Origin: Saprospirales bacterium GYS_P2D
Lineage (GTDB): Bacteria; Bacteroidota; Bacteroidia; Chitinophagales; Saprospiraceae
DNA length: 64,000 nucleotides
Assembly: GCA_009833045.1 (NCBI GenBank)
Contig: WUUP01000001.1
Span: forward strand, 799,586 to 863,585
Reading direction: 5' to 3'
Each line of letters starts with the position of its first letter. The stretch's first letter is position 1. Made by a program: the position numbers and the translations under genes. Positions 1 through 64,000 of the stretch are shown one piece after another. Below the pieces are notes generated by a model. That model searched no databases. It saw only the letters and a list, made by a program, of their open reading frames with translations, and was not told the origin of the DNA.

Positions 1-1057
1 CAGCGATGAGTATACTATCTATAGTAGTACTCGATTGCAGTCCGATAGCTATCCGATTGTTATTTAAATTTTCATTGTCAAACTGGCCTCCACTGGCGAG
101 TACACCTATGGTGTGCTTATCACTCAGATAGTAGTCGCCTCCTATCCTAAAGTCAAATCCACTACCGCTCCAGTTCATATTATTTGACTCGACAAGCCTT
201 AAGCCATTCTGGGTGCTATTAAAATTGATATCATTAAATCCATTATTATCATTATAGCCCACGTTACCAAAAAGGTTGAATTTCTCGGTACGCACATTCC
301 CATTAAATCGAGTATTTCCTCTGAATTTTTTCCCTTGGCTGGCATTCATACTTACCGTGCCATTAGCACCTACATTCTCCGCTTTTTTGAGTTTGATATC
401 GATGATACCTGCATTTCCTTCTGCTTCATATTTGGCTCCAGGATTAGAGATGATATCGATTTTATCGATTTGCTCAGCCGAGAGATTCCTGAGATAGTTA
501 GTGAGTTCATCTCCTGCTATCGGTATCCGCTTTCCGTCTACATAGAGGAGTACTCCTGCTCGACCGAGTACATTGATATTTTCATTGTTGTCCACAGTGA
601 CACCAGGAGCTTTGCGCAATAGTTCTATAGCATCAGATCCAGCAGCATTGATCGTACCGTCTACATTGAATACGGTTCGATCTGGCTTGACCTCGACCAT
701 CACTCGAGACGCTGTCACGATCGTCTCACTCAGCTCTATTCCTCCGATGCCAAATGATAATACACCCAAATCAATTTCTCCTTGACCTGATATTTCCAGC
801 TCCTGACGGATGTCCTCCAGTCCAATATATGAGGCTAATAAATAGTAATTACCATCAACTATATTCAGCATTTTAAAAGCGCCATTTTCGTCTGTAGTTT
901 CAACCTTAGTCAATTCTTCAGTGGCACTATCATAAAGAGCAATGTTAGCAAATACGACTGGAGCACCATCATTTTCTTGAAGTGTTCCAGAGATAGTAGA
1001 TTGCCCAAAGGCAAATAATGAAGAGAGTAGTAATAGTAGGGTGAATAGAATTTTCAT
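1..1057 (-). CDS. TonB-dependent outer-membrane receptor, partial (3' end outside window)
   Basis: Outer-membrane receptor expected to take up a ligand using TonB energy. Only the first 352 residues are inside the window; the gene runs off the left edge with no stop. The ATG at 1057 opens a clear signal peptide (MKILFTLLLLLSSLFAFGQS). Residues about 21-105 look like a carboxypeptidase-regulatory-like domain. Residues about 110-225 look like the plug (LLRKAPGVTVDN, then RAGVLLYVDGKRIP and ISNPGAKYEAEGNAG). Asn-rich alternating strands then start the barrel. The plug wording matches the Bacteroidota outer membrane beta-barrel family receptors, whose substrates are mostly unknown. No SusD-like lipoprotein is next to it on the visible side, so a glycan role is not supported. 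The family is a firm call; the ligand is unknown. Confidence 0.85.
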   Translation of the reverse strand, partial: MKILFTLLLLLSSLFAFGQSTISGTLQENDGAPVVFANIALYDSATEELTKVETTDENGAFKMLNIVDGNYYLLASYIGLEDIRQELEISGQGEIDLGVLSFGIGGIELSETIVTASRVMVEVKPDRTVFNVDGTINAAGSDAIELLRKAPGVTVDNNENINVLGRAGVLLYVDGKRIPIAGDELTNYLRNLSAEQIDKIDIISNPGAKYEAEGNAGIIDIKLKKAENVGANGTVSMNASQGKKFRGNTRFNGNVRTEKFNLFGNVGYNDNNGFNDINFNSTQNGLRLVESNNMNWSGSGFDFRIGGDYYLSDKHTIGVLASGGQFDNENLNNNRIAIGLQSSTTIDSILIA

Positions 1058-1189
1058 GTAGTGCAGTTATAGTTAGTACATACAAAAAGACGTATAACTA
1101 TGTAAAGTGTAAACAGCTATCGAAGCGTTTTAGATGAAACACGGCTAAATCCGTATCAACCAAGGAGGAATGTGTACTAAAAAGTGAGG

Positions 1190-1882
1190 TCAACAAGGAG
1201 ACGCCTGAGCTATCAGCTCACAAAAGTCGCTGAAATCTCCATAATCTGAGATCACATGTTGGACACCATGTGTCCTCAGTACATGCTCGTCCCCTGCATG
1301 ACGGACGCCTATGAGCGGCAGCCCCATCCGACGAGTGGTCTTGACATCCCAGATCGCATCTCCCACATAGACGGTTTTCTCGATATCGTCATGAGCAGCC
1401 TGAGCACTATCTATAGAGGTCTGTAGGATATCCTCACGAGTCTCCATATCATCGGCATAGCCTGCATGGATACCATCAGTCGGTATATTGAGATGATCCA
1501 GCTTAAATAAAGCTGGTCTTCGCCATCCTCCAGTAGCGATACCGACTACATAGTCATCATGAGCGAGCAGCTGCTCTACGGTGGAGCGAGCACGTGGCAC
1601 CTCTCTGAATCTGCTGGCATCCTCCTCACGACGCTCCTGCATCAAGCCGATATAGACCTCCTCAAAAGTCAATCGATCCTCGGCTGTACATACACCTCCA
1701 AAATGATCACTGTACACATGCGAGAAAATCGTATGATCCGTGACATGTGGATAGTCCCTCCAATCGATCGAAGGGAATGCCCTGCCAAAATATCGCTCAT
1801 AGGCATCAGCAAAGCACTGACTATCTACCTTATTAGAGTAAAGTAGCGTACCGTCTATGTCAAATATCACTAAGGTCTTCAT
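1190..1882 (-). CDS. HAD-superfamily hydrolase (phosphoglycolate-phosphatase-like)
   Basis: Small cytoplasmic phosphatase of 230 residues. Motif I is FDIDGT at residues 7-12 (nucleophile D8, acid/base D10). A cap follows, then a motif II region (GIATGGWRRPALFKLDHL) and motif III VYVGDAIWDVKTTRRMG near residues 170-186. The layout fits the Gph/beta-phosphoglucomutase-like branch; the substrate cannot be told. The ATG at 1882 directly abuts the uvrA stop codon (1885-1883), so the two are probably co-transcribed and translationally coupled. A damage-related role, such as clearing phosphoglycolate from broken DNA ends, would suit that neighbour but is only inference. Confidence 0.82.
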   Translation of the reverse strand: MKTLVIFDIDGTLLYSNKVDSQCFADAYERYFGRAFPSIDWRDYPHVTDHTIFSHVYSDHFGGVCTAEDRLTFEEVYIGLMQERREEDASRFREVPRARSTVEQLLAHDDYVVGIATGGWRRPALFKLDHLNIPTDGIHAGYADDMETREDILQTSIDSAQAAHDDIEKTVYVGDAIWDVKTTRRMGLPLIGVRHAGDEHVLRTHGVQHVISDYGDFSDFCELIAQASPC

Positions 1883-4720
1883 CTATGCATGTTGTGCTTC
1901 CCACTCCAGTTTCTGCTTCAGATAGTGACCAGTGTATGACTCCTTGACATTGATCAGCTCCTCTGGTGATCCCTCAAATACTAAATGTCCTCCGTCTACT
2001 CCTCCATCTGGACCGAGATCTACTATCCAGTCTGCTGCTTTGATGACATCGAGATTGTGCTCGACGATGAGTACTGTATGACCCTGCTCTACGAGTGCCT
2101 GAAAGGCTGTCATCAGCTTATTGATATCATCAAAATGTAGTCCTGTCGTCGGCTCATCAAATATGAAAAACTGATGATCCAGTCGATTTTCTTTGACAAG
2201 GAAGGAGGCCAGTTTCACTCGCTGAGCCTCTCCACCTGAGAGCGTACTCGATGCCTGCCCGAGCTGTACATAGCCGAGTCCGACATCATGCAGTGGCTGT
2301 AGCTTCTGGATGATCTTAGGAGCATCTGCGAAAAAGTCTAAGCTCTCGGTGATACTTAGCTGTAGGATTTCAAAGATATTCAGCCCTTTATACTTGATAT
2401 CGAGGATCTCAGGTTTAAATCGCTGTCCCTTGCAGTCTTCACACTCCAGCTTGACATCTGCGAGAAACTGCATCTCAACAGTGATATAGCCATCGCCTTT
2501 ACAGTTTTCGCAGCGACCTCCCTCTGTATTGAATGAAAAATGCTTTGGCTTATAACCTCTCACTTTGGATAGCTGCTGGGATACCATGAGCTTACGGATC
2601 TCGTCATAGGCCTTGACATAAGTCGCAGGATTAGATCGAGAGGAGCGTCCGATAGGATTTTGATTGATGAGCTCGACACCTCGGAGCAGTGAGGTATCCC
2701 CTGTGATCCGACCATAGCTACCTATCTTGCTCGGGTGACTGATACCGAGCTCTTTGAGTAGAGCTGGGTAGAGGATATGCTTGACCAGAGAGGTCTTACC
2801 AGATCCTGACACTCCCGTGATCACCGTCAGAGCATTGAGAGGTATGGTGACATCTACGCCCTTCAGATTGTGCTGGGAGGCTTTGAGGATTTTTATCTTA
2901 TTGGAGATTTTTCTTTTCTGGGCAGGTGTCTCGACCATCATGAGTCCATCGAGATACTGTTTCGTCAGGCTACGATCGACATCATGTATTCCATCTACAG
3001 GACCTTCATATACTATCTCTCCACCATGCACTCCGGCATTGGGGCCGACATCGACGATATGATCAGCTGCTCGGATCACCTCCTCTTCGTGCTCTACTAT
3101 GACTACCGTGTTGCCGAGATCTCGGAGATTTTCAAGGACTTTGACCAGTTTTGCTGTATCCTTAGGATGGAGACCGATGCTCGGCTCGTCGAGTATGTAT
3201 AGTGAGCTCGTGAGATTGCTCCCGAGCGTACGAGTCAAGCTGATACGCTGAGTCTCTCCTCCACTGAGTGTGGCTGCCCCACGATCCAGTGTGAGGTATG
3301 ACAGTCCTATATCACTCATGACTTGTAGGCGATTATTGATCTCGAGGAGTATTCGCTTAGCGACCTGTTGCTGATAGTCACTCAGCCTGATATGATCAAA
3401 GAAGTCTTTCAGATCTTTGATCGGGATATGTATCAGCTCACTGATTGTCTTGCCATCGATGAGGACATAGTTCGCCTCTTGTCTGAGTCGTCCACCCTGG
3501 CAGAGTGGACAGACAGTACGACCTCTATAACGAGCCATGGTGACTCGATTTTGGATCTTATAGCTCTTCTCTTGTAGCTCTGCGAAAAAGTCGTCAATCC
3601 CATCAAAATATCGGTTGCCTGACCAGAGAACACTTTTTTGCTCAGCAGTCAACTCTGCGTAGGGAGTATGTACTGGAAAATCAAACTGCTCAGCATTATA
3701 TATCAGTCGATCTCGCCACATACCATGCTTATCACCCTTCCAGCAGGCGATAGCTCCTTCGTAGACGGACTTTAGTTTATCTGGGATGACTTTATCTGGA
3801 TCAATGCCAAGGACTTGACCGTAACCTTCACATTTGGGACAGGCCCCGTAGGGATTATTATAGTTGAAAAGCTGAGGAGTAGGCTCTAAAAATTCTATGC
3901 CATCCAACTCAAATCGATTGTTGAAACCAATTTCTTCAGTACCGATGATATCTAAGATACACTCACCCTGTCCCTCATAAAATGCGGCATTGACACTATC
4001 TGCGATTCGCTTCAGGTTTTCTTCTTCAGCATTAACCACGAACCTATCTATCAATATCTGTATATCTCCAGCGATCTCTCCGATCTCTTTCTTCAGGAGC
4101 TTTTTCTGCGACTCGACGAAATCTTCGACGTAAGTCAACTCTCCCTGATAGCGGATCCGAGTATAGCCTTTTTGAAGTAGTAGCTCCAGCTCTTTTTGGA
4201 CTAATCGCTCACGATCGTAGACCACGAGCGGAGCGAGGAGCTGGACTTTAGTGCCTTCTTGATAAGTACTCAGAGCATCAATGACATCAGATACCTGATG
4301 CTTTCGTACGATCTCGCCTGACACAGGAGAGGTCGTGATACCAGCACGAGCATAGAGTAGCCGGAGATAGTCATAGACCTCAGTAAGTGATCCCACAGTC
4401 GATCGTGCATTGCTCGAGCTCACCTTTTGCTCGATAGCGATGGCTGGAGATATACCTTTGATAAAGTCTATATCGGGTTTTTTCATCCGACCTAAAAACT
4501 GCCGAGCATAAGATGACATCGACTCGACATAGCGACGCTGTCCCTCTGCATAGAGTGTATCCATGACCAGCGAGGACTTACCAGAGCCTGAGACTCCAGT
4601 GACGACTATGAGTTTATTTTTAGGGAGTCGGAGCTCTACGTTTTTGAGATTATTGGTACGAGCACCTTTGATATGTATCTCTTTCTGTAGGGCACTGACA
4701 GCTGATTCTTTATTTTTCAA
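1883..4720 (-). CDS. uvrA: UvrABC system protein A (excinuclease ABC subunit A)
   Basis: DNA-damage recognition ATPase of nucleotide excision repair; it loads UvrB at lesions. It has two ABC modules: Walker A GVSGSGKSS (about residues 42-50 from the start used here) and a second GVSGSGKTS; signatures LSGGETQRI and LSGGEAQRVKL; and Cys pairs of the zinc modules (CPKCEGYG, CPLCQGG, CENCKGDG, CEDCKG). The reading frame stays open up to an ATG at 4834, but that gives a 38-residue leader unlike UvrA. I place the start at the in-frame TTG at 4720 (LKNKESAVSALQKE...), which gives 945 residues, the usual family length, and leaves about 230 bp for the divergent promoter region. The stop abuts the downstream HAD gene. 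uvrC is also in the window (46101-47912) but far away. Function is certain; the start is not. Confidence 0.95.
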   Translation of the reverse strand: MKNKESAVSALQKEIHIKGARTNNLKNVELRLPKNKLIVVTGVSGSGKSSLVMDTLYAEGQRRYVESMSSYARQFLGRMKKPDIDFIKGISPAIAIEQKVSSSNARSTVGSLTEVYDYLRLLYARAGITTSPVSGEIVRKHQVSDVIDALSTYQEGTKVQLLAPLVVYDRERLVQKELELLLQKGYTRIRYQGELTYVEDFVESQKKLLKKEIGEIAGDIQILIDRFVVNAEEENLKRIADSVNAAFYEGQGECILDIIGTEEIGFNNRFELDGIEFLEPTPQLFNYNNPYGACPKCEGYGQVLGIDPDKVIPDKLKSVYEGAIACWKGDKHGMWRDRLIYNAEQFDFPVHTPYAELTAEQKSVLWSGNRYFDGIDDFFAELQEKSYKIQNRVTMARYRGRTVCPLCQGGRLRQEANYVLIDGKTISELIHIPIKDLKDFFDHIRLSDYQQQVAKRILLEINNRLQVMSDIGLSYLTLDRGAATLSGGETQRISLTRTLGSNLTSSLYILDEPSIGLHPKDTAKLVKVLENLRDLGNTVVIVEHEEEVIRAADHIVDVGPNAGVHGGEIVYEGPVDGIHDVDRSLTKQYLDGLMMVETPAQKRKISNKIKILKASQHNLKGVDVTIPLNALTVITGVSGSGKTSLVKHILYPALLKELGISHPSKIGSYGRITGDTSLLRGVELINQNPIGRSSRSNPATYVKAYDEIRKLMVSQQLSKVRGYKPKHFSFNTEGGRCENCKGDGYITVEMQFLADVKLECEDCKGQRFKPEILDIKYKGLNIFEILQLSITESLDFFADAPKIIQKLQPLHDVGLGYVQLGQASSTLSGGEAQRVKLASFLVKENRLDHQFFIFDEPTTGLHFDDINKLMTAFQALVEQGHTVLIVEHNLDVIKAADWIVDLGPDGGVDGGHLVFEGSPEELINVKESYTGHYLKQKLEWEAQHA

Positions 4721-4883
4721 GCAGGCGTATGATTTGATATAGACTAAACTGACGAAGATAGAGCTTGTTCTATTGAATCGTAAGAAATCACCAGAGGCAT
4801 TTTGTGCAATAAGCCTAAAAGCGAGGTATAGCACAGAGTCATTTCTACATTATGATTACCTTGAGATTTGTATAACACTTTAC

Positions 4884-4900
4884 GACGAATTTTAATCGTC
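4884..4900. promoter_or_regulatory. GACGA-N7-TCGTC dyad between uvrA and the phosphatase gene
   Basis: Perfect 5-bp inverted repeat with a 7-nt AT spacer, in the divergent intergenic region between uvrA (leftward) and the phosphatase gene (rightward, starts 4950). Position and shape would suit an operator, for example a damage-response repressor acting on uvrA. The arms are short and a chance dyad is possible. No matching copy was noticed elsewhere. Confidence 0.2.
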
Positions 4901-4949
4901 ACTAATGTGTTATCCCAATAACAAAACATCTGTAAGGAAACCATAAGCA

Positions 4950-6041
4950 TTGTATCTAACTAAAAAAATATCAACTCTACTCCTCGGTCTCTTCATGATC
5001 TTAGCTCATAATATGCATGCCCAGTCAAAATACAACAAGTCATATTTTGACGGTCCCTACGTCTTCTTTGAAGGTGATACGACTGTGGTCAAATGGGTCC
5101 ACGAAGGTCAGCTCTATGATACCAGCTACATAAAGGATGAGGTGCTCCCGGATCTGTCATTTATCAATGGTACTAATCTACCATATGAGATGCTCATAGA
5201 GCGAGATATAGCTCCTGATCACCAGACTGTATATGATGATATAGACACACTCGTAGCTATCAGTGACATCCATGGACAGTATGATCTCATGATCAAAATA
5301 CTGATGAATAATGGTGTCATAGACACAAAAGGTAACTGGAATCTCGGCAATGGTCATTTGGTAGTCACTGGGGACATCTTTGATCGAGGACCTAAGGTAT
5401 TAGAGATAGTGTGGTTCATGATACATCTGGAGCGACAAGCTGCTGCTGCAGGTGGCAAAGTACATGTCATGATAGGTAATCACGAATGGATGGTGCTCAG
5501 TAGCGACGTGAGGTATGTGCACAAAAAGTATAGATACATCAGTGCATTATTCAGAAAACAATACCATCGCCTATTTGATGAGTCGAGCTATCTCGGTAGA
5601 TGGCTGCGATCTAAGCCTGTATACCTCCGGATTAATGGCATTTCTTTCGTCCATGGTGGGATCAGTGAGACTTTCTTTCAGTATGACGTAGAGCTCGATG
5701 AGATCAATAAATACTATCAGGACAGTGTGCTCAGCGTGCTCAATACACCAGAAGGTGAGTCAGGGCGATTTTTAGTCAGTGACGAGGGGCCCCTATGGTA
5801 TAGAGGATATGCTTACAAAGATGAATATGATGAAAAAAGAACCAATAAACTTCTGAAGAAGCTCAAATCCTCTAGTATCGTGGTCGGACATACATCGATG
5901 CCAGAGATCTTCTCTCTGCATCGAAATAAGATTATCTTTATAGACTCGAGTATAAAACTGGGCAAAGGAGGGGAGCTATTAATAGTAGAGAATGGAAAGT
6001 TTTATAAAGGAAATGAGGAAGGAGTAAAATCTAAACTTTAG
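4950..6041 (+). CDS. Secreted PPP-type metallophosphatase (Shewanella-like phosphatase type)
   Basis: Extracytoplasmic serine/threonine-phosphatase-fold enzyme of 363 residues. Metal-binding motifs appear in order: SDIHG (D106, H108), GDIFDRG (141-147), GNHE (176-179), VHGG (234-237) and GHT (313-315). This is the PPP signature set; the GDxFDRG form and bacterial origin point to the Shewanella-like phosphatase branch or a near relative. The start is a TTG at 4950, chosen because it gives a full signal peptide (LLLGLFMILAHNMHAQS); an internal ATG at residue 16 would destroy it. The stop is 16 nt before a CotH-kinase-like secreted protein, so the two probably form an operon. Substrate unknown; a phosphoprotein or small phosphoester in the periplasm is possible. 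Confidence 0.85.
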   Translation: MYLTKKISTLLLGLFMILAHNMHAQSKYNKSYFDGPYVFFEGDTTVVKWVHEGQLYDTSYIKDEVLPDLSFINGTNLPYEMLIERDIAPDHQTVYDDIDTLVAISDIHGQYDLMIKILMNNGVIDTKGNWNLGNGHLVVTGDIFDRGPKVLEIVWFMIHLERQAAAAGGKVHVMIGNHEWMVLSSDVRYVHKKYRYISALFRKQYHRLFDESSYLGRWLRSKPVYLRINGISFVHGGISETFFQYDVELDEINKYYQDSVLSVLNTPEGESGRFLVSDEGPLWYRGYAYKDEYDEKRTNKLLKKLKSSSIVVGHTSMPEIFSLHRNKIIFIDSSIKLGKGGELLIVENGKFYKGNEEGVKSKL

Positions 6042-6057
6042 TATAAACACCTGTGTC

Positions 6058-7107
6058 ATGACATCCAAAATCTACAAGCACCTATTATTCCTATTCGTCG
6101 GTCTCAGCCTAAGCATAGCCAGCATCGCCCAGGCTGACTCCTCAGATCGCAAAAAGAACATATTTGACTATTTCTATGATCAGGAGGGCACACCTCTGAT
6201 ACGTATCGATACAGATACCAAAACTCTCTACCGTAGAAAATCCAAAGAAGAATACCAACCGGGTATTATCTCATTTAACGATCCAGAAGGAGTCATGCTT
6301 GATATCCCTATGAAGCTGCGTACACGTGGAAATATGCGAAAGCAACAATGCAACTACCCTCCTCTCAAGGTAAACTTTCAAAAAGAAGATCTCAAAGCAT
6401 TGGGCCTTTCAAAAAAGCTGGATAAGCTAAAATTTGTCCTACAGTGTGCTGGTAATAGTAGCTCCAAGGACTATCTCATGAAAGAGCGTCTCATCTATGA
6501 CCTCTATGACATAGTGGATCCTGAAAATGGATTCAGAACAAAATTAGTCAAGGTAGAAATGTGGAAAGATGGAGAACTCGATAAAGAACTCGAAGGATTC
6601 ATCATCGAAGATGAGGACCAATATGCGAGCCGGAGAAATGCTCGCATAATAGAGAGCGGCAATGTCCGTACCGCCAGTCTCAAACGTAGCCATTATCTGA
6701 AGATGGTCTTTTTTCAGTATATGATATCTAATACTGACTGGTCGATCGCTAATAAACACAATGTAGAAATGGTCGGTCTACCTGGCAGTCCAAGGATAGT
6801 AGCAGTGCCCTATGATTTTGATTATGCAGGATTCGTCGGTACTACTTATGCGGTGCCTCATGAGAGCCTACCTATCGAGAAGGTAACAGATAGGCACTTT
6901 CAGGGATATCTGGTCACAGAGGGCGAAGCAAAAGCTACATGTGATTTTTTCAATAAGAAAAAAGAAGAGTTTTATGCGGCCTGCGATAACGCCAGCTACT
7001 GTAGCGAAAAGGTGAGAAAGAATGCTAAGCGGCATCTTGAAGGTTTCTTTGATCTGACGGACTCTGATCGACGTATCAAAAGTATATTCGTGACTGATGT
7101 AAGGTAA
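6058..7107 (+). CDS. Secreted CotH-kinase-like protein
   Basis: 349 residues with a signal peptide (LLFLFVGLSLSIASIAQA). The order of motifs resembles the CotH atypical-kinase fold: RTRGN (88-92) followed by PPLKVNF in the N-lobe, a KDYLMKERLIYDLYD helix, EGFIIEDED (179-187), then a catalytic-loop-like stretch ISNTDWSIANKHN (223-235) and a metal-binding-like VPYDFDYAG (250-258). In CotH proteins the equivalent Asp residues act in phosphotransfer. The match is by motif pattern, not by search, so the activity is inference. It lies 16 nt after a secreted PPP phosphatase, which would make a kinase/phosphatase pair outside the cytoplasm. Alternative: a non-catalytic member of the fold. Confidence 0.6.
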   Translation: MTSKIYKHLLFLFVGLSLSIASIAQADSSDRKKNIFDYFYDQEGTPLIRIDTDTKTLYRRKSKEEYQPGIISFNDPEGVMLDIPMKLRTRGNMRKQQCNYPPLKVNFQKEDLKALGLSKKLDKLKFVLQCAGNSSSKDYLMKERLIYDLYDIVDPENGFRTKLVKVEMWKDGELDKELEGFIIEDEDQYASRRNARIIESGNVRTASLKRSHYLKMVFFQYMISNTDWSIANKHNVEMVGLPGSPRIVAVPYDFDYAGFVGTTYAVPHESLPIEKVTDRHFQGYLVTEGEAKATCDFFNKKKEEFYAACDNASYCSEKVRKNAKRHLEGFFDLTDSDRRIKSIFVTDVR

Positions 7108-7157
7108 TCACTCACAGATAAGACTTCAGCGAGATACTATAAGAGAGCAGATCAGCA

Positions 7158-8189
7158 TCAGTCTGCATCCGCTCCGAGTCTGCCCTCTGCGATCCACTGT
7201 GCTACATCCTCGACGGCATCCAGACCTCGCTGACCAAAATCCTTCAATCCAAAGAAGGCATGGACGGCTTTTTCATATCGCTTCAGGGTGATATCGACGC
7301 CGGCATCTTCGAGCTTTTTGGCGAAAGCCTCACCCTCATCTCTCAGCGGATCATAGGCTGCTGTCAATATGAAGGTCGGCGGAAAATCTGACACATCCTC
7401 CATGAGTATAGGACTGGCCTCCGGCACATGAGCGTCCGTAGGATCAGCGAGATATGCCTCCATGAACTGATCCATGGCCTGTCGAGTCAGATAATAGCCC
7501 TCAGCATAAAGTCGATGGGACTCTGTATCAGGATCTCTGACATCTGTCACCGGATATATTGGGACCATTTTTTTGATGGGCCTTTCGGGATAGCGAGTAT
7601 TGATAGCTCGGGTCGTAGTGATAGCGAGATTGCCCCCAGCACTATCGCCCATAGTGATGAGCTGATCGGCTGCATATCCATGCTCCCCACTCTGATCTAT
7701 GATCCAAGTGATAGCATCGATACACTCTTCATAGGCCTGCGGAAATTTAGCTTCTGGAGATAGCGAATAGTCCAGCGAAATGACTGGCAAACCAGTAGCT
7801 ATCGCTATCCTACGTATCTGCTCATGATGAGTATCACTACTCCCAAAACACCATCCTCCTCCGTGCATGAATACGATCAGCTGTGATCTATCTCCACCAC
7901 CTGCATCGTAGATACGAGCAGGGATATCCCCATGTCTGGTAGGAATAGATAGATCTTGGATCTTAGCTATTGGGAGTGATTTCTTGACTTTATTGGCATT
8001 CTTAGCGATGTATTTGTCGAGAGCAATGCGCAGTTTTGGGATGGGGAGAGCCCCGAGATCAGGGATGAACTTTAGCACGAGTCCAGTCTTAAAATCTACC
8101 ATGCCGTGCTCAGTCTTCTTGATATAGGAGACGGCACCACCTACTAATATGAGTACCGTCAGTATAGCTGTGAAAATGCCCATGTCCAT
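7158..8189 (-). CDS. Alpha/beta hydrolase, hormone-sensitive-lipase (HSL) type
   Basis: Esterase/lipase of 343 residues. It has the oxyanion motif HGGGW (109-113), the nucleophile elbow GDSAG (S183), a later acid region TAAYDPLRDEGEAF and the catalytic His in AVHAFFG, all typical of the HSL family. Residues 4-22 are a hydrophobic segment that probably anchors it in the inner membrane. It is the last gene of a leftward run of lipid/acyl-CoA genes, 6 nt after an SDR, so it probably releases or processes acyl groups for that pathway. The natural ester is not identifiable. Confidence 0.85.
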   Translation of the reverse strand: MDMGIFTAILTVLILVGGAVSYIKKTEHGMVDFKTGLVLKFIPDLGALPIPKLRIALDKYIAKNANKVKKSLPIAKIQDLSIPTRHGDIPARIYDAGGGDRSQLIVFMHGGGWCFGSSDTHHEQIRRIAIATGLPVISLDYSLSPEAKFPQAYEECIDAITWIIDQSGEHGYAADQLITMGDSAGGNLAITTTRAINTRYPERPIKKMVPIYPVTDVRDPDTESHRLYAEGYYLTRQAMDQFMEAYLADPTDAHVPEASPILMEDVSDFPPTFILTAAYDPLRDEGEAFAKKLEDAGVDITLKRYEKAVHAFFGLKDFGQRGLDAVEDVAQWIAEGRLGADAD

Positions 8190-8195
8190 ATCACA

Positions 8196-8942
8196 TTAGG
8201 CTTTCATACCACCATCTACTGCTAAAGCCTGTCCTGTGACAAAACTACTCTCTTCACTACATAGCCAAGCGATAGTCTGTGCAACTTCAAAAGCCTCTCC
8301 AAAGCGCTTCATCGGGATTGAGGCCTTTACCATCTTTAGTACTTCTTCATTTTCATCCATGTAGCTCCGACCCATCGGCGTATCGATGACAGTAGGACAT
8401 ACCGCATTGACACGGACATTGTACTTCCCATATTCTGAGGCAGCGGTACGAGTCAGACCGATGACAGCGTGCTTTGACGCAGCATATGCACTCATCCGAG
8501 GCGCAGCACCGATACCTGCTACTGATGAGATATTGACGATACTACCACTACCCTGCTCACGCATGATCGGCAGGACCGCCTTGAGACAGTGCCAGACCCC
8601 TTTGACATTGACATCCAGGATCTGCTCCATCATATCATCATCATACTGCTCCAGTGGCTTCAGATCACCACCGATGCCCGCATTATTGATGAATATATCG
8701 ATACGCCCATACTGATCCATGGTCTCGGAGATCAACCTATTGACTTGCGCCTTGTCTCTCACATCGATTTCATAGGCGATAGCGTCTCCTTCATCCTCGA
8801 GGATCGCACCACAGGTCTTGTCCGCACCATACATATCTATATCTGCGACGACTACCGTAGCTCCACGCTTAGCCAGATCTCTGCAGGTCGCCCTCCCGAT
8901 ACCTGATCCTCCTCCTGTCACCACTGCTATTTTGCCTTTCAT
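8196..8942 (-). CDS. SDR-family NAD(P)-dependent oxidoreductase
   Basis: Classical short-chain dehydrogenase of about 248 residues. Cofactor motif TGGGSGIG lies near the N-terminus, then NNAG, the catalytic SVAG...YAASK pair, and the C-terminal SFVTGQALAVDGG. The frame extends to an ATG at 9008, but that start would overlap the upstream crotonase gene and add 22 residues unlike SDRs. I therefore use ATG 8942 (MKGKIAVVTGG). It follows the crotonase gene by 31 nt and precedes the HSL-type hydrolase. It likely acts on a hydroxy- or keto-acyl compound or a small alcohol; the substrate is unknown. Confidence 0.85.
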   Translation of the reverse strand: MKGKIAVVTGGGSGIGRATCRDLAKRGATVVVADIDMYGADKTCGAILEDEGDAIAYEIDVRDKAQVNRLISETMDQYGRIDIFINNAGIGGDLKPLEQYDDDMMEQILDVNVKGVWHCLKAVLPIMREQGSGSIVNISSVAGIGAAPRMSAYAASKHAVIGLTRTAASEYGKYNVRVNAVCPTVIDTPMGRSYMDENEEVLKMVKASIPMKRFGEAFEVAQTIAWLCSEESSFVTGQALAVDGGMKA

Positions 8943-8973
8943 TTTCTCTATTTTTTCTTTGGCAGGAAATATA

Positions 8974-9732
8974 CTATTTGTCTCCCTTCTTTTGCTCAAA
9001 CTGGTCAAGCATCGACGAGGTATCTGACAGATTTGGATCTTCGTCTAATTCTATTTGTAATCCTTCGGCTAAAGTAGTCGCCCAACCATCATTGTAGAGT
9101 CGCTTGATGACGGCGATCGCTTCTTTGCTGTTACCCATGATATCAGACACGACTTGATCGACACCTGCTGTCAGCTCTCCAGTCGGATAGCATCGATTAG
9201 CGAGTCCGATACGCTCAGCCTCAGGACCGAGCACATGATGAGCTCTGAATGACATCTCCTTAGCTCGAGCGATACCGCATCTGCGTGCCAGCCGCTGCGT
9301 CATACCCCAGCGAGGTACGATTGCCCACTTAGCGTGAGTATCTCCAAACTTAGTCGCTTCATCACAAAAAATCATGTCAAACATCAAAGCCAACTCGAGA
9401 GCACCAGTGAAGCAATATCCATGCACCTCAGCTATAGTCACCGCTCGCATGGAGGACATCATTTTATTGAGCTCGATGCCCTGCGGGATGACTCCACCAT
9501 CAGAAGCGAAAGAGTCGGCTTCATTGACCTTGAGATCTACTCCTGCGGAGAATGCTCTACCCACTCCTGAGAGTACGAATACTCCGATAGACGGATCAGA
9601 CTCTATGAGTCGGACCAGATCTATCAGCTCTGTGAGCATGCCGGTAGTTAGCGCATTAAGTTTGTCTGGACGATTGAGCTTAGCTCTACAGACTCCATCT
9701 GCTATCTGATACTGTACGAGTTGGCCTGGCAT
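8974..9732 (-). CDS. Enoyl-CoA hydratase/isomerase (crotonase) family protein
   Basis: 252-residue crotonase-fold enzyme. Seen: the oxyanion-hole stretch GVGRAFSAGVDLK, a second one at VHGYCFTGALELALMFD, and a typical crotonase C-terminus. The usual catalytic Glu positions of true hydratases are not clear, so isomerase, hydrolase or hydratase activity remain open. It starts 2 nt after the stop of the next SDR gene, so the two are co-transcribed. With two SDR neighbours and beta-oxidation genes nearby it probably handles acyl-CoA intermediates of lipid or branched compound breakdown. Confidence 0.82.
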   Translation of the reverse strand: MPGQLVQYQIADGVCRAKLNRPDKLNALTTGMLTELIDLVRLIESDPSIGVFVLSGVGRAFSAGVDLKVNEADSFASDGGVIPQGIELNKMMSSMRAVTIAEVHGYCFTGALELALMFDMIFCDEATKFGDTHAKWAIVPRWGMTQRLARRCGIARAKEMSFRAHHVLGPEAERIGLANRCYPTGELTAGVDQVVSDIMGNSKEAIAVIKRLYNDGWATTLAEGLQIELDEDPNLSDTSSMLDQFEQKKGDK

Positions 9733-9734
9733 AT

Positions 9735-10517
9735 CTATGTCATTACGGGTGCATGGAGGATACCCCCATCATTGACTAATACGGCACCTGTCATGTAGGA
9801 AGATGCATCTGATGCTAAGAATACAGCGAGACCTGCCATTTCATCTGGCATAGCCATCCTGCCGAGAGGTATATTCTTTTTAAATTGCTTCAGATTATTC
9901 TCATCCTGCCATAGCATCTGACTGAGCTTAGTCTTGACTAATCCTGGACAGATGACATTCACCCGAATATTGTCCTTTCCCCATTCTGCAGCTTGATTTT
10001 GAGCGAGCATGACGACACCTGCCTTAGAGAGATTGTATGCTGCGAAACCTGCGGTAGCATGCAGCCCCTCGATCGAACTGATATGTATGACACTACCTCC
10101 ACCTACTTTTTTCATATGCTCATGCGCTAAGCATGATAGCTGTAATGGAGCATGGAGATTAATATCCAATGTCTTCTGATATACATCCGATGGCATTTTT
10201 TCTATTGGTCCGAAATATGGGTTAGTCCCAGCATTATTGATCAGGATATCTATGCGTCCATATTTCTCAAGTGTTTTGTTGATGAGGTTTTCTCGCTGAG
10301 CGGCATCTGCCACATGACATGCGATACCGGTCGCCTCAAGACCATCTGCCTTGAATTGGTCAGCTACTTCTTCTACTGCTTCCTGCTTTCGACTACTGAT
10401 GACTACGCTGGCACCAAACTCTGCCATGCCTCTTGCCATCGCTTCGCCTATACCTTTACTCGCTCCAGTCACGATAGCGACTTTGCCAGTCAAGTCAAAT
10501 AATGTTTTGATTCTCAT
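9735..10517 (-). CDS. SDR-family oxidoreductase
   Basis: Classical SDR of 260 residues, separate from the SDR at 8196. It shows TGASKGIG for cofactor binding, NNAGTNPYFGPI, the active-site pair HISSIEG...YNLSK and C-terminal YMTGAVLVNDGG. It is first in the compact 10517-7158 run (SDR, crotonase, SDR, HSL hydrolase), with intergenic distances of 2-31 nt. It is 37 nt downstream of the MBL hydrolase gene on the same strand, so that gene may lead the transcript. The motif layout is that of 3-oxoacyl reductase-like or secondary alcohol dehydrogenases; the substrate is unknown. Confidence 0.85.
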   Translation of the reverse strand: MRIKTLFDLTGKVAIVTGASKGIGEAMARGMAEFGASVVISSRKQEAVEEVADQFKADGLEATGIACHVADAAQRENLINKTLEKYGRIDILINNAGTNPYFGPIEKMPSDVYQKTLDINLHAPLQLSCLAHEHMKKVGGGSVIHISSIEGLHATAGFAAYNLSKAGVVMLAQNQAAEWGKDNIRVNVICPGLVKTKLSQMLWQDENNLKQFKKNIPLGRMAMPDEMAGLAVFLASDASSYMTGAVLVNDGGILHAPVMT

Positions 10518-10554
10518 ATTCTTTCTTCTTTAGTTTTGCTTTATTCTTTACGTT

Positions 10555-11598
10555 TTACTTTTTCACTGTATAGAGATCGCCATCTTCAGCTAACAAGATG
10601 GGACCATCATAGATCCCATCTAATCCGGATACAAATACTCTGCGTGATATGGGATTCTCTGGCACAGGGGCCAAATGATTTAAAATCAGCTTCTTTACAT
10701 TGGCGGCAGCCGCTATCTGCGCCGCACCTTTTGGCGTAGTATGATAGTCCAATATATCACCCAGTATCTTAGCTTGACGATCATTTCCTTCTTTTATTTG
10801 GTATGCTTTGACACGATCTATCAGCTCTTTATTCATCGCCTCATGGAGTAGGATATCTGCCCCTTGAGCAAAGCTGATCAATCGCTCATCATAAGAGGTA
10901 TCCCCGCTCAGCACGACGGTATGTCCAGCATATGTCACCCGATAAGCCAGCGACACATCCACTGGATGATGTGTCACTTGGAGTGCTTCTACCTTGACAC
11001 CACCATGATCGTATATGAGTGCTACAGACTCCTCAGAAAGTATCTCATGCGTGATCAATCGAGAGGCCTCCATCTCAAGTACTGTCGGCCCATGATGTTC
11101 AATACGGTAGATCTTATCAAGATGTAGTAGACTATCGATCCCATTAGCTATGGCCAATGCTCCAGGAGGACCATATAAACCTAATGGCTCCTTACGCCCA
11201 AAAAGCCAAGACCGATTGACAAATCCTGGCAAGTCGATGTAATGATCGGTATGCCAATGAGAGATAAAGACAGCATCTACCTCTTGGATCGGGAGACGAA
11301 TATTCTCCATTTTGCTTATAGTACCTTCACCCAGATCGAATAGTAGGAACTGATCTCCCGCTATGACTGCTGTACAGCTCTGGGCTCGCTCAGTCAGGAG
11401 TGGCGCTGCCGTACCGACAGTGATGACCTTGATGGGCTCCTCTGGATCGATCTCGAGCAGATCATATCTGAGAGCGGTCTGATCTGCCAGATGCTGTATG
11501 TATCGCTCGATCAACTTTTCCTGATTGATATAGGCGAATACTGCTACGAATAGCGCTATCAGCAAGATGACAACAGATATGATGGCAGTACGCTTCAT
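10555..11598 (-). CDS. MBL-fold metallo-hydrolase, membrane-anchored
   Basis: 347-residue metallo-beta-lactamase-fold hydrolase. The metal motif SHWHTDH (113-119, H114/H116/D118/H119) is followed by a later His in THHPVD, the Asp of LSGDTSYD and the last His in LNHLAPVPE. This resembles the RNase Z/arylsulfatase-like branch of the fold. An N-terminal hydrophobic segment (residues 6-23, ISVVILLIALFVAVFAYI) suggests the catalytic part faces the periplasm, which argues against tRNA processing. It lies upstream of the SDR-crotonase run and may be co-transcribed with it. Substrate unknown. Confidence 0.82.
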   Translation of the reverse strand: MKRTAIISVVILLIALFVAVFAYINQEKLIERYIQHLADQTALRYDLLEIDPEEPIKVITVGTAAPLLTERAQSCTAVIAGDQFLLFDLGEGTISKMENIRLPIQEVDAVFISHWHTDHYIDLPGFVNRSWLFGRKEPLGLYGPPGALAIANGIDSLLHLDKIYRIEHHGPTVLEMEASRLITHEILSEESVALIYDHGGVKVEALQVTHHPVDVSLAYRVTYAGHTVVLSGDTSYDERLISFAQGADILLHEAMNKELIDRVKAYQIKEGNDRQAKILGDILDYHTTPKGAAQIAAAANVKKLILNHLAPVPENPISRRVFVSGLDGIYDGPILLAEDGDLYTVKK

Positions 11599-11735
11599 TA
11601 GATCAGTTACAGTAGGATTTATTTAGCTGGACATACATGGATGCCATGTAGTATTCCTATCCCCAAAATAAACCCTCACCTCCATAGTTTAGTCATTCAC
11701 TAAGAGATATTATTGACACTCTTTATCAGCTAAAC

Positions 11736-11775
11736 AAAAAAGGATGCATCCCAATGAAAGGGAAACATCCTTTTT
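11736..11775 (-). terminator. Intrinsic terminator after the beta-oxidation operon
   Basis: AAAAAAGGATG (11736-11746) pairs with CATCCTTTTT (11766-11775), and an inner CCC/GGG pair (11750-11752, 11760-11762) extends the hairpin. T/A tracts on both sides would let it work in either direction. It sits about 70 nt beyond the stop of the hydroxyacyl-CoA dehydrogenase gene, separating it from the MBL hydrolase gene further left. Confidence 0.75.
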
Positions 11776-11844
11776 ACCAATATCAAGTGCAGATTTTTTA
11801 AGACCTATTAGAGTCCTAATACTCCACTATAATGTATCAGGAGC

Positions 11845-14034
11845 TTATACTGCCTCGGCAGTGGCTCTCTCTTTGATTTCGTATTCGTGGATCGACTTAC
11901 CCGCAGCCGCCAATGCTCTCAAGCTATCAGGCACTGTGAATCTCGCTCCAAACTTCTCAGTATACTCATCACACTCTGCGATGAACTGATCCATGCCTAC
12001 ATAGTCGATGTATGATAGTGCACCACCTGTGTATGGAGGGAATCCCCACCCTAATAGTGATCCGATATCTCCATCTACTACGCTACGAAGTACGCCCTCA
12101 TCCAGACATCTGTAGGCTTCAATCGCCTGTCTGTGGAGTAGTCGCTTAGCTACTACTGCATTATCAAGCTTTCCTACTTCGCTATTGAATAGCTCAGCAA
12201 GTTTCGGCCAAATGTACTTTTTACCACCTTCAGGATATTCGTAGAATCCTTTTCCTGCTTTCTTGCCTTCTCGACCATGCTCTTCTACGAGCATTTTAGT
12301 GATGTTATAGTTACGCTGTAGTTCAGGATTGTCCTTGAGACTTGGATCAGCCTCCATCACGTGTAGTCCGAGAGTCAGAGACACCTCATCTGATACAGCG
12401 AGAGGCCCTACAGGCATCCCTTTTGTTTTAGCGATATTCTCGATGACGATAGCTGGTACACCTTCCTCGAGGAGATATGCTCCTTCAGATGTGTAGGTAC
12501 CAAAGCATCTGGATGTATAAAATCCTCTACTATCATTCACTACGATTGGCACTTTCTTGATCGCCATCGTGTAGTCGATCGCTGCTCCTATGGCTTTATC
12601 TTCAGTCTCTTCGCCTACGATGATCTCTACAAGAGGCATCTTGTCCACAGGAGAGAAGAAGTGTATCCCGATGAAATTCTTAGGACGATCTGAGGCTTTC
12701 GCCAATAATGTAATAGGAATCGTCGAGGTATTTGACGCATAGATTTTATCAGCAGCTAATACTGCCTCTGTCTCCTTAGTCACTCTCGCTTTGAGATCGA
12801 CATTTTCAAATACTGCTTCGATCACGAGATCACAGCCTTCCATATCAGCTGGATCAGCAGTTGTCTTGATACGAGCTAATACTTCGTCTACCTGCTCTTG
12901 CGTCATCTTACCACGAGAGATTCTCTTTTTGAGAAGATTTCTCGAATAATCTTTCCCTTTCTCAGCGCCTTCGATAGTCACATCTTTGAGCACTACTTCT
13001 TGTTTAGCAAGATAAGCCGATACATAAGCGATACCAGCTCCCATCATACCAGCTCCGAGCACACCGAGCTTTTTGATTTCGTAGTTGCCTACACCTTCTG
13101 GCTTGGCCTTTCCTTTTCTTGCTGCCTGAATACCGAGAAATCCTGTACGGATGAGGTTTTTAGCTTCTTTCGTATTTCTCACTTTGACGAAGTGACGAGC
13201 CTCTACCTCAAGCGCACGATCGATCTTGATCTGGATGCCTTCGTATACGGTACTGAGTACAGCCTGAGCAGCAGGATAGTTATTATGAGTCATCTTAGTG
13301 ACATTACCATTAGCTCCCATGATCGTCTGCACACCATTAGGTGTCATCAGACCTCCACCTGGTATTTTATGTTTTTTGTCATCCCATGGCTGTATAGGAG
13401 TAGGATTGTCAGCGATCCACTGCTTAGCTGCAGCGATGAGCTCCTCAGGAGTATCTACTACTGCATTGATGAGGCCATCTTTAAGTGCTTTAGATGGATC
13501 CGCTTCGATACCCTGTAGGATGTACATGAGCGCATTTTGGATACCCATGAGGTATGGTGCTTTTGCAGTACCCCCTCCACCTGGGATGAGGCCTACCTTA
13601 GTCTCTGGAAATCCTAATTTAATCTTAGGATTGTTGAGCGCTATCCTATGGTGACATGTAAGGCATAGCTCCATACCGCCTCCGAGAGCGGTACCATTGA
13701 TCGCAGCGACGAATGGCTTTCCAGCTGTCTCGATCGCTCTATAGTTTTGATGCATCTGCATCATCTGACCAAACTGCTCCTCCGCAGTGCCTCCATCACG
13801 CTGTAGCTCACGGAGATCTGCACCCGCCATAAACATGCGCTGCCCAGATGTCACGATCACACCTTTGACTTTATCATCTGCGATAGCTTTATTAGCAACC
13901 TCTATATAGTTTTGTATGAACTCAAAGCTGAATAGATTAGTAGGGTTATCTACTTGATCTATGGTGATGATCGCTATACCATCTTCGCCTATTTCGTATG
14001 ACAATAGTTTGTTTTTCAACACTTGTTCTGCCAT
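11845..14034 (-). CDS. Bifunctional enoyl-CoA hydratase/3-hydroxyacyl-CoA dehydrogenase (FadB/FadJ-like)
   Basis: Multifunctional beta-oxidation subunit of 729 residues. The N-terminal crotonase domain has GQRMFMAGADLREL and GTALGGGMELCLTCHHRIA; next come a linker and an NAD-binding domain (KLGVLGAGMMGAGIAYVSA, ASNTSTIPITLLA, GIHFFSPVDKMPLVEII) and the C-terminal dehydrogenase domains (NDSRGFYTSRCF). It hydrates enoyl-CoA and oxidises the L-3-hydroxyacyl-CoA. The frame opens at 14106, overlapping the thiolase gene; I use ATG 14034 (MAEQVLKNKLL), the start usual for the family and about 60 nt after the thiolase stop. It pairs with the thiolase upstream as in other bacterial beta-oxidation operons. 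Whether FadB- or FadJ-type cannot be decided by eye. Confidence 0.93.
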   Translation of the reverse strand: MAEQVLKNKLLSYEIGEDGIAIITIDQVDNPTNLFSFEFIQNYIEVANKAIADDKVKGVIVTSGQRMFMAGADLRELQRDGGTAEEQFGQMMQMHQNYRAIETAGKPFVAAINGTALGGGMELCLTCHHRIALNNPKIKLGFPETKVGLIPGGGGTAKAPYLMGIQNALMYILQGIEADPSKALKDGLINAVVDTPEELIAAAKQWIADNPTPIQPWDDKKHKIPGGGLMTPNGVQTIMGANGNVTKMTHNNYPAAQAVLSTVYEGIQIKIDRALEVEARHFVKVRNTKEAKNLIRTGFLGIQAARKGKAKPEGVGNYEIKKLGVLGAGMMGAGIAYVSAYLAKQEVVLKDVTIEGAEKGKDYSRNLLKKRISRGKMTQEQVDEVLARIKTTADPADMEGCDLVIEAVFENVDLKARVTKETEAVLAADKIYASNTSTIPITLLAKASDRPKNFIGIHFFSPVDKMPLVEIIVGEETEDKAIGAAIDYTMAIKKVPIVVNDSRGFYTSRCFGTYTSEGAYLLEEGVPAIVIENIAKTKGMPVGPLAVSDEVSLTLGLHVMEADPSLKDNPELQRNYNITKMLVEEHGREGKKAGKGFYEYPEGGKKYIWPKLAELFNSEVGKLDNAVVAKRLLHRQAIEAYRCLDEGVLRSVVDGDIGSLLGWGFPPYTGGALSYIDYVGMDQFIAECDEYTEKFGARFTVPDSLRALAAAGKSIHEYEIKERATAEAV

Positions 14035-14092
14035 GATATTTTGTTTCTTCTTTTTAGTAAAATAATGTGAATAATAAAGAGAGTATTTATGA

Positions 14093-15295
14093 CTATACTC
14101 TCTCAATGATAGTAGCGATACCCATACCTCCGCCGATACAGAGTGTCACCAGACCAGTCGTCTTGTCTTGACGCTCGAGCTCATCTATGAGCGTACCCAT
14201 GAGCATACATCCTGTAGCTCCAAGTGGGTGACCGAGAGCGATCGCTCCACCATTGACATTCACTTTGTCATGTGGCACATTAAGCTTGTGCATGAATAGC
14301 ATCGGTACTGATGCGAATGCTTCATTAACTTCGAATAAGTCGATGTCCCCTACATTCATACCTGCTTGTTTCAATGCTTTTTCAGATGCTGGTGCTGGCC
14401 CAGTGAGCATGATAGTCGGCTCTGTACCATATACAGCAGCTGCAAGTATTTTAGCTCTTGGCTTCATCCCGAGCTCTTTTCCTGCCTCCTCATTTCCGAT
14501 GAGTGCTACTGCTGCTCCATCTACGATCGCACTACTATTGCCCGCATGATGTACGTGATCTACCGCAGCTATCTCTGGATATCTGTCGATAGCCACTGCG
14601 TCAAATCCTGCCATCTGACCCATCATAGCGAATGCTGGCTGCAATCCGGCTAATGACTCCATAGTGGTCCCAGGACGAATATTCTCATCTGTATCGAGCA
14701 TTACTACTCCATTGATATCTCTTACAGCAAATCTCGATTTGAAAACTCCTGCAGCCTCAGCGGCGGCTGCTCTTTTCTGTGACTCAAGTGCGAATGCATC
14801 AACATCATTTCGGGTAAATCCATATTTGCTGGCGATCAGATCTGCTGACACACCCTGAGGGATAGCATGCCCTGGTACAGCCACGGCTGGATCCATCATA
14901 AGTGCTCCTCCATCAGAACCCATTTTGACACGTGACATGCTCTCTACACCACCTGCAACGAGTAGCTTAGAAAAGCCTGACTTAACATAAGCCGATGCTT
15001 GGTTGATCGATTCGAGACCAGATCCACAAAATCGGTTGAGCGTAACACCACAAAGGTGCTGTCCATAACCTGACTGCTGAGCTGCTGTCTTAGCAATGTT
15101 AGCTCCTTGATCCATGACTTGAGTCACACATCCTAAGATCACATCCTCCACGAGAGAGGTATCAAAGTCATGCTTCTCCTTGAGATCTTTTAGCTGCTGA
15201 GTGACGAGGTGAGTAGGAGTCACTGTATTCAGGGCTCCCTTCTTGTTGCCTTTCCCACGAGTAGTCCGGATGGCATCATAGATATAAGCTTCCAT
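14093..15295 (-). CDS. Acetyl-CoA C-acyltransferase (3-ketoacyl-CoA thiolase)
   Basis: 400-residue thiolase, the last step of beta-oxidation, cleaving 3-ketoacyl-CoA with CoA. The nucleophilic Cys is in NRFCGSGLES (C90); the active-site His lies in NGGAIALGHPLGATG; the second Cys in VTLCIGGGMG near the C-terminus. It is the first gene of the leftward beta-oxidation operon and is followed by the hydratase/dehydrogenase. Its upstream region carries a TTGGCA-N4-TGCCAA dyad shared with the divergent TetR gene, so repression by that regulator, relieved by acyl-CoA or fatty acid, is likely. Confidence 0.94.
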   Translation of the reverse strand: MEAYIYDAIRTTRGKGNKKGALNTVTPTHLVTQQLKDLKEKHDFDTSLVEDVILGCVTQVMDQGANIAKTAAQQSGYGQHLCGVTLNRFCGSGLESINQASAYVKSGFSKLLVAGGVESMSRVKMGSDGGALMMDPAVAVPGHAIPQGVSADLIASKYGFTRNDVDAFALESQKRAAAAEAAGVFKSRFAVRDINGVVMLDTDENIRPGTTMESLAGLQPAFAMMGQMAGFDAVAIDRYPEIAAVDHVHHAGNSSAIVDGAAVALIGNEEAGKELGMKPRAKILAAAVYGTEPTIMLTGPAPASEKALKQAGMNVGDIDLFEVNEAFASVPMLFMHKLNVPHDKVNVNGGAIALGHPLGATGCMLMGTLIDELERQDKTTGLVTLCIGGGMGIATIIERV

Positions 15296-15347
15296 TCTAT
15301 TTTTATTTATGTATTAGAATCGTTTTGAATTTGTATAATCATACTAT

Positions 15348-15363
15348 TTGGCACTTCTGCCAA
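15348..15363. promoter_or_regulatory. Operator-like dyad 1 (thiolase side)
   Basis: TTGGCA CTTC TGCCAA, a perfect 6-bp inverted repeat with a 4-nt spacer, 53-68 nt upstream of the thiolase ATG. The same half sites and spacing recur just upstream of the TetR start, which makes chance unlikely and marks the probable binding site of that regulator. Confidence 0.7.
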
Positions 15364-15597
15364 TAGCGCTTCAATATTCTGACATTATTTACTTTTTATC
15401 AATTAGATCAAGTGTGAATCCCTTCTAATATTTGAATTATCCATTAAAATCGCCAATTGGATCACGGCCATATCTCAATACAATCATATGAATAATGACA
15501 AGCAGCAAACTATAATTAGTTTTTACTGTTTATCACAGAACAATAATCGGATGCCATTTTGACTTTTCTGAGATTTATCTTAAATATGCACACGTAT

Positions 15598-15613
15598 TTG
15601 GCAATATTGCCAA
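15598..15613. promoter_or_regulatory. Operator-like dyad 2 (tetR side)
   Basis: TTGGCAATATTGCCAA, a fully palindromic 16-mer ending 18 nt before the TetR ATG. It matches dyad 1 in both arms (TTGGCA/TGCCAA) and in spacing. The location fits autorepression of the regulator gene. Confidence 0.72.
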
Positions 15614-15631
15614 TTTATGAAAAACTAAGCT

Positions 15632-16324
15632 ATGCAAACACTAACTCAACAAACCCATGTTGATAAAGAGAATATGAAGGTGGTGGTAAAAAGAAAACCT
15701 GGTCGCCCGACCGCAGATACGGAGATTAATATTGAGCACCTTTGCGATGTCGCTGTCAATGTATTCGCTGAGAAAGGGTACTCCGGGACGACGACTACAG
15801 AAATCACGAAAAAAGCGGGAGTCGCTCGATCTTTGATCCACTATTATTTTGGTAATAAGGAGGAGCTCTGGAAAGCATCGCTCAAGAGGATAGCCAATGA
15901 ATTCATAAATGAGTTTGAGAATAGCAAAAAAATCCACAAAGATCTGGATGGCATACAGATGATAAAAGTCGTAGTCAGACAGCTGGTACATTTCTACAGC
16001 AAATACCCAGCATTTCCTAAGATCTTAGCTCAGGAGATGTCTGATCAATCAGAACGCAGCGAGTATATCATCAAAAACTTCGTAAAGCCGCTATGGAATG
16101 TGACAGGGGAGCTTTTCAAAAAGCAGCGTAAGAAAGGTGCGATCAAAAAGATTGACAAGGAGTTTCAAGCGAGCATATTGTTAGGTATGGCGAGTAATTT
16201 CTTCTCTAATCCATATTTAACTAAACACCTCTATGAGATCGATCCATTTGATGACGAGGTGATCGAGCGCTATGCTGATACGGTAGTAGACATATTCTGC
16301 CATGGAATAGTCAAGGCTTCTTAG
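15632..16324 (+). CDS. TetR/AcrR-family transcriptional regulator of the beta-oxidation operon
   Basis: 230-residue repressor. A basic arm (KRKPGRPTADTE) precedes a TetR helix-turn-helix: VFAEKGYSGTTTTEITKKAGVARS followed by the family hallmark LIHYYFGNKEELW, written here in two pieces. The C-terminal helical part would bind the ligand. It is divergent from the thiolase/dehydrogenase operon with matching dyads beside each start, so it probably represses both and responds to fatty acyl-CoA, as FadR/PsrA-type TetR proteins do elsewhere. A second in-frame ATG at residue 15 (15674) is an alternative start. An intrinsic terminator follows at 16365. Confidence 0.9.
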   Translation: MQTLTQQTHVDKENMKVVVKRKPGRPTADTEINIEHLCDVAVNVFAEKGYSGTTTTEITKKAGVARSLIHYYFGNKEELWKASLKRIANEFINEFENSKKIHKDLDGIQMIKVVVRQLVHFYSKYPAFPKILAQEMSDQSERSEYIIKNFVKPLWNVTGELFKKQRKKGAIKKIDKEFQASILLGMASNFFSNPYLTKHLYEIDPFDDEVIERYADTVVDIFCHGIVKAS

Positions 16325-16364
16325 CCCAACAAATAAGGACATAATACTGACAACAATATTTCGC

Positions 16365-16396
16365 AGCCTCTCAGAGTGATTTGAGAGGCTTTTTTA
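16365..16396 (+). terminator. Intrinsic terminator of the tetR gene
   Basis: AGCCTCTCA (16365-16373) pairs with TGAGAGGCT (16382-16390) across an 8-nt loop and is followed directly by a T run. It lies about 40 nt after the regulator stop. Confidence 0.88.
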
Positions 16397-16567
16397 TTCT
16401 ATTCATGATCCTACATGTCAGGAGACAAGACTTAAATAGACTAAAAGATACCCAAATACACATCCTCCATTCATCATTACTGCATTCTATTCAGCATGTG
16501 GCTATAGAAGATTTATTCTCTATACTGGACTACCTTAGAAAGATCGAAATAACGTAAAAAAATAAGT

Positions 16568-17509
16568 ATGAGAAATGTAATAATGTATTTGGGCATTCTT
16601 TTCTTGCCTATCGCCCTGTCAGCTCAGGATGGCACGATCTATCCGTTAGAGGCACCAGCGGAGCCTGATGCTATCCTACTGGGAACAGGTGGAGTGGATA
16701 ATCAACCAGCATCCGAATCTTGGTTTAGACAATGGGGAGATCCCATGGCTCGAAATATTACAACTGCTACTTTGACTCCTTTTCTTCCAGATCCTGATAA
16801 AGCTAATGGTGCTGCGGTATTAGTGGCACCAGGCGGGGGCTTCAGATGGCTATCCATGGGCAATGAAGGATGGGAAGTGGCTCAAGCTTTAGCAGATCAA
16901 GGAATTGCGGCATTCGTCTTGAAATATCGACTTCATCCGACAGCTCCAGAATTAGATGATTTTATCGCCTGGATGAATAGACCAAGGGGTATGCCTGCTC
17001 CCGATGAGGATAAAAGTGAAAAAGAAGAAAAAGAAAAAACTACCCCACAGCGTCCACGATGGGACCTGTCTAATCAACTGGAAGATGCCGAAGCAGCCTA
17101 TGCGATGATCGTAGATCGTGCGGAAGAATGGGGTGTCGATACAGAAAGAATAGGCATGATAGGATTTTCTGCAGGTGCAGGTCTTACAATGCACTCTACA
17201 CTACACTCCGAGACCATGGACTTAGCCTTCATAGGGCCAGTTTACGGTGGCATGGGAGCTGTAGAGGTGCCAGCCGACGCTCCTCCAATGTTTAACGTCA
17301 TTGCCACTGATGATTTCCTATTCAATGGAGATTTTGGAGTGATTGAATCATGGCACAAAGCAGGTATCCCCGTAGAGCTTCATTTATACCAAAATGGGGG
17401 ACATGGCTTTGGACTGGGCAATCCTGATAGGACCAGCAACAAATGGTTTGATGCATTCATTCACTGGTTAACAGTCAATGACTTCTTAGAAGCTAATGCG
17501 GACCAATAA
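16568..17509 (+). CDS. Secreted alpha/beta hydrolase, acetylxylan-esterase-like
   Basis: 313-residue secreted esterase. Signal peptide MYLGILFLPIALSAQ near the N-terminus. It shows VLVAPGGGFRW (oxyanion region), the nucleophile elbow GFSAG (S201), the acid region ATDDFLF and the catalytic His in GGHGFGLG. The set resembles the BD-FAE/acetyl-xylan-esterase group in carbohydrate clusters. An acidic/Lys-rich insert (about residues 144-160, KSEKEEKEKT) lies between strands. A GH43 gene follows 124 nt later on the same strand, so removal of acetyl groups from xylan-type glycans is a reasonable inference; other ester substrates are possible. Confidence 0.78.
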   Translation: MRNVIMYLGILFLPIALSAQDGTIYPLEAPAEPDAILLGTGGVDNQPASESWFRQWGDPMARNITTATLTPFLPDPDKANGAAVLVAPGGGFRWLSMGNEGWEVAQALADQGIAAFVLKYRLHPTAPELDDFIAWMNRPRGMPAPDEDKSEKEEKEKTTPQRPRWDLSNQLEDAEAAYAMIVDRAEEWGVDTERIGMIGFSAGAGLTMHSTLHSETMDLAFIGPVYGGMGAVEVPADAPPMFNVIATDDFLFNGDFGVIESWHKAGIPVELHLYQNGGHGFGLGNPDRTSNKWFDAFIHWLTVNDFLEANADQ

Positions 17510-17580
17510 AACCCCGCACAGGAGTTTGCTGCCATGTCAATATTCATATCACCTACATGAATTAGGTCAATAATTAAACA

Positions 17581-17607
17581 ATCTACTGCTGAATGACAGC
17601 AGTAGAT
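17581..17607 (+). promoter_or_regulatory. Perfect 11-bp hairpin between the esterase and GH43 genes
   Basis: ATCTACTGCTG pairs exactly with CAGCAGTAGAT around a 5-nt loop (AATGA). It is 72 nt after the esterase stop and 26 nt before the GH43 ATG. The following sequence is only moderately T-rich, so this may be a weak terminator/attenuator, an mRNA stabiliser or a dyad operator near a GH43 promoter. Confidence 0.55.
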
Positions 17608-17633
17608 TCTTATGTTTTATTCAATAACATATC

Positions 17634-19358
17634 ATGATATATCGCTTTTTAATTTCAGCTATTTTATGCTTTACGGCATTTATCTCATTTGGACAAAGGG
17701 ATGCCCAGCCTATATTTTCTGAGGCAGTTTACCAAGGAATGGATGAAGTCTATGATAAATATCCATTGGAGTCGGATGAATTTTATAATCCGATTATTCA
17801 GGGCTGCTATCCAGATCCTTCGATCACCAAGAAGGGCGATGACTATTACTTGGTAGCTTCTTCATTTGTCATGTTCCCAGGAGTTCCTATTTTTCATAGT
17901 AAGGACTTAGTCAACTGGCAGCAAATAGGTCATGTATTAGAATCAAAAACACAGCTCCGAGTGGAGAATCTGGGTATCAGCCGTGGGGTATATGCTCCAA
18001 GTATTCGCTACAATCCCCACAATGATTACTTCTATATGATAACTACACAGGTGGATGGCACTTTGGGTAATATGGTCGTAAAAACTAAAGATCCACATAA
18101 AGGCTGGAGTGAGCCTCATATCCTCAATTTTAACGGAATAGATCCATCACTATTTTTTGATAAAAATGGTAAAGCCTATGTCGTACATAATGATGCGCCA
18201 GATCCTGGCAAAACGCTCTACAGAGGACATCGGGTGATAAAAATATGGGAATATGATCTGGAAAATGATCAAGTAATAGCTGGGACAGATGAGATCATCG
18301 TAGATGGCGGCGTAGATATCACCGAGGAGCCAATATGGATAGAAGCTCCCCACATATATCAGCGACATGGGAAGTACTATCTCATGTGTGCAGAAGGTGG
18401 TACTGGAGACTGGCATAGTGAGGTGATATTCGTGAGTGATCATCCTAAAGGACCCTATACCCCTGCGACTAATAATCCAATACTCTCGCAGCGCTACTTA
18501 CATCCCGATCGAGACAATAAAGTGGACTGGGCGGGTCATGCGGATCTCGTGGTGGGGCCAGATGATAAGTACTACGGTGTATTTTTAGCTGTACGTCCCA
18601 ATGAAGAAAATAGAGTCAATACAGGTCGAGAAATATTCATCCTTCCTGTCGATTGGTCAGGGGAGTTTCCGGTATTCGAAAATGGACTCGTCCCTTTTGA
18701 CCCCAAGCTTAAAATGCCTGAGGGAGTAATCAATCGAACACAAGATCCAAAGTATTTTCCGAATGGAAACTTTAGCTATGTGGAGGACTTTACTTCATCT
18801 GATCTGGATCACAGGTGGATAGGGCTACGAAGTCCAAGAGAGGATTTCATTCGTCAATCGGCGAAAGGACTTCATATCCAGCCATACCCCGCTAATATCA
18901 AAGAAACCGCACCAACTTCTACCCTTTATTATCGACAGCAGCATAGATCGTTCAGCTTTTCTACGACTATGTCTTATCATCCGACCAAATCAAATGAGCT
19001 CGCAGGTATCACCTGCCTACAAAATGAACACTCTAACTATCTACTCGGTATCACTCACCAAGAGGGTCAGGACTATATAGTACTACAGCGCACGGAGTCC
19101 CCCAACCCTGGGGAGAGTCCTAACTCAACCCTACTCGCCAGCGAAAAAATCAACATCAATGGTACTATCAAACTCAAAGTGGAAGCTAAAGGTGATAAAT
19201 ATCAATTCAGCTATGCAGTAAATGGAGATACCTATAAGCATATCGGAGATATAGTCTCTGGAGATATACTCTCCACCGATGTCGCTGGTGGATTTACTGG
19301 AGCGATGATAGGACTTCACGCTACCCTCGCTAATGATATAAAGGTCAATATGGAATAG
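17634..19358 (+). CDS. Secreted glycoside hydrolase family 43 protein (beta-xylosidase/arabinofuranosidase type)
   Basis: 574-residue secreted enzyme. Signal peptide LISAILCFTAFISFG. The five-bladed propeller carries the GH43 catalytic triad: base D61 (GCYPDPS), pKa modulator D170 (NGIDPSLFF) and acid E237 (IEAPHIYQ). After about residue 385 a beta-sandwich follows (SYVEDFTSSDLDHRWIGLR), like the C-terminal domain of GH43 xylosidases that shapes the active site. The GCYPDPS and PGVPIFHSKDLVNWQ wording fits beta-xylosidase/alpha-arabinofuranosidase subfamilies. With the preceding esterase it forms a minimal xylan side-chain pair; no SusC/SusD is adjacent. The exact sugar is not proven. Confidence 0.88.
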   Translation: MIYRFLISAILCFTAFISFGQRDAQPIFSEAVYQGMDEVYDKYPLESDEFYNPIIQGCYPDPSITKKGDDYYLVASSFVMFPGVPIFHSKDLVNWQQIGHVLESKTQLRVENLGISRGVYAPSIRYNPHNDYFYMITTQVDGTLGNMVVKTKDPHKGWSEPHILNFNGIDPSLFFDKNGKAYVVHNDAPDPGKTLYRGHRVIKIWEYDLENDQVIAGTDEIIVDGGVDITEEPIWIEAPHIYQRHGKYYLMCAEGGTGDWHSEVIFVSDHPKGPYTPATNNPILSQRYLHPDRDNKVDWAGHADLVVGPDDKYYGVFLAVRPNEENRVNTGREIFILPVDWSGEFPVFENGLVPFDPKLKMPEGVINRTQDPKYFPNGNFSYVEDFTSSDLDHRWIGLRSPREDFIRQSAKGLHIQPYPANIKETAPTSTLYYRQQHRSFSFSTTMSYHPTKSNELAGITCLQNEHSNYLLGITHQEGQDYIVLQRTESPNPGESPNSTLLASEKININGTIKLKVEAKGDKYQFSYAVNGDTYKHIGDIVSGDILSTDVAGGFTGAMIGLHATLANDIKVNME

Positions 19359-19606
19359 TTAGGAGGTTAAAAATTTGGATTCGGTAAAGATCAGTTCAAT
19401 GTCCACCACCTCCACAAAAGTAGAATTATGAAATATTTTGAAATTTTTAAAAACAATTCATGTGAAATTTTGTGTCTTGTAGGAAATGTCATTTTTTTCT
19501 TTCTCATATTGCTTTCTTAAATGAAGGGTTAATTGAAATTTTGTTTTCTCGGAACATTATTTTATGTAAATATATGATGTGACTCCTGCCAACAAGGCAT
19601 GATAAA

Positions 19607-19634
19607 GTAAGAGGGGCTTAAACGCCCCTCCTAC
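19607..19634. terminator. GC-rich hairpin downstream of GH43
   Basis: GTAAGAGGGGC pairs with GCCCCTCCTAC (one mismatch) around the loop TTAAAC. No T tract follows, so it may be a factor-dependent terminator or an mRNA end stabiliser rather than a classic intrinsic terminator. It lies about 250 nt beyond the GH43 stop. Confidence 0.45.
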
Positions 19635-19743
19635 TTATATGCCTGATCCGTCCGTCCGCCCTCTCTGGCACAATCCTTGCCCCTATACCCATTGACAGTA
19701 TGAATGAGCGCAGTACGAGCTTAGGAGAGTGAGATCCATTCAT

Positions 19744-19769
19744 CATTTATCACTTATCATTCCTAATTA
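19744..19769 (+). repeat. Upstream copy of a 26-bp AT-rich repeat
   Basis: 26-bp sequence starting CATTTAT and ending TAATTA. It matches 21529-21554 in the same orientation at 22 of 26 positions. It ends 3 nt before the TTG start of the YdjM-like gene. The two copies bracket the YdjM-like and four-helix-bundle genes. Confidence 0.6.
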
Positions 19770-19772
19770 GAG

Positions 19773-21104
19773 TTGACGGCTCCTAATCACATCATCGGAG
19801 GTTTCACCTTTACTGGAATATTTGCCTCTATCGCAGGAATCAACATTCTCCAGGACTATCGACTATTGCCGATCATCTTGATAGGTAGCTTACTCCCAGA
19901 TATCGACCACACCAAGAGCATAATCGGAAAGGCCTTTTATCCAATCGCTAAGGCTATCAATCGGAAATATGGACATCGGACGATCACACATTCTTTATTT
20001 GTGTGGATCGTGCTGACAGCTCTGATATCAGCTTTTCAGTCGGCCTACTTTCCTACGATCAAGGCCGCTCAGGTATTTGGATTGGCGTATGGATCTCATC
20101 TGATATTTGATATGATGACGATTCAGGGAGTACCGCTCTTTTACCCGTTCAAGAAAAATCCTTGCGTCTTACCCGGCAATCCGCAGATGCGCCTACGTAC
20201 GAGCAGTGTGCGTCAGGAGACAGCCGTGTTTTGCTTTTTCATGGTGTCAGCGATATTTCTGCAACCCTTATTCGCTAATGGCTTCTGGACATCTTACAAT
20301 AGCTTATTCGGGACGCTCAAGCATATCGTGAGTGAGTACAACAAGAGTAAGGATCTGATGATCGTAGACTTCTCAGTGCAGCATGGATCGGAGGAAATGG
20401 AGCATAAGGGCCTTTGTGTGGCTGTCAGTAGCTCAGAGATCACGATACTGACTAAGAAAAAGAAATTTGAGCACTATCCAGAGGATGGCCAGCTGATGGG
20501 GAGCATCTACCCTACTCATACGACGATGTACTACAGCTTTGAGCAGGGACAGTTTCATGATATTACAATCGACTCGATGCATAGGCTATTTCGGTCGGGG
20601 AAATTCACCAAGATGGATCTCCAGGCTAATCGTGACTTCATACATGTAGACCAGGGCATTGATCAGAAAGCGAAGAAACTATCGCTCGAATATCCCAACG
20701 AGCTCATCTTACGCCAGCTCACGCATGATACGCATGTAGCGTATACGCCCAATCCTGCGATCCAATCTAAGCGAGAAGAGATTCAACGACTGCAGCAGAC
20801 ATTTGACCAGGCTATGAGCGACTACCGAGCAGATCTCGCCGCCTATGAGTCGCTGAAAGCTCAGCTCGAGTCTGAGACAGACGAAATCAAAAAAGAGATC
20901 CTGATGATCAAATGGTCATCGGCCTCCTCTCCTACTCCACCAAAATCTATCGAGACACAGCTCAGTCGTCTCAGATCAGATATCCGCCAGTATCAGCAGC
21001 AAGATCAACAGCAGTATGCAAAAGCCAAAAAAGATGCAGAAGTAGCTCCGCTCCGATTTTCAGGACACTATGAGCGATTGCTCATTAATGGGCGCAATCT
21101 GTGA
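19773..21104 (+). CDS. YdjM-like membrane-bound metal-dependent hydrolase family protein
   Basis: 443 residues. The N-terminal 180 or so residues match the YdjM/DUF457 inner-membrane family: MTAPNHIIGG at the very start, LLPDIDHTKS, a GHRTITHSLFVWI helix and YGSHLIFDMMT, with several membrane segments and conserved His/Asp that may bind metal. The TTG at 19773 is taken as start because MTAPNH is the family's usual N-terminus. The C-terminal half is soluble, ending in a long coiled coil (about residues 330-425, rich in Gln/Glu/Lys) not usual for the short members. Function unknown; relatives are placed in lipid or phosphate-ester hydrolysis at the membrane. Confidence 0.8.
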   Translation: MTAPNHIIGGFTFTGIFASIAGINILQDYRLLPIILIGSLLPDIDHTKSIIGKAFYPIAKAINRKYGHRTITHSLFVWIVLTALISAFQSAYFPTIKAAQVFGLAYGSHLIFDMMTIQGVPLFYPFKKNPCVLPGNPQMRLRTSSVRQETAVFCFFMVSAIFLQPLFANGFWTSYNSLFGTLKHIVSEYNKSKDLMIVDFSVQHGSEEMEHKGLCVAVSSSEITILTKKKKFEHYPEDGQLMGSIYPTHTTMYYSFEQGQFHDITIDSMHRLFRSGKFTKMDLQANRDFIHVDQGIDQKAKKLSLEYPNELILRQLTHDTHVAYTPNPAIQSKREEIQRLQQTFDQAMSDYRADLAAYESLKAQLESETDEIKKEILMIKWSSASSPTPPKSIETQLSRLRSDIRQYQQQDQQQYAKAKKDAEVAPLRFSGHYERLLINGRNL

Positions 21105-21127
21105 TTGCTCAATGATAAATGTATGTG

Positions 21128-21144
21128 AATGATGAATGATAAAT
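21128..21144 (+). repeat. Left inverted repeat of the four-helix-bundle unit
   Basis: AATGATGAATGATAAAT; its reverse complement matches 21537-21553 at 16 of 17 positions. The start codons of the four-helix-bundle gene (ATGATGAATGATAAA) lie inside it, so the protein's first residues are encoded by the repeat. Confidence 0.65.
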
Positions 21145-21503
21145 CACGACCCAATCCCCTACTCGACAAGTCTTTTGACTTTGCTCTGAGCATCGTGCGA
21201 ATGGTCAGATCGCTACAGGCAGAATACAAAGAATACGTGCTGAGCAAGCAGGTAATGCGCAGTGGTACAGCGGTAGGCGCATTAGTCCGTGAAGCACAAA
21301 ATGCAGAGTCCAAGAAGGACTTCATACATAAGCTGTCAATAGCTCAAAAAGAATGTGACGAAACGCTCTATTGGCTCGAACTCATATACCAGTCGGACTT
21401 CATCAATAGTGACATCTATGACGATCTGTATCCCAGAGCACAAGAATTGCTTCGTATCATCCGTAGTGCTGTCATCACCTCCAAACGAAACCTAAGATCA
21501 TGA
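21129..21503 (+). CDS. Four-helix-bundle protein (S23/IVS-type)
   Basis: 124-residue, all-helical protein of the family first found in 23S rRNA intervening sequences. Typical signatures: SFDFALSIVRMVRSL in helix 1, YVLSKQVMRSGTAVGALVREA in helix 2 (shown as YVLSKQVMRSGTAVG plus ALVREA), KKDFIHKLSIAQKECDETLY in helix 3, then YPRAQELLRIIRSAV. Relatives are solitary, often repeat-flanked genes; related bundles serve as accessory proteins (Avd) of diversity-generating retroelements, but no reverse transcriptase or variable repeat is seen here. The stop overlaps the next start (ATGA at 21500-21503), so translation is coupled. Molecular role unknown. Confidence 0.88.
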   Translation: MMNDKSRPNPLLDKSFDFALSIVRMVRSLQAEYKEYVLSKQVMRSGTAVGALVREAQNAESKKDFIHKLSIAQKECDETLYWLELIYQSDFINSDIYDDLYPRAQELLRIIRSAVITSKRNLRS

Positions 21504-22126
21504 AATACATCATTATTCACTTAGGGCTCATTTATAATTTATCATTCATAATTGCTCAAGATCTTTACCTACCTCCTCTCCAAGAGCTCGAAAACTCACT
21601 GATCACTTTTATCGAGATAGAGCGAGATGCTAAGCTCCGATCTTTTGACCAGGTGAAGTCCTCTGACTGGCAGGATGCACTACCCTCTTTGGGATTGGCC
21701 TACACACCAGCTGGTGATCCTCGACCGAGTATCTCATGGTCACCACTCCAGATCCTGGACCGAAAGGAGCAGAAGAAACGGCGCAAGATGGATCGTGAGT
21801 CGATCTATCTGGGCTATGAGATCCTGATGACTGATCGGCTCTATCGACTGCGCCAGCTGTACCAAGACTATATGATCGATATGGATGCGCTCTCACTCAA
21901 GCAGTCCACCATAGACATAGATGAAAAACTCTATGCCATCCAAGTCAAAAAGTATGAAGAAAACCTCATCAAACCCAGCGAGTACCTACAGGCGAAAAAG
22001 CGTATCCTACTCATACGAGCTGATATAGAGACTATGCGTCAGGAGCTCATGAAGCGTAAGAATGAGGTGATGTATGAGGCGAAGTGGGATGGTACAAGAG
22101 CGAGGGAGCTGTCAGTGAATGAGTAA
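21500..22126 (+). CDS. Hypothetical exported helical protein
   Basis: 208 residues, not recognised as a named family. A signal peptide is present (LGLIYNLSFIIAQ) and is encoded by the right repeat of the preceding unit (21529-21554). The mature part is strongly helical with heptad-like stretches (about residues 95-190), faintly like half of a TolC-type outer-membrane factor (EENLIKPSEYLQAKKRIL), but this is only a resemblance. It overlaps the four-helix-bundle stop by 4 nt. It might have been fused to its present signal peptide by the insertion; no upstream coding frame for an older start was found. Confidence 0.6.
   Translation: MKYIIIHLGLIYNLSFIIAQDLYLPPLQELENSLITFIEIERDAKLRSFDQVKSSDWQDALPSLGLAYTPAGDPRPSISWSPLQILDRKEQKKRRKMDRESIYLGYEILMTDRLYRLRQLYQDYMIDMDALSLKQSTIDIDEKLYAIQVKKYEENLIKPSEYLQAKKRILLIRADIETMRQELMKRKNEVMYEAKWDGTRARELSVNE
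21529..21554 (+). repeat. Downstream copy of the 26-bp AT-rich repeat / right inverted repeat
   Basis: Matches 19744-19769 directly (22 of 26). Its inner part ATTTATCATTCATAATT (21537-21553) is the inverted partner of 21128-21144. It lies in the coding sequence of the next gene and spells part of its signal peptide. Confidence 0.62.
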
Positions 22127-22216
22127 ATCCACTTGTTTTTGCTTAATCCTTTTTGATACCGTCTTTTTACTACCTATCTTTCATGCGCATCAGACCTAAT
22201 AAAGGGGATGAAAAGT

Positions 22217-22241
22217 AGATCAAAAACAGGGGTTTTGATCT
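22217..22241. terminator. Hairpin at the left island junction
   Basis: AGATCAAAA pairs with TTTTGATCT across ACAGGGG (9-bp stem). It lies about 90 nt after the hypothetical helical protein and before the Fur-type gene. The U-rich arm would suit a terminator in either direction. Confidence 0.4.
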
Positions 22242-22282
22242 GATATATACAAGTTCTCTGCAAGCATAAAAAACCAACCCCC

Positions 22283-22316
22283 AAAAGCAAAGAGTGCTAA
22301 CGCACACATTGCTTTT
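22283..22316. repeat. Two-part hairpin, candidate left island end
   Basis: AAAAGCAA aga GTGC taac GCAC aca TTGCTTTT: two stems separated by symmetrical 3-nt bulges. Such imperfect dyads are typical of recombination sites or of folded transcripts. GCAAAGAGTGC here is echoed by GCAAAGAGCTGC at 31479-31490. Confidence 0.4.
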
Positions 22317-22358
22317 AACCAACCGCACAAAAAAATGGTACTTAAAGATTGAACAAAA

Positions 22359-22772
22359 ATGAATGAAAAATTAGAAAATAGGCTCAATCAAAGAGACATT
22401 AAGCCAACGGCAATGCGAATACTTGTTTTGCAATACCTTATGGAGCAGGACAAAGCTATTTCCCTTCAAACTATTGAAAATGCTTTTGATATAGCGGATA
22501 AATCTACGCTATACCGAACACTAAAAACATTTGAAAAAAACAAACTCGTTCACACAATAGATGATGGTACAAAACAACTCAAATATGCCCTTTGCTTAGA
22601 AAGTTGTGAGTGTGAAACTATAGACCAGCATTATCATTTTCATTGTATAAAATGTCAAAACACTTTTTGTCTTACCAATCAAAACATTCCTAAAATAGAG
22701 CTACCAAAAAATTTCAAAATGCAACAAGCTAATATGGTTATAAAGGGCTTATGCGAAAGGTGCAACAAGTAA
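22359..22772 (+). CDS. Fur-family metalloregulator (Fur/Zur-like)
   Basis: 137-residue regulator. The N-terminal winged helix (RDIKPTAMRILVLQYLMEQ, then DKSTLYRTLKTFEKNKLV) matches the Fur recognition helix STLYRTL. The C-terminal metal domain has HYHFHCIKCQ and CERC, a CxxC...CxxC structural zinc site. It heads the AT-rich metal island, about 450 nt upstream of the CzcA-like pump, so local control of the efflux genes by Zn, Cd or a similar metal is likely. The family is firm; the sensed metal is inference. Bacteroidota metal islands often carry this type. Confidence 0.9.
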   Translation: MNEKLENRLNQRDIKPTAMRILVLQYLMEQDKAISLQTIENAFDIADKSTLYRTLKTFEKNKLVHTIDDGTKQLKYALCLESCECETIDQHYHFHCIKCQNTFCLTNQNIPKIELPKNFKMQQANMVIKGLCERCNK

Positions 22773-22823
22773 GAAACTTTGCAAGTGGGTTGCAGAGAAC
22801 TTGTCTTATCTTTGAACCCAGAA

Positions 22824-23144
22824 ATGAGAATATTGGCATTCATATTATGTATTTATATCACAGCACTATCTGTAGTGCCGTGTACAGATGGTATGCCACA
22901 AACTTCACATTCTTCAAACACTGAGGTATCTGCCGCAGAGCACGACCACAATCATTCAGACCACCAAGATAGTTGCACACCATTTTGTGTTTGTTCTTGT
23001 TGTGGCACTATGATTACTATGCCTACTTTGCAACCTTTGGTGCAGGCAAAAGTGGTTATTTCTACGGACTACCTATTTCATTACACATTCGATTATTCCT
23101 TTGACTACAGCGAAGGAGTATGGCACCCGCCAAGCCATAGTTAA
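22824..23144 (+). CDS. Small exported Cys/His-rich protein (DUF6660-like)
   Basis: 106 residues from ATG 22824 (the frame opens earlier at a TTG, 22779, but MRILAFILCIYITALSVVPC is the natural N-terminal hydrophobic segment). The middle is His/Asp-rich (AAEHDHNHSDHQD) and precedes CTPFCVCSCCG, a tight Cys cluster; the C-terminus is aromatic. Such proteins commonly sit before CzcA-type pumps in Bacteroidota and are likely to bind metal ions in the envelope. It lies 51 nt after the Fur-type gene and 73 nt before the pump. Binding function is inference. Confidence 0.75.
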   Translation: MRILAFILCIYITALSVVPCTDGMPQTSHSSNTEVSAAEHDHNHSDHQDSCTPFCVCSCCGTMITMPTLQPLVQAKVVISTDYLFHYTFDYSFDYSEGVWHPPSHS

Positions 23145-23217
23145 GCCACTTTTCAAGGGACAACTATGCCCTTTTCAAACATAGTTTAGGTTTAACTTTT
23201 TACAAAATCAAATATTA

Positions 23218-26200
23218 ATGTTCGATAATATAATCGCTTATTCGGTTAAGAATAAGTTTGTTGTAGGGCTTTTCGTAGCAGCTCTTATAGTTTGGGGATT
23301 ATTTTCTCTCAAACAGCTACCCATAGATGCCGTACCTGATATAACCAATAATCAAGTACAGATAATCACCATATCGCCCACTCTTGCTACGCAAGAAGTG
23401 GAGCAATTTATTACGACACCTGTTGAGCTGGCAGTCCAGAGTTTGCAAAAAACAGAAGAGATACGTTCTATCTCTCGTTTTGGGCTGTCAGTCGTTACCG
23501 TAGTGTTTGAAGAAAACTACGATATATACTTGGCTCGTCAGTTGGTCAATGAAAAACTCAAAGAGGCTGAAGAAGATATTCCTGATGGATTAGGCACACC
23601 TGAAATGGCACCACTTTCAACAGGCTTAGGTGAGATTTATCAGTATGTAGTCCGACCAGAAGAAGGTTTTGAAGACAAGTATTCACCCACCGAGCTTAGA
23701 AGTATTCAAGACTGGATTGTTACTCGACAACTTTTAGGCATAGAAGGAGTGGCAGAAGTAAACTCTATGGGCGGTTACCTCAAACAGTATGAAGTGGCGG
23801 TAAACCCCAATCTTTTAAAATCAGTAGGGATAAGCATTTCAGATATTTTCACCGCCTTAGAAAAGAGTAATGAAAATACAGGGGGTGCTTATATCGAGAA
23901 AAACTCTAACGCTTACTATATACGGTCAGAGGGATTAGCTAAATCACTGGATGATATTGGTAATATAGTCGTTAGTGATGCAGGAAATATTCCCGTTTTA
24001 GTAAAAGATGTAGCAACCGTCCAATATGGAAAATCCCCTCGATATGGAGCATTGGTAAGAGATGGAGAAGAAGTAGTTGGTGGAAAAGTAATGATGTTCA
24101 AAGGTGCAAATTCTGCACAGGTAACGGAGTTGGTCAAAGAGCGAGTTATTCAAATTCAAAAATCACTTCCAGAAGGTGTAGTTATTGAACCCTATTTGGT
24201 AAGAGATAAATTAGTAAGTACTGCCATTGGTACAGTTAAAAAGAACCTCATTGAAGGTGGTCTTATCGTCATTTTTATTCTTGTCTTACTCTTAGGCAAT
24301 TGGAGAGCAGGACTGATTGTAGCTTCTGTCATTCCTTTGGCAATGTTGTTTGCCGTTTCTATGATGAATGTATTGGGCATTTCTGCCAACCTAATGAGTT
24401 TAGGGGCTATAGATTTTGGATTAATTGTAGATGGGGCTGTAATCATTGTGGAAGCCATTGTACACCGCCTACAAGTCAAAAAAGCAGGCAGTTTGCTTTC
24501 GCAAAACGAAATGGACAATGAGGTAATTACCTCTTCTCAAAAAATAAGAAGTTCAGCAGCATTTGGTGAGATTATCATTCTTATGGTATATATACCCATT
24601 TTAGCTTTGGTAGGGATAGAAGGAAAAATGTTTAAGCCTATGGCTCAAACAGTAATGCTTGCTATTGCAGGTGCATTGATACTTTCACTGACCTATGTGC
24701 CAATGATGGCAGCCTTAGTACTGAAGAAAAATGTAGTCAATAAGAAAACGATTGCAGATAAAATCATTGCCTTTTTTCAAAAAGGCTATTCACCTATTTT
24801 AGATGCAGCTCTACGTTTTAAGACCGTTTTTGTAAGTGCTACTGTAGTGGCTTTTTTAATCAGCCTGTTTGTGTTCGGCAGAATGGGTGGAGAGTTCATT
24901 CCAACCTTAGAAGAAGGTGACTTAGCAATGCAGCATATTCTGCCACCGGGAAGCTCACTTTCACAAAGTGTAGAAACAGCTAAGATGATACAAAACAAGC
25001 TACTGAAAGATTTTCCAGAAATAGAAGATGTAGTTGCAAATATTGGTTCGGCAGAAATACCAACAGATCCTATGCCTGTAGAAATAGCAGATTATGTATT
25101 GGTGATGAAGCCAAAATCTGAATGGACTTCCGCAAGCTCAAGACAAGATATGTTTGAGAAATTGGAAGAATCATTACATAACATTCCAGGAGTAGGTTTT
25201 GAGTTTTCGCAACCTATACAGCTTCGCTTTAATGAATTAATGACTGGTTCTAAGGCAGACATAGCTATTAAACTATTTGGTGAAGACTTAGATGTATTAT
25301 TTCAGAATGCGTCTAAAGCCGAAAGCGTAATCAAGCAAATAGATGGTGTAGGAACAGTGAACGTAGAACAAACCATTGGAATGCCACAAGTAATGGTAAA
25401 GTATGACTATCAGCGAATGGCACAATATGGCTTACATATTCAAGAAGTCAATCAAGTTATTCGTTCAGCATTCGCAGGAGAAAAAGCAGGAATTATTTAT
25501 GAAGGAGATAAGCGATTTGATTTAGTCATTCGATTAGCAGAGGAAAATAGAAAAGGTATAGAGGATGTTGAAAACCTTTACATAACCCTAAATAATGGAA
25601 ATCAAATACCATTGAACAATGTGGCAAACATTGACCTGATTAATGCACCAATGCAAGTATCTCGTGAGAATACCAATAGACGAATTGTCATAGGTGTAAA
25701 TGTAGGTGACACAGATGTAGAAACCTTAGTTGAAAAAATACAAACAGAGTTAGATGCTAAAGTCAGTTTGCCTGTTGGCTACTACTTTACGTATGGCGGT
25801 CAGTTTGAAAACCTAAAAGCCGCAAATGCAAGATTATCTATAGCAGTACCAATGGCTTTAGCCTTAATCTTCATATTGCTTTATTTCACCTTCGGTTCCG
25901 TATCGCAGGCAGCTTTGATTTTTACCGCTATTCCTTTATCGGCCATTGGTGGAATATGGGCCTTACAACTAAGAGGATTACCGTTCAGCATTTCAGCAGG
26001 TATTGGTTTCATTGCATTATTTGGAGTTGCCGTATTGAATGGAATAGTCCTTATAGGTTATTTCAATCAGCTTAAAAAAGAAGGGATGAAAGATATAAAA
26101 GAGAGAATAACAACTGGAACAAGAGTAAGACTAAGACCAGTAATAATGACCGCAGCAGTAGCTTCACTTGGGTTTTTACCTATGGCTATTTCTACTTCGG

Positions 26201-27537
26201 GTGGTGCTGAAGTGCAAAGACCTTTAGCAACTGTTGTAATTGGTGGTTTGATAACCGCAACTTTTTTAACATTGGTCATATTGCCTATTCTTTATTATTG
26301 GTTAGAAAAATTGAGTGAGAGAAAATCCAATAGATTTAATGTATCGAAAGGTGGTGTATTAGGAATCTTGTTGATGATAGGATTATCTTTTTCAGCCCAA
26401 GCACAAGAGCAAGCTCTTGATTTGGATAGTGCTATTTCTATGGCAATCACCAATCACCCCAATATAAAAGCAGCAGAATTAGATGTAGAAAAAAACAAAT
26501 CTTTACAAAACCTAAAATATAACTTTGGTACTACTGATATATCATATCAAGGTGATGGTTTGGCTGATAATCAGTTTGGACAGCAGGTAAATCAAATAGG
26601 TATAGTTCAGAATTTTCCAAGTCCAGGTATTACCAAAGCTCAGAATAAGTTGCAGGATGCCTACACAAACCAAAGTAGCACTCAACAGCAGATAACAGAG
26701 AACGAACTGAAACGGAAAGTAAAACAACTATACTTTGAAATCCAGTACAAAAAAGAGTTGGAGCAACTGTACAGCAACCTTGTTTCTACCTATAAAGAGT
26801 ACCACGGAAAAGCAACTGTAAGGGTGCAAGCAGGAGCTGCCAATCGAATTGAAGAACTGACTTTACAATCCAAATGGAATGAATATGAATTGCTTCTAAA
26901 CCAAGTGAGAATAGAAATTGCCAACTTAAACAAGCGGTTTCAATTACTACTAAATACAAAAGAACCAATTACGACAACAGATAGCTTGTCAGTGGCAAAC
27001 TATTCCAATCAAATAGATACCACTACGAATCCACTTCTATTAAAAAGTCAGCAAGAAATTGCCATTGAAAATGCCAAAGTAGATGCTATGAAAGCTGAAT
27101 TAAAACCCAGTTTTAATGTAGGTTATGCAGCACAGTATTTCAATGAAGGTGGTTGGCTAAGTTCACCGCAAGTAGGTGTTTCAATTCCTTTGTTTAATGG
27201 TCAAGCAAAAAAGAGAATAGAAGCTCAGAGAATGCAAATTGACATTGGCAACTATCAATACCAAACTCAGCTTCTACAATTCAAACAAGACCAGTTGGAA
27301 ATACAAAATACACTGAACTTGTATCAAGCAGGAGTAGATTTTTACAAAAACCAAATAGAAACCATTAATCCAGAGATTATCAGAATAAGTGAATTGAATT
27401 ATCAAGCAGGAGAAATCTCTTACTTAGAATTACTGAACACTTTACAACTGATGTCTTCAAATAATAAAAATTACTGGGAACAGATTTTAGCCTACAACAA
27501 GGCTGTTGCCGATTTTCAATTTCTTACTAATCAATAA
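23218..27537 (+). CDS. CzcA-type heavy-metal RND efflux pump fused to a TolC-like outer-membrane factor
   Basis: 1439 residues: an HME-RND inner-membrane pump (about 1-1035) followed by a TolC/OEP module (about 1058-1439). The pump has the Zn/Co/Cd-type proton relay motif DFGLIVDGAVIIVE, with D399, D405 and E412 matching CzcA D402/D408/E415, and no CusA-type motif. The junction contains a hydrophobic segment and SAQAQEQ, like a signal peptide and cleavage site between the modules, so the chain may be processed in the periplasm. It is followed 12 nt later by the periplasmic adaptor. Such fusions are a known Bacteroidota arrangement. It would export divalent metals across both membranes. Confidence 0.95.
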   Translation: MFDNIIAYSVKNKFVVGLFVAALIVWGLFSLKQLPIDAVPDITNNQVQIITISPTLATQEVEQFITTPVELAVQSLQKTEEIRSISRFGLSVVTVVFEENYDIYLARQLVNEKLKEAEEDIPDGLGTPEMAPLSTGLGEIYQYVVRPEEGFEDKYSPTELRSIQDWIVTRQLLGIEGVAEVNSMGGYLKQYEVAVNPNLLKSVGISISDIFTALEKSNENTGGAYIEKNSNAYYIRSEGLAKSLDDIGNIVVSDAGNIPVLVKDVATVQYGKSPRYGALVRDGEEVVGGKVMMFKGANSAQVTELVKERVIQIQKSLPEGVVIEPYLVRDKLVSTAIGTVKKNLIEGGLIVIFILVLLLGNWRAGLIVASVIPLAMLFAVSMMNVLGISANLMSLGAIDFGLIVDGAVIIVEAIVHRLQVKKAGSLLSQNEMDNEVITSSQKIRSSAAFGEIIILMVYIPILALVGIEGKMFKPMAQTVMLAIAGALILSLTYVPMMAALVLKKNVVNKKTIADKIIAFFQKGYSPILDAALRFKTVFVSATVVAFLISLFVFGRMGGEFIPTLEEGDLAMQHILPPGSSLSQSVETAKMIQNKLLKDFPEIEDVVANIGSAEIPTDPMPVEIADYVLVMKPKSEWTSASSRQDMFEKLEESLHNIPGVGFEFSQPIQLRFNELMTGSKADIAIKLFGEDLDVLFQNASKAESVIKQIDGVGTVNVEQTIGMPQVMVKYDYQRMAQYGLHIQEVNQVIRSAFAGEKAGIIYEGDKRFDLVIRLAEENRKGIEDVENLYITLNNGNQIPLNNVANIDLINAPMQVSRENTNRRIVIGVNVGDTDVETLVEKIQTELDAKVSLPVGYYFTYGGQFENLKAANARLSIAVPMALALIFILLYFTFGSVSQAALIFTAIPLSAIGGIWALQLRGLPFSISAGIGFIALFGVAVLNGIVLIGYFNQLKKEGMKDIKERITTGTRVRLRPVIMTAAVASLGFLPMAISTSGGAEVQRPLATVVIGGLITATFLTLVILPILYYWLEKLSERKSNRFNVSKGGVLGILLMIGLSFSAQAQEQALDLDSAISMAITNHPNIKAAELDVEKNKSLQNLKYNFGTTDISYQGDGLADNQFGQQVNQIGIVQNFPSPGITKAQNKLQDAYTNQSSTQQQITENELKRKVKQLYFEIQYKKELEQLYSNLVSTYKEYHGKATVRVQAGAANRIEELTLQSKWNEYELLLNQVRIEIANLNKRFQLLLNTKEPITTTDSLSVANYSNQIDTTTNPLLLKSQQEIAIENAKVDAMKAELKPSFNVGYAAQYFNEGGWLSSPQVGVSIPLFNGQAKKRIEAQRMQIDIGNYQYQTQLLQFKQDQLEIQNTLNLYQAGVDFYKNQIETINPEIIRISELNYQAGEISYLELLNTLQLMSSNNKNYWEQILAYNKAVADFQFLTNQ

Positions 27538-27549
27538 AGACTTTAAAAA

Positions 27550-28782
27550 ATGAATCATATAAAATATATCATAACAATTATCACAATACTTTTTGTTGTT
27601 GTGCTTTCTTCTTGCGGCCATAAACACACCGAAGGAGACGGACATAATCACGGCTCAGAGGAAACAACACATTCTGTAGATGATGGACATAATCACGGAG
27701 GAGAAGAACACCAAGAAGAAGGACTGCACCTTTCAAAAGCTCAAGCCGAAACCATAGGTTTAGAATTTGGATCACTATCTTCTATCAAAGTCAATGACTA
27801 TGTAAAAGCAACAGGTTCATTGGGTTTACCGCCAAATGCCTATTCTTCCGTTTCCGCCAAAACAAATGGTATAATAAGAGGAACAAAGAAATTTGTGGAA
27901 GGAAATTACATAAAGAAAGGGGCTGTCATTGCATATCTCGAAAATGCTGATTTAATAGTTACACAGCAAGATTATTTAGAAGCTCAGGCACAGTTGCACC
28001 TCAAACGATTAGAAGTTGAACGCCAAAATACATTGGTAGAATCAAATGCTGGAGTAACTAAAAACTTGCAAAATGCACAAGCGGAGGTGTCCGTTTTAGA
28101 AGCCAAAACACAAGGTCTTGCTAAGCAACTTTCTTTTTTAGGAATATCCACTTCTAATCTGTCACCAAGTAATATTCAGCAACAAATAGCCATTGTAGCA
28201 CCTATGAGTGGCTACATTTCTAAGATAAATTTTCACAATGGAATGTATGCTCAATCTTCTGTTTCATTGATGGATATTATTTCTTCGGAGCACTTGCATT
28301 TAGAGTTGGATGTATTTGAAAAGGATATTGCCAATATAAAGAAAGGTCAAAAGATTAGCTATACAGTTCCTGCATTGGGTCAGACTATTTATTATGGTAC
28401 GGTAGATGTTATTGGAAAAGAATTCAATTCCAATTCTAAAACAATCCGTATTCACGGTCATTTAGACGGGACAAAACCAACCTTTCTAAAAGACTTATTC
28501 ATTAACGCTAAAATTTATCTCAATGATGTAGAATCTTCGGCTCTGCCTGAAAATGCGATTATTAATGATGGAGGTAATAGTTTTATCTATGTAGCGAATG
28601 AAAAGGCGAATGATGACGAAATAGAATTTGAAAAGATAGCAGTTATTGCAGGTGCAACAGATAATGGCTTTACAGCAGTAAAATTAATCGATACAATTCC
28701 TGATGGAATGCAGATAGTAACAATAGGAGCATACTATGTCTATGCTCAATCAAAAGCAGGAGAATTAGAACACGAACATTAA
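27550..28782 (+). CDS. Periplasmic adaptor of the metal efflux pump (CzcB-like lipoprotein)
   Basis: 410-residue membrane-fusion protein linking the RND pump to the outer-membrane channel. A lipoprotein signal ends at SSCGHKH (lipobox Cys about residue 22). Right after it comes a His-rich metal-binding tail (GDGHNHGSEE, DDGHNHGGEEH), then barrel-sandwich and alpha-hairpin segments (VSAKTNGIIRGTKKFVEGNY, QQDYLEAQAQLHLKRLEVE) and a beta-barrel/MP domain. The N-terminal His cluster may bind Zn or similar ions and hand them to the pump. It belongs to the same transcript as the pump (12 nt gap) and the following methyltransferase gene. Confidence 0.93.
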   Translation: MNHIKYIITIITILFVVVLSSCGHKHTEGDGHNHGSEETTHSVDDGHNHGGEEHQEEGLHLSKAQAETIGLEFGSLSSIKVNDYVKATGSLGLPPNAYSSVSAKTNGIIRGTKKFVEGNYIKKGAVIAYLENADLIVTQQDYLEAQAQLHLKRLEVERQNTLVESNAGVTKNLQNAQAEVSVLEAKTQGLAKQLSFLGISTSNLSPSNIQQQIAIVAPMSGYISKINFHNGMYAQSSVSLMDIISSEHLHLELDVFEKDIANIKKGQKISYTVPALGQTIYYGTVDVIGKEFNSNSKTIRIHGHLDGTKPTFLKDLFINAKIYLNDVESSALPENAIINDGGNSFIYVANEKANDDEIEFEKIAVIAGATDNGFTAVKLIDTIPDGMQIVTIGAYYVYAQSKAGELEHEH

Positions 28783-28792
28783 ATCAAACATT

Positions 28793-29404
28793 ATGTACTT
28801 ATTTATATATTTTATCGCTTATTTTCTCTTAGTATTTGTACTGAGGTCCTTTTTACTTTGGAAGAAAACCAAAATCAATCCTCTTACCTTTAACAAGGGT
28901 GATGATGCACACGGCTACAATGGAAAAGTCTTTGGAATTATTTCTATCATAGAACTAATTGTGGTTTCTATTTATGCCTTTGTTCCAACCTGGCACAAGT
29001 TTTTATTGCCGTTTTGGTATTTAGAAAATGATATCTTGGTTTATATCGGTTGGGCATTACTAATCCTATCCTTTCTATTTGTATGGTTTTCTCAGTCCAA
29101 TATGAGAGAATCTTGGCGTATCGGTATAGATGAAGAAAACAAAACCGAATTAGTAACCAACGGCTTTTTTGCTATTTCTCGTAATCCTATTTTCTTAGGT
29201 ATTATGATAGCCAATATTGGTCTATTCTTAGTCCTTCCGAATGCTTTTACCTTACTAATTATTGCACTTTCTACCGTTAGTATCAATACACAGATTAGAT
29301 TGGAAGAAGAATTTTTGATAAAGGAATTTGGAGAGCAATATTCTAAGTATAAAGGAAGAGTAAATAGATGGATCACCTTTAAAAGTTCAAACAATGACAA
29401 ATAA
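28793..29404 (+). CDS. Isoprenylcysteine carboxylmethyltransferase (ICMT)-like membrane methyltransferase
   Basis: 203-residue integral membrane protein with about four or five hydrophobic segments. The C-terminal half has the ICMT/PEMT signature GFFAISRNPIFLGIMIANIG and RLEEEFLIKEFGEQYSKYKG, which bind S-adenosylmethionine. It sits between the CzcB-like adaptor (10 nt upstream) and the P-type ATPase (overlap of 11 nt), so it belongs to the metal operon. Members of this family recur in Bacteroidota Czc clusters; whether they methylate a lipid, a protein or a metal(loid) compound is not known. Confidence 0.85.
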   Translation: MYLFIYFIAYFLLVFVLRSFLLWKKTKINPLTFNKGDDAHGYNGKVFGIISIIELIVVSIYAFVPTWHKFLLPFWYLENDILVYIGWALLILSFLFVWFSQSNMRESWRIGIDEENKTELVTNGFFAISRNPIFLGIMIANIGLFLVLPNAFTLLIIALSTVSINTQIRLEEEFLIKEFGEQYSKYKGRVNRWITFKSSNNDK

Positions 29405-31409
29405 AGAACATACACTTATATATGATAAGAACGGCAAGCAGATCTGTTGTTCTCTTGAAGAAAAAATAGATAGAAAGTCACCACCACCTTTAATGCATTC
29501 TACAGAAGGTCACAGCCATTCTCACAGCCATTCTCACGACAATGAAGGTAATTGGAAGGTCTATTTTCCTGCCATTATCAGCTTTGTTTTACTTATTTCG
29601 GGTATAGCCTTAGATTATTTTGATATAGTTTTCTTTCAAGGCTGGGTAAGAGTAGTATGGTATGCAGTTGCTTATATTCCAGTAGGTTTTCCAGTTTTAA
29701 AAGAAGCATTTGAAGCACTAAAAAAAGGAGAAGTATTCACAGAGTTTTTCTTAATGGGTATAGCCACTATTGGAGCTTTTGCCATAGGAGAATATCCCGA
29801 AGGAGTTGCTGTAATGCTTTTCTATGCTGTTGGTGAATTATTCCAAAGTGCAGCAGTAAGAAGAGCAAAGGACAATATCAAAGCATTATTAGATGTACGT
29901 CCTAAAATAGCCAATGTATTACGAAACAAATCTTTCCTTGAAGTCAATCCAAATGATGTAAAGGTAGATGAAACCATACAAATAAAAGTTGGAGAGAAAG
30001 TACCCTTAGACGGCACTTTACTTTCTGCACAAGCCAGTTTAAATACCGCAGCACTCACAGGAGAGAGTAAACCACAAAGTATATTAAAAGGAGAAAACGT
30101 ATTGGCAGGCTCTATCAATTTGGATGGGGTAATAGAAGTGAAAACGACAAAACTCTTTAAGGATAGTTCTGTATCAAGAATATTGGAGTTGGTTCAGAAT
30201 GCCACTTCAAAAAAGGCAAAAACAGAACTTTTAATCAGAAGGTTAGCAAAAGTTTATACACCTATTGTGGTCTATTTAGCCATTGCCGTATGCTTTGTTC
30301 CTTACTTTTTTGTAGATGATTATGTATTTAGAGATTGGCTATATAGAGCTTTGATTTTCTTAGTAATATCTTGTCCTTGTGCATTAGTCATTTCTATTCC
30401 ATTGGGCTATTTTGGAGGACTTGGAACAGCTTCTAAAAACGGTATTCTGTTCAAAGGAGCTACCTATATGGATAAGCTCAAAGAAGTGAACACTATGGTA
30501 ATGGATAAGACAGGCACCGTTACCAAAGGAGTATTTAAGATTAGAGACATAGAAGTTTTTGGCAATTATTCCAAAGAGGAGTTTATGACCTATCTATTGT
30601 CCATTGAGTCTAAATCTACCCACCCAATTGCCAAGGCTATTATGGAATATCCAGTAACAGGCTCAATTCCAGAAGCTACTGAAATTAAAGAAATTGCAGG
30701 AAAAGGCTTACAAGGCATAGTGAATGGCTCTAAATTAGTTGCAGGAAATAAAAAGCTAATGACCCAATTCAATATTTCCACACCAAAGGAAATTGATGGT
30801 ATTGTAGAATCGATAGTTTTAATAGGTATTGATGATCAGTTTGCAGGATATGTAACCATAGCGGATGAAATGAAAGAAGATGCCAAAGAAACAATTGCAG
30901 CATTCAGGCAAGAAGGTATTGACTTAATTATGATGCTATCAGGTGATAAAGACAGTATCACTCAACAAGTAGCAAAGGAATTGGGTATCTCAAATGCAAA
31001 GGGTGGACTTTTGCCAGAAGATAAATTGAATGAGGTAGAATTGCTCAAACAAGATACTTCTAAAACAATTGCTTTTATGGGTGATGGTATCAATGATGCA
31101 CCAGTATTAGCAGCAAGTGATGTAGGTATTGCAATGGGAGCAATGGGTAGTGATGTGGCCATTGAAACAGCAGATGTTATCATTCAAACAGACCAACCTT
31201 CAAAAGTTGTTACAGGTATTAAAATTGCTAAATCTACTCAAAGAATTATTTGGCAAAACATTTTCCTTGCCTTTGGTATAAAAATCATTGTTCTAATCTT
31301 AGGAGCAGGTGGATTAGCCACAATGTGGGAAGCTGTTTTTGCAGATGTAGGCGTAGCACTTTTGGCAATACTGAATGCAGTAAGATTACAGAAGATGAAG
31401 TGGAATTAA
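29394..31409 (+). CDS. Zn/Cd/Pb-type P1B heavy-metal ATPase (CadA/ZntA-like)
   Basis: 671-residue ATP-driven metal exporter. The transport motif is SCPCALV (C327-P-C329), the phosphorylation site DKTGT starts at D371, the HP locus reads STHPIAKAI, and GDGINDAPVLAASDVGIAMG is the hinge. A C-terminal Asp in ADVGVALLAILNAVRL marks the Zn/Cd/Pb subgroup. The usual N-terminal HMA metal-binding domain is missing; instead there is a short CC pair (QICCS) and a HSHSHSHSHD tail (about 40-49). It overlaps the methyltransferase gene by 11 nt, so it is translated from the same message as the Czc proteins. It would move cytoplasmic metal to the periplasm for the RND system. Confidence 0.95.
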   Translation: MTNKEHTLIYDKNGKQICCSLEEKIDRKSPPPLMHSTEGHSHSHSHSHDNEGNWKVYFPAIISFVLLISGIALDYFDIVFFQGWVRVVWYAVAYIPVGFPVLKEAFEALKKGEVFTEFFLMGIATIGAFAIGEYPEGVAVMLFYAVGELFQSAAVRRAKDNIKALLDVRPKIANVLRNKSFLEVNPNDVKVDETIQIKVGEKVPLDGTLLSAQASLNTAALTGESKPQSILKGENVLAGSINLDGVIEVKTTKLFKDSSVSRILELVQNATSKKAKTELLIRRLAKVYTPIVVYLAIAVCFVPYFFVDDYVFRDWLYRALIFLVISCPCALVISIPLGYFGGLGTASKNGILFKGATYMDKLKEVNTMVMDKTGTVTKGVFKIRDIEVFGNYSKEEFMTYLLSIESKSTHPIAKAIMEYPVTGSIPEATEIKEIAGKGLQGIVNGSKLVAGNKKLMTQFNISTPKEIDGIVESIVLIGIDDQFAGYVTIADEMKEDAKETIAAFRQEGIDLIMMLSGDKDSITQQVAKELGISNAKGGLLPEDKLNEVELLKQDTSKTIAFMGDGINDAPVLAASDVGIAMGAMGSDVAIETADVIIQTDQPSKVVTGIKIAKSTQRIIWQNIFLAFGIKIIVLILGAGGLATMWEAVFADVGVALLAILNAVRLQKMKWN

Positions 31410-31610
31410 AACGTAATTTTGTACAAAGAAAATACCCAACACAATTTACAGCACATTGCAATCCTCGTTCCTGCGGTTGCAAAGAGCTGCACGCCAACGC
31501 TAAAACGAGCCGAATGAAAAGAAAGCCAGCAGAGAACAATGTATATGAAATCATAGCACCCTACGGGATGCTACGCTTCATATACTAAACGTCCGTGCGT
31601 CCGCCCCACT
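31410..31610. other. Right junction of the metal-resistance island
   Basis: Gap where AT-rich sequence gives way to host-like composition. It carries nested imperfect dyads around 31457-31510 (TTGCAA twice, CTCGTT/AACGAG) including GCAAAGAGCTGC (31479-31490) and AACGC (31496-31500), which resemble the hairpin at 22283-22316. No gene seen. Confidence 0.45.
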
Positions 31611-31997
31611 CTACCCCATCCTAACCAGCTCTTTCAGCTCCTCCAGGGTCATGGCAGGGGCTTTATCGGCTCGTAGATCGTCTTGATAGTTAGAGATGAG
31701 TTGTAGGACGATGTCAGCGCTGATGAGTAGCTGGACGGTGCCAGCTGCTTTATTGAGACGAGCTTTCATGATGTAGCCATCCAGCGTAGTCGTGTCTCGT
31801 GAGTAGCTATCGAAGTTTCGCTTACGCAGACTATTGAGGGCAGCGCTGAGACGCTCATACTGATCTACAGGATCTGGGAGGATGGCTGACCACTCCATGT
31901 CAAACATGTAGTCTGAGTCCATCTGACTGTATTCATCTCGGCGTATGCAGCTCGCTATAGCACCGATTACCTTTCGTTCGTCTTCACTATATCTCAT
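31611..31997 (-). CDS. Small protein resembling the first winged-helix domain of Rep_3 initiators
   Basis: 128 residues, not firmly recognised. The order YSEDERKVIGAIASCIRRDE, then YERLSAALNSLRKRNF, then YIMKARLNKAAGTVQLLISA fits the first winged helix (WH1) of plasmid Rep_3/RepB initiators: an early helix, a recognition-like helix and a beta-hairpin followed by a final strand. The typical LYELLKQ helix after it is missing. Its ATG is 3 nt beyond the stop of the upstream gene, which resembles WH2 of the same family. A phage, plasmid or host regulator with a similar fold remains possible. Base use looks like the host, not like the AT-rich island beside it. Confidence 0.45.
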   Translation of the reverse strand: MRYSEDERKVIGAIASCIRRDEYSQMDSDYMFDMEWSAILPDPVDQYERLSAALNSLRKRNFDSYSRDTTTLDGYIMKARLNKAAGTVQLLISADIVLQLISNYQDDLRADKAPAMTLEELKELVRMG

Positions 31998-32000
31998 CCT

Positions 32001-32354
32001 CTATTTCTTCTTCGACTTAAACTCTTTCTCCAATGATGCGATCGTATAGGCAGCTTTCTTCTTAGCATGTCTCTTGACGTAGCCTTTTATCTTTAGCAGC
32101 TTCTGCACCACTTCCTCAGTACCATAGTCTTCGCAGTAGCCCGTGATAGTCTTACGGGTGATCATATCTTTTTGAGATATGTCTACATAGTCAAAGTAAT
32201 TCGTAATGAAGTTCTTGATGTATGATTCTGACTGAGATGCTTTCTTAGCTCGCTGCTTTCGATCTATGATCTTGATACGATAGCCCGTCACACGACGTCC
32301 AGACTTGAGCTGCCCTACATCTCTTGTGATTTGATTGATGGCTTTACCGATCAC
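32001..32354 (-). CDS. Small protein resembling the second winged-helix domain of Rep_3 initiators, N-terminally truncated
   Basis: 117 residues from a GTG at 32354; a stop codon (TAA) lies three codons upstream in frame. VIGKAINQITRDVGQLKSG then RRVTGYRIKIIDRKQRAKK matches the end of the Rep_3 WH2 domain (…AI.EIN..TD..V.....GR.V.G..F.I). The remainder (SYIKNFITNYFDYVDIS onward) is helical and Lys-rich. The start of a WH2 domain is absent, so it is probably a fragment or an evolved remnant. It precedes the WH1-like gene at 31611 by 3 nt, in the wrong order for a normal initiator. No iterons were found nearby. Confidence 0.45.
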   Translation of the reverse strand: MIGKAINQITRDVGQLKSGRRVTGYRIKIIDRKQRAKKASQSESYIKNFITNYFDYVDISQKDMITRKTITGYCEDYGTEEVVQKLLKIKGYVKRHAKKKAAYTIASLEKEFKSKKK

Positions 32355-32558
32355 AGGGATTTAGACTTGACCATTACCTCGATTTCCTGACCATTCTAAT
32401 GTGGAGCCATAATCACCATAATTAGCTCATAAAACCATTCATGACGAAAGAATGAAATACTCCTACTATGATTAGCATACAGGAGCTTTTGATTCATTTT
32501 CATACTTTTAGACCCATCTAATAACAATATTTCAAGTCAAAATCATAAAGAAGTCATT

Positions 32559-33710
32559 ATGCCAAGAAAACTCAGAATGGGAATGGTCGGAGGCGGTAGA
32601 GATGCATTCATCGGAGGAGTGCACCGCATCGCTGCTAATATAGATGGTCAGATAGAATTAGTATGTGGAGCTTTTAGTAGCAATCCCGAGAAATCCAGAC
32701 TCTCTGGAGAGGACTTTTATCTCGACCCATCGAGAGTCTATGGCAGCTATGCTGAGATGATCGAGCGGGAGAAAGAACTCCCAGAAGAAATACGTATGGA
32801 CTTTGTATCTATCGTCACACCCAATCATGTGCACTATGGCCCAGCTAAGATGGCTCTGGAGAATGGCTTTCATGTGATCTGTGACAAGCCCTTGGCCTTC
32901 AATCTCGAAGAGGCAAAGGACTTAGTGAAGACAGTCGAGAAGACAGGGATGATATTCGCCCTGACGCACAACTATACCGGCTACCCAATGGTCAAACAGG
33001 CAAAAGCCATGATCAGAAATGGCGAACTCGGAGAGATCCGCAAGGTGGTCGTAGAGTATCCTCAGGGATGGCTCGCTGAGCGACTCGAGTCTACGGACTC
33101 TAAACAAGCTGCATGGCGTACTGATCCAAATCGATCAGGTATAGCCGGTGCCATGGGTGACATCGGCACACATGCTGAGAATCTTGCAGAGTATATCACC
33201 GGACTCGAGATAGCAGAGCTCTGTGCTGACATCAGTACGATCGTGCCGGGCCGACTCCTCGATGATGACGGCAGTGTACTATTGAGATTTAATAATGGTG
33301 CTCGAGGTATCCTATTTGCCAGCCAAATATCCGTGGGCGAAGAAAACTCACTGGCGATCAGGGTCTATGGCACTAAAGCTGGACTCGAGTGGCACCAGAT
33401 GGAGCCTAATACGCTCGAAATCAAATATCAGAATCAACCCAAGATGATCTACCGTACAGGTGTCGGTGATCTCCACCCATCGGCTATAGCCCATGCTCGT
33501 ATACCTGCTGGACATCCAGAAGGATACCTGGAGGCTTTCGCCAATATCTATCGCAACTTCTCTAAGTGTATACAGGCCCGAATAGATGGTGTCGAGGTAG
33601 ATCCGCTTTATACAGACTTCCCGACTGTCAAGGACGGCCTGAGAGGTATGGAGTTCATCTACAAAGTCATCGAATCTGGCAAAAGCCAAGAAAAATGGAC
33701 TAAGATGTAG
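32559..33710 (+). CDS. Gfo/Idh/MocA-family oxidoreductase
   Basis: 383-residue NAD(P)-dependent sugar or inositol dehydrogenase. The Rossmann motif is GMVGGGRDAFIGG near the N-terminus, followed by the family catalytic region CDKPLAFNLEEA (Lys of the EKP-like motif) and GDIGTHAENLAEYITG, where the His acts in catalysis. It probably oxidises a cyclitol or a sugar. Nearby is a sugar phosphate isomerase/epimerase (39426-40481) of the sort often paired with these enzymes, but four genes lie between. Substrate unknown. Confidence 0.88.
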   Translation: MPRKLRMGMVGGGRDAFIGGVHRIAANIDGQIELVCGAFSSNPEKSRLSGEDFYLDPSRVYGSYAEMIEREKELPEEIRMDFVSIVTPNHVHYGPAKMALENGFHVICDKPLAFNLEEAKDLVKTVEKTGMIFALTHNYTGYPMVKQAKAMIRNGELGEIRKVVVEYPQGWLAERLESTDSKQAAWRTDPNRSGIAGAMGDIGTHAENLAEYITGLEIAELCADISTIVPGRLLDDDGSVLLRFNNGARGILFASQISVGEENSLAIRVYGTKAGLEWHQMEPNTLEIKYQNQPKMIYRTGVGDLHPSAIAHARIPAGHPEGYLEAFANIYRNFSKCIQARIDGVEVDPLYTDFPTVKDGLRGMEFIYKVIESGKSQEKWTKM

Positions 33711-33809
33711 TCCAATAGCAAGCATCTCTCCCTGATAGTGCCAATAATATGGAATTAAGTGTTTACTTACTCTGTAAATATGGTGATATTAGGGAGAGAT
33801 AATAATGCT

Positions 33810-34289
33810 ATGAAACTACGAATCAATGGCCGTGACCACGAAGTAGATGTGGAGCCCGGCATGCCGCTCCTCTGGGTTCTCAGAGATGAGCTCGATATGA
33901 CAGGTACTAAGTTTGGATGTGGCGTCTCCTCTTGTGGAGCCTGTACAGTCATGATCGATGGAGTCGCTACCCGCTCCTGTACTCTCCCCGTCGCTAATGC
34001 TCAAGACAAGAATATCACTACCATAGAGGGTATAGGCTCTCCGGCCAATCTATCTGCCGTCCAGCAAGCCTGGATAGAGCATCAAGTACCTCAGTGCGGC
34101 TACTGCCAAAGCGGTATGATCATGGCAGCTGAAGCACTACTCGATGAAATACCTGACCCTACCGATGAAGACATCGATCAAAAGATGACTAATATCTGTC
34201 GATGCGGCACCTACCAGCGTGTCAGAGCAGCCATTCATACAGCTGCTAAAATGCGAAATCAAGCCTCAGACCTCCTCGGATCCATCTAA
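33810..34289 (+). CDS. (2Fe-2S)-binding subunit of a molybdenum dehydrogenase (IorA-type)
   Basis: 159 residues from ATG 33810 (the frame opens earlier at a GTG, 33759, but homologous subunits start with [12 protein letters not shown]-like sequence). The plant-type cluster is bound by [17 protein letters not shown] and a later Cys in RSC; the second cluster by [10 protein letters not shown] and [11 protein letters not shown]. Small subunit of xanthine-dehydrogenase-family enzymes such as isoquinoline 1-oxidoreductase. It lies 23 nt before the catalytic subunit. It passes electrons from the Mo site onward; the final acceptor is not encoded here. Confidence 0.93.
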
Positions 34290-34312
34290 ACACACCCCCC
34301 AAACTCAATATC

Positions 34313-36559
34313 ATGGCAGAAAAGAAAAAAAGATTCACCAGAAGAAAATTCCTGATAGGAAGTGGTGTCGTCGGCGCAGGACTCGTCATCGGAGTAGCTG
34401 GACTCAATCATCATGTCAATAAGAAAATAAAAAAATACAGCGGCCAAGGTCTCGGCGACGGTAGCTCTCTGAATGCCTGGATACGCATTGCTCCAGACAA
34501 CTCTGTGACGCTGGCCATCGCACGTGCAGAAATGGGACAGGGTGTCTATACCTCGCTGCCTATGCTCATCGCTGAGGAACTCGAAATCCCGATGGAGAGT
34601 ATCACCGTGGTACATCCACAGCCGGAGTCTCCCTATGCTAATACCTTCTTAGTCACACAGCAGGAACCAAATGCTTTTAAAGGATACTCTCTCATGGAGA
34701 AGGTCTACGCCTATCTGCCTGTAGTCGGTACTGGAGGCAGTACGACGATCCCCGATGGATTCAACAATATGCGCTATGCTGGAGCGACCGCTCGAGAAAT
34801 GCTCAAAGAAGCCGCTGCTCAAAAATGGGGAGTGTCCAGAGATCTAATCAAGGCCGAAGCTGGGCAGCTAATCTATCAAGACAAAAAACTCAGCTATGGC
34901 GAAATCGCCAGTGCAGCGGCTGATATCGATCTATCAGAGCTACCCACTCTAAAAAATCGCAAAGACTGGAAAGTAATCGGAACAAAAGCAAAGCGCCTCG
35001 ATGTCCCAGAGAAAGTAGTGGGTGAAGCAACTTTTGGTATCGATGTGAGGCCAGCAGGCATGCTCTATGCTGCCATGCTCCACCCCACAACCATAGGTGG
35101 TAAGATCACCAGCATCAAGAATAAAGAAGAAGTCGAAAACATGAACGGCGTCCAAAAAGTCGTCCTGACCGAATATGGAGCTGCTGTCATCGCTGATAAC
35201 ACTTGGAGAGCTAAGAATGGTACGCTCATGCTCGAAGTAGAAGAAGACAATGGTGGCAATGCTGATATCAGCTCGGAGGCTATATTCAGTTCGCTGGAGC
35301 GAATACTGGACGAAGCACCGATCGCCACTCCCGAAAATGAAGGAGATACCCAGTCGGTCTTAGCTCAGGGCGAGTCCATCAGCGCCACCTATCGAGCTCC
35401 CTATCTCGCCCATGCGACTATGGAGCCGCTCAACTGTACGGTCAAAATATCCGACGAAAGTGCAGAGGTATGGGCTGGACATCAGGCCCCATCAGTAGCT
35501 AAAGACATGGTCAGCCAAGAGTCAGGCATTAAAAAAGATAATGTCACCATCCATACGACTTATCTCGGAGGTGGATTTGGCCGTCGTGCAGAGCCAGATT
35601 TTATCCTCAAGGCCACTGCTGTAGCCAAAGAAATGCCAGGAGTAGCTATTCAGACCATATTCACTCGAGAAGAAGACATGCGAAATGATATGTATCGTCC
35701 AGCCGCCCTGAGCCGGTTTACTGCTAAGGTGAAAAGCGATGGTGATATCGAGGCCTGGGACAACATGATGGCCCTACAGTCTGTCTCCCATAGCTCGATG
35801 AATCGTATCATGCCTTCTATGGCCGTCAAGCCTAAGGATGACACCGCTACTGCAGAAGGAGCTGCGCATCTCCCGTATCACATGGCTAACCGTCGTGTTG
35901 CTTTTGGCAATTATGAGAGTCCTATCCAGGTAGGGTTTTGGCGGAGCGTAGGGAGCTCTCAGAATGCCTTTTTCACAGAGTCATTCATGGATGAGTGTGC
36001 GCATGCTGCAGGTCAAGATCCTTATGCTTTTCGCAAAGAAAAACTGAACAGCCATCCAAGATTTGCTGCTGTACTTGATCAAGTCGCTCAAATGTCAGGT
36101 TGGGGCGCTCAAGACGGCAAATACCGTGGTATTGCTCTACACAAATCATTTGGCTCTATCGTCGGCGAAGTATGCGAACTATCAAAGGTAGATGACACTA
36201 CATTCTCCATCGATAAATACTACTGTGCCATAGACTGTGGCACCTATGTCAATCCTGATACTATCGAGGCTCAGATGGAAGGAGGCATTGTGTTTGGCCT
36301 GTCAGCAGCGATTTACGGAGAGATCACGTGGCGAAATGGTCAGGTAGTACAGGGCAACTTCCCCGACTACGAGATGGTGCGTATGAATGTCTCCCCGATC
36401 ACTCAAGTACACATCATGGAGGTCGATGAATACCCAGGCGGAGTCGGTGAGCCAGGTACGCCACCAGCAGCTCCTGCATTAGCGAATGCTATCTATGCGG
36501 CTACGGGTCAGCGTATCCGAGAGCTACCATTGATCAAGTCAGGCATAGAATTCGTCTAA
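34313..36559 (+). CDS. Molybdopterin-binding catalytic subunit of a Tat-exported xanthine-dehydrogenase-family enzyme (IorB-type)
   Basis: 748-residue catalytic subunit. A Tat signal (TRRKFLIGSGVVGAGLV, twin Arg near residues 9-10) directs the folded cofactor-loaded enzyme to the periplasm. Cofactor-binding stretches include GQGVYTSLP, YLGGGFGRRAEPDF and the C-terminal GGVGEPGTPPAAPALANAI, whose Glu (GVGEP) is the general base of the family. It partners with the 2Fe-2S protein just upstream. The family oxidises N-heterocycles or aldehydes (isoquinoline 1-oxidoreductase type); the natural substrate cannot be read. No cytochrome c or FAD subunit is seen next to it. Confidence 0.93.
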   Translation: MAEKKKRFTRRKFLIGSGVVGAGLVIGVAGLNHHVNKKIKKYSGQGLGDGSSLNAWIRIAPDNSVTLAIARAEMGQGVYTSLPMLIAEELEIPMESITVVHPQPESPYANTFLVTQQEPNAFKGYSLMEKVYAYLPVVGTGGSTTIPDGFNNMRYAGATAREMLKEAAAQKWGVSRDLIKAEAGQLIYQDKKLSYGEIASAAADIDLSELPTLKNRKDWKVIGTKAKRLDVPEKVVGEATFGIDVRPAGMLYAAMLHPTTIGGKITSIKNKEEVENMNGVQKVVLTEYGAAVIADNTWRAKNGTLMLEVEEDNGGNADISSEAIFSSLERILDEAPIATPENEGDTQSVLAQGESISATYRAPYLAHATMEPLNCTVKISDESAEVWAGHQAPSVAKDMVSQESGIKKDNVTIHTTYLGGGFGRRAEPDFILKATAVAKEMPGVAIQTIFTREEDMRNDMYRPAALSRFTAKVKSDGDIEAWDNMMALQSVSHSSMNRIMPSMAVKPKDDTATAEGAAHLPYHMANRRVAFGNYESPIQVGFWRSVGSSQNAFFTESFMDECAHAAGQDPYAFRKEKLNSHPRFAAVLDQVAQMSGWGAQDGKYRGIALHKSFGSIVGEVCELSKVDDTTFSIDKYYCAIDCGTYVNPDTIEAQMEGGIVFGLSAAIYGEITWRNGQVVQGNFPDYEMVRMNVSPITQVHIMEVDEYPGGVGEPGTPPAAPALANAIYAATGQRIRELPLIKSGIEFV

Positions 36560-36848
36560 AGCGCCGGCATGTAGGGTTTTCATTATTTTATACTCTACTA
36601 CGGCCTCCAGTACGATTGAGATCTCCTTCTCGGTAAGTCTATAGAGGTGGTACGCCATTGGTCAATCTTGGTATCGATATTATTGATTTGTAATTTTCAT
36701 TGTAGTTAATAAGCCACCTACATCGATATAGTAGCCCGCCTACAGTCACCTGACAATAGGTCTACAAGGTGTAAAATAGGACATAACAGTATGATGATAT
36801 GCCCTCCCAAATCTATTAGATTCATATTGGAAATATAAACAGGCCCCA

Positions 36849-37235
36849 ATGGAATCAAAAATGGAAATAATGGTCATCGATGACCATGTACACTCAAATT
36901 TGTATAACAAACGAATCATCTCGAAAGCTTTTCCAGATGCCGCTGTACGTACGTATAGCCGTGCATACAATGCGCTGGACGATCTCAATGATGGCTATCG
37001 CCCTCAGATCATATTTTGTGATACTAAGATGCCATTCATGTCGGGATGGGAGTTCATCCATGTATATGACGAGCTCTACAATGACTGCATCGATAAGGCG
37101 CTAATCATTATGCTATCAGAAAAATTTGATAAACACGATCAAGAGAAAGCACTGACAACACCGTGTATCTATGATCTTTGGAAAAAGCCTCTGACTCAGG
37201 AGAAGCTTCACCATCTGTATGCATTGAGAGCTTAA
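36849..37235 (+). CDS. Stand-alone response-regulator receiver domain (CheY-like)
   Basis: 128-residue REC domain with no output domain. Acidic pair near residues 10-11 (VIDDH), phosphoacceptor Asp in FCDTKMPFMSGWEF, and the conserved Lys in LWKKPLT. It follows the dehydrogenase pair by 289 nt of featureless DNA and is not next to a kinase, so its signalling partner is elsewhere. In Bacteroidota such lone receivers often act in phosphorelays. It converges with the penicillin-acylase gene, stops 7 nt apart. Confidence 0.88.
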   Translation: MESKMEIMVIDDHVHSNLYNKRIISKAFPDAAVRTYSRAYNALDDLNDGYRPQIIFCDTKMPFMSGWEFIHVYDELYNDCIDKALIIMLSEKFDKHDQEKALTTPCIYDLWKKPLTQEKLHHLYALRA

Positions 37236-37242
37236 GCGACTA

Positions 37243-39369
37243 TCATGGATTGAGTTTTTCTTTCTTCTTGACATGCTTTAGCACGTCAGATCGATAGAAA
37301 TAGCAATCTCGCATCTGCTTCTGTGAGAATAGCTCTAACTGATCACCATAGTGTTTAGATCCTGGCTGTGTACTATTACCATAACTCATGAGTACTTTGG
37401 CCTTGACCCGATCACCAAACTCGATAATACCCTGCCAGCTATCTCCACCGGAGATATACTGTATACCATCTTCACTTTGACCTTCTGACCATGCCACTCT
37501 GAATATACCGACAGATCCATCAGATCCATTGCCAGGTAAGTCCTTGTCATTGTATTTGATACGATAGACCTTGCCCCATGGGATATCAAGAGGTATATTT
37601 TTAGATTTGAAATCCTGTACTACACCTGACAGCGCTTGTACAGCTGCCTCAGGATCTGCCAATCCATCAGGGGTTTCCATTGCTTTGCTTAATTGCCACT
37701 TATCTTCATAATTACTCGAGCGCCAAGGACTGATAGTATGCGCCCAAGCATAAAATAGTGCCATCCCCTGACTCTCTGCATCTGCCTGCCGATCCCAAAC
37801 CATCAAGACGGCTTTTGCCTCTTGAGCATCCTCATCACCATACTCATCGATAGCTGCATAGAGATCATCAAGGAGGCGATCTGCCATTTCTATCCGAGTA
37901 GAGAGCTTATACTCGACTAACTCGTCAAAGCTGATACTATCATCCTCCATGAGCATCCGTACTGCTCGCTGCGGTCTGAATCCCATACGAACAGGAGACA
38001 TATAGGCAGGAAAACTGTCAGGATGTAGCTCCATAGGGAATGTAGAGGTCCATGGTGGATCATTCGCATTTTGGAGCCATCCACTCGCTGGATTTTCGAC
38101 TTTTGGCAGCTCATCATAGCTATGTACATCGTCCCAGAGATTCTCAGAGCTACTACCATCGACTACACCACTCCAGTAGCTCCAGTCACCAGTAGCACGC
38201 TCTGGAACCTGACCATTAAACATGTAGAAAATATTTCCCTCCTGATCCGCATACATGATATTGAAAAAAGGTATCTGTACTCGACGTAGTGACGCTTTGA
38301 ATGAAGCCAGATTTTCACTCGTGCCCATATTCCACCATTGCACGATACCATATGGTCGATCGTAGCCAGGCATTTTGATCGTGAGTGCTTTATCACCGTT
38401 GACCTTTAGGACATGCCCGTGATCTCGAGACTCGTAGAATGGCTGCTCGATCACTCTCGTACTATCTGCACTGAGTTTCACCTTGAGTGTAGCTGTCCGG
38501 GCTATGAGATCTCTCCACTCGCCATCTACTTCATATTGACCATCCTTGATCGTGATCTCATATCTATCTGCATTGTCGATGGTATTATTAGTATGAGACC
38601 ATCCCAGCTGCTCATTGAATGCGATACCCAGCGTAGGGAGTCCGACTAAAGTCGCTCCATAGATATTGAGCTCGGGCGTATTAAAATGACCTTCATAAAA
38701 CAACCATTCATCATACCATGGCAAGTGTGGATTCATGACCAACATGGCATTACCACTGGCCGATTTTTCGGGTCCGATGGCGTAGGTATTAGAGCCTTTT
38801 TGATCCCAGCGACTTGCTGCCTGCAGGTCTCCACCTCCGACAAATCTGGAGTAGAGTACAAAAAGTGCATGCTGAAGTACGTCTTGATTTGATATAGGCA
38901 ATACGACTTTGTTTTGGTCACTGATCGTCTTCGGATTTTGGATGACATATTCGTTCATCCCTTTGACAAATGCATCTATATATCCTTTAAATTCTGGACT
39001 CTGCATATTGTACCAGCGCTTAGCCGTCTTGGGGAAGTTGAGCGCATGGACCATCATATCGTTTTCGAGATACTGCTCCCCCCAGTATTCTGCAGCTTGA
39101 CCTCGAGACTTAGCATATAGCTTGAGGATCGTATTAGCATGACTATGCATCTGCGCATAGCCAAAGCTGTAAAATAAAGCCTCATTGTCAGTCGCATAGA
39201 TGTGAGGCACTCCCCACTCATCCCAGAGTATCTCTGTTTGATCTATGTTTTCTGTGATGGCTTTTTGGACTGTCCGGCTCCTCGATGATCTGGCCGAGTC
39301 AGTGGATTTTTGACTACATGAAGAATAAATGAAGCATGCGATCAGCAAGAATAGATGGCTGTTTCTCAT
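37243..39369 (-). CDS. Penicillin-acylase-family lipoprotein (Ntn hydrolase)
   Basis: 708-residue self-processing amidohydrolase. A lipoprotein signal ends in IYSSC (C18), so the protein is probably membrane-tethered. The alpha-chain part includes WDEWGVPHIYA; processing would expose Ser193 in KGSNTYAIGPEKSASGN, the beta-chain N-terminus, with LVMNPHLPW following as in other members. Family enzymes cleave acyl-amide bonds, including acyl-homoserine lactones and beta-lactam side chains; the actual substrate is unknown. It is divergent from a sugar isomerase gene 57 nt away and converges with the REC gene. Confidence 0.92.
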   Translation of the reverse strand: MRNSHLFLLIACFIYSSCSQKSTDSARSSRSRTVQKAITENIDQTEILWDEWGVPHIYATDNEALFYSFGYAQMHSHANTILKLYAKSRGQAAEYWGEQYLENDMMVHALNFPKTAKRWYNMQSPEFKGYIDAFVKGMNEYVIQNPKTISDQNKVVLPISNQDVLQHALFVLYSRFVGGGDLQAASRWDQKGSNTYAIGPEKSASGNAMLVMNPHLPWYDEWLFYEGHFNTPELNIYGATLVGLPTLGIAFNEQLGWSHTNNTIDNADRYEITIKDGQYEVDGEWRDLIARTATLKVKLSADSTRVIEQPFYESRDHGHVLKVNGDKALTIKMPGYDRPYGIVQWWNMGTSENLASFKASLRRVQIPFFNIMYADQEGNIFYMFNGQVPERATGDWSYWSGVVDGSSSENLWDDVHSYDELPKVENPASGWLQNANDPPWTSTFPMELHPDSFPAYMSPVRMGFRPQRAVRMLMEDDSISFDELVEYKLSTRIEMADRLLDDLYAAIDEYGDEDAQEAKAVLMVWDRQADAESQGMALFYAWAHTISPWRSSNYEDKWQLSKAMETPDGLADPEAAVQALSGVVQDFKSKNIPLDIPWGKVYRIKYNDKDLPGNGSDGSVGIFRVAWSEGQSEDGIQYISGGDSWQGIIEFGDRVKAKVLMSYGNSTQPGSKHYGDQLELFSQKQMRDCYFYRSDVLKHVKKKEKLNP

Positions 39370-39425
39370 AGTAAAACGATTGATCTGATTTAAATTTAGG
39401 ACATCAGTAAAATTAACAATGTTAT

Positions 39426-40481
39426 ATGAAGACGATCAAAGGACCTGCAATATTCTTAGCACAGTTCATGGGAGACGAAGCCCCGTACAACTCTCTGGAC
39501 TCCATCTGTGGATGGGTAGCCTCGCTGGGATATAAAGGTGTACAGATACCCGCTTGGGATAGTAGATGTATAGATTTAGAAAAAGCGGCCACCAGCAAAA
39601 CTTACTGTGATGAACTAAAAGGGACTGTCGAAAAACACGGCCTCGAGATCACTGAGCTCGCCTCACACCTCCAAGGTCAGCTCGTAGCGGTCCATCCTGC
39701 ATATGATATCATGTTTGATGCATTCGCTCCAGATGAGGTCAAGGGTAATCCTGCTGCTCGTACGGAGTGGGCCATACAGCAAGTAAAGTGGGTAGCCATG
39801 GCTAGTAGAAATCTGGGACTCGATGCGGCCGCTACCTTCTCTGGAGCGCTACTCTGGCATACAGTGTATCCATGGCCGCAGCGTCCAGCAGGACTCGTAG
39901 AGACGGGATTCACCGAGCTCGCTAAGCGATGGGTGCCGATCTTAGACGTATTCGAAGAGCATGGAGTCGACTGCTGCTATGAGATACATCCGGGAGAGGA
40001 TCTCCATGACGGCCATAGCTATGAGACATTCCTCCAGCACACTGATAATCATAGTCGTGCCTGCCTCCTCTATGACTCGAGCCATTATGTCCTACAGCAC
40101 CTGGACTATCTACAGTTTATCGATTTCTATCATGAGCGTATCAAGATGTTTCACGTGAAGGATGCAGAACTCAACCCTACTGGCAAGTCAGGCGTCTACG
40201 GAGGCTATCAAGACTGGATCAATAGAGCTGGACGATTTAGATCACTCGGAGATGGACAGACGGACTTCGCAGGTATCTTCTCTAAGCTATCTCAGTACGG
40301 CTACGACGGATGGGCGGTACTCGAGTGGGAGTGCTGTATCAAGTCACCAGAGCAAGGTGCCGCTGAGGGAGCTCCATTCATCCAAGATCACATCATCAAT
40401 GTTACAGAAAAAGCATTTGATGATTTTGCGGGAGCTGCGCCAAGTGAAGAGATTAATCGGAAGATTTTAGGATTAGGATAA
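39426..40481 (+). CDS. Sugar phosphate isomerase/epimerase (AP-endonuclease-2-like TIM barrel)
   Basis: 351-residue TIM barrel of the xylose-isomerase-like group. Metal-binding residues appear in YEIHPGEDLHDG (Glu and His), YDSSHYVLQHLD, MFHVKDAE and WAVLEWECC. These enzymes isomerise or epimerise sugars and keto-sugars and are often paired with Gfo/Idh/MocA dehydrogenases such as the one at 32559. Here they are not adjacent. An intrinsic terminator follows (40517). No signal peptide, so cytoplasmic. Confidence 0.9.
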   Translation: MKTIKGPAIFLAQFMGDEAPYNSLDSICGWVASLGYKGVQIPAWDSRCIDLEKAATSKTYCDELKGTVEKHGLEITELASHLQGQLVAVHPAYDIMFDAFAPDEVKGNPAARTEWAIQQVKWVAMASRNLGLDAAATFSGALLWHTVYPWPQRPAGLVETGFTELAKRWVPILDVFEEHGVDCCYEIHPGEDLHDGHSYETFLQHTDNHSRACLLYDSSHYVLQHLDYLQFIDFYHERIKMFHVKDAELNPTGKSGVYGGYQDWINRAGRFRSLGDGQTDFAGIFSKLSQYGYDGWAVLEWECCIKSPEQGAAEGAPFIQDHIINVTEKAFDDFAGAAPSEEINRKILGLG

Positions 40482-40516
40482 TTTATATAAGAATTAAGAT
40501 TTGATTTGAACTAAGT

Positions 40517-40548
40517 CGGTGTCTATACTCTATAGGCATCGATTTTTT
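40517..40548 (+). terminator. Intrinsic terminator of the isomerase gene
   Basis: CGGTGTCTATA (40517-40527) pairs with TATAGGCATCG (40531-40541) with two G-U wobbles and a 3-nt loop, then ATTTTTTA. About 35 nt after the isomerase stop. Confidence 0.75.
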
Positions 40549-40586
40549 ATTGTGATATGGACAACTTCCCAAGTCTGTCATTGTCT

Positions 40587-40594
40587 TACTTTTG
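40587..40594 (+). promoter_or_regulatory. Bacteroidota-type -7 box for the TonB receptor gene
   Basis: TACTTTTG matches the TAnnTTTG -7 consensus. Transcription would start near 40601, about 40 nt before the ATG at 40641. No clear -33 TTTG at the usual distance. The box lies inside the longer open frame, which supports the shorter start. Confidence 0.45.
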
Positions 40595-40640
40595 TCAGTC
40601 AATTTTACATGGGACTATTTGCCCTAAATCATACATTGAT

Positions 40641-43520
40641 ATGAAAAGACTACTACTATCTACCCTACTTGTGCTCACCTGCATGTTGAGCTATAGTCAA
40701 CAAAATATATCTGGGATCGTCTATGGTATCACCACAGAGATCACTTCAGAGGAGGTCACGACTCGGCCTGCCCCATTGGCTGGAGCCATCATATCAACTA
40801 TAGATGAGGTCTATCAGACAAGCTCTGATGTCACAGGAGCATTCTCAATAGAGATACCAGATAGCTATCGAGAGCTAATCATCTCTCATCCCAGCTACAT
40901 CACCGCTACCGAAAAAATCAAGAAGAACAAGTCGCTCAAAATACAATTACGACCTACCACAGATATCAGCGCAGAAGAGCTTGGTATAGCGGGTAGTATG
41001 CCTTCTACTCTCGACGAAGCATTCTTATCAGAGATCACTATCCGTGCTCAGCGAGACCAGAGTAGCTCTATCAGCACACTCAGGAGCCCGTCAAATCTTT
41101 CGCTGGATGGTACAGCAGATCTACTGACGGCAGTACCAGGTATATTTTCTGATGCCTCTACGGGCGAAGTATTCTCAAGAGTATACAGTCGTGGGATATC
41201 GCTCAGCGCAGAGGATGATATCGGATGGTACTACAATGCGCTCCAAGAAGATGGACTTCCACTATCTGCAGTACAGTACAATTACTTCTCTCCGGATCTA
41301 TTCATGCGTCCCGATGTCAGCTATCGCCAGACTGAAGTGATCAAAGGAGGACGCTCAGGTATCATCGCTCAGAATAGCCCAGGGACACTGGTCAACTTCA
41401 TCTCACAGAGACCATCCGATAGCTACCGTAGCCGAGACATCATCACAGGTGGCATCCATCAAAACGGGCAGCTCTATGGTCGAATCGAAGGCTATAACGG
41501 CGGGCCAATAGGATCCTCTGACTGGAGCTATGACATGAGCTATCTATACCGCTATGATCGTGGTGATAGAGATATCCCATATGCCCTCAACAAAGGTGGT
41601 CAGTTTAAGCTGGGACTCTTTAAAGATTTTAAAAATGGAGTAATAAGTGCTCGATTCAAATATCTCAAAGATCAGACAAATCGATACACTGGTGTGGCTG
41701 CGACTGACTGGACCGATCCACAGCCTGCATTTGATCATGACTTCAGATCGACAGCACTTTTTCCACCAGCGATGGAGGGAGCGATGATCCCAGATGGTCG
41801 AGCAGGTACCAATAGCTATGAGTATGATCCAGCTAATGGTATACAGAGTAAAGAGATCGCAGGTCAAATAAATGCAGACTTCTCTTGGGATGGATGGCGC
41901 CTGACTAATAAACTAAAATACAGCGCTAAGTCTCTTGACTGGCAGACCGTGATCGGTGGACAGCCACTTGGTCTCGAAAATTTCTTGAGCTACTTCGTCA
42001 GTGGTGATGCCTTCCCAGTGGGGGCTGTCGACTTTACCGATGTGAGCACTGGCCAGTCGTTGGCATTGGTTAATAACGCTGGCATACTAAATGCCTTCGC
42101 AGGATTGCCCCCGACATTTGAGTATCTATCAGGCTCTCTACCTAATGATGCGATCATGGGCACTGGAGCGTGGAAAAAAGATGATCAAATCAACGAAATC
42201 ATGAATGACCTCCGACTCACTAAAGAGATAGATGGACACAGTCTGACAGGAGGATTGTTTTTTGCTCGTAGCTCAGTAGATATATTCACTAATGCCAGTT
42301 TCATCTACAGTACCTATGAAGCACAGCCTCGCCTACTCGAGGTATCACTCTCTTCGCCAGATGCTCCTACCCGAGCGCTCAGTGATGCATTTGGACTGAG
42401 CAACTATGGAGGTCTACTCTATGAGCAGGCAGACTTCAGCGTCTCTCAGATTGGTACTTATTTTAATTGGGATGGACAGCTCTCAGAGTCACTCAGAGCA
42501 GACATCGGCATGCGCTATGAGAATATACGACATGATGGCACTAAGGCGAATTTCGCTCCGTCGACCTCCTCAGAGACTGGTGGCGTAGATAGCGATCCCC
42601 TCACTGGATATGACAATGGTCTACTCGCTACCACCAACGAAGATCAGATCGACTATACTTACGAGAATATCAACTTCAGCCTTGGACTCCTATATAATCT
42701 GAGCGCACAAACTAATATATATGCTCGCTACTCTGCGACAGACAAAGCCCCAGAACTCAACTACTATATCAATAACTTCTCTAATGTACCGGTCAATCAG
42801 AAAGCTGCTACGCAGCAGATCGATCAGCTGGAGATAGGGCTGATCGGCCAATATGAAAATCAAAGCATTCAGGCGACGATATTTCATAGTCGCCTGAGTG
42901 ATGTGCCTTATAGCAATTTTGAGTTTGATGAAGATAGTAATATGATATTCTACACACCGACACAGCTCAATGCGACCCGCACTATCGGACTCGAACTATC
43001 TTATCTCTATCAGCTCAGCACTGACTGGAGCATCAGCACAGCGATGACGATCCAAGATGCCCAGCTGGAAGAATTCTCTGTATACAATGCTAATGAGAGC
43101 ATTGATCCAGCAGATGATTTCACCACCTCATTTGATGATAATACTCTCCCTCATCAACCTAATCTTATGGGGAATATCTCTCTGCACTATGATGCTGATA
43201 AGATAGGCGGGACACTAAGACTCAACTATATGGGCAGCAGATATGGCAATTTTGAAAATTCATTTGAGCTGCCTGCCTACAGCACTGTAGATATGAGCCT
43301 TCGATACCAGCTTAGCAAAACATGGGATCTCGGTCTAAGAGCTACTAATCTATTCAATTCTGTCGGGCTTAATAATTTCTTTGGCCCCAATGAATTTGGT
43401 AGTAGCTCCAATGCTGCGACCGCCGATTATATCAATGCAAATCCTGCGGCCAGCTTTGTGGTGTTCCCGATATCTGGACGGTCAGTATATCTATCAGTGG
43501 GCTATACTTTTGGTGGGTAG
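40641..43520 (+). CDS. TonB-dependent outer-membrane receptor
   Basis: 959 residues from ATG 40641 (the frame opens at 40557, but the signal peptide MKRLLLSTLLVLTCMLSYSQ starts here and a promoter box lies between). Order: carboxypeptidase-regulatory-like domain (about residues 25-110, GAIISTIDEVYQTSSDVTGA), plug with LTAVPGIFSDASTGEVFSR, YRQTEVIKGGRSGIIAQNS and PGTLVNFISQRPSD, then a 22-strand-type barrel with many aromatic ends. The plug style is that of siderophore-like receptors (VxxVEVxKG pattern) rather than SusC. Ligand unknown. No SusD, ABC or FecI/FecR gene is next to it. Confidence 0.92.
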   Translation: MKRLLLSTLLVLTCMLSYSQQNISGIVYGITTEITSEEVTTRPAPLAGAIISTIDEVYQTSSDVTGAFSIEIPDSYRELIISHPSYITATEKIKKNKSLKIQLRPTTDISAEELGIAGSMPSTLDEAFLSEITIRAQRDQSSSISTLRSPSNLSLDGTADLLTAVPGIFSDASTGEVFSRVYSRGISLSAEDDIGWYYNALQEDGLPLSAVQYNYFSPDLFMRPDVSYRQTEVIKGGRSGIIAQNSPGTLVNFISQRPSDSYRSRDIITGGIHQNGQLYGRIEGYNGGPIGSSDWSYDMSYLYRYDRGDRDIPYALNKGGQFKLGLFKDFKNGVISARFKYLKDQTNRYTGVAATDWTDPQPAFDHDFRSTALFPPAMEGAMIPDGRAGTNSYEYDPANGIQSKEIAGQINADFSWDGWRLTNKLKYSAKSLDWQTVIGGQPLGLENFLSYFVSGDAFPVGAVDFTDVSTGQSLALVNNAGILNAFAGLPPTFEYLSGSLPNDAIMGTGAWKKDDQINEIMNDLRLTKEIDGHSLTGGLFFARSSVDIFTNASFIYSTYEAQPRLLEVSLSSPDAPTRALSDAFGLSNYGGLLYEQADFSVSQIGTYFNWDGQLSESLRADIGMRYENIRHDGTKANFAPSTSSETGGVDSDPLTGYDNGLLATTNEDQIDYTYENINFSLGLLYNLSAQTNIYARYSATDKAPELNYYINNFSNVPVNQKAATQQIDQLEIGLIGQYENQSIQATIFHSRLSDVPYSNFEFDEDSNMIFYTPTQLNATRTIGLELSYLYQLSTDWSISTAMTIQDAQLEEFSVYNANESIDPADDFTTSFDDNTLPHQPNLMGNISLHYDADKIGGTLRLNYMGSRYGNFENSFELPAYSTVDMSLRYQLSKTWDLGLRATNLFNSVGLNNFFGPNEFGSSSNAATADYINANPAASFVVFPISGRSVYLSVGYTFGG

Positions 43521-43554
43521 CTGACCACTACTTCACTGATGAAAATCAACAAAC

Positions 43555-43689
43555 ATGAATACCATTAGCTTAGAAGAATTGAAGGATAAAGCACTTGGTA
43601 AAGTGGGTACGCCTAAGAGAGATGAGTATGAATTTGAACTAAAAGTTGAACTACTTTCTGAACAGATAAAAGACTATGATAGAGAATAA
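43555..43689 (+). pseudogene. Truncated HigA-type antitoxin (N-terminal remnant)
   Basis: 44-codon frame from ATG 43555 to TAA 43687-43689. It begins MNTISLEELKDKALGKVG and continues with TPKRDEYEFELKVELLSEQI. This is the N-terminal arm typical of HTH antitoxins of HigBA systems (…GKVGTPKRDxFEyEL…I). The helix-turn-helix part that should follow is absent: the frame ends DYDRE-stop, where the DoxX gene starts (overlap 14 nt). No HigB toxin was found. It is either a relic or a new short peptide used as a leader for DoxX. The identification rests on remembered family wording, not a search. Confidence 0.55.
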
Positions 43690-44038
43690 AACAAGATTCA
43701 CCTTCTTCATCTCCACGGTACTGCTATCGGCACTAATGCTGATGTCCGCAGGTATGTATGTTTTTAATCATGAGATGGTGCGAGAGACATTTATCAATCT
43801 GGGCTACCCTACTTACATTATTTATCCATTGGCTATAGCCAAAATATTAGGCCTGATAGCCATCTGGGCGAATAAGTCAAGATCGCTCAAGGAATGGGCT
43901 TATGCTGGTTTCTTTTTCGATTTTGTCTTGGCCTTCGCTGCTCACATAGCCATCGGAGATGGGGAGTTCGCTCCAGCACTTGTCGCTATTATTTTGTTGT
44001 TTATCTCCTACTTCACAGGACGACAGGCACAGGCTTAG
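43676..44038 (+). CDS. DoxX-family membrane protein
   Basis: 120 residues with four hydrophobic helices (FFISTVLLSALMLMSAGMYV, YPLAIAKILGLIAIWA, WAYAGFFFDFVLAFAAHIA, ALVAIILLFISYF), the pattern of short DoxX-like proteins. Role in the inner membrane is unknown; relatives are linked to quinone or thiosulfate metabolism. The ATG lies inside the truncated antitoxin frame, suggesting the junction is recent. The stop overlaps by 4 nt the stop of the convergent tail-collar-like gene. Confidence 0.82.
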   Translation: MIENKTRFTFFISTVLLSALMLMSAGMYVFNHEMVRETFINLGYPTYIIYPLAIAKILGLIAIWANKSRSLKEWAYAGFFFDFVLAFAAHIAIGDGEFAPALVAIILLFISYFTGRQAQA

Positions 44039-45000
44039 TTAATTTTAACATAGTAATACACAGCAACATTATTTGGAACTGTTTCTATATCACCAGTTGG
44101 CAAAGTATAACCCATTGAGCTCTCCCTCACTTTCTGGTCCAAACTTGACTTAGAAGATTCATTTAAAGCCTTATTTGGATTAAGACCTTTTATTCCTCTA
44201 TAAAATATATCGTTGAACCCAAAGCCATTTGAAGAACTTACCGTTTCTTCAGAAATCAAATCTTCTTTCCACACTCCTTCTAAAGCATGAATATGGTATT
44301 TAATTTGTTCTTGTTGAACTGAACCAACTTTCCTATTTAAATCTCTATCAGAGAAAGAATCACTCCTATTTTCATTGACGCCTCTTAAAAATAAACCTCG
44401 CATATCAGGCACAACATTCTGTGAAGTGGAAACGTGATATCGAGATCCTTCGACATTTCTACCATCGGCCAAAACCCACTGACTCTTTTTATTATTCAAC
44501 GAATAAAAAAGCTCAGGTCTGATAATCGAAGATAAAACTGTCCCAACTGGTATTGTCTCAATCCTTCCTGATACGTTCAATTTGTTTATCTGACTAACTT
44601 TTTTTTCAATTGCATTCTCCAAATCAATCATAGCGTTTGAAGCGACGGCTCGATCTAAAACTACATCAACTTCACGTTGTACACTTCCAATAAATTCCTC
44701 ACTTTCAAGATATGAGGTTAATGATAGCTTTGTTGACTCTGATACTTGATCAAAAATATTTTCATCTATAGAGTTTTTTACAAAGACTTCATTTATTCTA
44801 CCTTCTAATAGACTATCAAGTGAATTGATGCTTTGATCATAATATCTTCCGGTAAAAAAAATGATTCCACCGATAAATATTGCTGATATAATTCCAATTG
44901 CCCATGTTGTACGATTCAGCAAATTGGTTAAATGAATTCGGTAATCTTTAATTTCTTTGGAGATCTCACGTCTAACTAAGAGCTCAATTTCATCATTCAT
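44035..45000 (-). CDS. Membrane-anchored protein with a phage-tail-collar-like C-terminus
   Basis: 321 residues. A cytoplasmic N-terminus is followed by one membrane segment (about residues 33-52, WAIGIISAIFIGGIIFFTG) and a helical stalk. The C-terminal half (from about 150) resembles tail-fibre/collar proteins: IPVGTVLSSIIRPELF, WVLADGRNVEGSRY, VVPDMRGLFLRGVNENR, KVGSVQQEQIKYHIHAL and a terminal NNVAVYYYVKIN. The set is common on phage tails and in receptor-binding tips. A chromosomal, membrane-anchored version outside any tail operon is unusual. The gene is clearly AT-richer than its neighbours and lies beside a truncated antitoxin, so horizontal origin is likely. Confidence 0.6.
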   Translation of the reverse strand: MNDEIELLVRREISKEIKDYRIHLTNLLNRTTWAIGIISAIFIGGIIFFTGRYYDQSINSLDSLLEGRINEVFVKNSIDENIFDQVSESTKLSLTSYLESEEFIGSVQREVDVVLDRAVASNAMIDLENAIEKKVSQINKLNVSGRIETIPVGTVLSSIIRPELFYSLNNKKSQWVLADGRNVEGSRYHVSTSQNVVPDMRGLFLRGVNENRSDSFSDRDLNRKVGSVQQEQIKYHIHALEGVWKEDLISEETVSSSNGFGFNDIFYRGIKGLNPNKALNESSKSSLDQKVRESSMGYTLPTGDIETVPNNVAVYYYVKIN

Positions 45001-45018
45001 AGGATATTAATTAAACAG

Positions 45019-46047
45019 TTATTTATCAAAATTAAGACCATAGATCATCTGATGCTGAAAGTCCTCTGGAAAGCTCTCTACACCTGGAAAGCCCAGCTCA
45101 ATGTCCCGACCTTCTTTTGGGATATAGTCGGTACCAAAAAGGTAGTCCCAAATGGCCAAGCTAATCCCAAAATTGACTCCATAGTGTCGTTCTTCAGGTA
45201 GGTGATAGGCATGATGCCAGATATGCATCTCCGGACTATTGAAGATTTTCTTCATAAATGGCCCCAAGGCTATTGCTCCGAGCAGAGATACTCCGATGAC
45301 TGTCGCCAGTCGGACCATCCACGATGCATCTACTGCTAATAGGCTCACGTCAAACAATCCCATTGCTATCACCACACCGATCAAAGCACCTACTATAGCT
45401 CCTGTGATACGACCACTGACAGAGATATTAGAGTGATTATAATGTCCTACGGCCAAGGTGAAAATATGAATGACGAAAAAATCATATAGTCCAATGCCCA
45501 ACAGGGCCAATGGTAAATACTCGATCGTCCGATAGACTACCGTCTCCATCCAGTGATAGCGGAGATGCGCAGCAAATCCCATCTCCCTCACCGAGTGATG
45601 CACCTTGTGAAACTGCCATAAAAACTCAAATCTGTGCAACAGCCTATGTGTCCACCACTGCACAAAGTCTCTCACCACAAATCCTATCAAGAGTATCGAC
45701 CACATAGGCCATTGGTACATAGGATTGAGCTCTTTGAGATTGACCCCGGTGAGCTGATTGATGTGATAGTTAAAAAAATTGACTACGACATCAGAGGCTG
45801 CATTGTAGATAATCAGACTGAATAAGAAAAAATTAAAAAACATGTAGAAGGCATCCAGCCAGAAGTCCTTGCGAAACTTCGCTTGGTCCTCTCGCCATGG
45901 ACGTAACCACTCCAGCATCATGAAAAATAAAGACACTCCGATAAGCCAATAAAAATAATTATGCCAAGAGGGATGAGTGATCTCATGCCATAGATAGCCA
46001 GCGTATCCTCCGTATCCATCCAGTGCTATGCGTATGTAGTCAGGCAT
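45019..46047 (-). CDS. Sterol desaturase/fatty-acid hydroxylase family protein
   Basis: 342-residue integral membrane di-iron enzyme. Several membrane helices and the His clusters of the family: HRLLHRFEFLWQFHKVHHS (HxxxH and HxxHH), a middle GHYNHSN and a later HIWHHAYH. Such enzymes hydroxylate or desaturate lipid chains or sterol-like molecules using oxygen; the substrate here is unknown. It precedes uvrC on the same strand reading direction by 53 nt (uvrC is further right), so it may be transcribed from the uvrC message. The ATG at 46047 is used. Confidence 0.9.
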   Translation of the reverse strand: MPDYIRIALDGYGGYAGYLWHEITHPSWHNYFYWLIGVSLFFMMLEWLRPWREDQAKFRKDFWLDAFYMFFNFFLFSLIIYNAASDVVVNFFNYHINQLTGVNLKELNPMYQWPMWSILLIGFVVRDFVQWWTHRLLHRFEFLWQFHKVHHSVREMGFAAHLRYHWMETVVYRTIEYLPLALLGIGLYDFFVIHIFTLAVGHYNHSNISVSGRITGAIVGALIGVVIAMGLFDVSLLAVDASWMVRLATVIGVSLLGAIALGPFMKKIFNSPEMHIWHHAYHLPEERHYGVNFGISLAIWDYLFGTDYIPKEGRDIELGFPGVESFPEDFQHQMIYGLNFDK

Positions 46048-46100
46048 GATATATATTCAGTTATTCTTGATTAAATAGAACTCATCTCTGATCCAGAGCT

Positions 46101-47912
46101 CTATTCGCTTTCCTTCAGAGCTTCAACAATGATATTTGCTTTTTGATTGCCGATCAAGGAGGATATATCCTCCACAGATGCCTCTTTGAGTCGTTTGACG
46201 GACCCAAAGTGCCTCAGCAGAGTGTCCGCTGTCTTTTCGCCGATACCCGATATATCAGTCAGCTGTGTAGAGGTGAAATTTTGCGATCTGCGATCTCTGT
46301 GATAATTGATAGCAAATCGATGCGCCTCATTTCGAGCTTGCTGTATGAGCTTCAGCGACTCGGACTTCTTATTGATATAGATCGGTATGGGATCCTCGGG
46401 GAAGTAGATCTCTTCCAGTTTTTTGGCTATGCCGATCACGGTCATCTTATCCCGTAGCCCAAGTCGATCAATGCTCTGCATGGCGGAGCTGAGCTGCCCC
46501 TTGCCCCCATCGATGATCACGAGCTGCGGTAGTGGCTGCTCCTCATCAAGGAGGCGCTTATACCTGCGGTAGACGATCTCGACCATTGACGCAAAGTCAT
46601 CCGGCCCTACAACCGTTTTTACTTTAAATTTTCGATAATCCTTCTTCGACGGCTTTGCATTTTTGAATACCACGCAGCTCGCTGTCGGATTAGTCCCCTG
46701 TATATTACTATTGTCAAAACACTCGATATGATATGGCAGCACGTTCATGCTGAGATCCTCCTGTAGCGTCCTGAGGATACGCTCTGCTGGTGTCTGCTTT
46801 TTGATCTGATTGATCTTTTCCTTCCTCTTTTGGAGGATCAAATACTGCACATTTTTATTGCTCAACTCGAGCAGTCGGACCTTATCACCTCGCTGAGGGA
46901 TGGTGAGTTTCACCTCACTTTCGTCATAAGGCAGCTCTACAGGGATCGCAGAGATGACCTCTGGGGCGATACTATTGTACTTATCTCTGATCTCAGGGAT
47001 CACGTATGCCAGCAGCTCAGAGTTGTCCGTATCCAGATTCTTTTTGAGCTCAATAGTGTCTGTATTGATCAGCACACCATTGATGATCTTGAGATAGTTG
47101 ACATAGGCATAGTCCTCATCTCCATCTATGACGAATACATCCACATCCCGGATGGTCTGGCTCACCACAGTAGATTTTGCCTGATAATCTTCAAAAAGAG
47201 AAAGCTTTTCCTTCATCGCTCCTGCTCTCTCAAACTGGAGACTGGCTGCCAGCCGATTCATCTCCTCCTTGATATAGTCTTTGACCGGTTTAAAGTTGCC
47301 ATTGAGGATATTGCGGATCTGATCGAGAGATGCCATGTAGTCCTCCTCTGTCTGAAAGCCTTCACATGGACCGAGACAGTTGCCGATATGGTATTCGAGA
47401 CATACTTTGAATTTTCCCGCTTCTATATTCTGCTCAGACAGTTTAAAATTGCAAGTCCTTATCGGAAACAAGGCTTTAATCAACTCAAATATCTGCTTGG
47501 TTTTATACTTTGAAGTATAGGGACCATAGTAGATAGATCCATCACGGATCACCTTGCGAGTGAAAAATACCCTCGGGAAACGTTCTTTCTTGACACAGAG
47601 ATAAGTGTAGGACTTTCCATCCTTGAGCATGACATTGTAGCGAGGCTGATAGCGCTTAATAAGCGTATTCTCGAGAAGGAGAGCATCAGCTTCTGTATTC
47701 ACTATAGTGAAGTCGATGTACTTAGCATTTTTGACCATCGTCCGAGTCTTGTAGGCTTGGTGCTTCTTATCTCCAAAATAGCTGGATATTCGCTTTTTGA
47801 GATTTTTCGCTTTCCCTACATAGATGATCGTGTCCTCAGCATCGTAGTATTTGTATACCCCTGGCTCGTGAGGTATGCTATCTGCTATCGCTTTGTAGTC
47901 ATCAGTGGTCAA
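46101..47912 (-). CDS. uvrC: UvrABC system protein C (excinuclease ABC subunit C)
   Basis: 603-residue dual-incision nuclease of nucleotide excision repair. N-terminal GIY-YIG domain (PGVYKYYD, IIYVGKAKNLKKR), a Cys-rich loop region (CLEYHIGNCLGPCEGF), a UVR-type helical motif (EEMNRLAASLQFERAGAMKE), the RNase-H-like domain (ECFDNSNIQGTNPTASCVVF, VIIDGGKGQLSSA) and a C-terminal HhH pair (TDISGIGEKTADTLLRHFG). It lies 4 nt after mgsA on the same strand. Works with UvrA (1883-4720) and UvrB, which is not in the window. Confidence 0.96.
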   Translation of the reverse strand: MTTDDYKAIADSIPHEPGVYKYYDAEDTIIYVGKAKNLKKRISSYFGDKKHQAYKTRTMVKNAKYIDFTIVNTEADALLLENTLIKRYQPRYNVMLKDGKSYTYLCVKKERFPRVFFTRKVIRDGSIYYGPYTSKYKTKQIFELIKALFPIRTCNFKLSEQNIEAGKFKVCLEYHIGNCLGPCEGFQTEEDYMASLDQIRNILNGNFKPVKDYIKEEMNRLAASLQFERAGAMKEKLSLFEDYQAKSTVVSQTIRDVDVFVIDGDEDYAYVNYLKIINGVLINTDTIELKKNLDTDNSELLAYVIPEIRDKYNSIAPEVISAIPVELPYDESEVKLTIPQRGDKVRLLELSNKNVQYLILQKRKEKINQIKKQTPAERILRTLQEDLSMNVLPYHIECFDNSNIQGTNPTASCVVFKNAKPSKKDYRKFKVKTVVGPDDFASMVEIVYRRYKRLLDEEQPLPQLVIIDGGKGQLSSAMQSIDRLGLRDKMTVIGIAKKLEEIYFPEDPIPIYINKKSESLKLIQQARNEAHRFAINYHRDRRSQNFTSTQLTDISGIGEKTADTLLRHFGSVKRLKEASVEDISSLIGNQKANIIVEALKESE

Positions 47913-47916
47913 TAGG

Positions 47917-48288
47917 CTAATCTTGTACTTTTGCTCCTTTTAATAACAATACTGCGGACGCAGGGTTGGTAGACAGAGGGATATTATGCACGTCACAGAG
48001 TCGCATCAGCATCTGCACATCTGGCTCATGAGGATGCTTATCGAGAGGATCTCTGAAGAAAATGATCATATCAATGTTCTTTTCGGCAACCATCGTCGCT
48101 ATCTGAGCGTCCCCTCCCAGTGGTCCAGAGAGCAACTTGTGCACCTCAAATCCAGCATTCTCTATATGTTTACCCGTCGTACCGGTAGCATATAGTTCGT
48201 ACCCATTGACGAGCGACTTATTCTGCAGGATGAAAGAGACCATCTCTGCTTTTTTCCCATCATGGGAGATTAATGCGATTTTTTTCAT
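47917..48288 (-). CDS. mgsA: Methylglyoxal synthase
   Basis: 123-residue cytoplasmic enzyme that turns dihydroxyacetone phosphate into methylglyoxal and phosphate, relieving phosphate limitation in glycolysis. Phosphate-binding TGTTGKHIE and GPLGGDAQI; catalytic D60 (GGD), H87 and D90 (HPHEPDV) match E. coli D71/H98/D101 with identical spacing. It is the first gene of the leftward mgsA-uvrC run, divergent from feoAB. Confidence 0.95.
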   Translation of the reverse strand: MKKIALISHDGKKAEMVSFILQNKSLVNGYELYATGTTGKHIENAGFEVHKLLSGPLGGDAQIATMVAEKNIDMIIFFRDPLDKHPHEPDVQMLMRLCDVHNIPLSTNPASAVLLLKGAKVQD

Positions 48289-48361
48289 GTGACGATTTAT
48301 TCTTTATGAAAATGAAGGTATTAAAGACCGTTCAATTTTACACCCCTGTACAGCATCTACC

Positions 48362-48369
48362 TAATTTTG
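48362..48369 (+). promoter_or_regulatory. Bacteroidota-type -7 box upstream of feoAB
   Basis: TAATTTTG matches the TAnnTTTG consensus in the mgsA/feoA divergent region, about 85 nt before the feoA ATG. A TTTT tract lies 22 nt upstream in place of a -33 TTTG. No convincing Fur box was found. Confidence 0.4.
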
Positions 48370-48453
48370 TGATACTATATTTTCGCTTTTTCCCTTTTCT
48401 TTGACGCCCGATGGATGCTGGATCGCTGATCATCAGGTAGAAGAACTCTAATA

Positions 48454-48675
48454 ATGGATAAAAATGTGTTACACCTCAAAAATGGTGAAGAGGCCACTGT
48501 AGTACGCTTTGCTGATCATGGCATGGCCTGCAAACTACTCACCATAGGTATCATCCCTGATAGTCGTATCAAGATGATCCGCAAGGCTCCTTTTGGTGGA
48601 GCCTATTGTCTTAAGTTGGGAAATACATTCGTCGCAGTGCGTGCTGATGAGGCCCGCAGTATTATCATAAAATAG
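48454..48675 (+). CDS. feoA: FeoA-family ferrous iron transport protein
   Basis: 73-residue SH3-like cytoplasmic partner of FeoB. MDKNVLHLKNGEEATVVRF and ADHGMACKLLTIGIIPDSR match the FeoA fold; the C-terminus LGNTFVAVRADEARSIII is typical. It starts the feoAB unit, 5 nt before FeoB. Required for full ferrous iron uptake in other bacteria. Confidence 0.92.
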   Translation: MDKNVLHLKNGEEATVVRFADHGMACKLLTIGIIPDSRIKMIRKAPFGGAYCLKLGNTFVAVRADEARSIIIK

Positions 48676-48680
48676 TCTGA

Positions 48681-50813
48681 ATGCCTCAAGATAGACCGAT
48701 CAAAATAGCCATCATCGGCAATCCCAATAGTGGAAAGTCCAGCTTATTCAACGCTCTCACAGGACTAAATCAAAAAATCAGCAACTACCCTGGTGTGACC
48801 GTAGATAAAAAATCGGGCGCCATCACTCTCGCCAATGGCGAGCGAGTAGAGCTCATCGATTTCCCTGGGATATATAGCCTCTATCCTAACTCGAGTGACG
48901 AAAAGATAGTCGTCGAGACCCTGACTAATCCACAAAATGAAAACTACCCAGACGCTATCATCTATGTAGCAGCCAGTCTGGAGCTGGAGAAGCACTTCTT
49001 GCTGGCGACTCAGCTCAAAGAATTAAAAATCCCGATGCTACTATGTCTCACCATGATGGACATATCTGTAGCAAAAGGAATCAAATATGACACCTCAGCC
49101 CTCACTGACTATCTCGATATAGCTGTCATCGAGGTCAGCAGTCTGACTGGAGTCAATATAGACGGATTGAAATATCAAATGATCGACCTGATCAATGCAG
49201 TCCGCCAGCAAAATACCACCACCTGGAAAAATCATCATAAACTCAGTCAGGTAGAGCAGGAGGTCATCCAGATCAGTCGAGAGTATGCAGTAGTAGATAC
49301 AGACTATCAAGCACTGCTCATCGGACATCACCATCAGTGGCTCGAGCATATCGACGCTGCTGATCGTATCAACATAAGCGCTAAGCTGGGGCAGACCGAT
49401 TTTAATTCGATCAAAAATCAGATCGATGAGACCCTCGGCCGGTTCAATCTATTCACTCCAGTGATCCAGAGAGCCACAGAGCGCATCGGAGATAATAAAA
49501 AAAGCAAGACAGAGCGACTGGACAATATCATCACCCATCGCATATTCGGCCCGATTTTGTTTTTTGCGCTCATGCTATTCATCTTTCAAGCGATATACGC
49601 CTGGTCAGAAGCTCCGATGGGCTGGATTGAGGGCCTATTTGAGTGGATGAGCGGATGGGTATCGTCAGTACTACCAGATGCCTGGTACACGAGCCTGATC
49701 ACCGATGGCATCATCGCAGGACTCGGCGGCATCATGGTATTCATACCACAGATCGCCATCCTTTTCTTGCTGATCACAGCGCTCGAAGAGGTCGGCTATA
49801 TGTCGAGAGCGGTATTCATGTTTGATAATATCATGCAGCGATTTGGCCTCAATGGTCGAAGTATCGTAGCTCTCATATCGGGAGGGGCCTGTGCCATCCC
49901 TGCTATCATGAGTACACGTACCATAGCCAACTGGAAAGAGCGACTCAACACCATCATGGTGACACCGCTCATCAGCTGCTCAGCCCGGATACCTGTATAT
50001 ACGGTATTGATAGGATTCGTGGTGCCAGCAGAGACAGTATGGGGAGGATTTAATGCGCAGGGACTGGCCTTCATGGGACTCTATATACTCAGTATCGTAG
50101 CTGCATTAGTCAGTGCATGGGTATTCAAAATGGTACTGAAGTCGGATGAGAAGTCCTTCCTCATGATCGAGCTGCCACAATACAAAAAGCCACTACTACG
50201 AAATGTCCTACTCACAGTCAAGGAGAAGGTAGGTACCTTCATCATAGAGGCGGGAAAGGTCATTTTCGTCCTATCGATCATCCTATGGTTTTTAGCAAGC
50301 TACGGACCCTCAGATGCGATGCAGCGAGCGGAGGCAGAGAGTACGACCTACATCACTACTAATCAGCTCGACGAACAAGCTGCAGAAGACTATCTGGCCT
50401 CTCAAAAGCTGGAAGCGTCCTATGCTGGACATCTGGGAAAATTCATAGAGCCAGCCATCCGTCCACTGGGCTATGATTGGAAAATGGGTATCGCACTCAT
50501 CACTTCGTTTGCCGCTCGGGAGATATTCGTCGGGACGATGGCTACCATCTACAGTGTGGGTAGCTCTGATGATGAGATGACTGTACGAGAGCAGATGGCC
50601 GCCGAGATCAACCCTATCACCGGAGAGAAGCAATACAATTTTGCCTCATCCTTATCGCTACTACTGTTTTATGTATTCGCCCTGCAGTGCCTGAGCACCC
50701 TCGCCGTTACTAAGCGAGAGACGAAGAGCTGGAAGTGGCCTATCATACAGTTCCTATATATGGGCATATTGGCTTATGGGAGTGCCTTTATGGCTTATCA
50801 GTGGTTTGGTTAG
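48681..50813 (+). CDS. feoB: Ferrous iron transport protein B
   Basis: 710-residue GTPase-linked Fe2+ importer of the inner membrane. G domain: GNPNSGKSS (residues 13-21, G1), then DFPGIYSLYPNSSDEK (G3) and LTMMD (G4); a short helical linker; then two gate domains with membrane helices (GGIMVFIPQIAILFLLITAL, GGACAIPAIMSTR, SCSARIPVYTVL). The Cys in the gate motifs is typical. It lies 5 nt after feoA in one transcript. Iron supply would be expected under low oxygen. Confidence 0.95.
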   Translation: MPQDRPIKIAIIGNPNSGKSSLFNALTGLNQKISNYPGVTVDKKSGAITLANGERVELIDFPGIYSLYPNSSDEKIVVETLTNPQNENYPDAIIYVAASLELEKHFLLATQLKELKIPMLLCLTMMDISVAKGIKYDTSALTDYLDIAVIEVSSLTGVNIDGLKYQMIDLINAVRQQNTTTWKNHHKLSQVEQEVIQISREYAVVDTDYQALLIGHHHQWLEHIDAADRINISAKLGQTDFNSIKNQIDETLGRFNLFTPVIQRATERIGDNKKSKTERLDNIITHRIFGPILFFALMLFIFQAIYAWSEAPMGWIEGLFEWMSGWVSSVLPDAWYTSLITDGIIAGLGGIMVFIPQIAILFLLITALEEVGYMSRAVFMFDNIMQRFGLNGRSIVALISGGACAIPAIMSTRTIANWKERLNTIMVTPLISCSARIPVYTVLIGFVVPAETVWGGFNAQGLAFMGLYILSIVAALVSAWVFKMVLKSDEKSFLMIELPQYKKPLLRNVLLTVKEKVGTFIIEAGKVIFVLSIILWFLASYGPSDAMQRAEAESTTYITTNQLDEQAAEDYLASQKLEASYAGHLGKFIEPAIRPLGYDWKMGIALITSFAAREIFVGTMATIYSVGSSDDEMTVREQMAAEINPITGEKQYNFASSLSLLLFYVFALQCLSTLAVTKRETKSWKWPIIQFLYMGILAYGSAFMAYQWFG

Positions 50814-51060
50814 GAGATTAACGTCATAAATTGTCACAAGCTCATAAACTACGGCGTATGGAGAGCGTGATATATCCTGGAAATCGCTGAAATATATTCT
50901 CTTGAAAATAGAAATTCGTCACAGTCGTACTAATATCTATTGCTCTATTTAGATATCCGCCTTAATTTCCTCCTGTCAATTATTCTCTAATGGCAATTAA
51001 CCAATCTAACTATCCTATTTATTAGAATAGACTCAAATTCTTTAGGTACTGAAGCTCTAA

Positions 51061-54000
51061 TCAATTTGGGCAGTCGTCTATAATAGCCCTAAAGAGGGCA
51101 TTCTGCTCTACAACGAATCCTGGAATTAATTCAATGGATTGCTCAGCTACAAATGTTTTGTCCTGATTTGAAAGGATTTGCACATCACCAGTTCCATTAA
51201 TATTACCAGCTACAATCTGGCCCATTGAACCACTAAAATCAGGCAATTCAGTAGTATTACTGAACGCAATACTGTTATCACAAAGGAATGGCTTAGCACG
51301 AGCGACCAACAATTGTGAGTAGCTGGGAATTGTGTCAAAAGTGACTTCATTATGAATTTGATCAACCATAGAAGAACTGTCTATAATAGACCATGCTCCT
51401 GTACCATGAGCGACCCGACCCAATAGTAAGAAATCTTCTTTAAGCTGCTCATCGAATACACTCAGATTCTCAGATAAGCGTAACCTTAGAGACCCATTAA
51501 CCTCATCAGATCCATAGCGGTGAATCGTCCAATATTGCTGTGAGAATACAGAATCATACCCTACAGGTATACTGAATGGTTCCAGTTCAATTCTTGATAT
51601 AACGATCTCTCCATCATTAGTTGAGTTAATATCCAATGAAACACCTACCTCTATGTAGCTTATGGTTCCCGTTTGCTCAATCTGACTGCTACTATGTCCC
51701 TTTCCTACTGGCACAGATGACAGCACCCTGCTGGCACCATCTAATAAAGTAGCATGATATATCCCTGCTTTATCATAGACCTTTTCGGCTGTCTCATTAA
51801 ATTGATAGTAAGCCAATAAATCTGGATGACCAGCAGGATCTTTAGTCATATGCATCAGCTCTCTAATCTCCTGATCGTTTAAAGACTTCTTCCAAAAACT
51901 ATATTCATCTACTTCTCCCTCTAAATACTTGTTATAAAAACCCTTACCGACATAGAGTTGACCAATATCTGCGGGTTCATGAGTGATATGTGACACCCAT
52001 TTATCATCATTGAGATACATCACCACTGAATCCGGTGACATTACCATTGCTATGAAATTCCATTCATCCACAACAGGTGCCAATGTCGTCCGACTGGCCC
52101 ATCCCGATGTACTCCCTGGCCAGCGATACCATAGGTGTCCTCCCCAGTAGTTTATCTCTATCCCAAGTGTTTGGTCATTACAATGTGCGCACCACACACC
52201 GTTCGAAAATATGCCCGAAAAAGCTCGTAGTGCTGTTTTGGGCTTAACCCAGCCTGTGAATGAAAATCTGTTAGTTGTCAGGTTAAAGTCCTCCGTCACG
52301 ATATGTTCCGTATTGCCAGCAAAAGCTATAGCCTGTTCTGGAGCTGGATCTATTTCTGTGCATTGATCTGAGATTGAGATCATCTGTTCGATAGTCTTGG
52401 TATGCGTCTGACCAGATTTGGTTATGGACATAGTCACATCATAAGGTCCATCTGATTGATAGAGCACTTTAGGATTGCGACTATTCAAATCACTAACATA
52501 GCTTGCTCCCGGAAAAGTCCATGACCAAGTTGCTCCCTCATGATCCACAACGGAATAATCGTCGAAATACATAGTATCTCGCTTACAATCCGAGGTTACT
52601 TTTTGTACTATAGGTTGAAGCAGACTTTCATGAAAGTCAGGAATATCATACAACTCTGCTGCATAGATTCCTCTACTCGTAGCGATTCTCAACTCTGCAT
52701 CTCGATAGAATGGTTGGATAAATCGATACTCTGTATTCGCTGGTATCCCATCGGACAGGAGGACCCAATCTGTCATCGTATTGTTACGATAAAAAACACC
52801 TCGAGAGGCCACTATATATATGCCTCCGTCTGTTCCAGATACCTGCATTATATCTCTTCCTTTGTAACCATTTAAGGTATTGGTATAGAGGTCAATCCAG
52901 GTTTGCCCACCATCTGTCGACTTTGCAATCTTAATCCCATATCGATCTCCCATGATATAGATTTCATCAGGATTATTATCCATTACAGCGACATGCATGA
53001 TTGTCGGCCTATTATCGAATGCAGAGGGCAGTGATAATTCGCTGAAATTGAGACCCTTATCTACTGATTTAAATACTTTACCATCTCCCGAATTGAAACT
53101 TGAAACAAACATCATGTTGGGATTATCCCGGGTCATTTGTATATCCCAAATCTTATCATCTGAGTCCGAGGACACAGCAGATAATGTGTCCCAACTCAAG
53201 CCAAAATCTATAGATTTCATCACATGATTATCAACTCCGACATAGTGAGTATCTGAGGCCTGAAGGTCAGTGCAAGCATTGTTGCCATAGATATATTGCT
53301 TATTAGGTTCTATGTTATATGAGAACCGAGAAAATTCACCAGATTGTTCTGTTGGTATCTCATAACCATTAACAGATCCGTAGCCCTTAGAAACCACTCG
53401 ATCAGCTGAAGGCTGACTCACTAAAGCAAAGTGTGGCTCGGCACCTCCAAAGTTGATAGCTACATCATTTTCATATCGTTCTGAGGCTGCAGAAGTACCG
53501 TTGTGATAATGCACTCCACACCAAGTGTCGCTGTTCCACCCTTGATCAAAGCCCCAATAGCTAATAGCATCTATACCGACTGATTTGACCTCATAGTTAT
53601 ATAGAGAATCGTTTTCATACTTAATGACTCCCCCATCATTCACTACCCAAATTTCATCACCAATAAAGAGCATTTCTTGGATATCTGCATGCCCACTCCA
53701 ACCATGTCGCATATCGGAGGTCACCGTTTCTAGCCCATCATAGCTTATCCAGCTATTCTGTGTGCCAAATGCTACAATATTGCTATCCACATCAGACATC
53801 TCTATATCCCAATCATAATATCCCTGGCCGCTATTGATCCCTTTTGGATTATCATAATCTACCTTGAGCGTCCAAGTTTCACCCGCATCACTACTTTTTA
53901 ATATCTTGACATTGTGCTCATTGCGCTCATCTGTCCATGTAGCACCGATGAAAGCATAAATGATATGTGGGTGATCATCGCTGGTCGTCATCTGCCCCCC

Positions 54001-55080
54001 AATATTAGAGTTAGATGTTTCGCTTGGCCATCCCGTAGTTTTTAAAGTCCAACTTTCTCCCCCATCAATAGATTTATAGAATTCAGTTTGCTTGGTATTA
54101 TCATTATCTACTAATGCATAGATTACCTGAGTGTTACCCGGTTGATACCTGAGGTCATACACATTGCTCGCAGCATGAACTACTGTCCAATTATCGCCCC
54201 CGTCATGTGATCTGAGGATGCCGTTATTACCTCCAGCTATTACCGTATCAGCGTTGTCCGGATGTATGATCAGGGTTAGATTCTGAACATTATTACTTTG
54301 ATATACAGAGGACCAAGAGGTCCCTCCATTCTCAGATTTATAGATATCATGCTTAGTGCATAGATAGACCACATCTGGATTAGACGGTGCTACTTCTATG
54401 TTCCGAGCGCCCATATCAATAATGTAATCATCAGACACACTAAACCAAGAGTCTCCTCGATTGATAGACTTGTAGACCGTCGCTCCGCTTTCGCTGGTAC
54501 AGTAGAGCACATCTCGATTGCTCTGACATTGTGTGATTGAATAGATATTAATATGTCTATTGACCAGTTCCCCTAATGTCGATTTCATGAATGTCGGTCC
54601 GAGATGTCTCCAAGCTTTGGCAGCGCTATTAGCTTTATCATTGCCTTTGCTCTGTGTCTCTTTTGATCGATCAGTCAGTAGTTTATGATTGAGTTGTTCT
54701 AACTCTTTAGAGGTTTTGAGTCTTATTCGGCCCTCTTCATCAATACCATCATTGAGAAAAAGATAACCAATAAGTTTCCTATAATTCCGAGTATGATTAT
54801 CCTTAATATCAGGATGTGACTTTCTCCATGAATCATATAACTCTATGACCTCGTATATATTAGGATCAGCATCATACATGAGCTTCGCCCATCCATAGGT
54901 TGATTCATCAATCGTTACAGGCGAAAATGGAAAATCAACTTGGTTTAATGGTGCAGGGAATTGTGTGATACGGCTAACTTCTTCAGAAGATATTTTATAT
55001 GATTCTTGAGCGTAGCAAAAACTGGAAGAACCCAGACAAACATGAATTAGGACTAAAGTCAGAATACGATTGATTTTCAT
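51061..55080 (-). CDS. Giant secreted multidomain protein (sortilin/BNR-type propellers, PKD, LamG-like, 3-coathanger C-terminus)
   Basis: 1339-residue exported protein with signal peptide LVLIHVCLGSSSFCYAQ. From about residue 160 to 830 repeated KSxDGGxSW units (YKSENGGTSWSSV, SHDGGDNWTVV, KSSDAGETWTLK, KSTDGGQTWIDL) form sortilin/Ycf48-like beta-propellers. Then a PKD-like domain (DYSVVDHEGATWSWTFPGAS), a LamG/concanavalin-like domain (FSFTGWVKPKTALRA, LAYYQFNETAEKVYDKAG), and a C-terminal stretch (SIELIPGFVVEQNALFRAII) like the '3-coathanger stack' seen at the ends of many Saprospiraceae proteins. It probably binds or processes polymers or stays on the cell surface. It is a single-gene unit. 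No enzyme domain was recognised. Confidence 0.85.
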   Translation of the reverse strand: MKINRILTLVLIHVCLGSSSFCYAQESYKISSEEVSRITQFPAPLNQVDFPFSPVTIDESTYGWAKLMYDADPNIYEVIELYDSWRKSHPDIKDNHTRNYRKLIGYLFLNDGIDEEGRIRLKTSKELEQLNHKLLTDRSKETQSKGNDKANSAAKAWRHLGPTFMKSTLGELVNRHINIYSITQCQSNRDVLYCTSESGATVYKSINRGDSWFSVSDDYIIDMGARNIEVAPSNPDVVYLCTKHDIYKSENGGTSWSSVYQSNNVQNLTLIIHPDNADTVIAGGNNGILRSHDGGDNWTVVHAASNVYDLRYQPGNTQVIYALVDNDNTKQTEFYKSIDGGESWTLKTTGWPSETSNSNIGGQMTTSDDHPHIIYAFIGATWTDERNEHNVKILKSSDAGETWTLKVDYDNPKGINSGQGYYDWDIEMSDVDSNIVAFGTQNSWISYDGLETVTSDMRHGWSGHADIQEMLFIGDEIWVVNDGGVIKYENDSLYNYEVKSVGIDAISYWGFDQGWNSDTWCGVHYHNGTSAASERYENDVAINFGGAEPHFALVSQPSADRVVSKGYGSVNGYEIPTEQSGEFSRFSYNIEPNKQYIYGNNACTDLQASDTHYVGVDNHVMKSIDFGLSWDTLSAVSSDSDDKIWDIQMTRDNPNMMFVSSFNSGDGKVFKSVDKGLNFSELSLPSAFDNRPTIMHVAVMDNNPDEIYIMGDRYGIKIAKSTDGGQTWIDLYTNTLNGYKGRDIMQVSGTDGGIYIVASRGVFYRNNTMTDWVLLSDGIPANTEYRFIQPFYRDAELRIATSRGIYAAELYDIPDFHESLLQPIVQKVTSDCKRDTMYFDDYSVVDHEGATWSWTFPGASYVSDLNSRNPKVLYQSDGPYDVTMSITKSGQTHTKTIEQMISISDQCTEIDPAPEQAIAFAGNTEHIVTEDFNLTTNRFSFTGWVKPKTALRAFSGIFSNGVWCAHCNDQTLGIEINYWGGHLWYRWPGSTSGWASRTTLAPVVDEWNFIAMVMSPDSVVMYLNDDKWVSHITHEPADIGQLYVGKGFYNKYLEGEVDEYSFWKKSLNDQEIRELMHMTKDPAGHPDLLAYYQFNETAEKVYDKAGIYHATLLDGASRVLSSVPVGKGHSSSQIEQTGTISYIEVGVSLDINSTNDGEIVISRIELEPFSIPVGYDSVFSQQYWTIHRYGSDEVNGSLRLRLSENLSVFDEQLKEDFLLLGRVAHGTGAWSIIDSSSMVDQIHNEVTFDTIPSYSQLLVARAKPFLCDNSIAFSNTTELPDFSGSMGQIVAGNINGTGDVQILSNQDKTFVAEQSIELIPGFVVEQNALFRAIIDDCPN

Positions 55081-55386
55081 AGGCGATTATGGCACATTCA
55101 CTATTAAGACACATTTATCATTAAGTCCCTTAAGGTAACTTTATATAGGTTTACTATCTTTTGTTATTTTTTAATTTTTAGTATGCATAATAATTTTTTG
55201 ATAGCTGGCCATGGAGCTACCATTTCGTACAAGTCTTAAAGCGTAAAATCCCATCTCACTAAGTACTGCCTCTGACAATTATAATAATCTAAATGTGCTA
55301 CTCCAGTAATTTGTCTGCAAAAATAAATCCATCTATCTGTTCTATTTTGGATAGACTCCTGTGAGGTGTACCCCAGAATACATTTG
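55081..55386. other. 306-bp AT-rich intergenic region
   Basis: Between the giant secreted protein and the anti-sigma gene. No gene, RNA or strong terminator recognised. CAAAAATA at 55318-55325 reads TATTTTTG on the minus strand, a possible -7 box, but it is about 240 nt from the next leftward start, so it is only tentative. Confidence 0.4.
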
Positions 55387-56517
55387 CTATCCCTCTACCA
55401 CGGGCAGTTGATACTCGATCACATCTATGCCTTTGGGTTTATACCATTTGCCAGATTCTTGGAGGATTGTTTCGATTTTTTCTTGCTCAAATGGTGCTGT
55501 GATACGGATAGGACGCCCCTCATCATCCAGCTCAAAAGTGATGGTGATTTTGCTACCCTGCTTTATCCCTCTCATGAATAACGCATCTTTAGCTAATGGA
55601 TACTTCTTAAGAATATCCATGAATGCCTCTTGGCCTATGAGTGGATAGGCAGTATCGCCGCGTTGATTGAATTTTGAAGATCTCACGGCACCCGACTGTA
55701 CTCCTGCGATACCACCTCCATCATCTTTGGCTTGAGCTGTATCAGCAGCCATAGTAATAGACATCGGCGTCTGCTTAGTCTTTAACTTAGATCTCAGGGC
55801 TATAGGGCTCTGTGCAGCCTCGTCAGATAGAGTGATTTTTTTATCGGTGGCAGATTCTGCCTCAGCGATATCTGCACTGGCGGTATTTTTTAGTTCTTCA
55901 GGAACAGCTATAGTCACTTGTTCAGGAGTTGATTTCGCCTCTGGAGCTTTTTCTATTTCTTCAGCTGCAGCGATATCTGTAGCCGGTGCAGTCTGCGATT
56001 TCTCTACACTTCCTTGTCCTTGACTTGACACTGCTTTTTTAGCTACAGCTTCTTTTGATGTTCTCGATTCTTCTTGGATTTCCTCTTTAGGACTTGCGGC
56101 CTCAGGAGCAGGATCGATGAGCTCATCAGACATTGCTACTTGGCCTTCTTCTGTCATCGGCAGTTCAGCATCTACAATGATGGTATCTGCATCAGCGGAG
56201 CGACTTGGCAATAGCACATATACTGCGACAGCAAGTAGCAAACTGGCTGCCACCGCCACAGGCCACAGCATCTTTATGACTTTCGTTTCTTTTTTCTTTG
56301 ACTGAGAGATATTTACGATTGGCGCTGATGTGGACTGTAGTCGCTGAGCTAAGCGATCCTGTATCTGTGCCTTGTCAGAAGTCTGATATAGCTCGATACC
56401 CTCCATAGCATCATATAGCATAGGATCATCGAGCGCTGCTTTCTCTATATCATGTAGCTGATCTCGGTCGAGCTCGCCTCGGAGCCATCTCTCGTATGTC
56501 TTCTTAATATCTATCAT
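55387..56517 (-). CDS. Anti-sigma-like membrane protein with TonB-C-like C-terminal domain
   Basis: 376 residues. The N-terminal cytoplasmic part (YERWLRGELDRDQLHDIE) resembles the sigma-binding region of anti-sigma factors; one membrane helix (about residues 83-103, MLWPVAVAASLLLAVAVYVLL with the last residue omitted here) crosses the inner membrane; the periplasmic part is a long Ala/Glu/Lys/Pro-rich linker ending in a compact domain (GSKITITFELDDEGRPIRIT, KWYKPKGIDVIEYQLP) like the TonB C-terminal fold. Its start overlaps the ECF sigma gene stop by 4 nt (ATGA), so the two are co-translated. A TonB-like end on an anti-sigma factor could sense outer-membrane transport; that is inference. Confidence 0.72.
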   Translation of the reverse strand: MIDIKKTYERWLRGELDRDQLHDIEKAALDDPMLYDAMEGIELYQTSDKAQIQDRLAQRLQSTSAPIVNISQSKKKETKVIKMLWPVAVAASLLLAVAVYVLLPSRSADADTIIVDAELPMTEEGQVAMSDELIDPAPEAASPKEEIQEESRTSKEAVAKKAVSSQGQGSVEKSQTAPATDIAAAEEIEKAPEAKSTPEQVTIAVPEELKNTASADIAEAESATDKKITLSDEAAQSPIALRSKLKTKQTPMSITMAADTAQAKDDGGGIAGVQSGAVRSSKFNQRGDTAYPLIGQEAFMDILKKYPLAKDALFMRGIKQGSKITITFELDDEGRPIRITAPFEQEKIETILQESGKWYKPKGIDVIEYQLPVVEG

Positions 56518-57062
56518 GATACGATAGATTTAGCCGACTTCTCGATACACTGCCTTAGGTTTCGACGCCCATTCTGGATTCTTGATCGTACTTGATTATA
56601 TCGCAGCTCCATACTTTCAGCGATTTCTACGTAGCTCATCTTTTGATAATAAAACTTAGTGATACACTCCTGTTGATAAGCTTCGAGCTCCTCCAGGCAT
56701 TTCTTAAGTAGAGCTATAGTCTGCTCATCTCTTACAGTATCAGGATGAAATATCGTCTCCGAATACATAGATTCAGCATCACTTATTTTGTCAGATTGGC
56801 GTTTTTTCTTGCGTAGCACCTCAAAACAATGATTGCGAGTGACCATATAGATCCATGCATTGAAGTTTTCGATATCTGAGGTCAGCGCCTTTTTCGTCAG
56901 CTTCTCGTAGATATCCATGACGGCATCTTCGGCATCAGCCTCATTTTTAAAATACTTCAGACAGCTCCCGTAGATGAGCGTCATGTACTTCTCATAGAGC
57001 GCAGAGATATATTTTACTTCTTTAGTCTCTTGGTATGCGGCAATGTATTCTGAGTCGGTCAT
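56514..57062 (-). CDS. ECF-type RNA polymerase sigma factor
   Basis: 182-residue sigma-70 family factor. Region 2: LIYGSCLKYFKNEADAEDAV and DIENFNAWIYMVTRNHCFEV; region 4: CLEELEAYQQECITKFYYQK, MSYVEIAESMELRYNQVRSR, INGRRNLRQC is near the C-terminus. It directs transcription of a local or genome-wide set and is held by the membrane protein encoded immediately downstream (4-nt overlap). No autoregulatory promoter was identified upstream. Confidence 0.92.
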   Translation of the reverse strand: MTDSEYIAAYQETKEVKYISALYEKYMTLIYGSCLKYFKNEADAEDAVMDIYEKLTKKALTSDIENFNAWIYMVTRNHCFEVLRKKKRQSDKISDAESMYSETIFHPDTVRDEQTIALLKKCLEELEAYQQECITKFYYQKMSYVEIAESMELRYNQVRSRIQNGRRNLRQCIEKSAKSIVS

Positions 57063-57115
57063 GTAGTACTATCAGTGTCTGCACAATATTACGTAGATAT
57101 CATGGGCTATACTAA

Positions 57116-57153
57116 AAAACAATAGAGCCTCCTGAAGTCTCAAGAGGCTCTAT
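57116..57153 (-). terminator. Intrinsic terminator of the lytic transglycosylase gene
   Basis: ATAGAGCCTC (57122-57131) pairs with GAGGCTCTAT (57144-57153). On the minus strand the hairpin is followed by TGTTTTTTAG, a proper U tract. It lies about 30 nt beyond the stop of the transglycosylase gene. Confidence 0.85.
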
Positions 57154-57182
57154 GCTTATACTTTTATTTTGATCTACAGATC

Positions 57183-58484
57183 TTACTCTGCTACTCTGAC
57201 CATGATCAGTGAGCCTGGTGCAGGTGGATTATTGATATCTATATCATTGATCTCGATGAGCTCCTCGAGTGTCATATCATGTAGATCCACGATATCCATC
57301 AGTGACTGCTGAGCAGACAGCTTGAGCATTTTGTATCGAGAGCTCGACGTGCCGAGTACCACGTCATCATTTTGTACAGGCTCTTCTGGCGCCTCAGGTA
57401 GTTCCATTGGGATATCGAGCTGATGAAGTGTCAGATCCATAGTCTGCGGTAGTAGATCCATCACCTCCATACTCATGACTCGACGCTTCATGCTGCCGTA
57501 GAGATATATCTCATGCATCTCATTAGCCGGCGTCGATGGTCTATACTCGAGGTCATCCCAGTTGTCAGTGATAGAGAGATATTCATACATCTTAGTCTCT
57601 GGCAGTGTGACGAGATATCCTTTACTACTCTTGGGTACATATCCTTTGAGAAATGCTGGATTGAGTCTCCAAATGGTACTCTTATCAAGCCCCGTCAACT
57701 TACTGAGCTGTGAGAATGTCGTATAGTCATATACACGCACTGTCGCCAGCGGCTCTTCCATCGTCTCAACCAATGGCTCCAAGCCATGATATTGAAAGTA
57801 ATTCATCACATAGCTGATAGCTACAAATTTTGGCACATATCGACGAGTCTCTCTCGGGAGATAAGGCTTGATGTCCCAGAATACTTCGTCCGATGCAGCA
57901 TTCGATCTTTTTTGGGCCTTCATGACACCACCTGGGCCGCAGTTGTATGCAGCGAGAGCTAATGACCAGTCACCAAATCGGAGATATAGATCCTTCAGGT
58001 AGCTGACCGCTGCCTGAGTAGATCGCATAGGGTCTCTACGCTCATCTACTGTACTATTGATAGTCAGGCCATACTCTTGGCCTGTACCTCTCATGAATTG
58101 CCATAATCCTACAGCTCCCACCTTAGATACTACTGTAGGTCGGAGAGATGACTCTACTACAGATAGATACTTTAACTCAAATGGGATTCCGGCCTTTTTA
58201 AATTCACTTTCGTATATTGGGAAAAACTGGCTGCTACGTCCGAGGAGGACCTCACTACTCTTACGATAATCTTTGATATACTCATTGATGATCGAGTGGA
58301 CCTCAGATGTATATCTAAGCTCTACTTGAGAGGGTAAGTTCTCGATACGCTCTTTCAGCTCCTGTGCAGATATAGAGTAATAACTCTCTGCATTACTATC
58401 CGTGGCAGATACCATAGATAGCACTGAAAAAAGGAGTATTAGACTTACCACGAATTGCTTCGCAATAAATTTAATTTTGCTCAT
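57183..58484 (-). CDS. Membrane-bound lytic transglycosylase (MltD-like, LysM-containing)
   Basis: 433 residues with a signal peptide (FVVSLILLFSVLSMVSA). The SLT domain has the catalytic Glu in SVVESSLRP (E111), AVGLWQFMRGTGQEYGL, YLRFGDWSLALAAYNCGPGG. The C-terminal half carries LysM-like parts (TFSQLSKLTGLDKSTIWRLN; LSAQQSLMDIVDLHDMTLEE) that bind peptidoglycan. It cleaves glycan strands to give 1,6-anhydroMurNAc ends during wall turnover. It ends in an intrinsic terminator. CAAATATA at 58614-58621 (TATATTTG on the minus strand) is a possible -7 box about 130 nt upstream. Confidence 0.9.
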   Translation of the reverse strand: MSKIKFIAKQFVVSLILLFSVLSMVSATDSNAESYYSISAQELKERIENLPSQVELRYTSEVHSIINEYIKDYRKSSEVLLGRSSQFFPIYESEFKKAGIPFELKYLSVVESSLRPTVVSKVGAVGLWQFMRGTGQEYGLTINSTVDERRDPMRSTQAAVSYLKDLYLRFGDWSLALAAYNCGPGGVMKAQKRSNAASDEVFWDIKPYLPRETRRYVPKFVAISYVMNYFQYHGLEPLVETMEEPLATVRVYDYTTFSQLSKLTGLDKSTIWRLNPAFLKGYVPKSSKGYLVTLPETKMYEYLSITDNWDDLEYRPSTPANEMHEIYLYGSMKRRVMSMEVMDLLPQTMDLTLHQLDIPMELPEAPEEPVQNDDVVLGTSSSRYKMLKLSAQQSLMDIVDLHDMTLEELIEINDIDINNPPAPGSLIMVRVAE

Positions 58485-58703
58485 GGGACAAACTTTAAAT
58501 AATCAGTCTTGGGAACCAATCGGTTAACAACTGATATTTCGTCAAAATAGTATACTACCTTACAAAATATCGTACATATTAAAAAATATGCAATGTGTTA
58601 ACTAAATTGATTGCAAATATATACTACCACTACATGCGGTGCAATATTTAACATATATATAAAATACTATATTCGATATATACCGTGGCAAGAACTGTGC
58701 CAA

Positions 58704-60098
58704 TCAGAGAGAAGCAGAAAAATCAATCAAGCGATCATCATCAAACTGTCGAGCCAATAACTGTATACCATGAGATAGCCCCTCATGCACACCATTGGGG
58801 ATAGATATAGCAGGTAGGCCACAGAGATTAGCCAATACCGTGAATATATCAGAGAGATACATCTCGAGAGGGTCATCGACCTTCTCCCCCACTCGCCACG
58901 CCACATCAGGAGTAGTCGGCATCAATATAAAGTCATGCTCAGCAAAGATGGTCTTTATCTGCTCCGTCAACAAAGCTCTGACCTGCTGAGCCTTATTAAA
59001 GTAAGCATCAAAGTATCCTACACTAAGTACAAAAGTACCCATCATGATACGCCGCTTCACCTCCGTACCAAAACCCTCGGATCTTGACTTAGCATAGAGC
59101 TCATGGATATCATGCGCATCCTTGGCCTGATGTCCATATCTCACTCCGTCAAAGCGATGAAGATTAGACGAGGCCTCAGCAGTGGTAAGGACATAATAGG
59201 TAGGCACGAGATAGTCGATCAGGTCAAATGATACGGGCACGACCTCATGACCGGCAGCTCGTAGCTGCTCGATCCGATCCTGAAATGCCTCTCGTATAGC
59301 CGGAGCAATCGCTGGATGATCGGCGATATGCTCGAAGTAAGCAATCTTATATGTTTTTTGCGGAGCGGTAGACTCTATACTCGCTAAATCCGCACTCGTA
59401 GAGTCCATTTGATCCTGACCTTCTACCACAGAGAGCGTCTCTCTTATAGCGGATACGTCCTTGCTGAGTAGTCCGATCTGATCAAAAGAAGATGCATATG
59501 CAATCAATCCATATCGTGAGATACGTCCATAGGTAGGCTTATACCCATAGACCCCACAGAAAGCAGCTGGCTGTCGCACAGATCCGCCTGTATCACTACC
59601 AAATGCTACTAAACATGTATCCATCTGGACTGATACGGCTGCAGCTCCACTGGAGCCACCTGGCACTCGATCAGGGTCTATCCCATTGAATGTTGGACCA
59701 TAGTAGCTATTCTCATTGCTCGAGCCCATGGCAAACTCATCACAGTTAGTCCGGCCAATGATGATCATATCTTCGGCTAACGCTCGCTCCAGTGATGTAG
59801 CGGTAAACTGTGACTCAAATCCATCCAATATATGTGAACCTGCCGTCACCTGATGATCCTGATAGCAGAGTACATCCTTGATACTCGCTACGATACCATA
59901 TAGTGCTCCCATCTCCTCACCGGCTGCACGCTTAGCATCGAGTCGCTCAGCGGCACTCAGCGCCTCCTCTCGATATATTTCGATATAGATATTGAGATCT
60001 CGAGACTGCTTGATCTGATGTAGATAGTACTCGACTACTCCGACCATGCTGAGGTCTCCGCTATCGAGTTGCTGACGTATAGACTGTAGAGATGTCAT
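58704..60098 (-). CDS. gatA: Glutamyl-tRNA(Gln)/Asp-tRNA(Asn) amidotransferase subunit A
   Basis: 464-residue amidase that supplies ammonia for converting misacylated Glu-tRNA(Gln) and Asp-tRNA(Asn). The Ser-cis-Ser-Lys triad is present: K74 (ASIKDV), S149 (GGSSGA) and S173 (SDTGGS), with exact spacing of the family (75 and 24 residues). Downstream wording FCGVYGYKPTYGRISRYG fits. It ends a leftward unit pheS-hisS-gatA (gaps 35 and 27 nt), all for tRNA charging. gatB/gatC are not in the window. Confidence 0.94.
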   Translation of the reverse strand: MTSLQSIRQQLDSGDLSMVGVVEYYLHQIKQSRDLNIYIEIYREEALSAAERLDAKRAAGEEMGALYGIVASIKDVLCYQDHQVTAGSHILDGFESQFTATSLERALAEDMIIIGRTNCDEFAMGSSNENSYYGPTFNGIDPDRVPGGSSGAAAVSVQMDTCLVAFGSDTGGSVRQPAAFCGVYGYKPTYGRISRYGLIAYASSFDQIGLLSKDVSAIRETLSVVEGQDQMDSTSADLASIESTAPQKTYKIAYFEHIADHPAIAPAIREAFQDRIEQLRAAGHEVVPVSFDLIDYLVPTYYVLTTAEASSNLHRFDGVRYGHQAKDAHDIHELYAKSRSEGFGTEVKRRIMMGTFVLSVGYFDAYFNKAQQVRALLTEQIKTIFAEHDFILMPTTPDVAWRVGEKVDDPLEMYLSDIFTVLANLCGLPAISIPNGVHEGLSHGIQLLARQFDDDRLIDFSASL

Positions 60099-60125
60099 AG
60101 CGATATTAGATCTATTCTTAGTAGT

Positions 60126-61472
60126 TTAAGATTGTAAATGTGCGGCTAAATCATTGAGAGCTACCGGTGTCTGTTCGCCAGTCTTCAGATGCTTGACCAT
60201 GACTTGAGACTGCTCCCGCTCATTGTCACCGACGATCAGCACATATTCAAATCCTCGACTATCGGCGTATTTCATTTGTTTCTTCATCTTAGCAGGCTCT
60301 GGATAGACTTCTACAGATATACCCACTACTCGCAGCTGAGCAGCCGCCTGAAAGGCGTATAAGTGCGACTCAGGGTCGAATGTCAAAAATATAGCCTTCG
60401 TCTCCTTGATATCTGCCTGCTCAAATAGTCCCAGCTCGAGCATCACATCATAGATACGCTCAGCCCCAAACGATACTCCGACACCAGAGACATCCTTCAG
60501 ACCGAACATACTGGTGAGATCATCGTAGCGACCTCCTCCACCGATACTGCCCATCTCGACTCCTACAGCACTCACCTCAAATATGCAGCCTGTATAATAG
60601 CTCAATCCCCTGGCCAGAGTCGGCTCAAAGATTACTTCATTATGATGACCTACTGGATCAAGATACTGATGAAAGTCTCTCAATTCTGCGATCCCCTGCA
60701 TCCCAATCTCGCTATCTGATAGCTGTGCAGCTAATGCATCCAGGCTATTCATCTCGAGGAGGCTCAGGATTTTATCTATTGAGTCATCACTGATATTGGA
60801 ACCTGTCATTTCATTTCGGACTCCATCCTGGCCGATTTTATCCAGCTTATCGATCGCTACTGCCATCGCAGCAAATTTATCCGCTATACCAGCCACCTCT
60901 GCAATACCACTGAGCACTTTCCGATTATTCACTTTGATCTGTACAGGTATCTGTAGACGGCGAAATACTTCATCATAGATTTTGACGAGCTCAGCCTCAT
61001 ACATGAGCGAGGTCGATCCGACGACATCTACATCACACTGATAAAACTCTTGGTATCTCCCCTTCTGAGGACGATCTGCACGCCAGACTGGCTGTATGGC
61101 ATATCGCTTGAATGGAAAGGAGATATCATTCTGATGCATCACGACGAATCTCGCAAATGGCACCGTCAGGTCATATCTCAGACCTCGCTTGCTGATACTG
61201 GAGACGAGCTTCTTAGAGTCTCTCGCCTCGAGCGCAGACTGATCTGCCTTCTTGAGATAGTCTCCATTGTTGAGCACTTTGAATAAGAGCTGATCCCCCT
61301 CATCGCCATACTTTCCAGTCAGAGTGGATAGATTTTCCATCACGGGCGTCTCTATTGGCTGGTAGCCATATAGCTGAAAGACCTCCTCTATAGTGCTGAA
61401 TATATATTTTCGCTTAGCTACCTCGGCTGGCAAAAAATCTCTGGTTCCCTTTGGGATACTCGGCTTACTCAT
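60126..61472 (-). CDS. hisS: Histidyl-tRNA synthetase
   Basis: 448-residue class II synthetase. Motif 1 near LFQLYGYQPIETPVME (as VFQLYGYQPIETPV), motif 2 KRYAIQPVWRADRPQKGRYQ, the histidine-A region ARGLSYYTGCIFEV and motif 3 GVGVSFGAERIYDV. The C-terminal anticodon-binding domain follows (about residues 350-440). It lies in a pheS-hisS-gatA run on the minus strand. Charges tRNA(His). Confidence 0.95.
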   Translation of the reverse strand: MSKPSIPKGTRDFLPAEVAKRKYIFSTIEEVFQLYGYQPIETPVMENLSTLTGKYGDEGDQLLFKVLNNGDYLKKADQSALEARDSKKLVSSISKRGLRYDLTVPFARFVVMHQNDISFPFKRYAIQPVWRADRPQKGRYQEFYQCDVDVVGSTSLMYEAELVKIYDEVFRRLQIPVQIKVNNRKVLSGIAEVAGIADKFAAMAVAIDKLDKIGQDGVRNEMTGSNISDDSIDKILSLLEMNSLDALAAQLSDSEIGMQGIAELRDFHQYLDPVGHHNEVIFEPTLARGLSYYTGCIFEVSAVGVEMGSIGGGGRYDDLTSMFGLKDVSGVGVSFGAERIYDVMLELGLFEQADIKETKAIFLTFDPESHLYAFQAAAQLRVVGISVEVYPEPAKMKKQMKYADSRGFEYVLIVGDNEREQSQVMVKHLKTGEQTPVALNDLAAHLQS

Positions 61473-61507
61473 GACTCACGACTACGATAAAATAATAGGG
61501 CTCAGGA

Positions 61508-62545
61508 TCAATAGGCAGATCTAAACTGCTTTAAGAATCTGACATCATTCTCAAATAGCATACGGATGTCTCCAATGCGATACTGCAGCATCGCCTGACG
61601 CTCAATACCCATACCAAAAGCAAAACCCGAATACTCCTCTGGATCGATACCACAGTTGCTCAGCACATTAGGGTCTACCATGCCACATCCCAATATCTCG
61701 AGCCAGCCTGTACCTTTAGTGATTTTGTGATCTCGCTCTGTCTTGAGGCCCCAGTAGACATCCATCTCGGCACTCGGCTCAGTGAATGGGAAATAACTTG
61801 GCCTCAGCCTAATCCTCACGTCCTCACCGTACATCTCCTTAGCATAGTAGAGCAGCGTCTGCTTCATATCAGCGAAGGATACATTCTTATCTATATAAAG
61901 ACCCTCTACTTGATGAAACTGGCAGTGTGATCTCGCAGAGATGGTCTCATTGCGATATACTCGGCCAGGCGCTATGATACGGATCGGTGGCTGCTGAGAG
62001 GTCATCACTCTCGACTGTACCGATGAGGTATGCGTACGGAGCAGTCTAGTAGTGCTATCCTGTAGATAGAAAGTATCCTGCATATCTCTCGCAGGGTGAT
62101 GCTCAGGGGTGTTCATGGCAGTGAAATTGTGCCAATCATCCTCGATCTCTCTATCCTCTGCGATCGTAAATCCTAATCTCGTGAAGATCTCGATGATCCG
62201 ATTGATCACCAGACTCACAGGGTGTCTCGTCCCTACTCGGAGCTCCTGCGTCGGCGCTGAGAAGTCGATACCTGCCGCCTGATTCTCACTCTGAGACTGG
62301 GCTAATCCATCTTGCAGTGACTGATACTTAGCTGCTGCTTCTTGCTTGATCTTATTCAGCAGCTGACCAAATTCCTTCTTCTTTTCATTCGGCACATTGC
62401 GGATCTGACCGCCCAGAGGCTTCAGGATATTCTTACTCCCCAAATACTTAATACGAAACGCTTCTAACTGATCGAGGTCCGATATCTCGGCACTTTGTAT
62501 CTCCGCTAATATCGCATCTAACTCTCCAAAGATCTGCTCAGACAT
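61508..62545 (-). CDS. pheS: Phenylalanyl-tRNA synthetase alpha subunit
   Basis: 345-residue class II synthetase subunit. The N-terminal coiled coil (about 1-85) precedes the catalytic core: HPVSLVINRIIEIFTRLGF, HPARDMQDTFYL, RVYRNETISARSHCQFHQVE, YFPFTEPSAEMDVYWG and GFAFGMGIERQAMLQY. First gene of the leftward pheS-hisS-gatA unit; its partner pheT is not in the window. A good promoter box (62571-62578) lies 26 nt before the ATG. Confidence 0.95.
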   Translation of the reverse strand: MSEQIFGELDAILAEIQSAEISDLDQLEAFRIKYLGSKNILKPLGGQIRNVPNEKKKEFGQLLNKIKQEAAAKYQSLQDGLAQSQSENQAAGIDFSAPTQELRVGTRHPVSLVINRIIEIFTRLGFTIAEDREIEDDWHNFTAMNTPEHHPARDMQDTFYLQDSTTRLLRTHTSSVQSRVMTSQQPPIRIIAPGRVYRNETISARSHCQFHQVEGLYIDKNVSFADMKQTLLYYAKEMYGEDVRIRLRPSYFPFTEPSAEMDVYWGLKTERDHKITKGTGWLEILGCGMVDPNVLSNCGIDPEEYSGFAFGMGIERQAMLQYRIGDIRMLFENDVRFLKQFRSAY

Positions 62546-62570
62546 GAGATTTACTGGTTTAGATAAGCCG

Positions 62571-62578
62571 CAAAGGTA
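62571..62578 (-). promoter_or_regulatory. Bacteroidota-type -7 box of the pheS operon
   Basis: On the minus strand TACCTTTG matches TAnnTTTG; a TTG lies 21 nt further upstream as a possible -33 element. The ATG at 62545 is 25 nt downstream of the box. Confidence 0.5.
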
Positions 62579-62638
62579 AATTGATTGATTCAGAATCTAC
62601 AATCTTTAGCAAGATCATATCTTGTGGCAGCACTATCG

Positions 62639-63838
62639 ATGAACCGCTATCTGGACCATATCGCCTATTTCGCCTGTCTGCTGATGATACCAGCGGTGCT
62701 ATATGCTAAGGCGCTGATCACTATCTGCTATGCCATCATCGCTCTGGTGGCTATAGCCAAAGCTGTCATCTATCGAGAGTATCCAGACTGGCGAGCTCCG
62801 CAGCATTGGTTTATACTCATCTTCCTATTGCCTATTTTCTCTGATATAGGTGCAGGGCCTTTAGGATGGAGCGATCAGCTGATGCTGAAGTTGCCTTTTA
62901 TTCTACTTCCTCTTTCTTATGTGGCTTTGCGCCAAATATCTCATCAGCAGCGCATCGGCTATCAGGCCTGGATCACCATCGTTTTCGGCATAGCGATCGT
63001 GACCTATGCTACCTTAGTACTGCGATATCCTGAACAGATGGATGCACTTATCGCCGTGGGCAAAGCTATCCCAACACCGACAGAGCATGTCAAGTACTCC
63101 ATGTTCAATGCATACGGAGCGATAGCTGGCATCACCCTCTTAAGATATCACAGAGGGCAATTAGCCCGAGCTATACAGTATCTGGTCGGAGTGTGCACCG
63201 TTATTTTGATCATCGGGATGCATCTTTTGGCCGTACGGACTGGTCTACTTATTTTATACAGTTCGATACTATATCTCGGAATCTACGAGATCATCCGCTA
63301 TCGTCGCTATCGCATGGGCATAGCGATACTGAGCACTCTCGTATTGGGACTATTCATCGGATACCAGAATAGCAAAACCCTCCAGACCAAGGTCGGCTAT
63401 ATGCTCCATGACTGGCAGATGTATCGTAGTGGCACTGGTCAAGCATACTCCGACTCCGAGCGTATCTACTCCCTCCAGATGGGCGTAGAGCTATGGCAAG
63501 AAGCACCTATCACTGGAGTCGGCATCGGTCAGCTCCATGAGCGGAGTCAGTCCTACTATGCTGCTCATGGCCGTGGAGACTACTACAATGTCCCACATAG
63601 TCAATGGCTATACATCCTGAGCGGTGCTGGCATCATAGGATTCATCCTTTTCTTAGCCGGCTACTTTGGCCCGTTAATCTATGGCAGGTCCGATGTATTC
63701 TTACAGCTACTATATCTCAATTTCACCCTATCCTTCTTCGTAGAGAATAGTCTGGAGCGATCGATGAGTATTGCATTCTTTTTGGTGATAGCGATGGTGG
63801 TCATGGGAGGAAGATTTAGTGACGAGCCAGCAGGATGA
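62639..63838 (+). CDS. O-antigen ligase-like (Wzy/WaaL-type) membrane protein
   Basis: 399 residues from ATG 62639 (the frame opens at a TTG, 62585, which would lie over the pheS promoter box region; the ATG is preferred). About ten to twelve membrane helices. The conserved periplasmic loop reads EAPITGVGIGQLHERSQSYY then GDYYNVPHSQWLYILSGAG, the Wzy_C/O-antigen-ligase signature with its His. The family joins polysaccharide chains to lipid A-core or polymerises O units; no glycan cluster is seen here, so the substrate is unknown. It is divergent from pheS. Confidence 0.85.
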   Translation: MNRYLDHIAYFACLLMIPAVLYAKALITICYAIIALVAIAKAVIYREYPDWRAPQHWFILIFLLPIFSDIGAGPLGWSDQLMLKLPFILLPLSYVALRQISHQQRIGYQAWITIVFGIAIVTYATLVLRYPEQMDALIAVGKAIPTPTEHVKYSMFNAYGAIAGITLLRYHRGQLARAIQYLVGVCTVILIIGMHLLAVRTGLLILYSSILYLGIYEIIRYRRYRMGIAILSTLVLGLFIGYQNSKTLQTKVGYMLHDWQMYRSGTGQAYSDSERIYSLQMGVELWQEAPITGVGIGQLHERSQSYYAAHGRGDYYNVPHSQWLYILSGAGIIGFILFLAGYFGPLIYGRSDVFLQLLYLNFTLSFFVENSLERSMSIAFFLVIAMVVMGGRFSDEPAG

Positions 63839-63882
63839 AAAGGGCCATGTTTGAATTTATGCTCGCTGCTGATCAAATAAAA

Positions 63883-63903
63883 AGGCGCCACACTGCAGCG
63901 CCT
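63883..63903 (-). terminator. Intrinsic terminator of the right-edge minus-strand gene
   Basis: AGGCGC (63883-63888) pairs with GCGCCT (63898-63903). On the minus strand a TTTTTA tract follows. It lies about 48 nt beyond the stop of the partial gene at 63951. It may serve both strands because the rightward O-antigen-ligase-like gene ends 45 nt before it. Confidence 0.65.
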
Positions 63904-63950
63904 CATAAGCTTTCAAAAAATGGTTGACAATCGTGACGTATCCGTCTCGA

Positions 63951-64000
63951 CTATAATTCTTTACGGAGTCTCGCTACAGGGATATTGAGCTGCTCTCGAT
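63951..64000 (-). CDS. C-terminal end of an unidentified gene (partial)
   Basis: The last 16 codons of a leftward frame lie inside the window, ending at TAG (63953-63951): residues REQLNIPVARLRKEL then stop. A hairpin terminator follows at 63883, which supports a real gene end. Too short to name. Confidence 0.4.
   Translation of the reverse strand, partial: REQLNIPVARLRKEL

Follow-up and report, generated by a model that had tools for sequence, protein, structure and literature searches.

The analysed window, a 64,000-nucleotide stretch of the Saprospirales bacterium GYS_P2D genome, carries a gene for a secreted Shewanella-like PPP phosphatase (Shelph) and, downstream of it, a gene for a predicted secreted CotH-like kinase, here called KIN. 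The two ORFs lie as the preliminary description of this DNA had drawn them, in tandem on one strand with the same short spacing (Table 1). The TTG start of the phosphatase gene is preceded immediately by an in-frame stop codon, which excludes a longer start variant. The spacing is consistent with a two-gene operon, whereas the flanking uvrA-like and alpha/beta-hydrolase genes are the operon boundaries and stand outside the phosphatase–KIN system. The synteny of uvrA, PPP–KIN and alpha/beta hydrolase is kept in a genome of the same genus (L169), with protein identities of 55–59%.

Table 1. Features at the phosphatase–KIN locus (coordinates within the window).
Feature	Coordinates	Strand	Remarks
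Secreted Shewanella-like PPP phosphatase (Shelph, SDIHG type)	4950..6041	+	363 aa, TTG start, signal peptide ~residues 1-25
Intergenic gap, 16 nt	6042..6057	+	Basis: sequence
Secreted CotH-like kinase (KIN)	6058..7107	+	349 aa, ATG start; predicted function
UvrA-like excinuclease subunit, divergent, upstream	1883..4834	-	ORF translation; same order in L169
Alpha/beta-hydrolase-type ORF, convergent, downstream	7158..8189	-	ORF translation; same order in L169

Both proteins had also been credited with signal peptides, and inspection together with a hydropathy script found hydrophobic N-termini on each of them. The two N-termini run from a basic stretch through a hydrophobic core to a small-residue cleavage region, the pattern of a signal peptide (phosphatase N-terminus: MYLTKKISTLLLGLFMILAHNMHAQ).

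The phosphatase matched Pfam Metallophos (PF00149, E 5.7e-14), and its residues 31–361 aligned over the full length with the Shewanella protein-tyrosine phosphatase 2z72/1v73 (E 5e-78). The complete PPP metal-site set noted earlier (SDIHG, GDIFDRG, GNHE, VHGG and GHT) was borne out motif by motif in the alignment to 2z72, and D106, D142, R146, N177, H178, H235 and H314 were invariant in 30 relatives. A tree of 48 Bacteroidota sequences and Shewanella PPI placed the window phosphatase and PPI together in an SDIHG type, separated with 100% support from an SDIEG type, in which Glu replaces the metal-site His of SDIHG. By sequence, the window phosphatase is a member of the Shelph clade, a more exact assignment than plain PPP. 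A second Shelph in the same genome (G000 C23:415416-416414, L166) has no KIN neighbour, and beside it on the opposite strand lie two ORFs resembling a membrane protein and a LytTR-type response regulator. In the SDIEG subgroup (L045–L060), several Shelphs without KIN carry ankyrin-like repeats fused at either end, recognised by eye in L045, L046, L047, L048 and L052.

The downstream protein had no Pfam or NCBIfam match, the CotH model PF08757 remaining unmatched even at E ≤ 10, and PDB sequence searches with the protein or with an 87-sequence KIN profile gave no useful match. An AlphaFold2 model built on the 87-sequence alignment reached a pLDDT of 92.9 and a pTM of 0.88. In Foldseek its best match was Bacillus cereus CotH (5jd9/5jda, E 3e-10, TM 0.53), followed by the kinases CtkA and HipT. 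Profile comparison with hhalign against canonical CotH, represented by 12 Bacteroidota CotH proteins, scored 95.3% (E 2e-8) and paired the KIN NTDW motif with CotH N.D and PYDFD with WDxD. Among the KIN relatives, 27 of 87 matched PF08757 at E ≤ 1, the best at 4e-8. Taken from sequence comparison, KIN is a CotH-like family just beyond the present PF08757 model. Of 100 genomes from the window's family, 51 encode it, with as many as 11 copies in one genome, and a phylum-wide set of 296 genomes yielded it in 17. A canonical CotH (PF08757, E 3e-60), likely a lipoprotein, occurs once in the window's genome (G000 C23:93555-94670, L141 and L167), away from the PPP–KIN locus and with no Shelph, PafA-type or purple-acid-type phosphatase adjoining it.

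The kinase-like motifs singled out in the preliminary description (RTRGN, NTDW...HN and PYDFD) fall in nearly invariant columns across the 87 relatives, and Lys125, Glu143, Asn225, Asp227, Asn235, Asp253 and Asp255 are invariant throughout. In the model, K125 (strand 123–128) and E143 (helix 134–153) occupy the places of the kinase beta3 Lys and helix-C Glu and are predicted to form the ion pair; D227...N235 is the predicted catalytic loop, and D253 and D255 are the predicted metal-binding Asp residues. Motifs and spacing equate D227 and D253 with D228 and D251 of CotH, whose D228Q and D251A mutants show no activity (PMC7821199). The predicted structure, whose comparison with CotH had been proposed as a check, thus has a CotH-like fold with an invariant Lys/Glu/Asp/Asn/Asp set. 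The label "CotH kinase" itself held in part: the fold and the catalytic Asp equivalents speak for it, but the window protein has no PF08757 match.

To guard against circularity, linkage of the two genes was counted only in 30 loci fetched by phosphatase query (L031–L060). In all 14 SDIHG-type loci, the window included, KIN either follows the phosphatase gene immediately (8) or is joined to it in one reading frame (6), and it adjoins the phosphatase in 5 of the 16 SDIEG-type loci. A KIN-based scan of named genomes, which may partly overlap those of the phosphatase-fetched set, contributed another 13 fusion loci as well as more adjacent pairs, chiefly from Saprospiraceae, Haliscomenobacteraceae and Lewinellaceae. 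KIN genes number only a few among several thousand genes, so the pairing cannot be put down to chance. The neighbourhood survey thus finds the pair conserved, as adjacency or fusion recurring across genera. Two loci have one phosphatase gene followed by tandem KINs, four in L064 (2599-8273) and three in L168 (3231-7766). A plasmid collection contained no KIN homologue, and its sole Shelph (Parabacteroides) had no adjoining kinase.

The PPP–KIN fusions retain the full motif sets of both enzymes behind a single N-terminal signal peptide, and the domains are joined by linkers of 1–9 residues without a hydrophobic segment; both domains therefore lie on the same side of the membrane. One modelled fusion had a pLDDT of 83.8, its phosphatase half superimposing on 1v73 with a TM of 0.91; the pTM was 0.63, a value that does not define how the two domains sit relative to each other. 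In the KIN tree, the fusions fall within one 19-row clade that also includes some unfused KINs, so that the fusion may have arisen once and been lost later.

Export types were matched within pairs. Among unfused pairs of the SDIHG clade, 12 of 14 have plain signal peptides on both partners, and a possible lipobox was seen in two closely related phosphatases. SDIEG-type pairs carry lipoprotein-type signals on both partners in five of six cases; in the sixth, the kinase is of the lipoprotein type and the phosphatase is anchored in the membrane. This covariation gave a Fisher p of 0.007, a value not corrected for shared ancestry. Judged from their N-termini, the phosphatase and KIN of the window organism are probably both soluble exported proteins of the periplasm, and in the SDIEG subtype both partners are predicted lipoproteins.

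Counted over all KIN genes, 34 of 110 are fused to a phosphatase or have one on the same strand no more than 1 kb away, and the Shelph is one of several kinds. KIN adjoins PafA-type phosphatases (PF01663) in eight loci from at least two groups, and a purple-acid-type metallophosphatase in two loci with the order DUF4956–KIN–phosphatase. These arrangements suggest that pairing between KIN and a phosphatase happened more than once. No gene of the DUF4956, PycTM, Shelph, PafA or purple-acid kinds lay within ~1.5 kb of canonical CotH in the Bacteroidota loci compared, so that the pairing seems peculiar to KIN. The PafA-type family is unrelated to Shelph; its members lie upstream of KIN in L116, L123, L135, L136 and L137, and in L184, L185 and L192 a gene of ~130 aa separates KIN from the PafA-type phosphatase. 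The DUF4956–KIN–purple-acid-type sets are tight (L182:776-3881 and L191:68-3095), their KIN and phosphatase ORFs overlapping by 13 nt with mechanically called starts.

Several KIN genes keep other company. PycTM-like membrane proteins (PF18967) are encoded directly 5' of KIN or of PPP–KIN fusions in six loci (L077:4404-4961, L080:3680-4246, L083:1692-2558, L089:5348-6010, L105:1913-2554 and L122:2170-2811), and the four that were scanned matched PADLOC PycTM with E 3e-14 to 3e-18. A fusion of class III cyclase and PycTM lies downstream of KIN in L180 and L190, and a 2Fe-2S / class III cyclase / globin protein is encoded 9 nt 5' of the KIN gene in L079 (4562-5926). A Pycsar or other defence reading of the window pair was dropped, as no PycTM or pyrimidine cyclase adjoins it; a defence-model scan returned nothing beyond a stray weak Cas5b score, PycTM-like genes standing beside some relatives only. 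KIN also lies directly 3' of an acyl-CoA ligase-like gene in L091, L092 and L109, and directly 3' of an M50 peptidase–CBS gene in L108, L113 and L118, each set forming its own KIN clade.

Comparison and modelling thus establish two predicted exported enzymes with complete catalytic sites and opposite expected chemistry, which are genetically and sometimes physically linked. We consider it probable that they form an extracytoplasmic writer/eraser pair acting on the same target. KIN would transfer phosphate to a target that is secreted or lies in the envelope, most probably a protein; the phosphatase would strip it from that target, or from KIN itself, making the modification reversible; and in the fusions the two activities would be kept together in one place. 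The periplasmic writer/eraser pair envisaged in the preliminary description is supported by the KIN fold, the invariant catalytic set, the conserved pair, the fusions and the matched export types; KIN activity, the sharing of a substrate and the nature of that substrate are what we infer from them. Counting against this reading, most KIN genes outside the paired clade have no adjoining phosphatase (76 of the 110 loci), and KIN can evidently work alone. Many SDIEG-type phosphatases likewise lack KIN, and the pair loci hold no conserved third gene that would mark a substrate. The periplasm is not known to contain ATP, which leaves the phosphate donor unexplained and also weighs against the proposal. 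For CotH itself the ATP source is an open question (PMC7821199). Nor is a substrate match guaranteed, since CotH is a Ser/Thr kinase (PMC7821199) and the characterised Shelph, Shewanella PPI, is Tyr-specific (PMC535813), a report that also cautions that phosphatase specificity is not predictable.

A fuller version of the writer/eraser pair can be put forward only tentatively. Bacteroidota would then have a dedicated system of reversible phosphorylation whose secreted CotH-like kinase and phosphatase, fused in one clade, switch an envelope protein on Tyr or Ser/Thr by means of an extracytoplasmic donor, the KIN family having independently recruited Shelph, PafA-type and purple-acid-type phosphatases.

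The tight fusion linkers, and the L064 and L168 loci in which several tandem KINs share a single phosphatase, would also suit a phosphatase that resets an autophosphorylating KIN, giving one self-regulated kinase with no shared outside substrate, and CotH does autophosphorylate in vitro (PMC7821199). No feature separates this account from a shared substrate, and we regard it as unlikely. That KIN phosphorylates a non-protein envelope component (a polysaccharide, lipid or small molecule), which the phosphatase trims or recycles, appears to us quite unlikely: the closest solved relatives of KIN (CotH, CtkA and HipT) phosphorylate proteins, and among characterised phosphatases the nearest one acts on protein tyrosines, against which stand the PafA-type and purple-acid-type neighbours of other KINs, possibly of broad specificity. 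The kinase-like fold is, moreover, also found in lipid, sugar and small-molecule kinases. Other kinase-fold proteins, such as SelO and SidJ, catalyse different transfers, and KIN might do the same (AMPylation, for example), the phosphatase handling by-products or being merely co-transcribed. We hold this to be very unlikely, as the canonical Lys/Glu/Asp/Asn/Asp set is invariant, KIN is recurrently paired with phosphatases and the fusion makes mere co-transcription improbable. Despite the many unpaired KIN loci, the chance that the two genes are incidental neighbours without shared function is negligible, given the unbroken linkage in the phosphatase-ascertained SDIHG-type loci, the in-frame fusions and the covarying export signals.

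Searches of the open-access literature, outside which most subscription journals lie, on CotH with Bacteroidetes and phosphatase, on periplasmic Tyr phosphorylation and on DUF4956/VTC found no description of such a system. The earlier statement that no described Bacteroidota system is built from these two proteins therefore stands for that literature. Each enzyme kind is already known; it is their combination for which we found no prior description, and the adjacent or fused pair points to an undescribed system that adds and removes phosphate outside the cytoplasm. Reversible protein phosphorylation is usually placed in the cytoplasm, where the donor and the kinases are. An exported kinase–phosphatase unit would make a phosphorylation switch in the Gram-negative envelope, together with its donor and its targets, directly testable, and the PPP–KIN fusions are single-chain enzymes suited to purification and assay.

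Among known systems, the window Shelph resembles Shewanella PPI (1v73/2z72) in its full-length alignment, in all PPP motifs and in sharing one fully supported tree clade, but it adjoins a CotH-like kinase, to which its relatives are sometimes fused. KIN shares with CotH (PF08757; B. cereus 5jd9/5jda and B. subtilis CotH) the fold and the order and spacing of the catalytic Asp residues; it differs in being exported, whereas CotH is a spore-coat protein, in its own conserved motifs (RxRGNxRK, NTDWxxxNxHN and PYDFDYxG) and in being paired with a phosphatase. No phosphatase is known to be expressed late enough to reverse CotH marks in the spore coat (PMC7821199). With KIN, the CotH fold familiar from spore coats is placed in a context where its mark seems to be reversible. 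Like the bifunctional kinase/phosphatases HprK/P and AceK, the fused relatives would hold opposed activities in one polypeptide; those enzymes are cytoplasmic and of unrelated organisation, whereas the PPP–KIN fusions have two distinct catalytic domains and a shared export signal. The secretory-pathway kinase FAM20C shares the concept of phosphorylating exported proteins, but it is eukaryotic, located in the Golgi and without a fused phosphatase.
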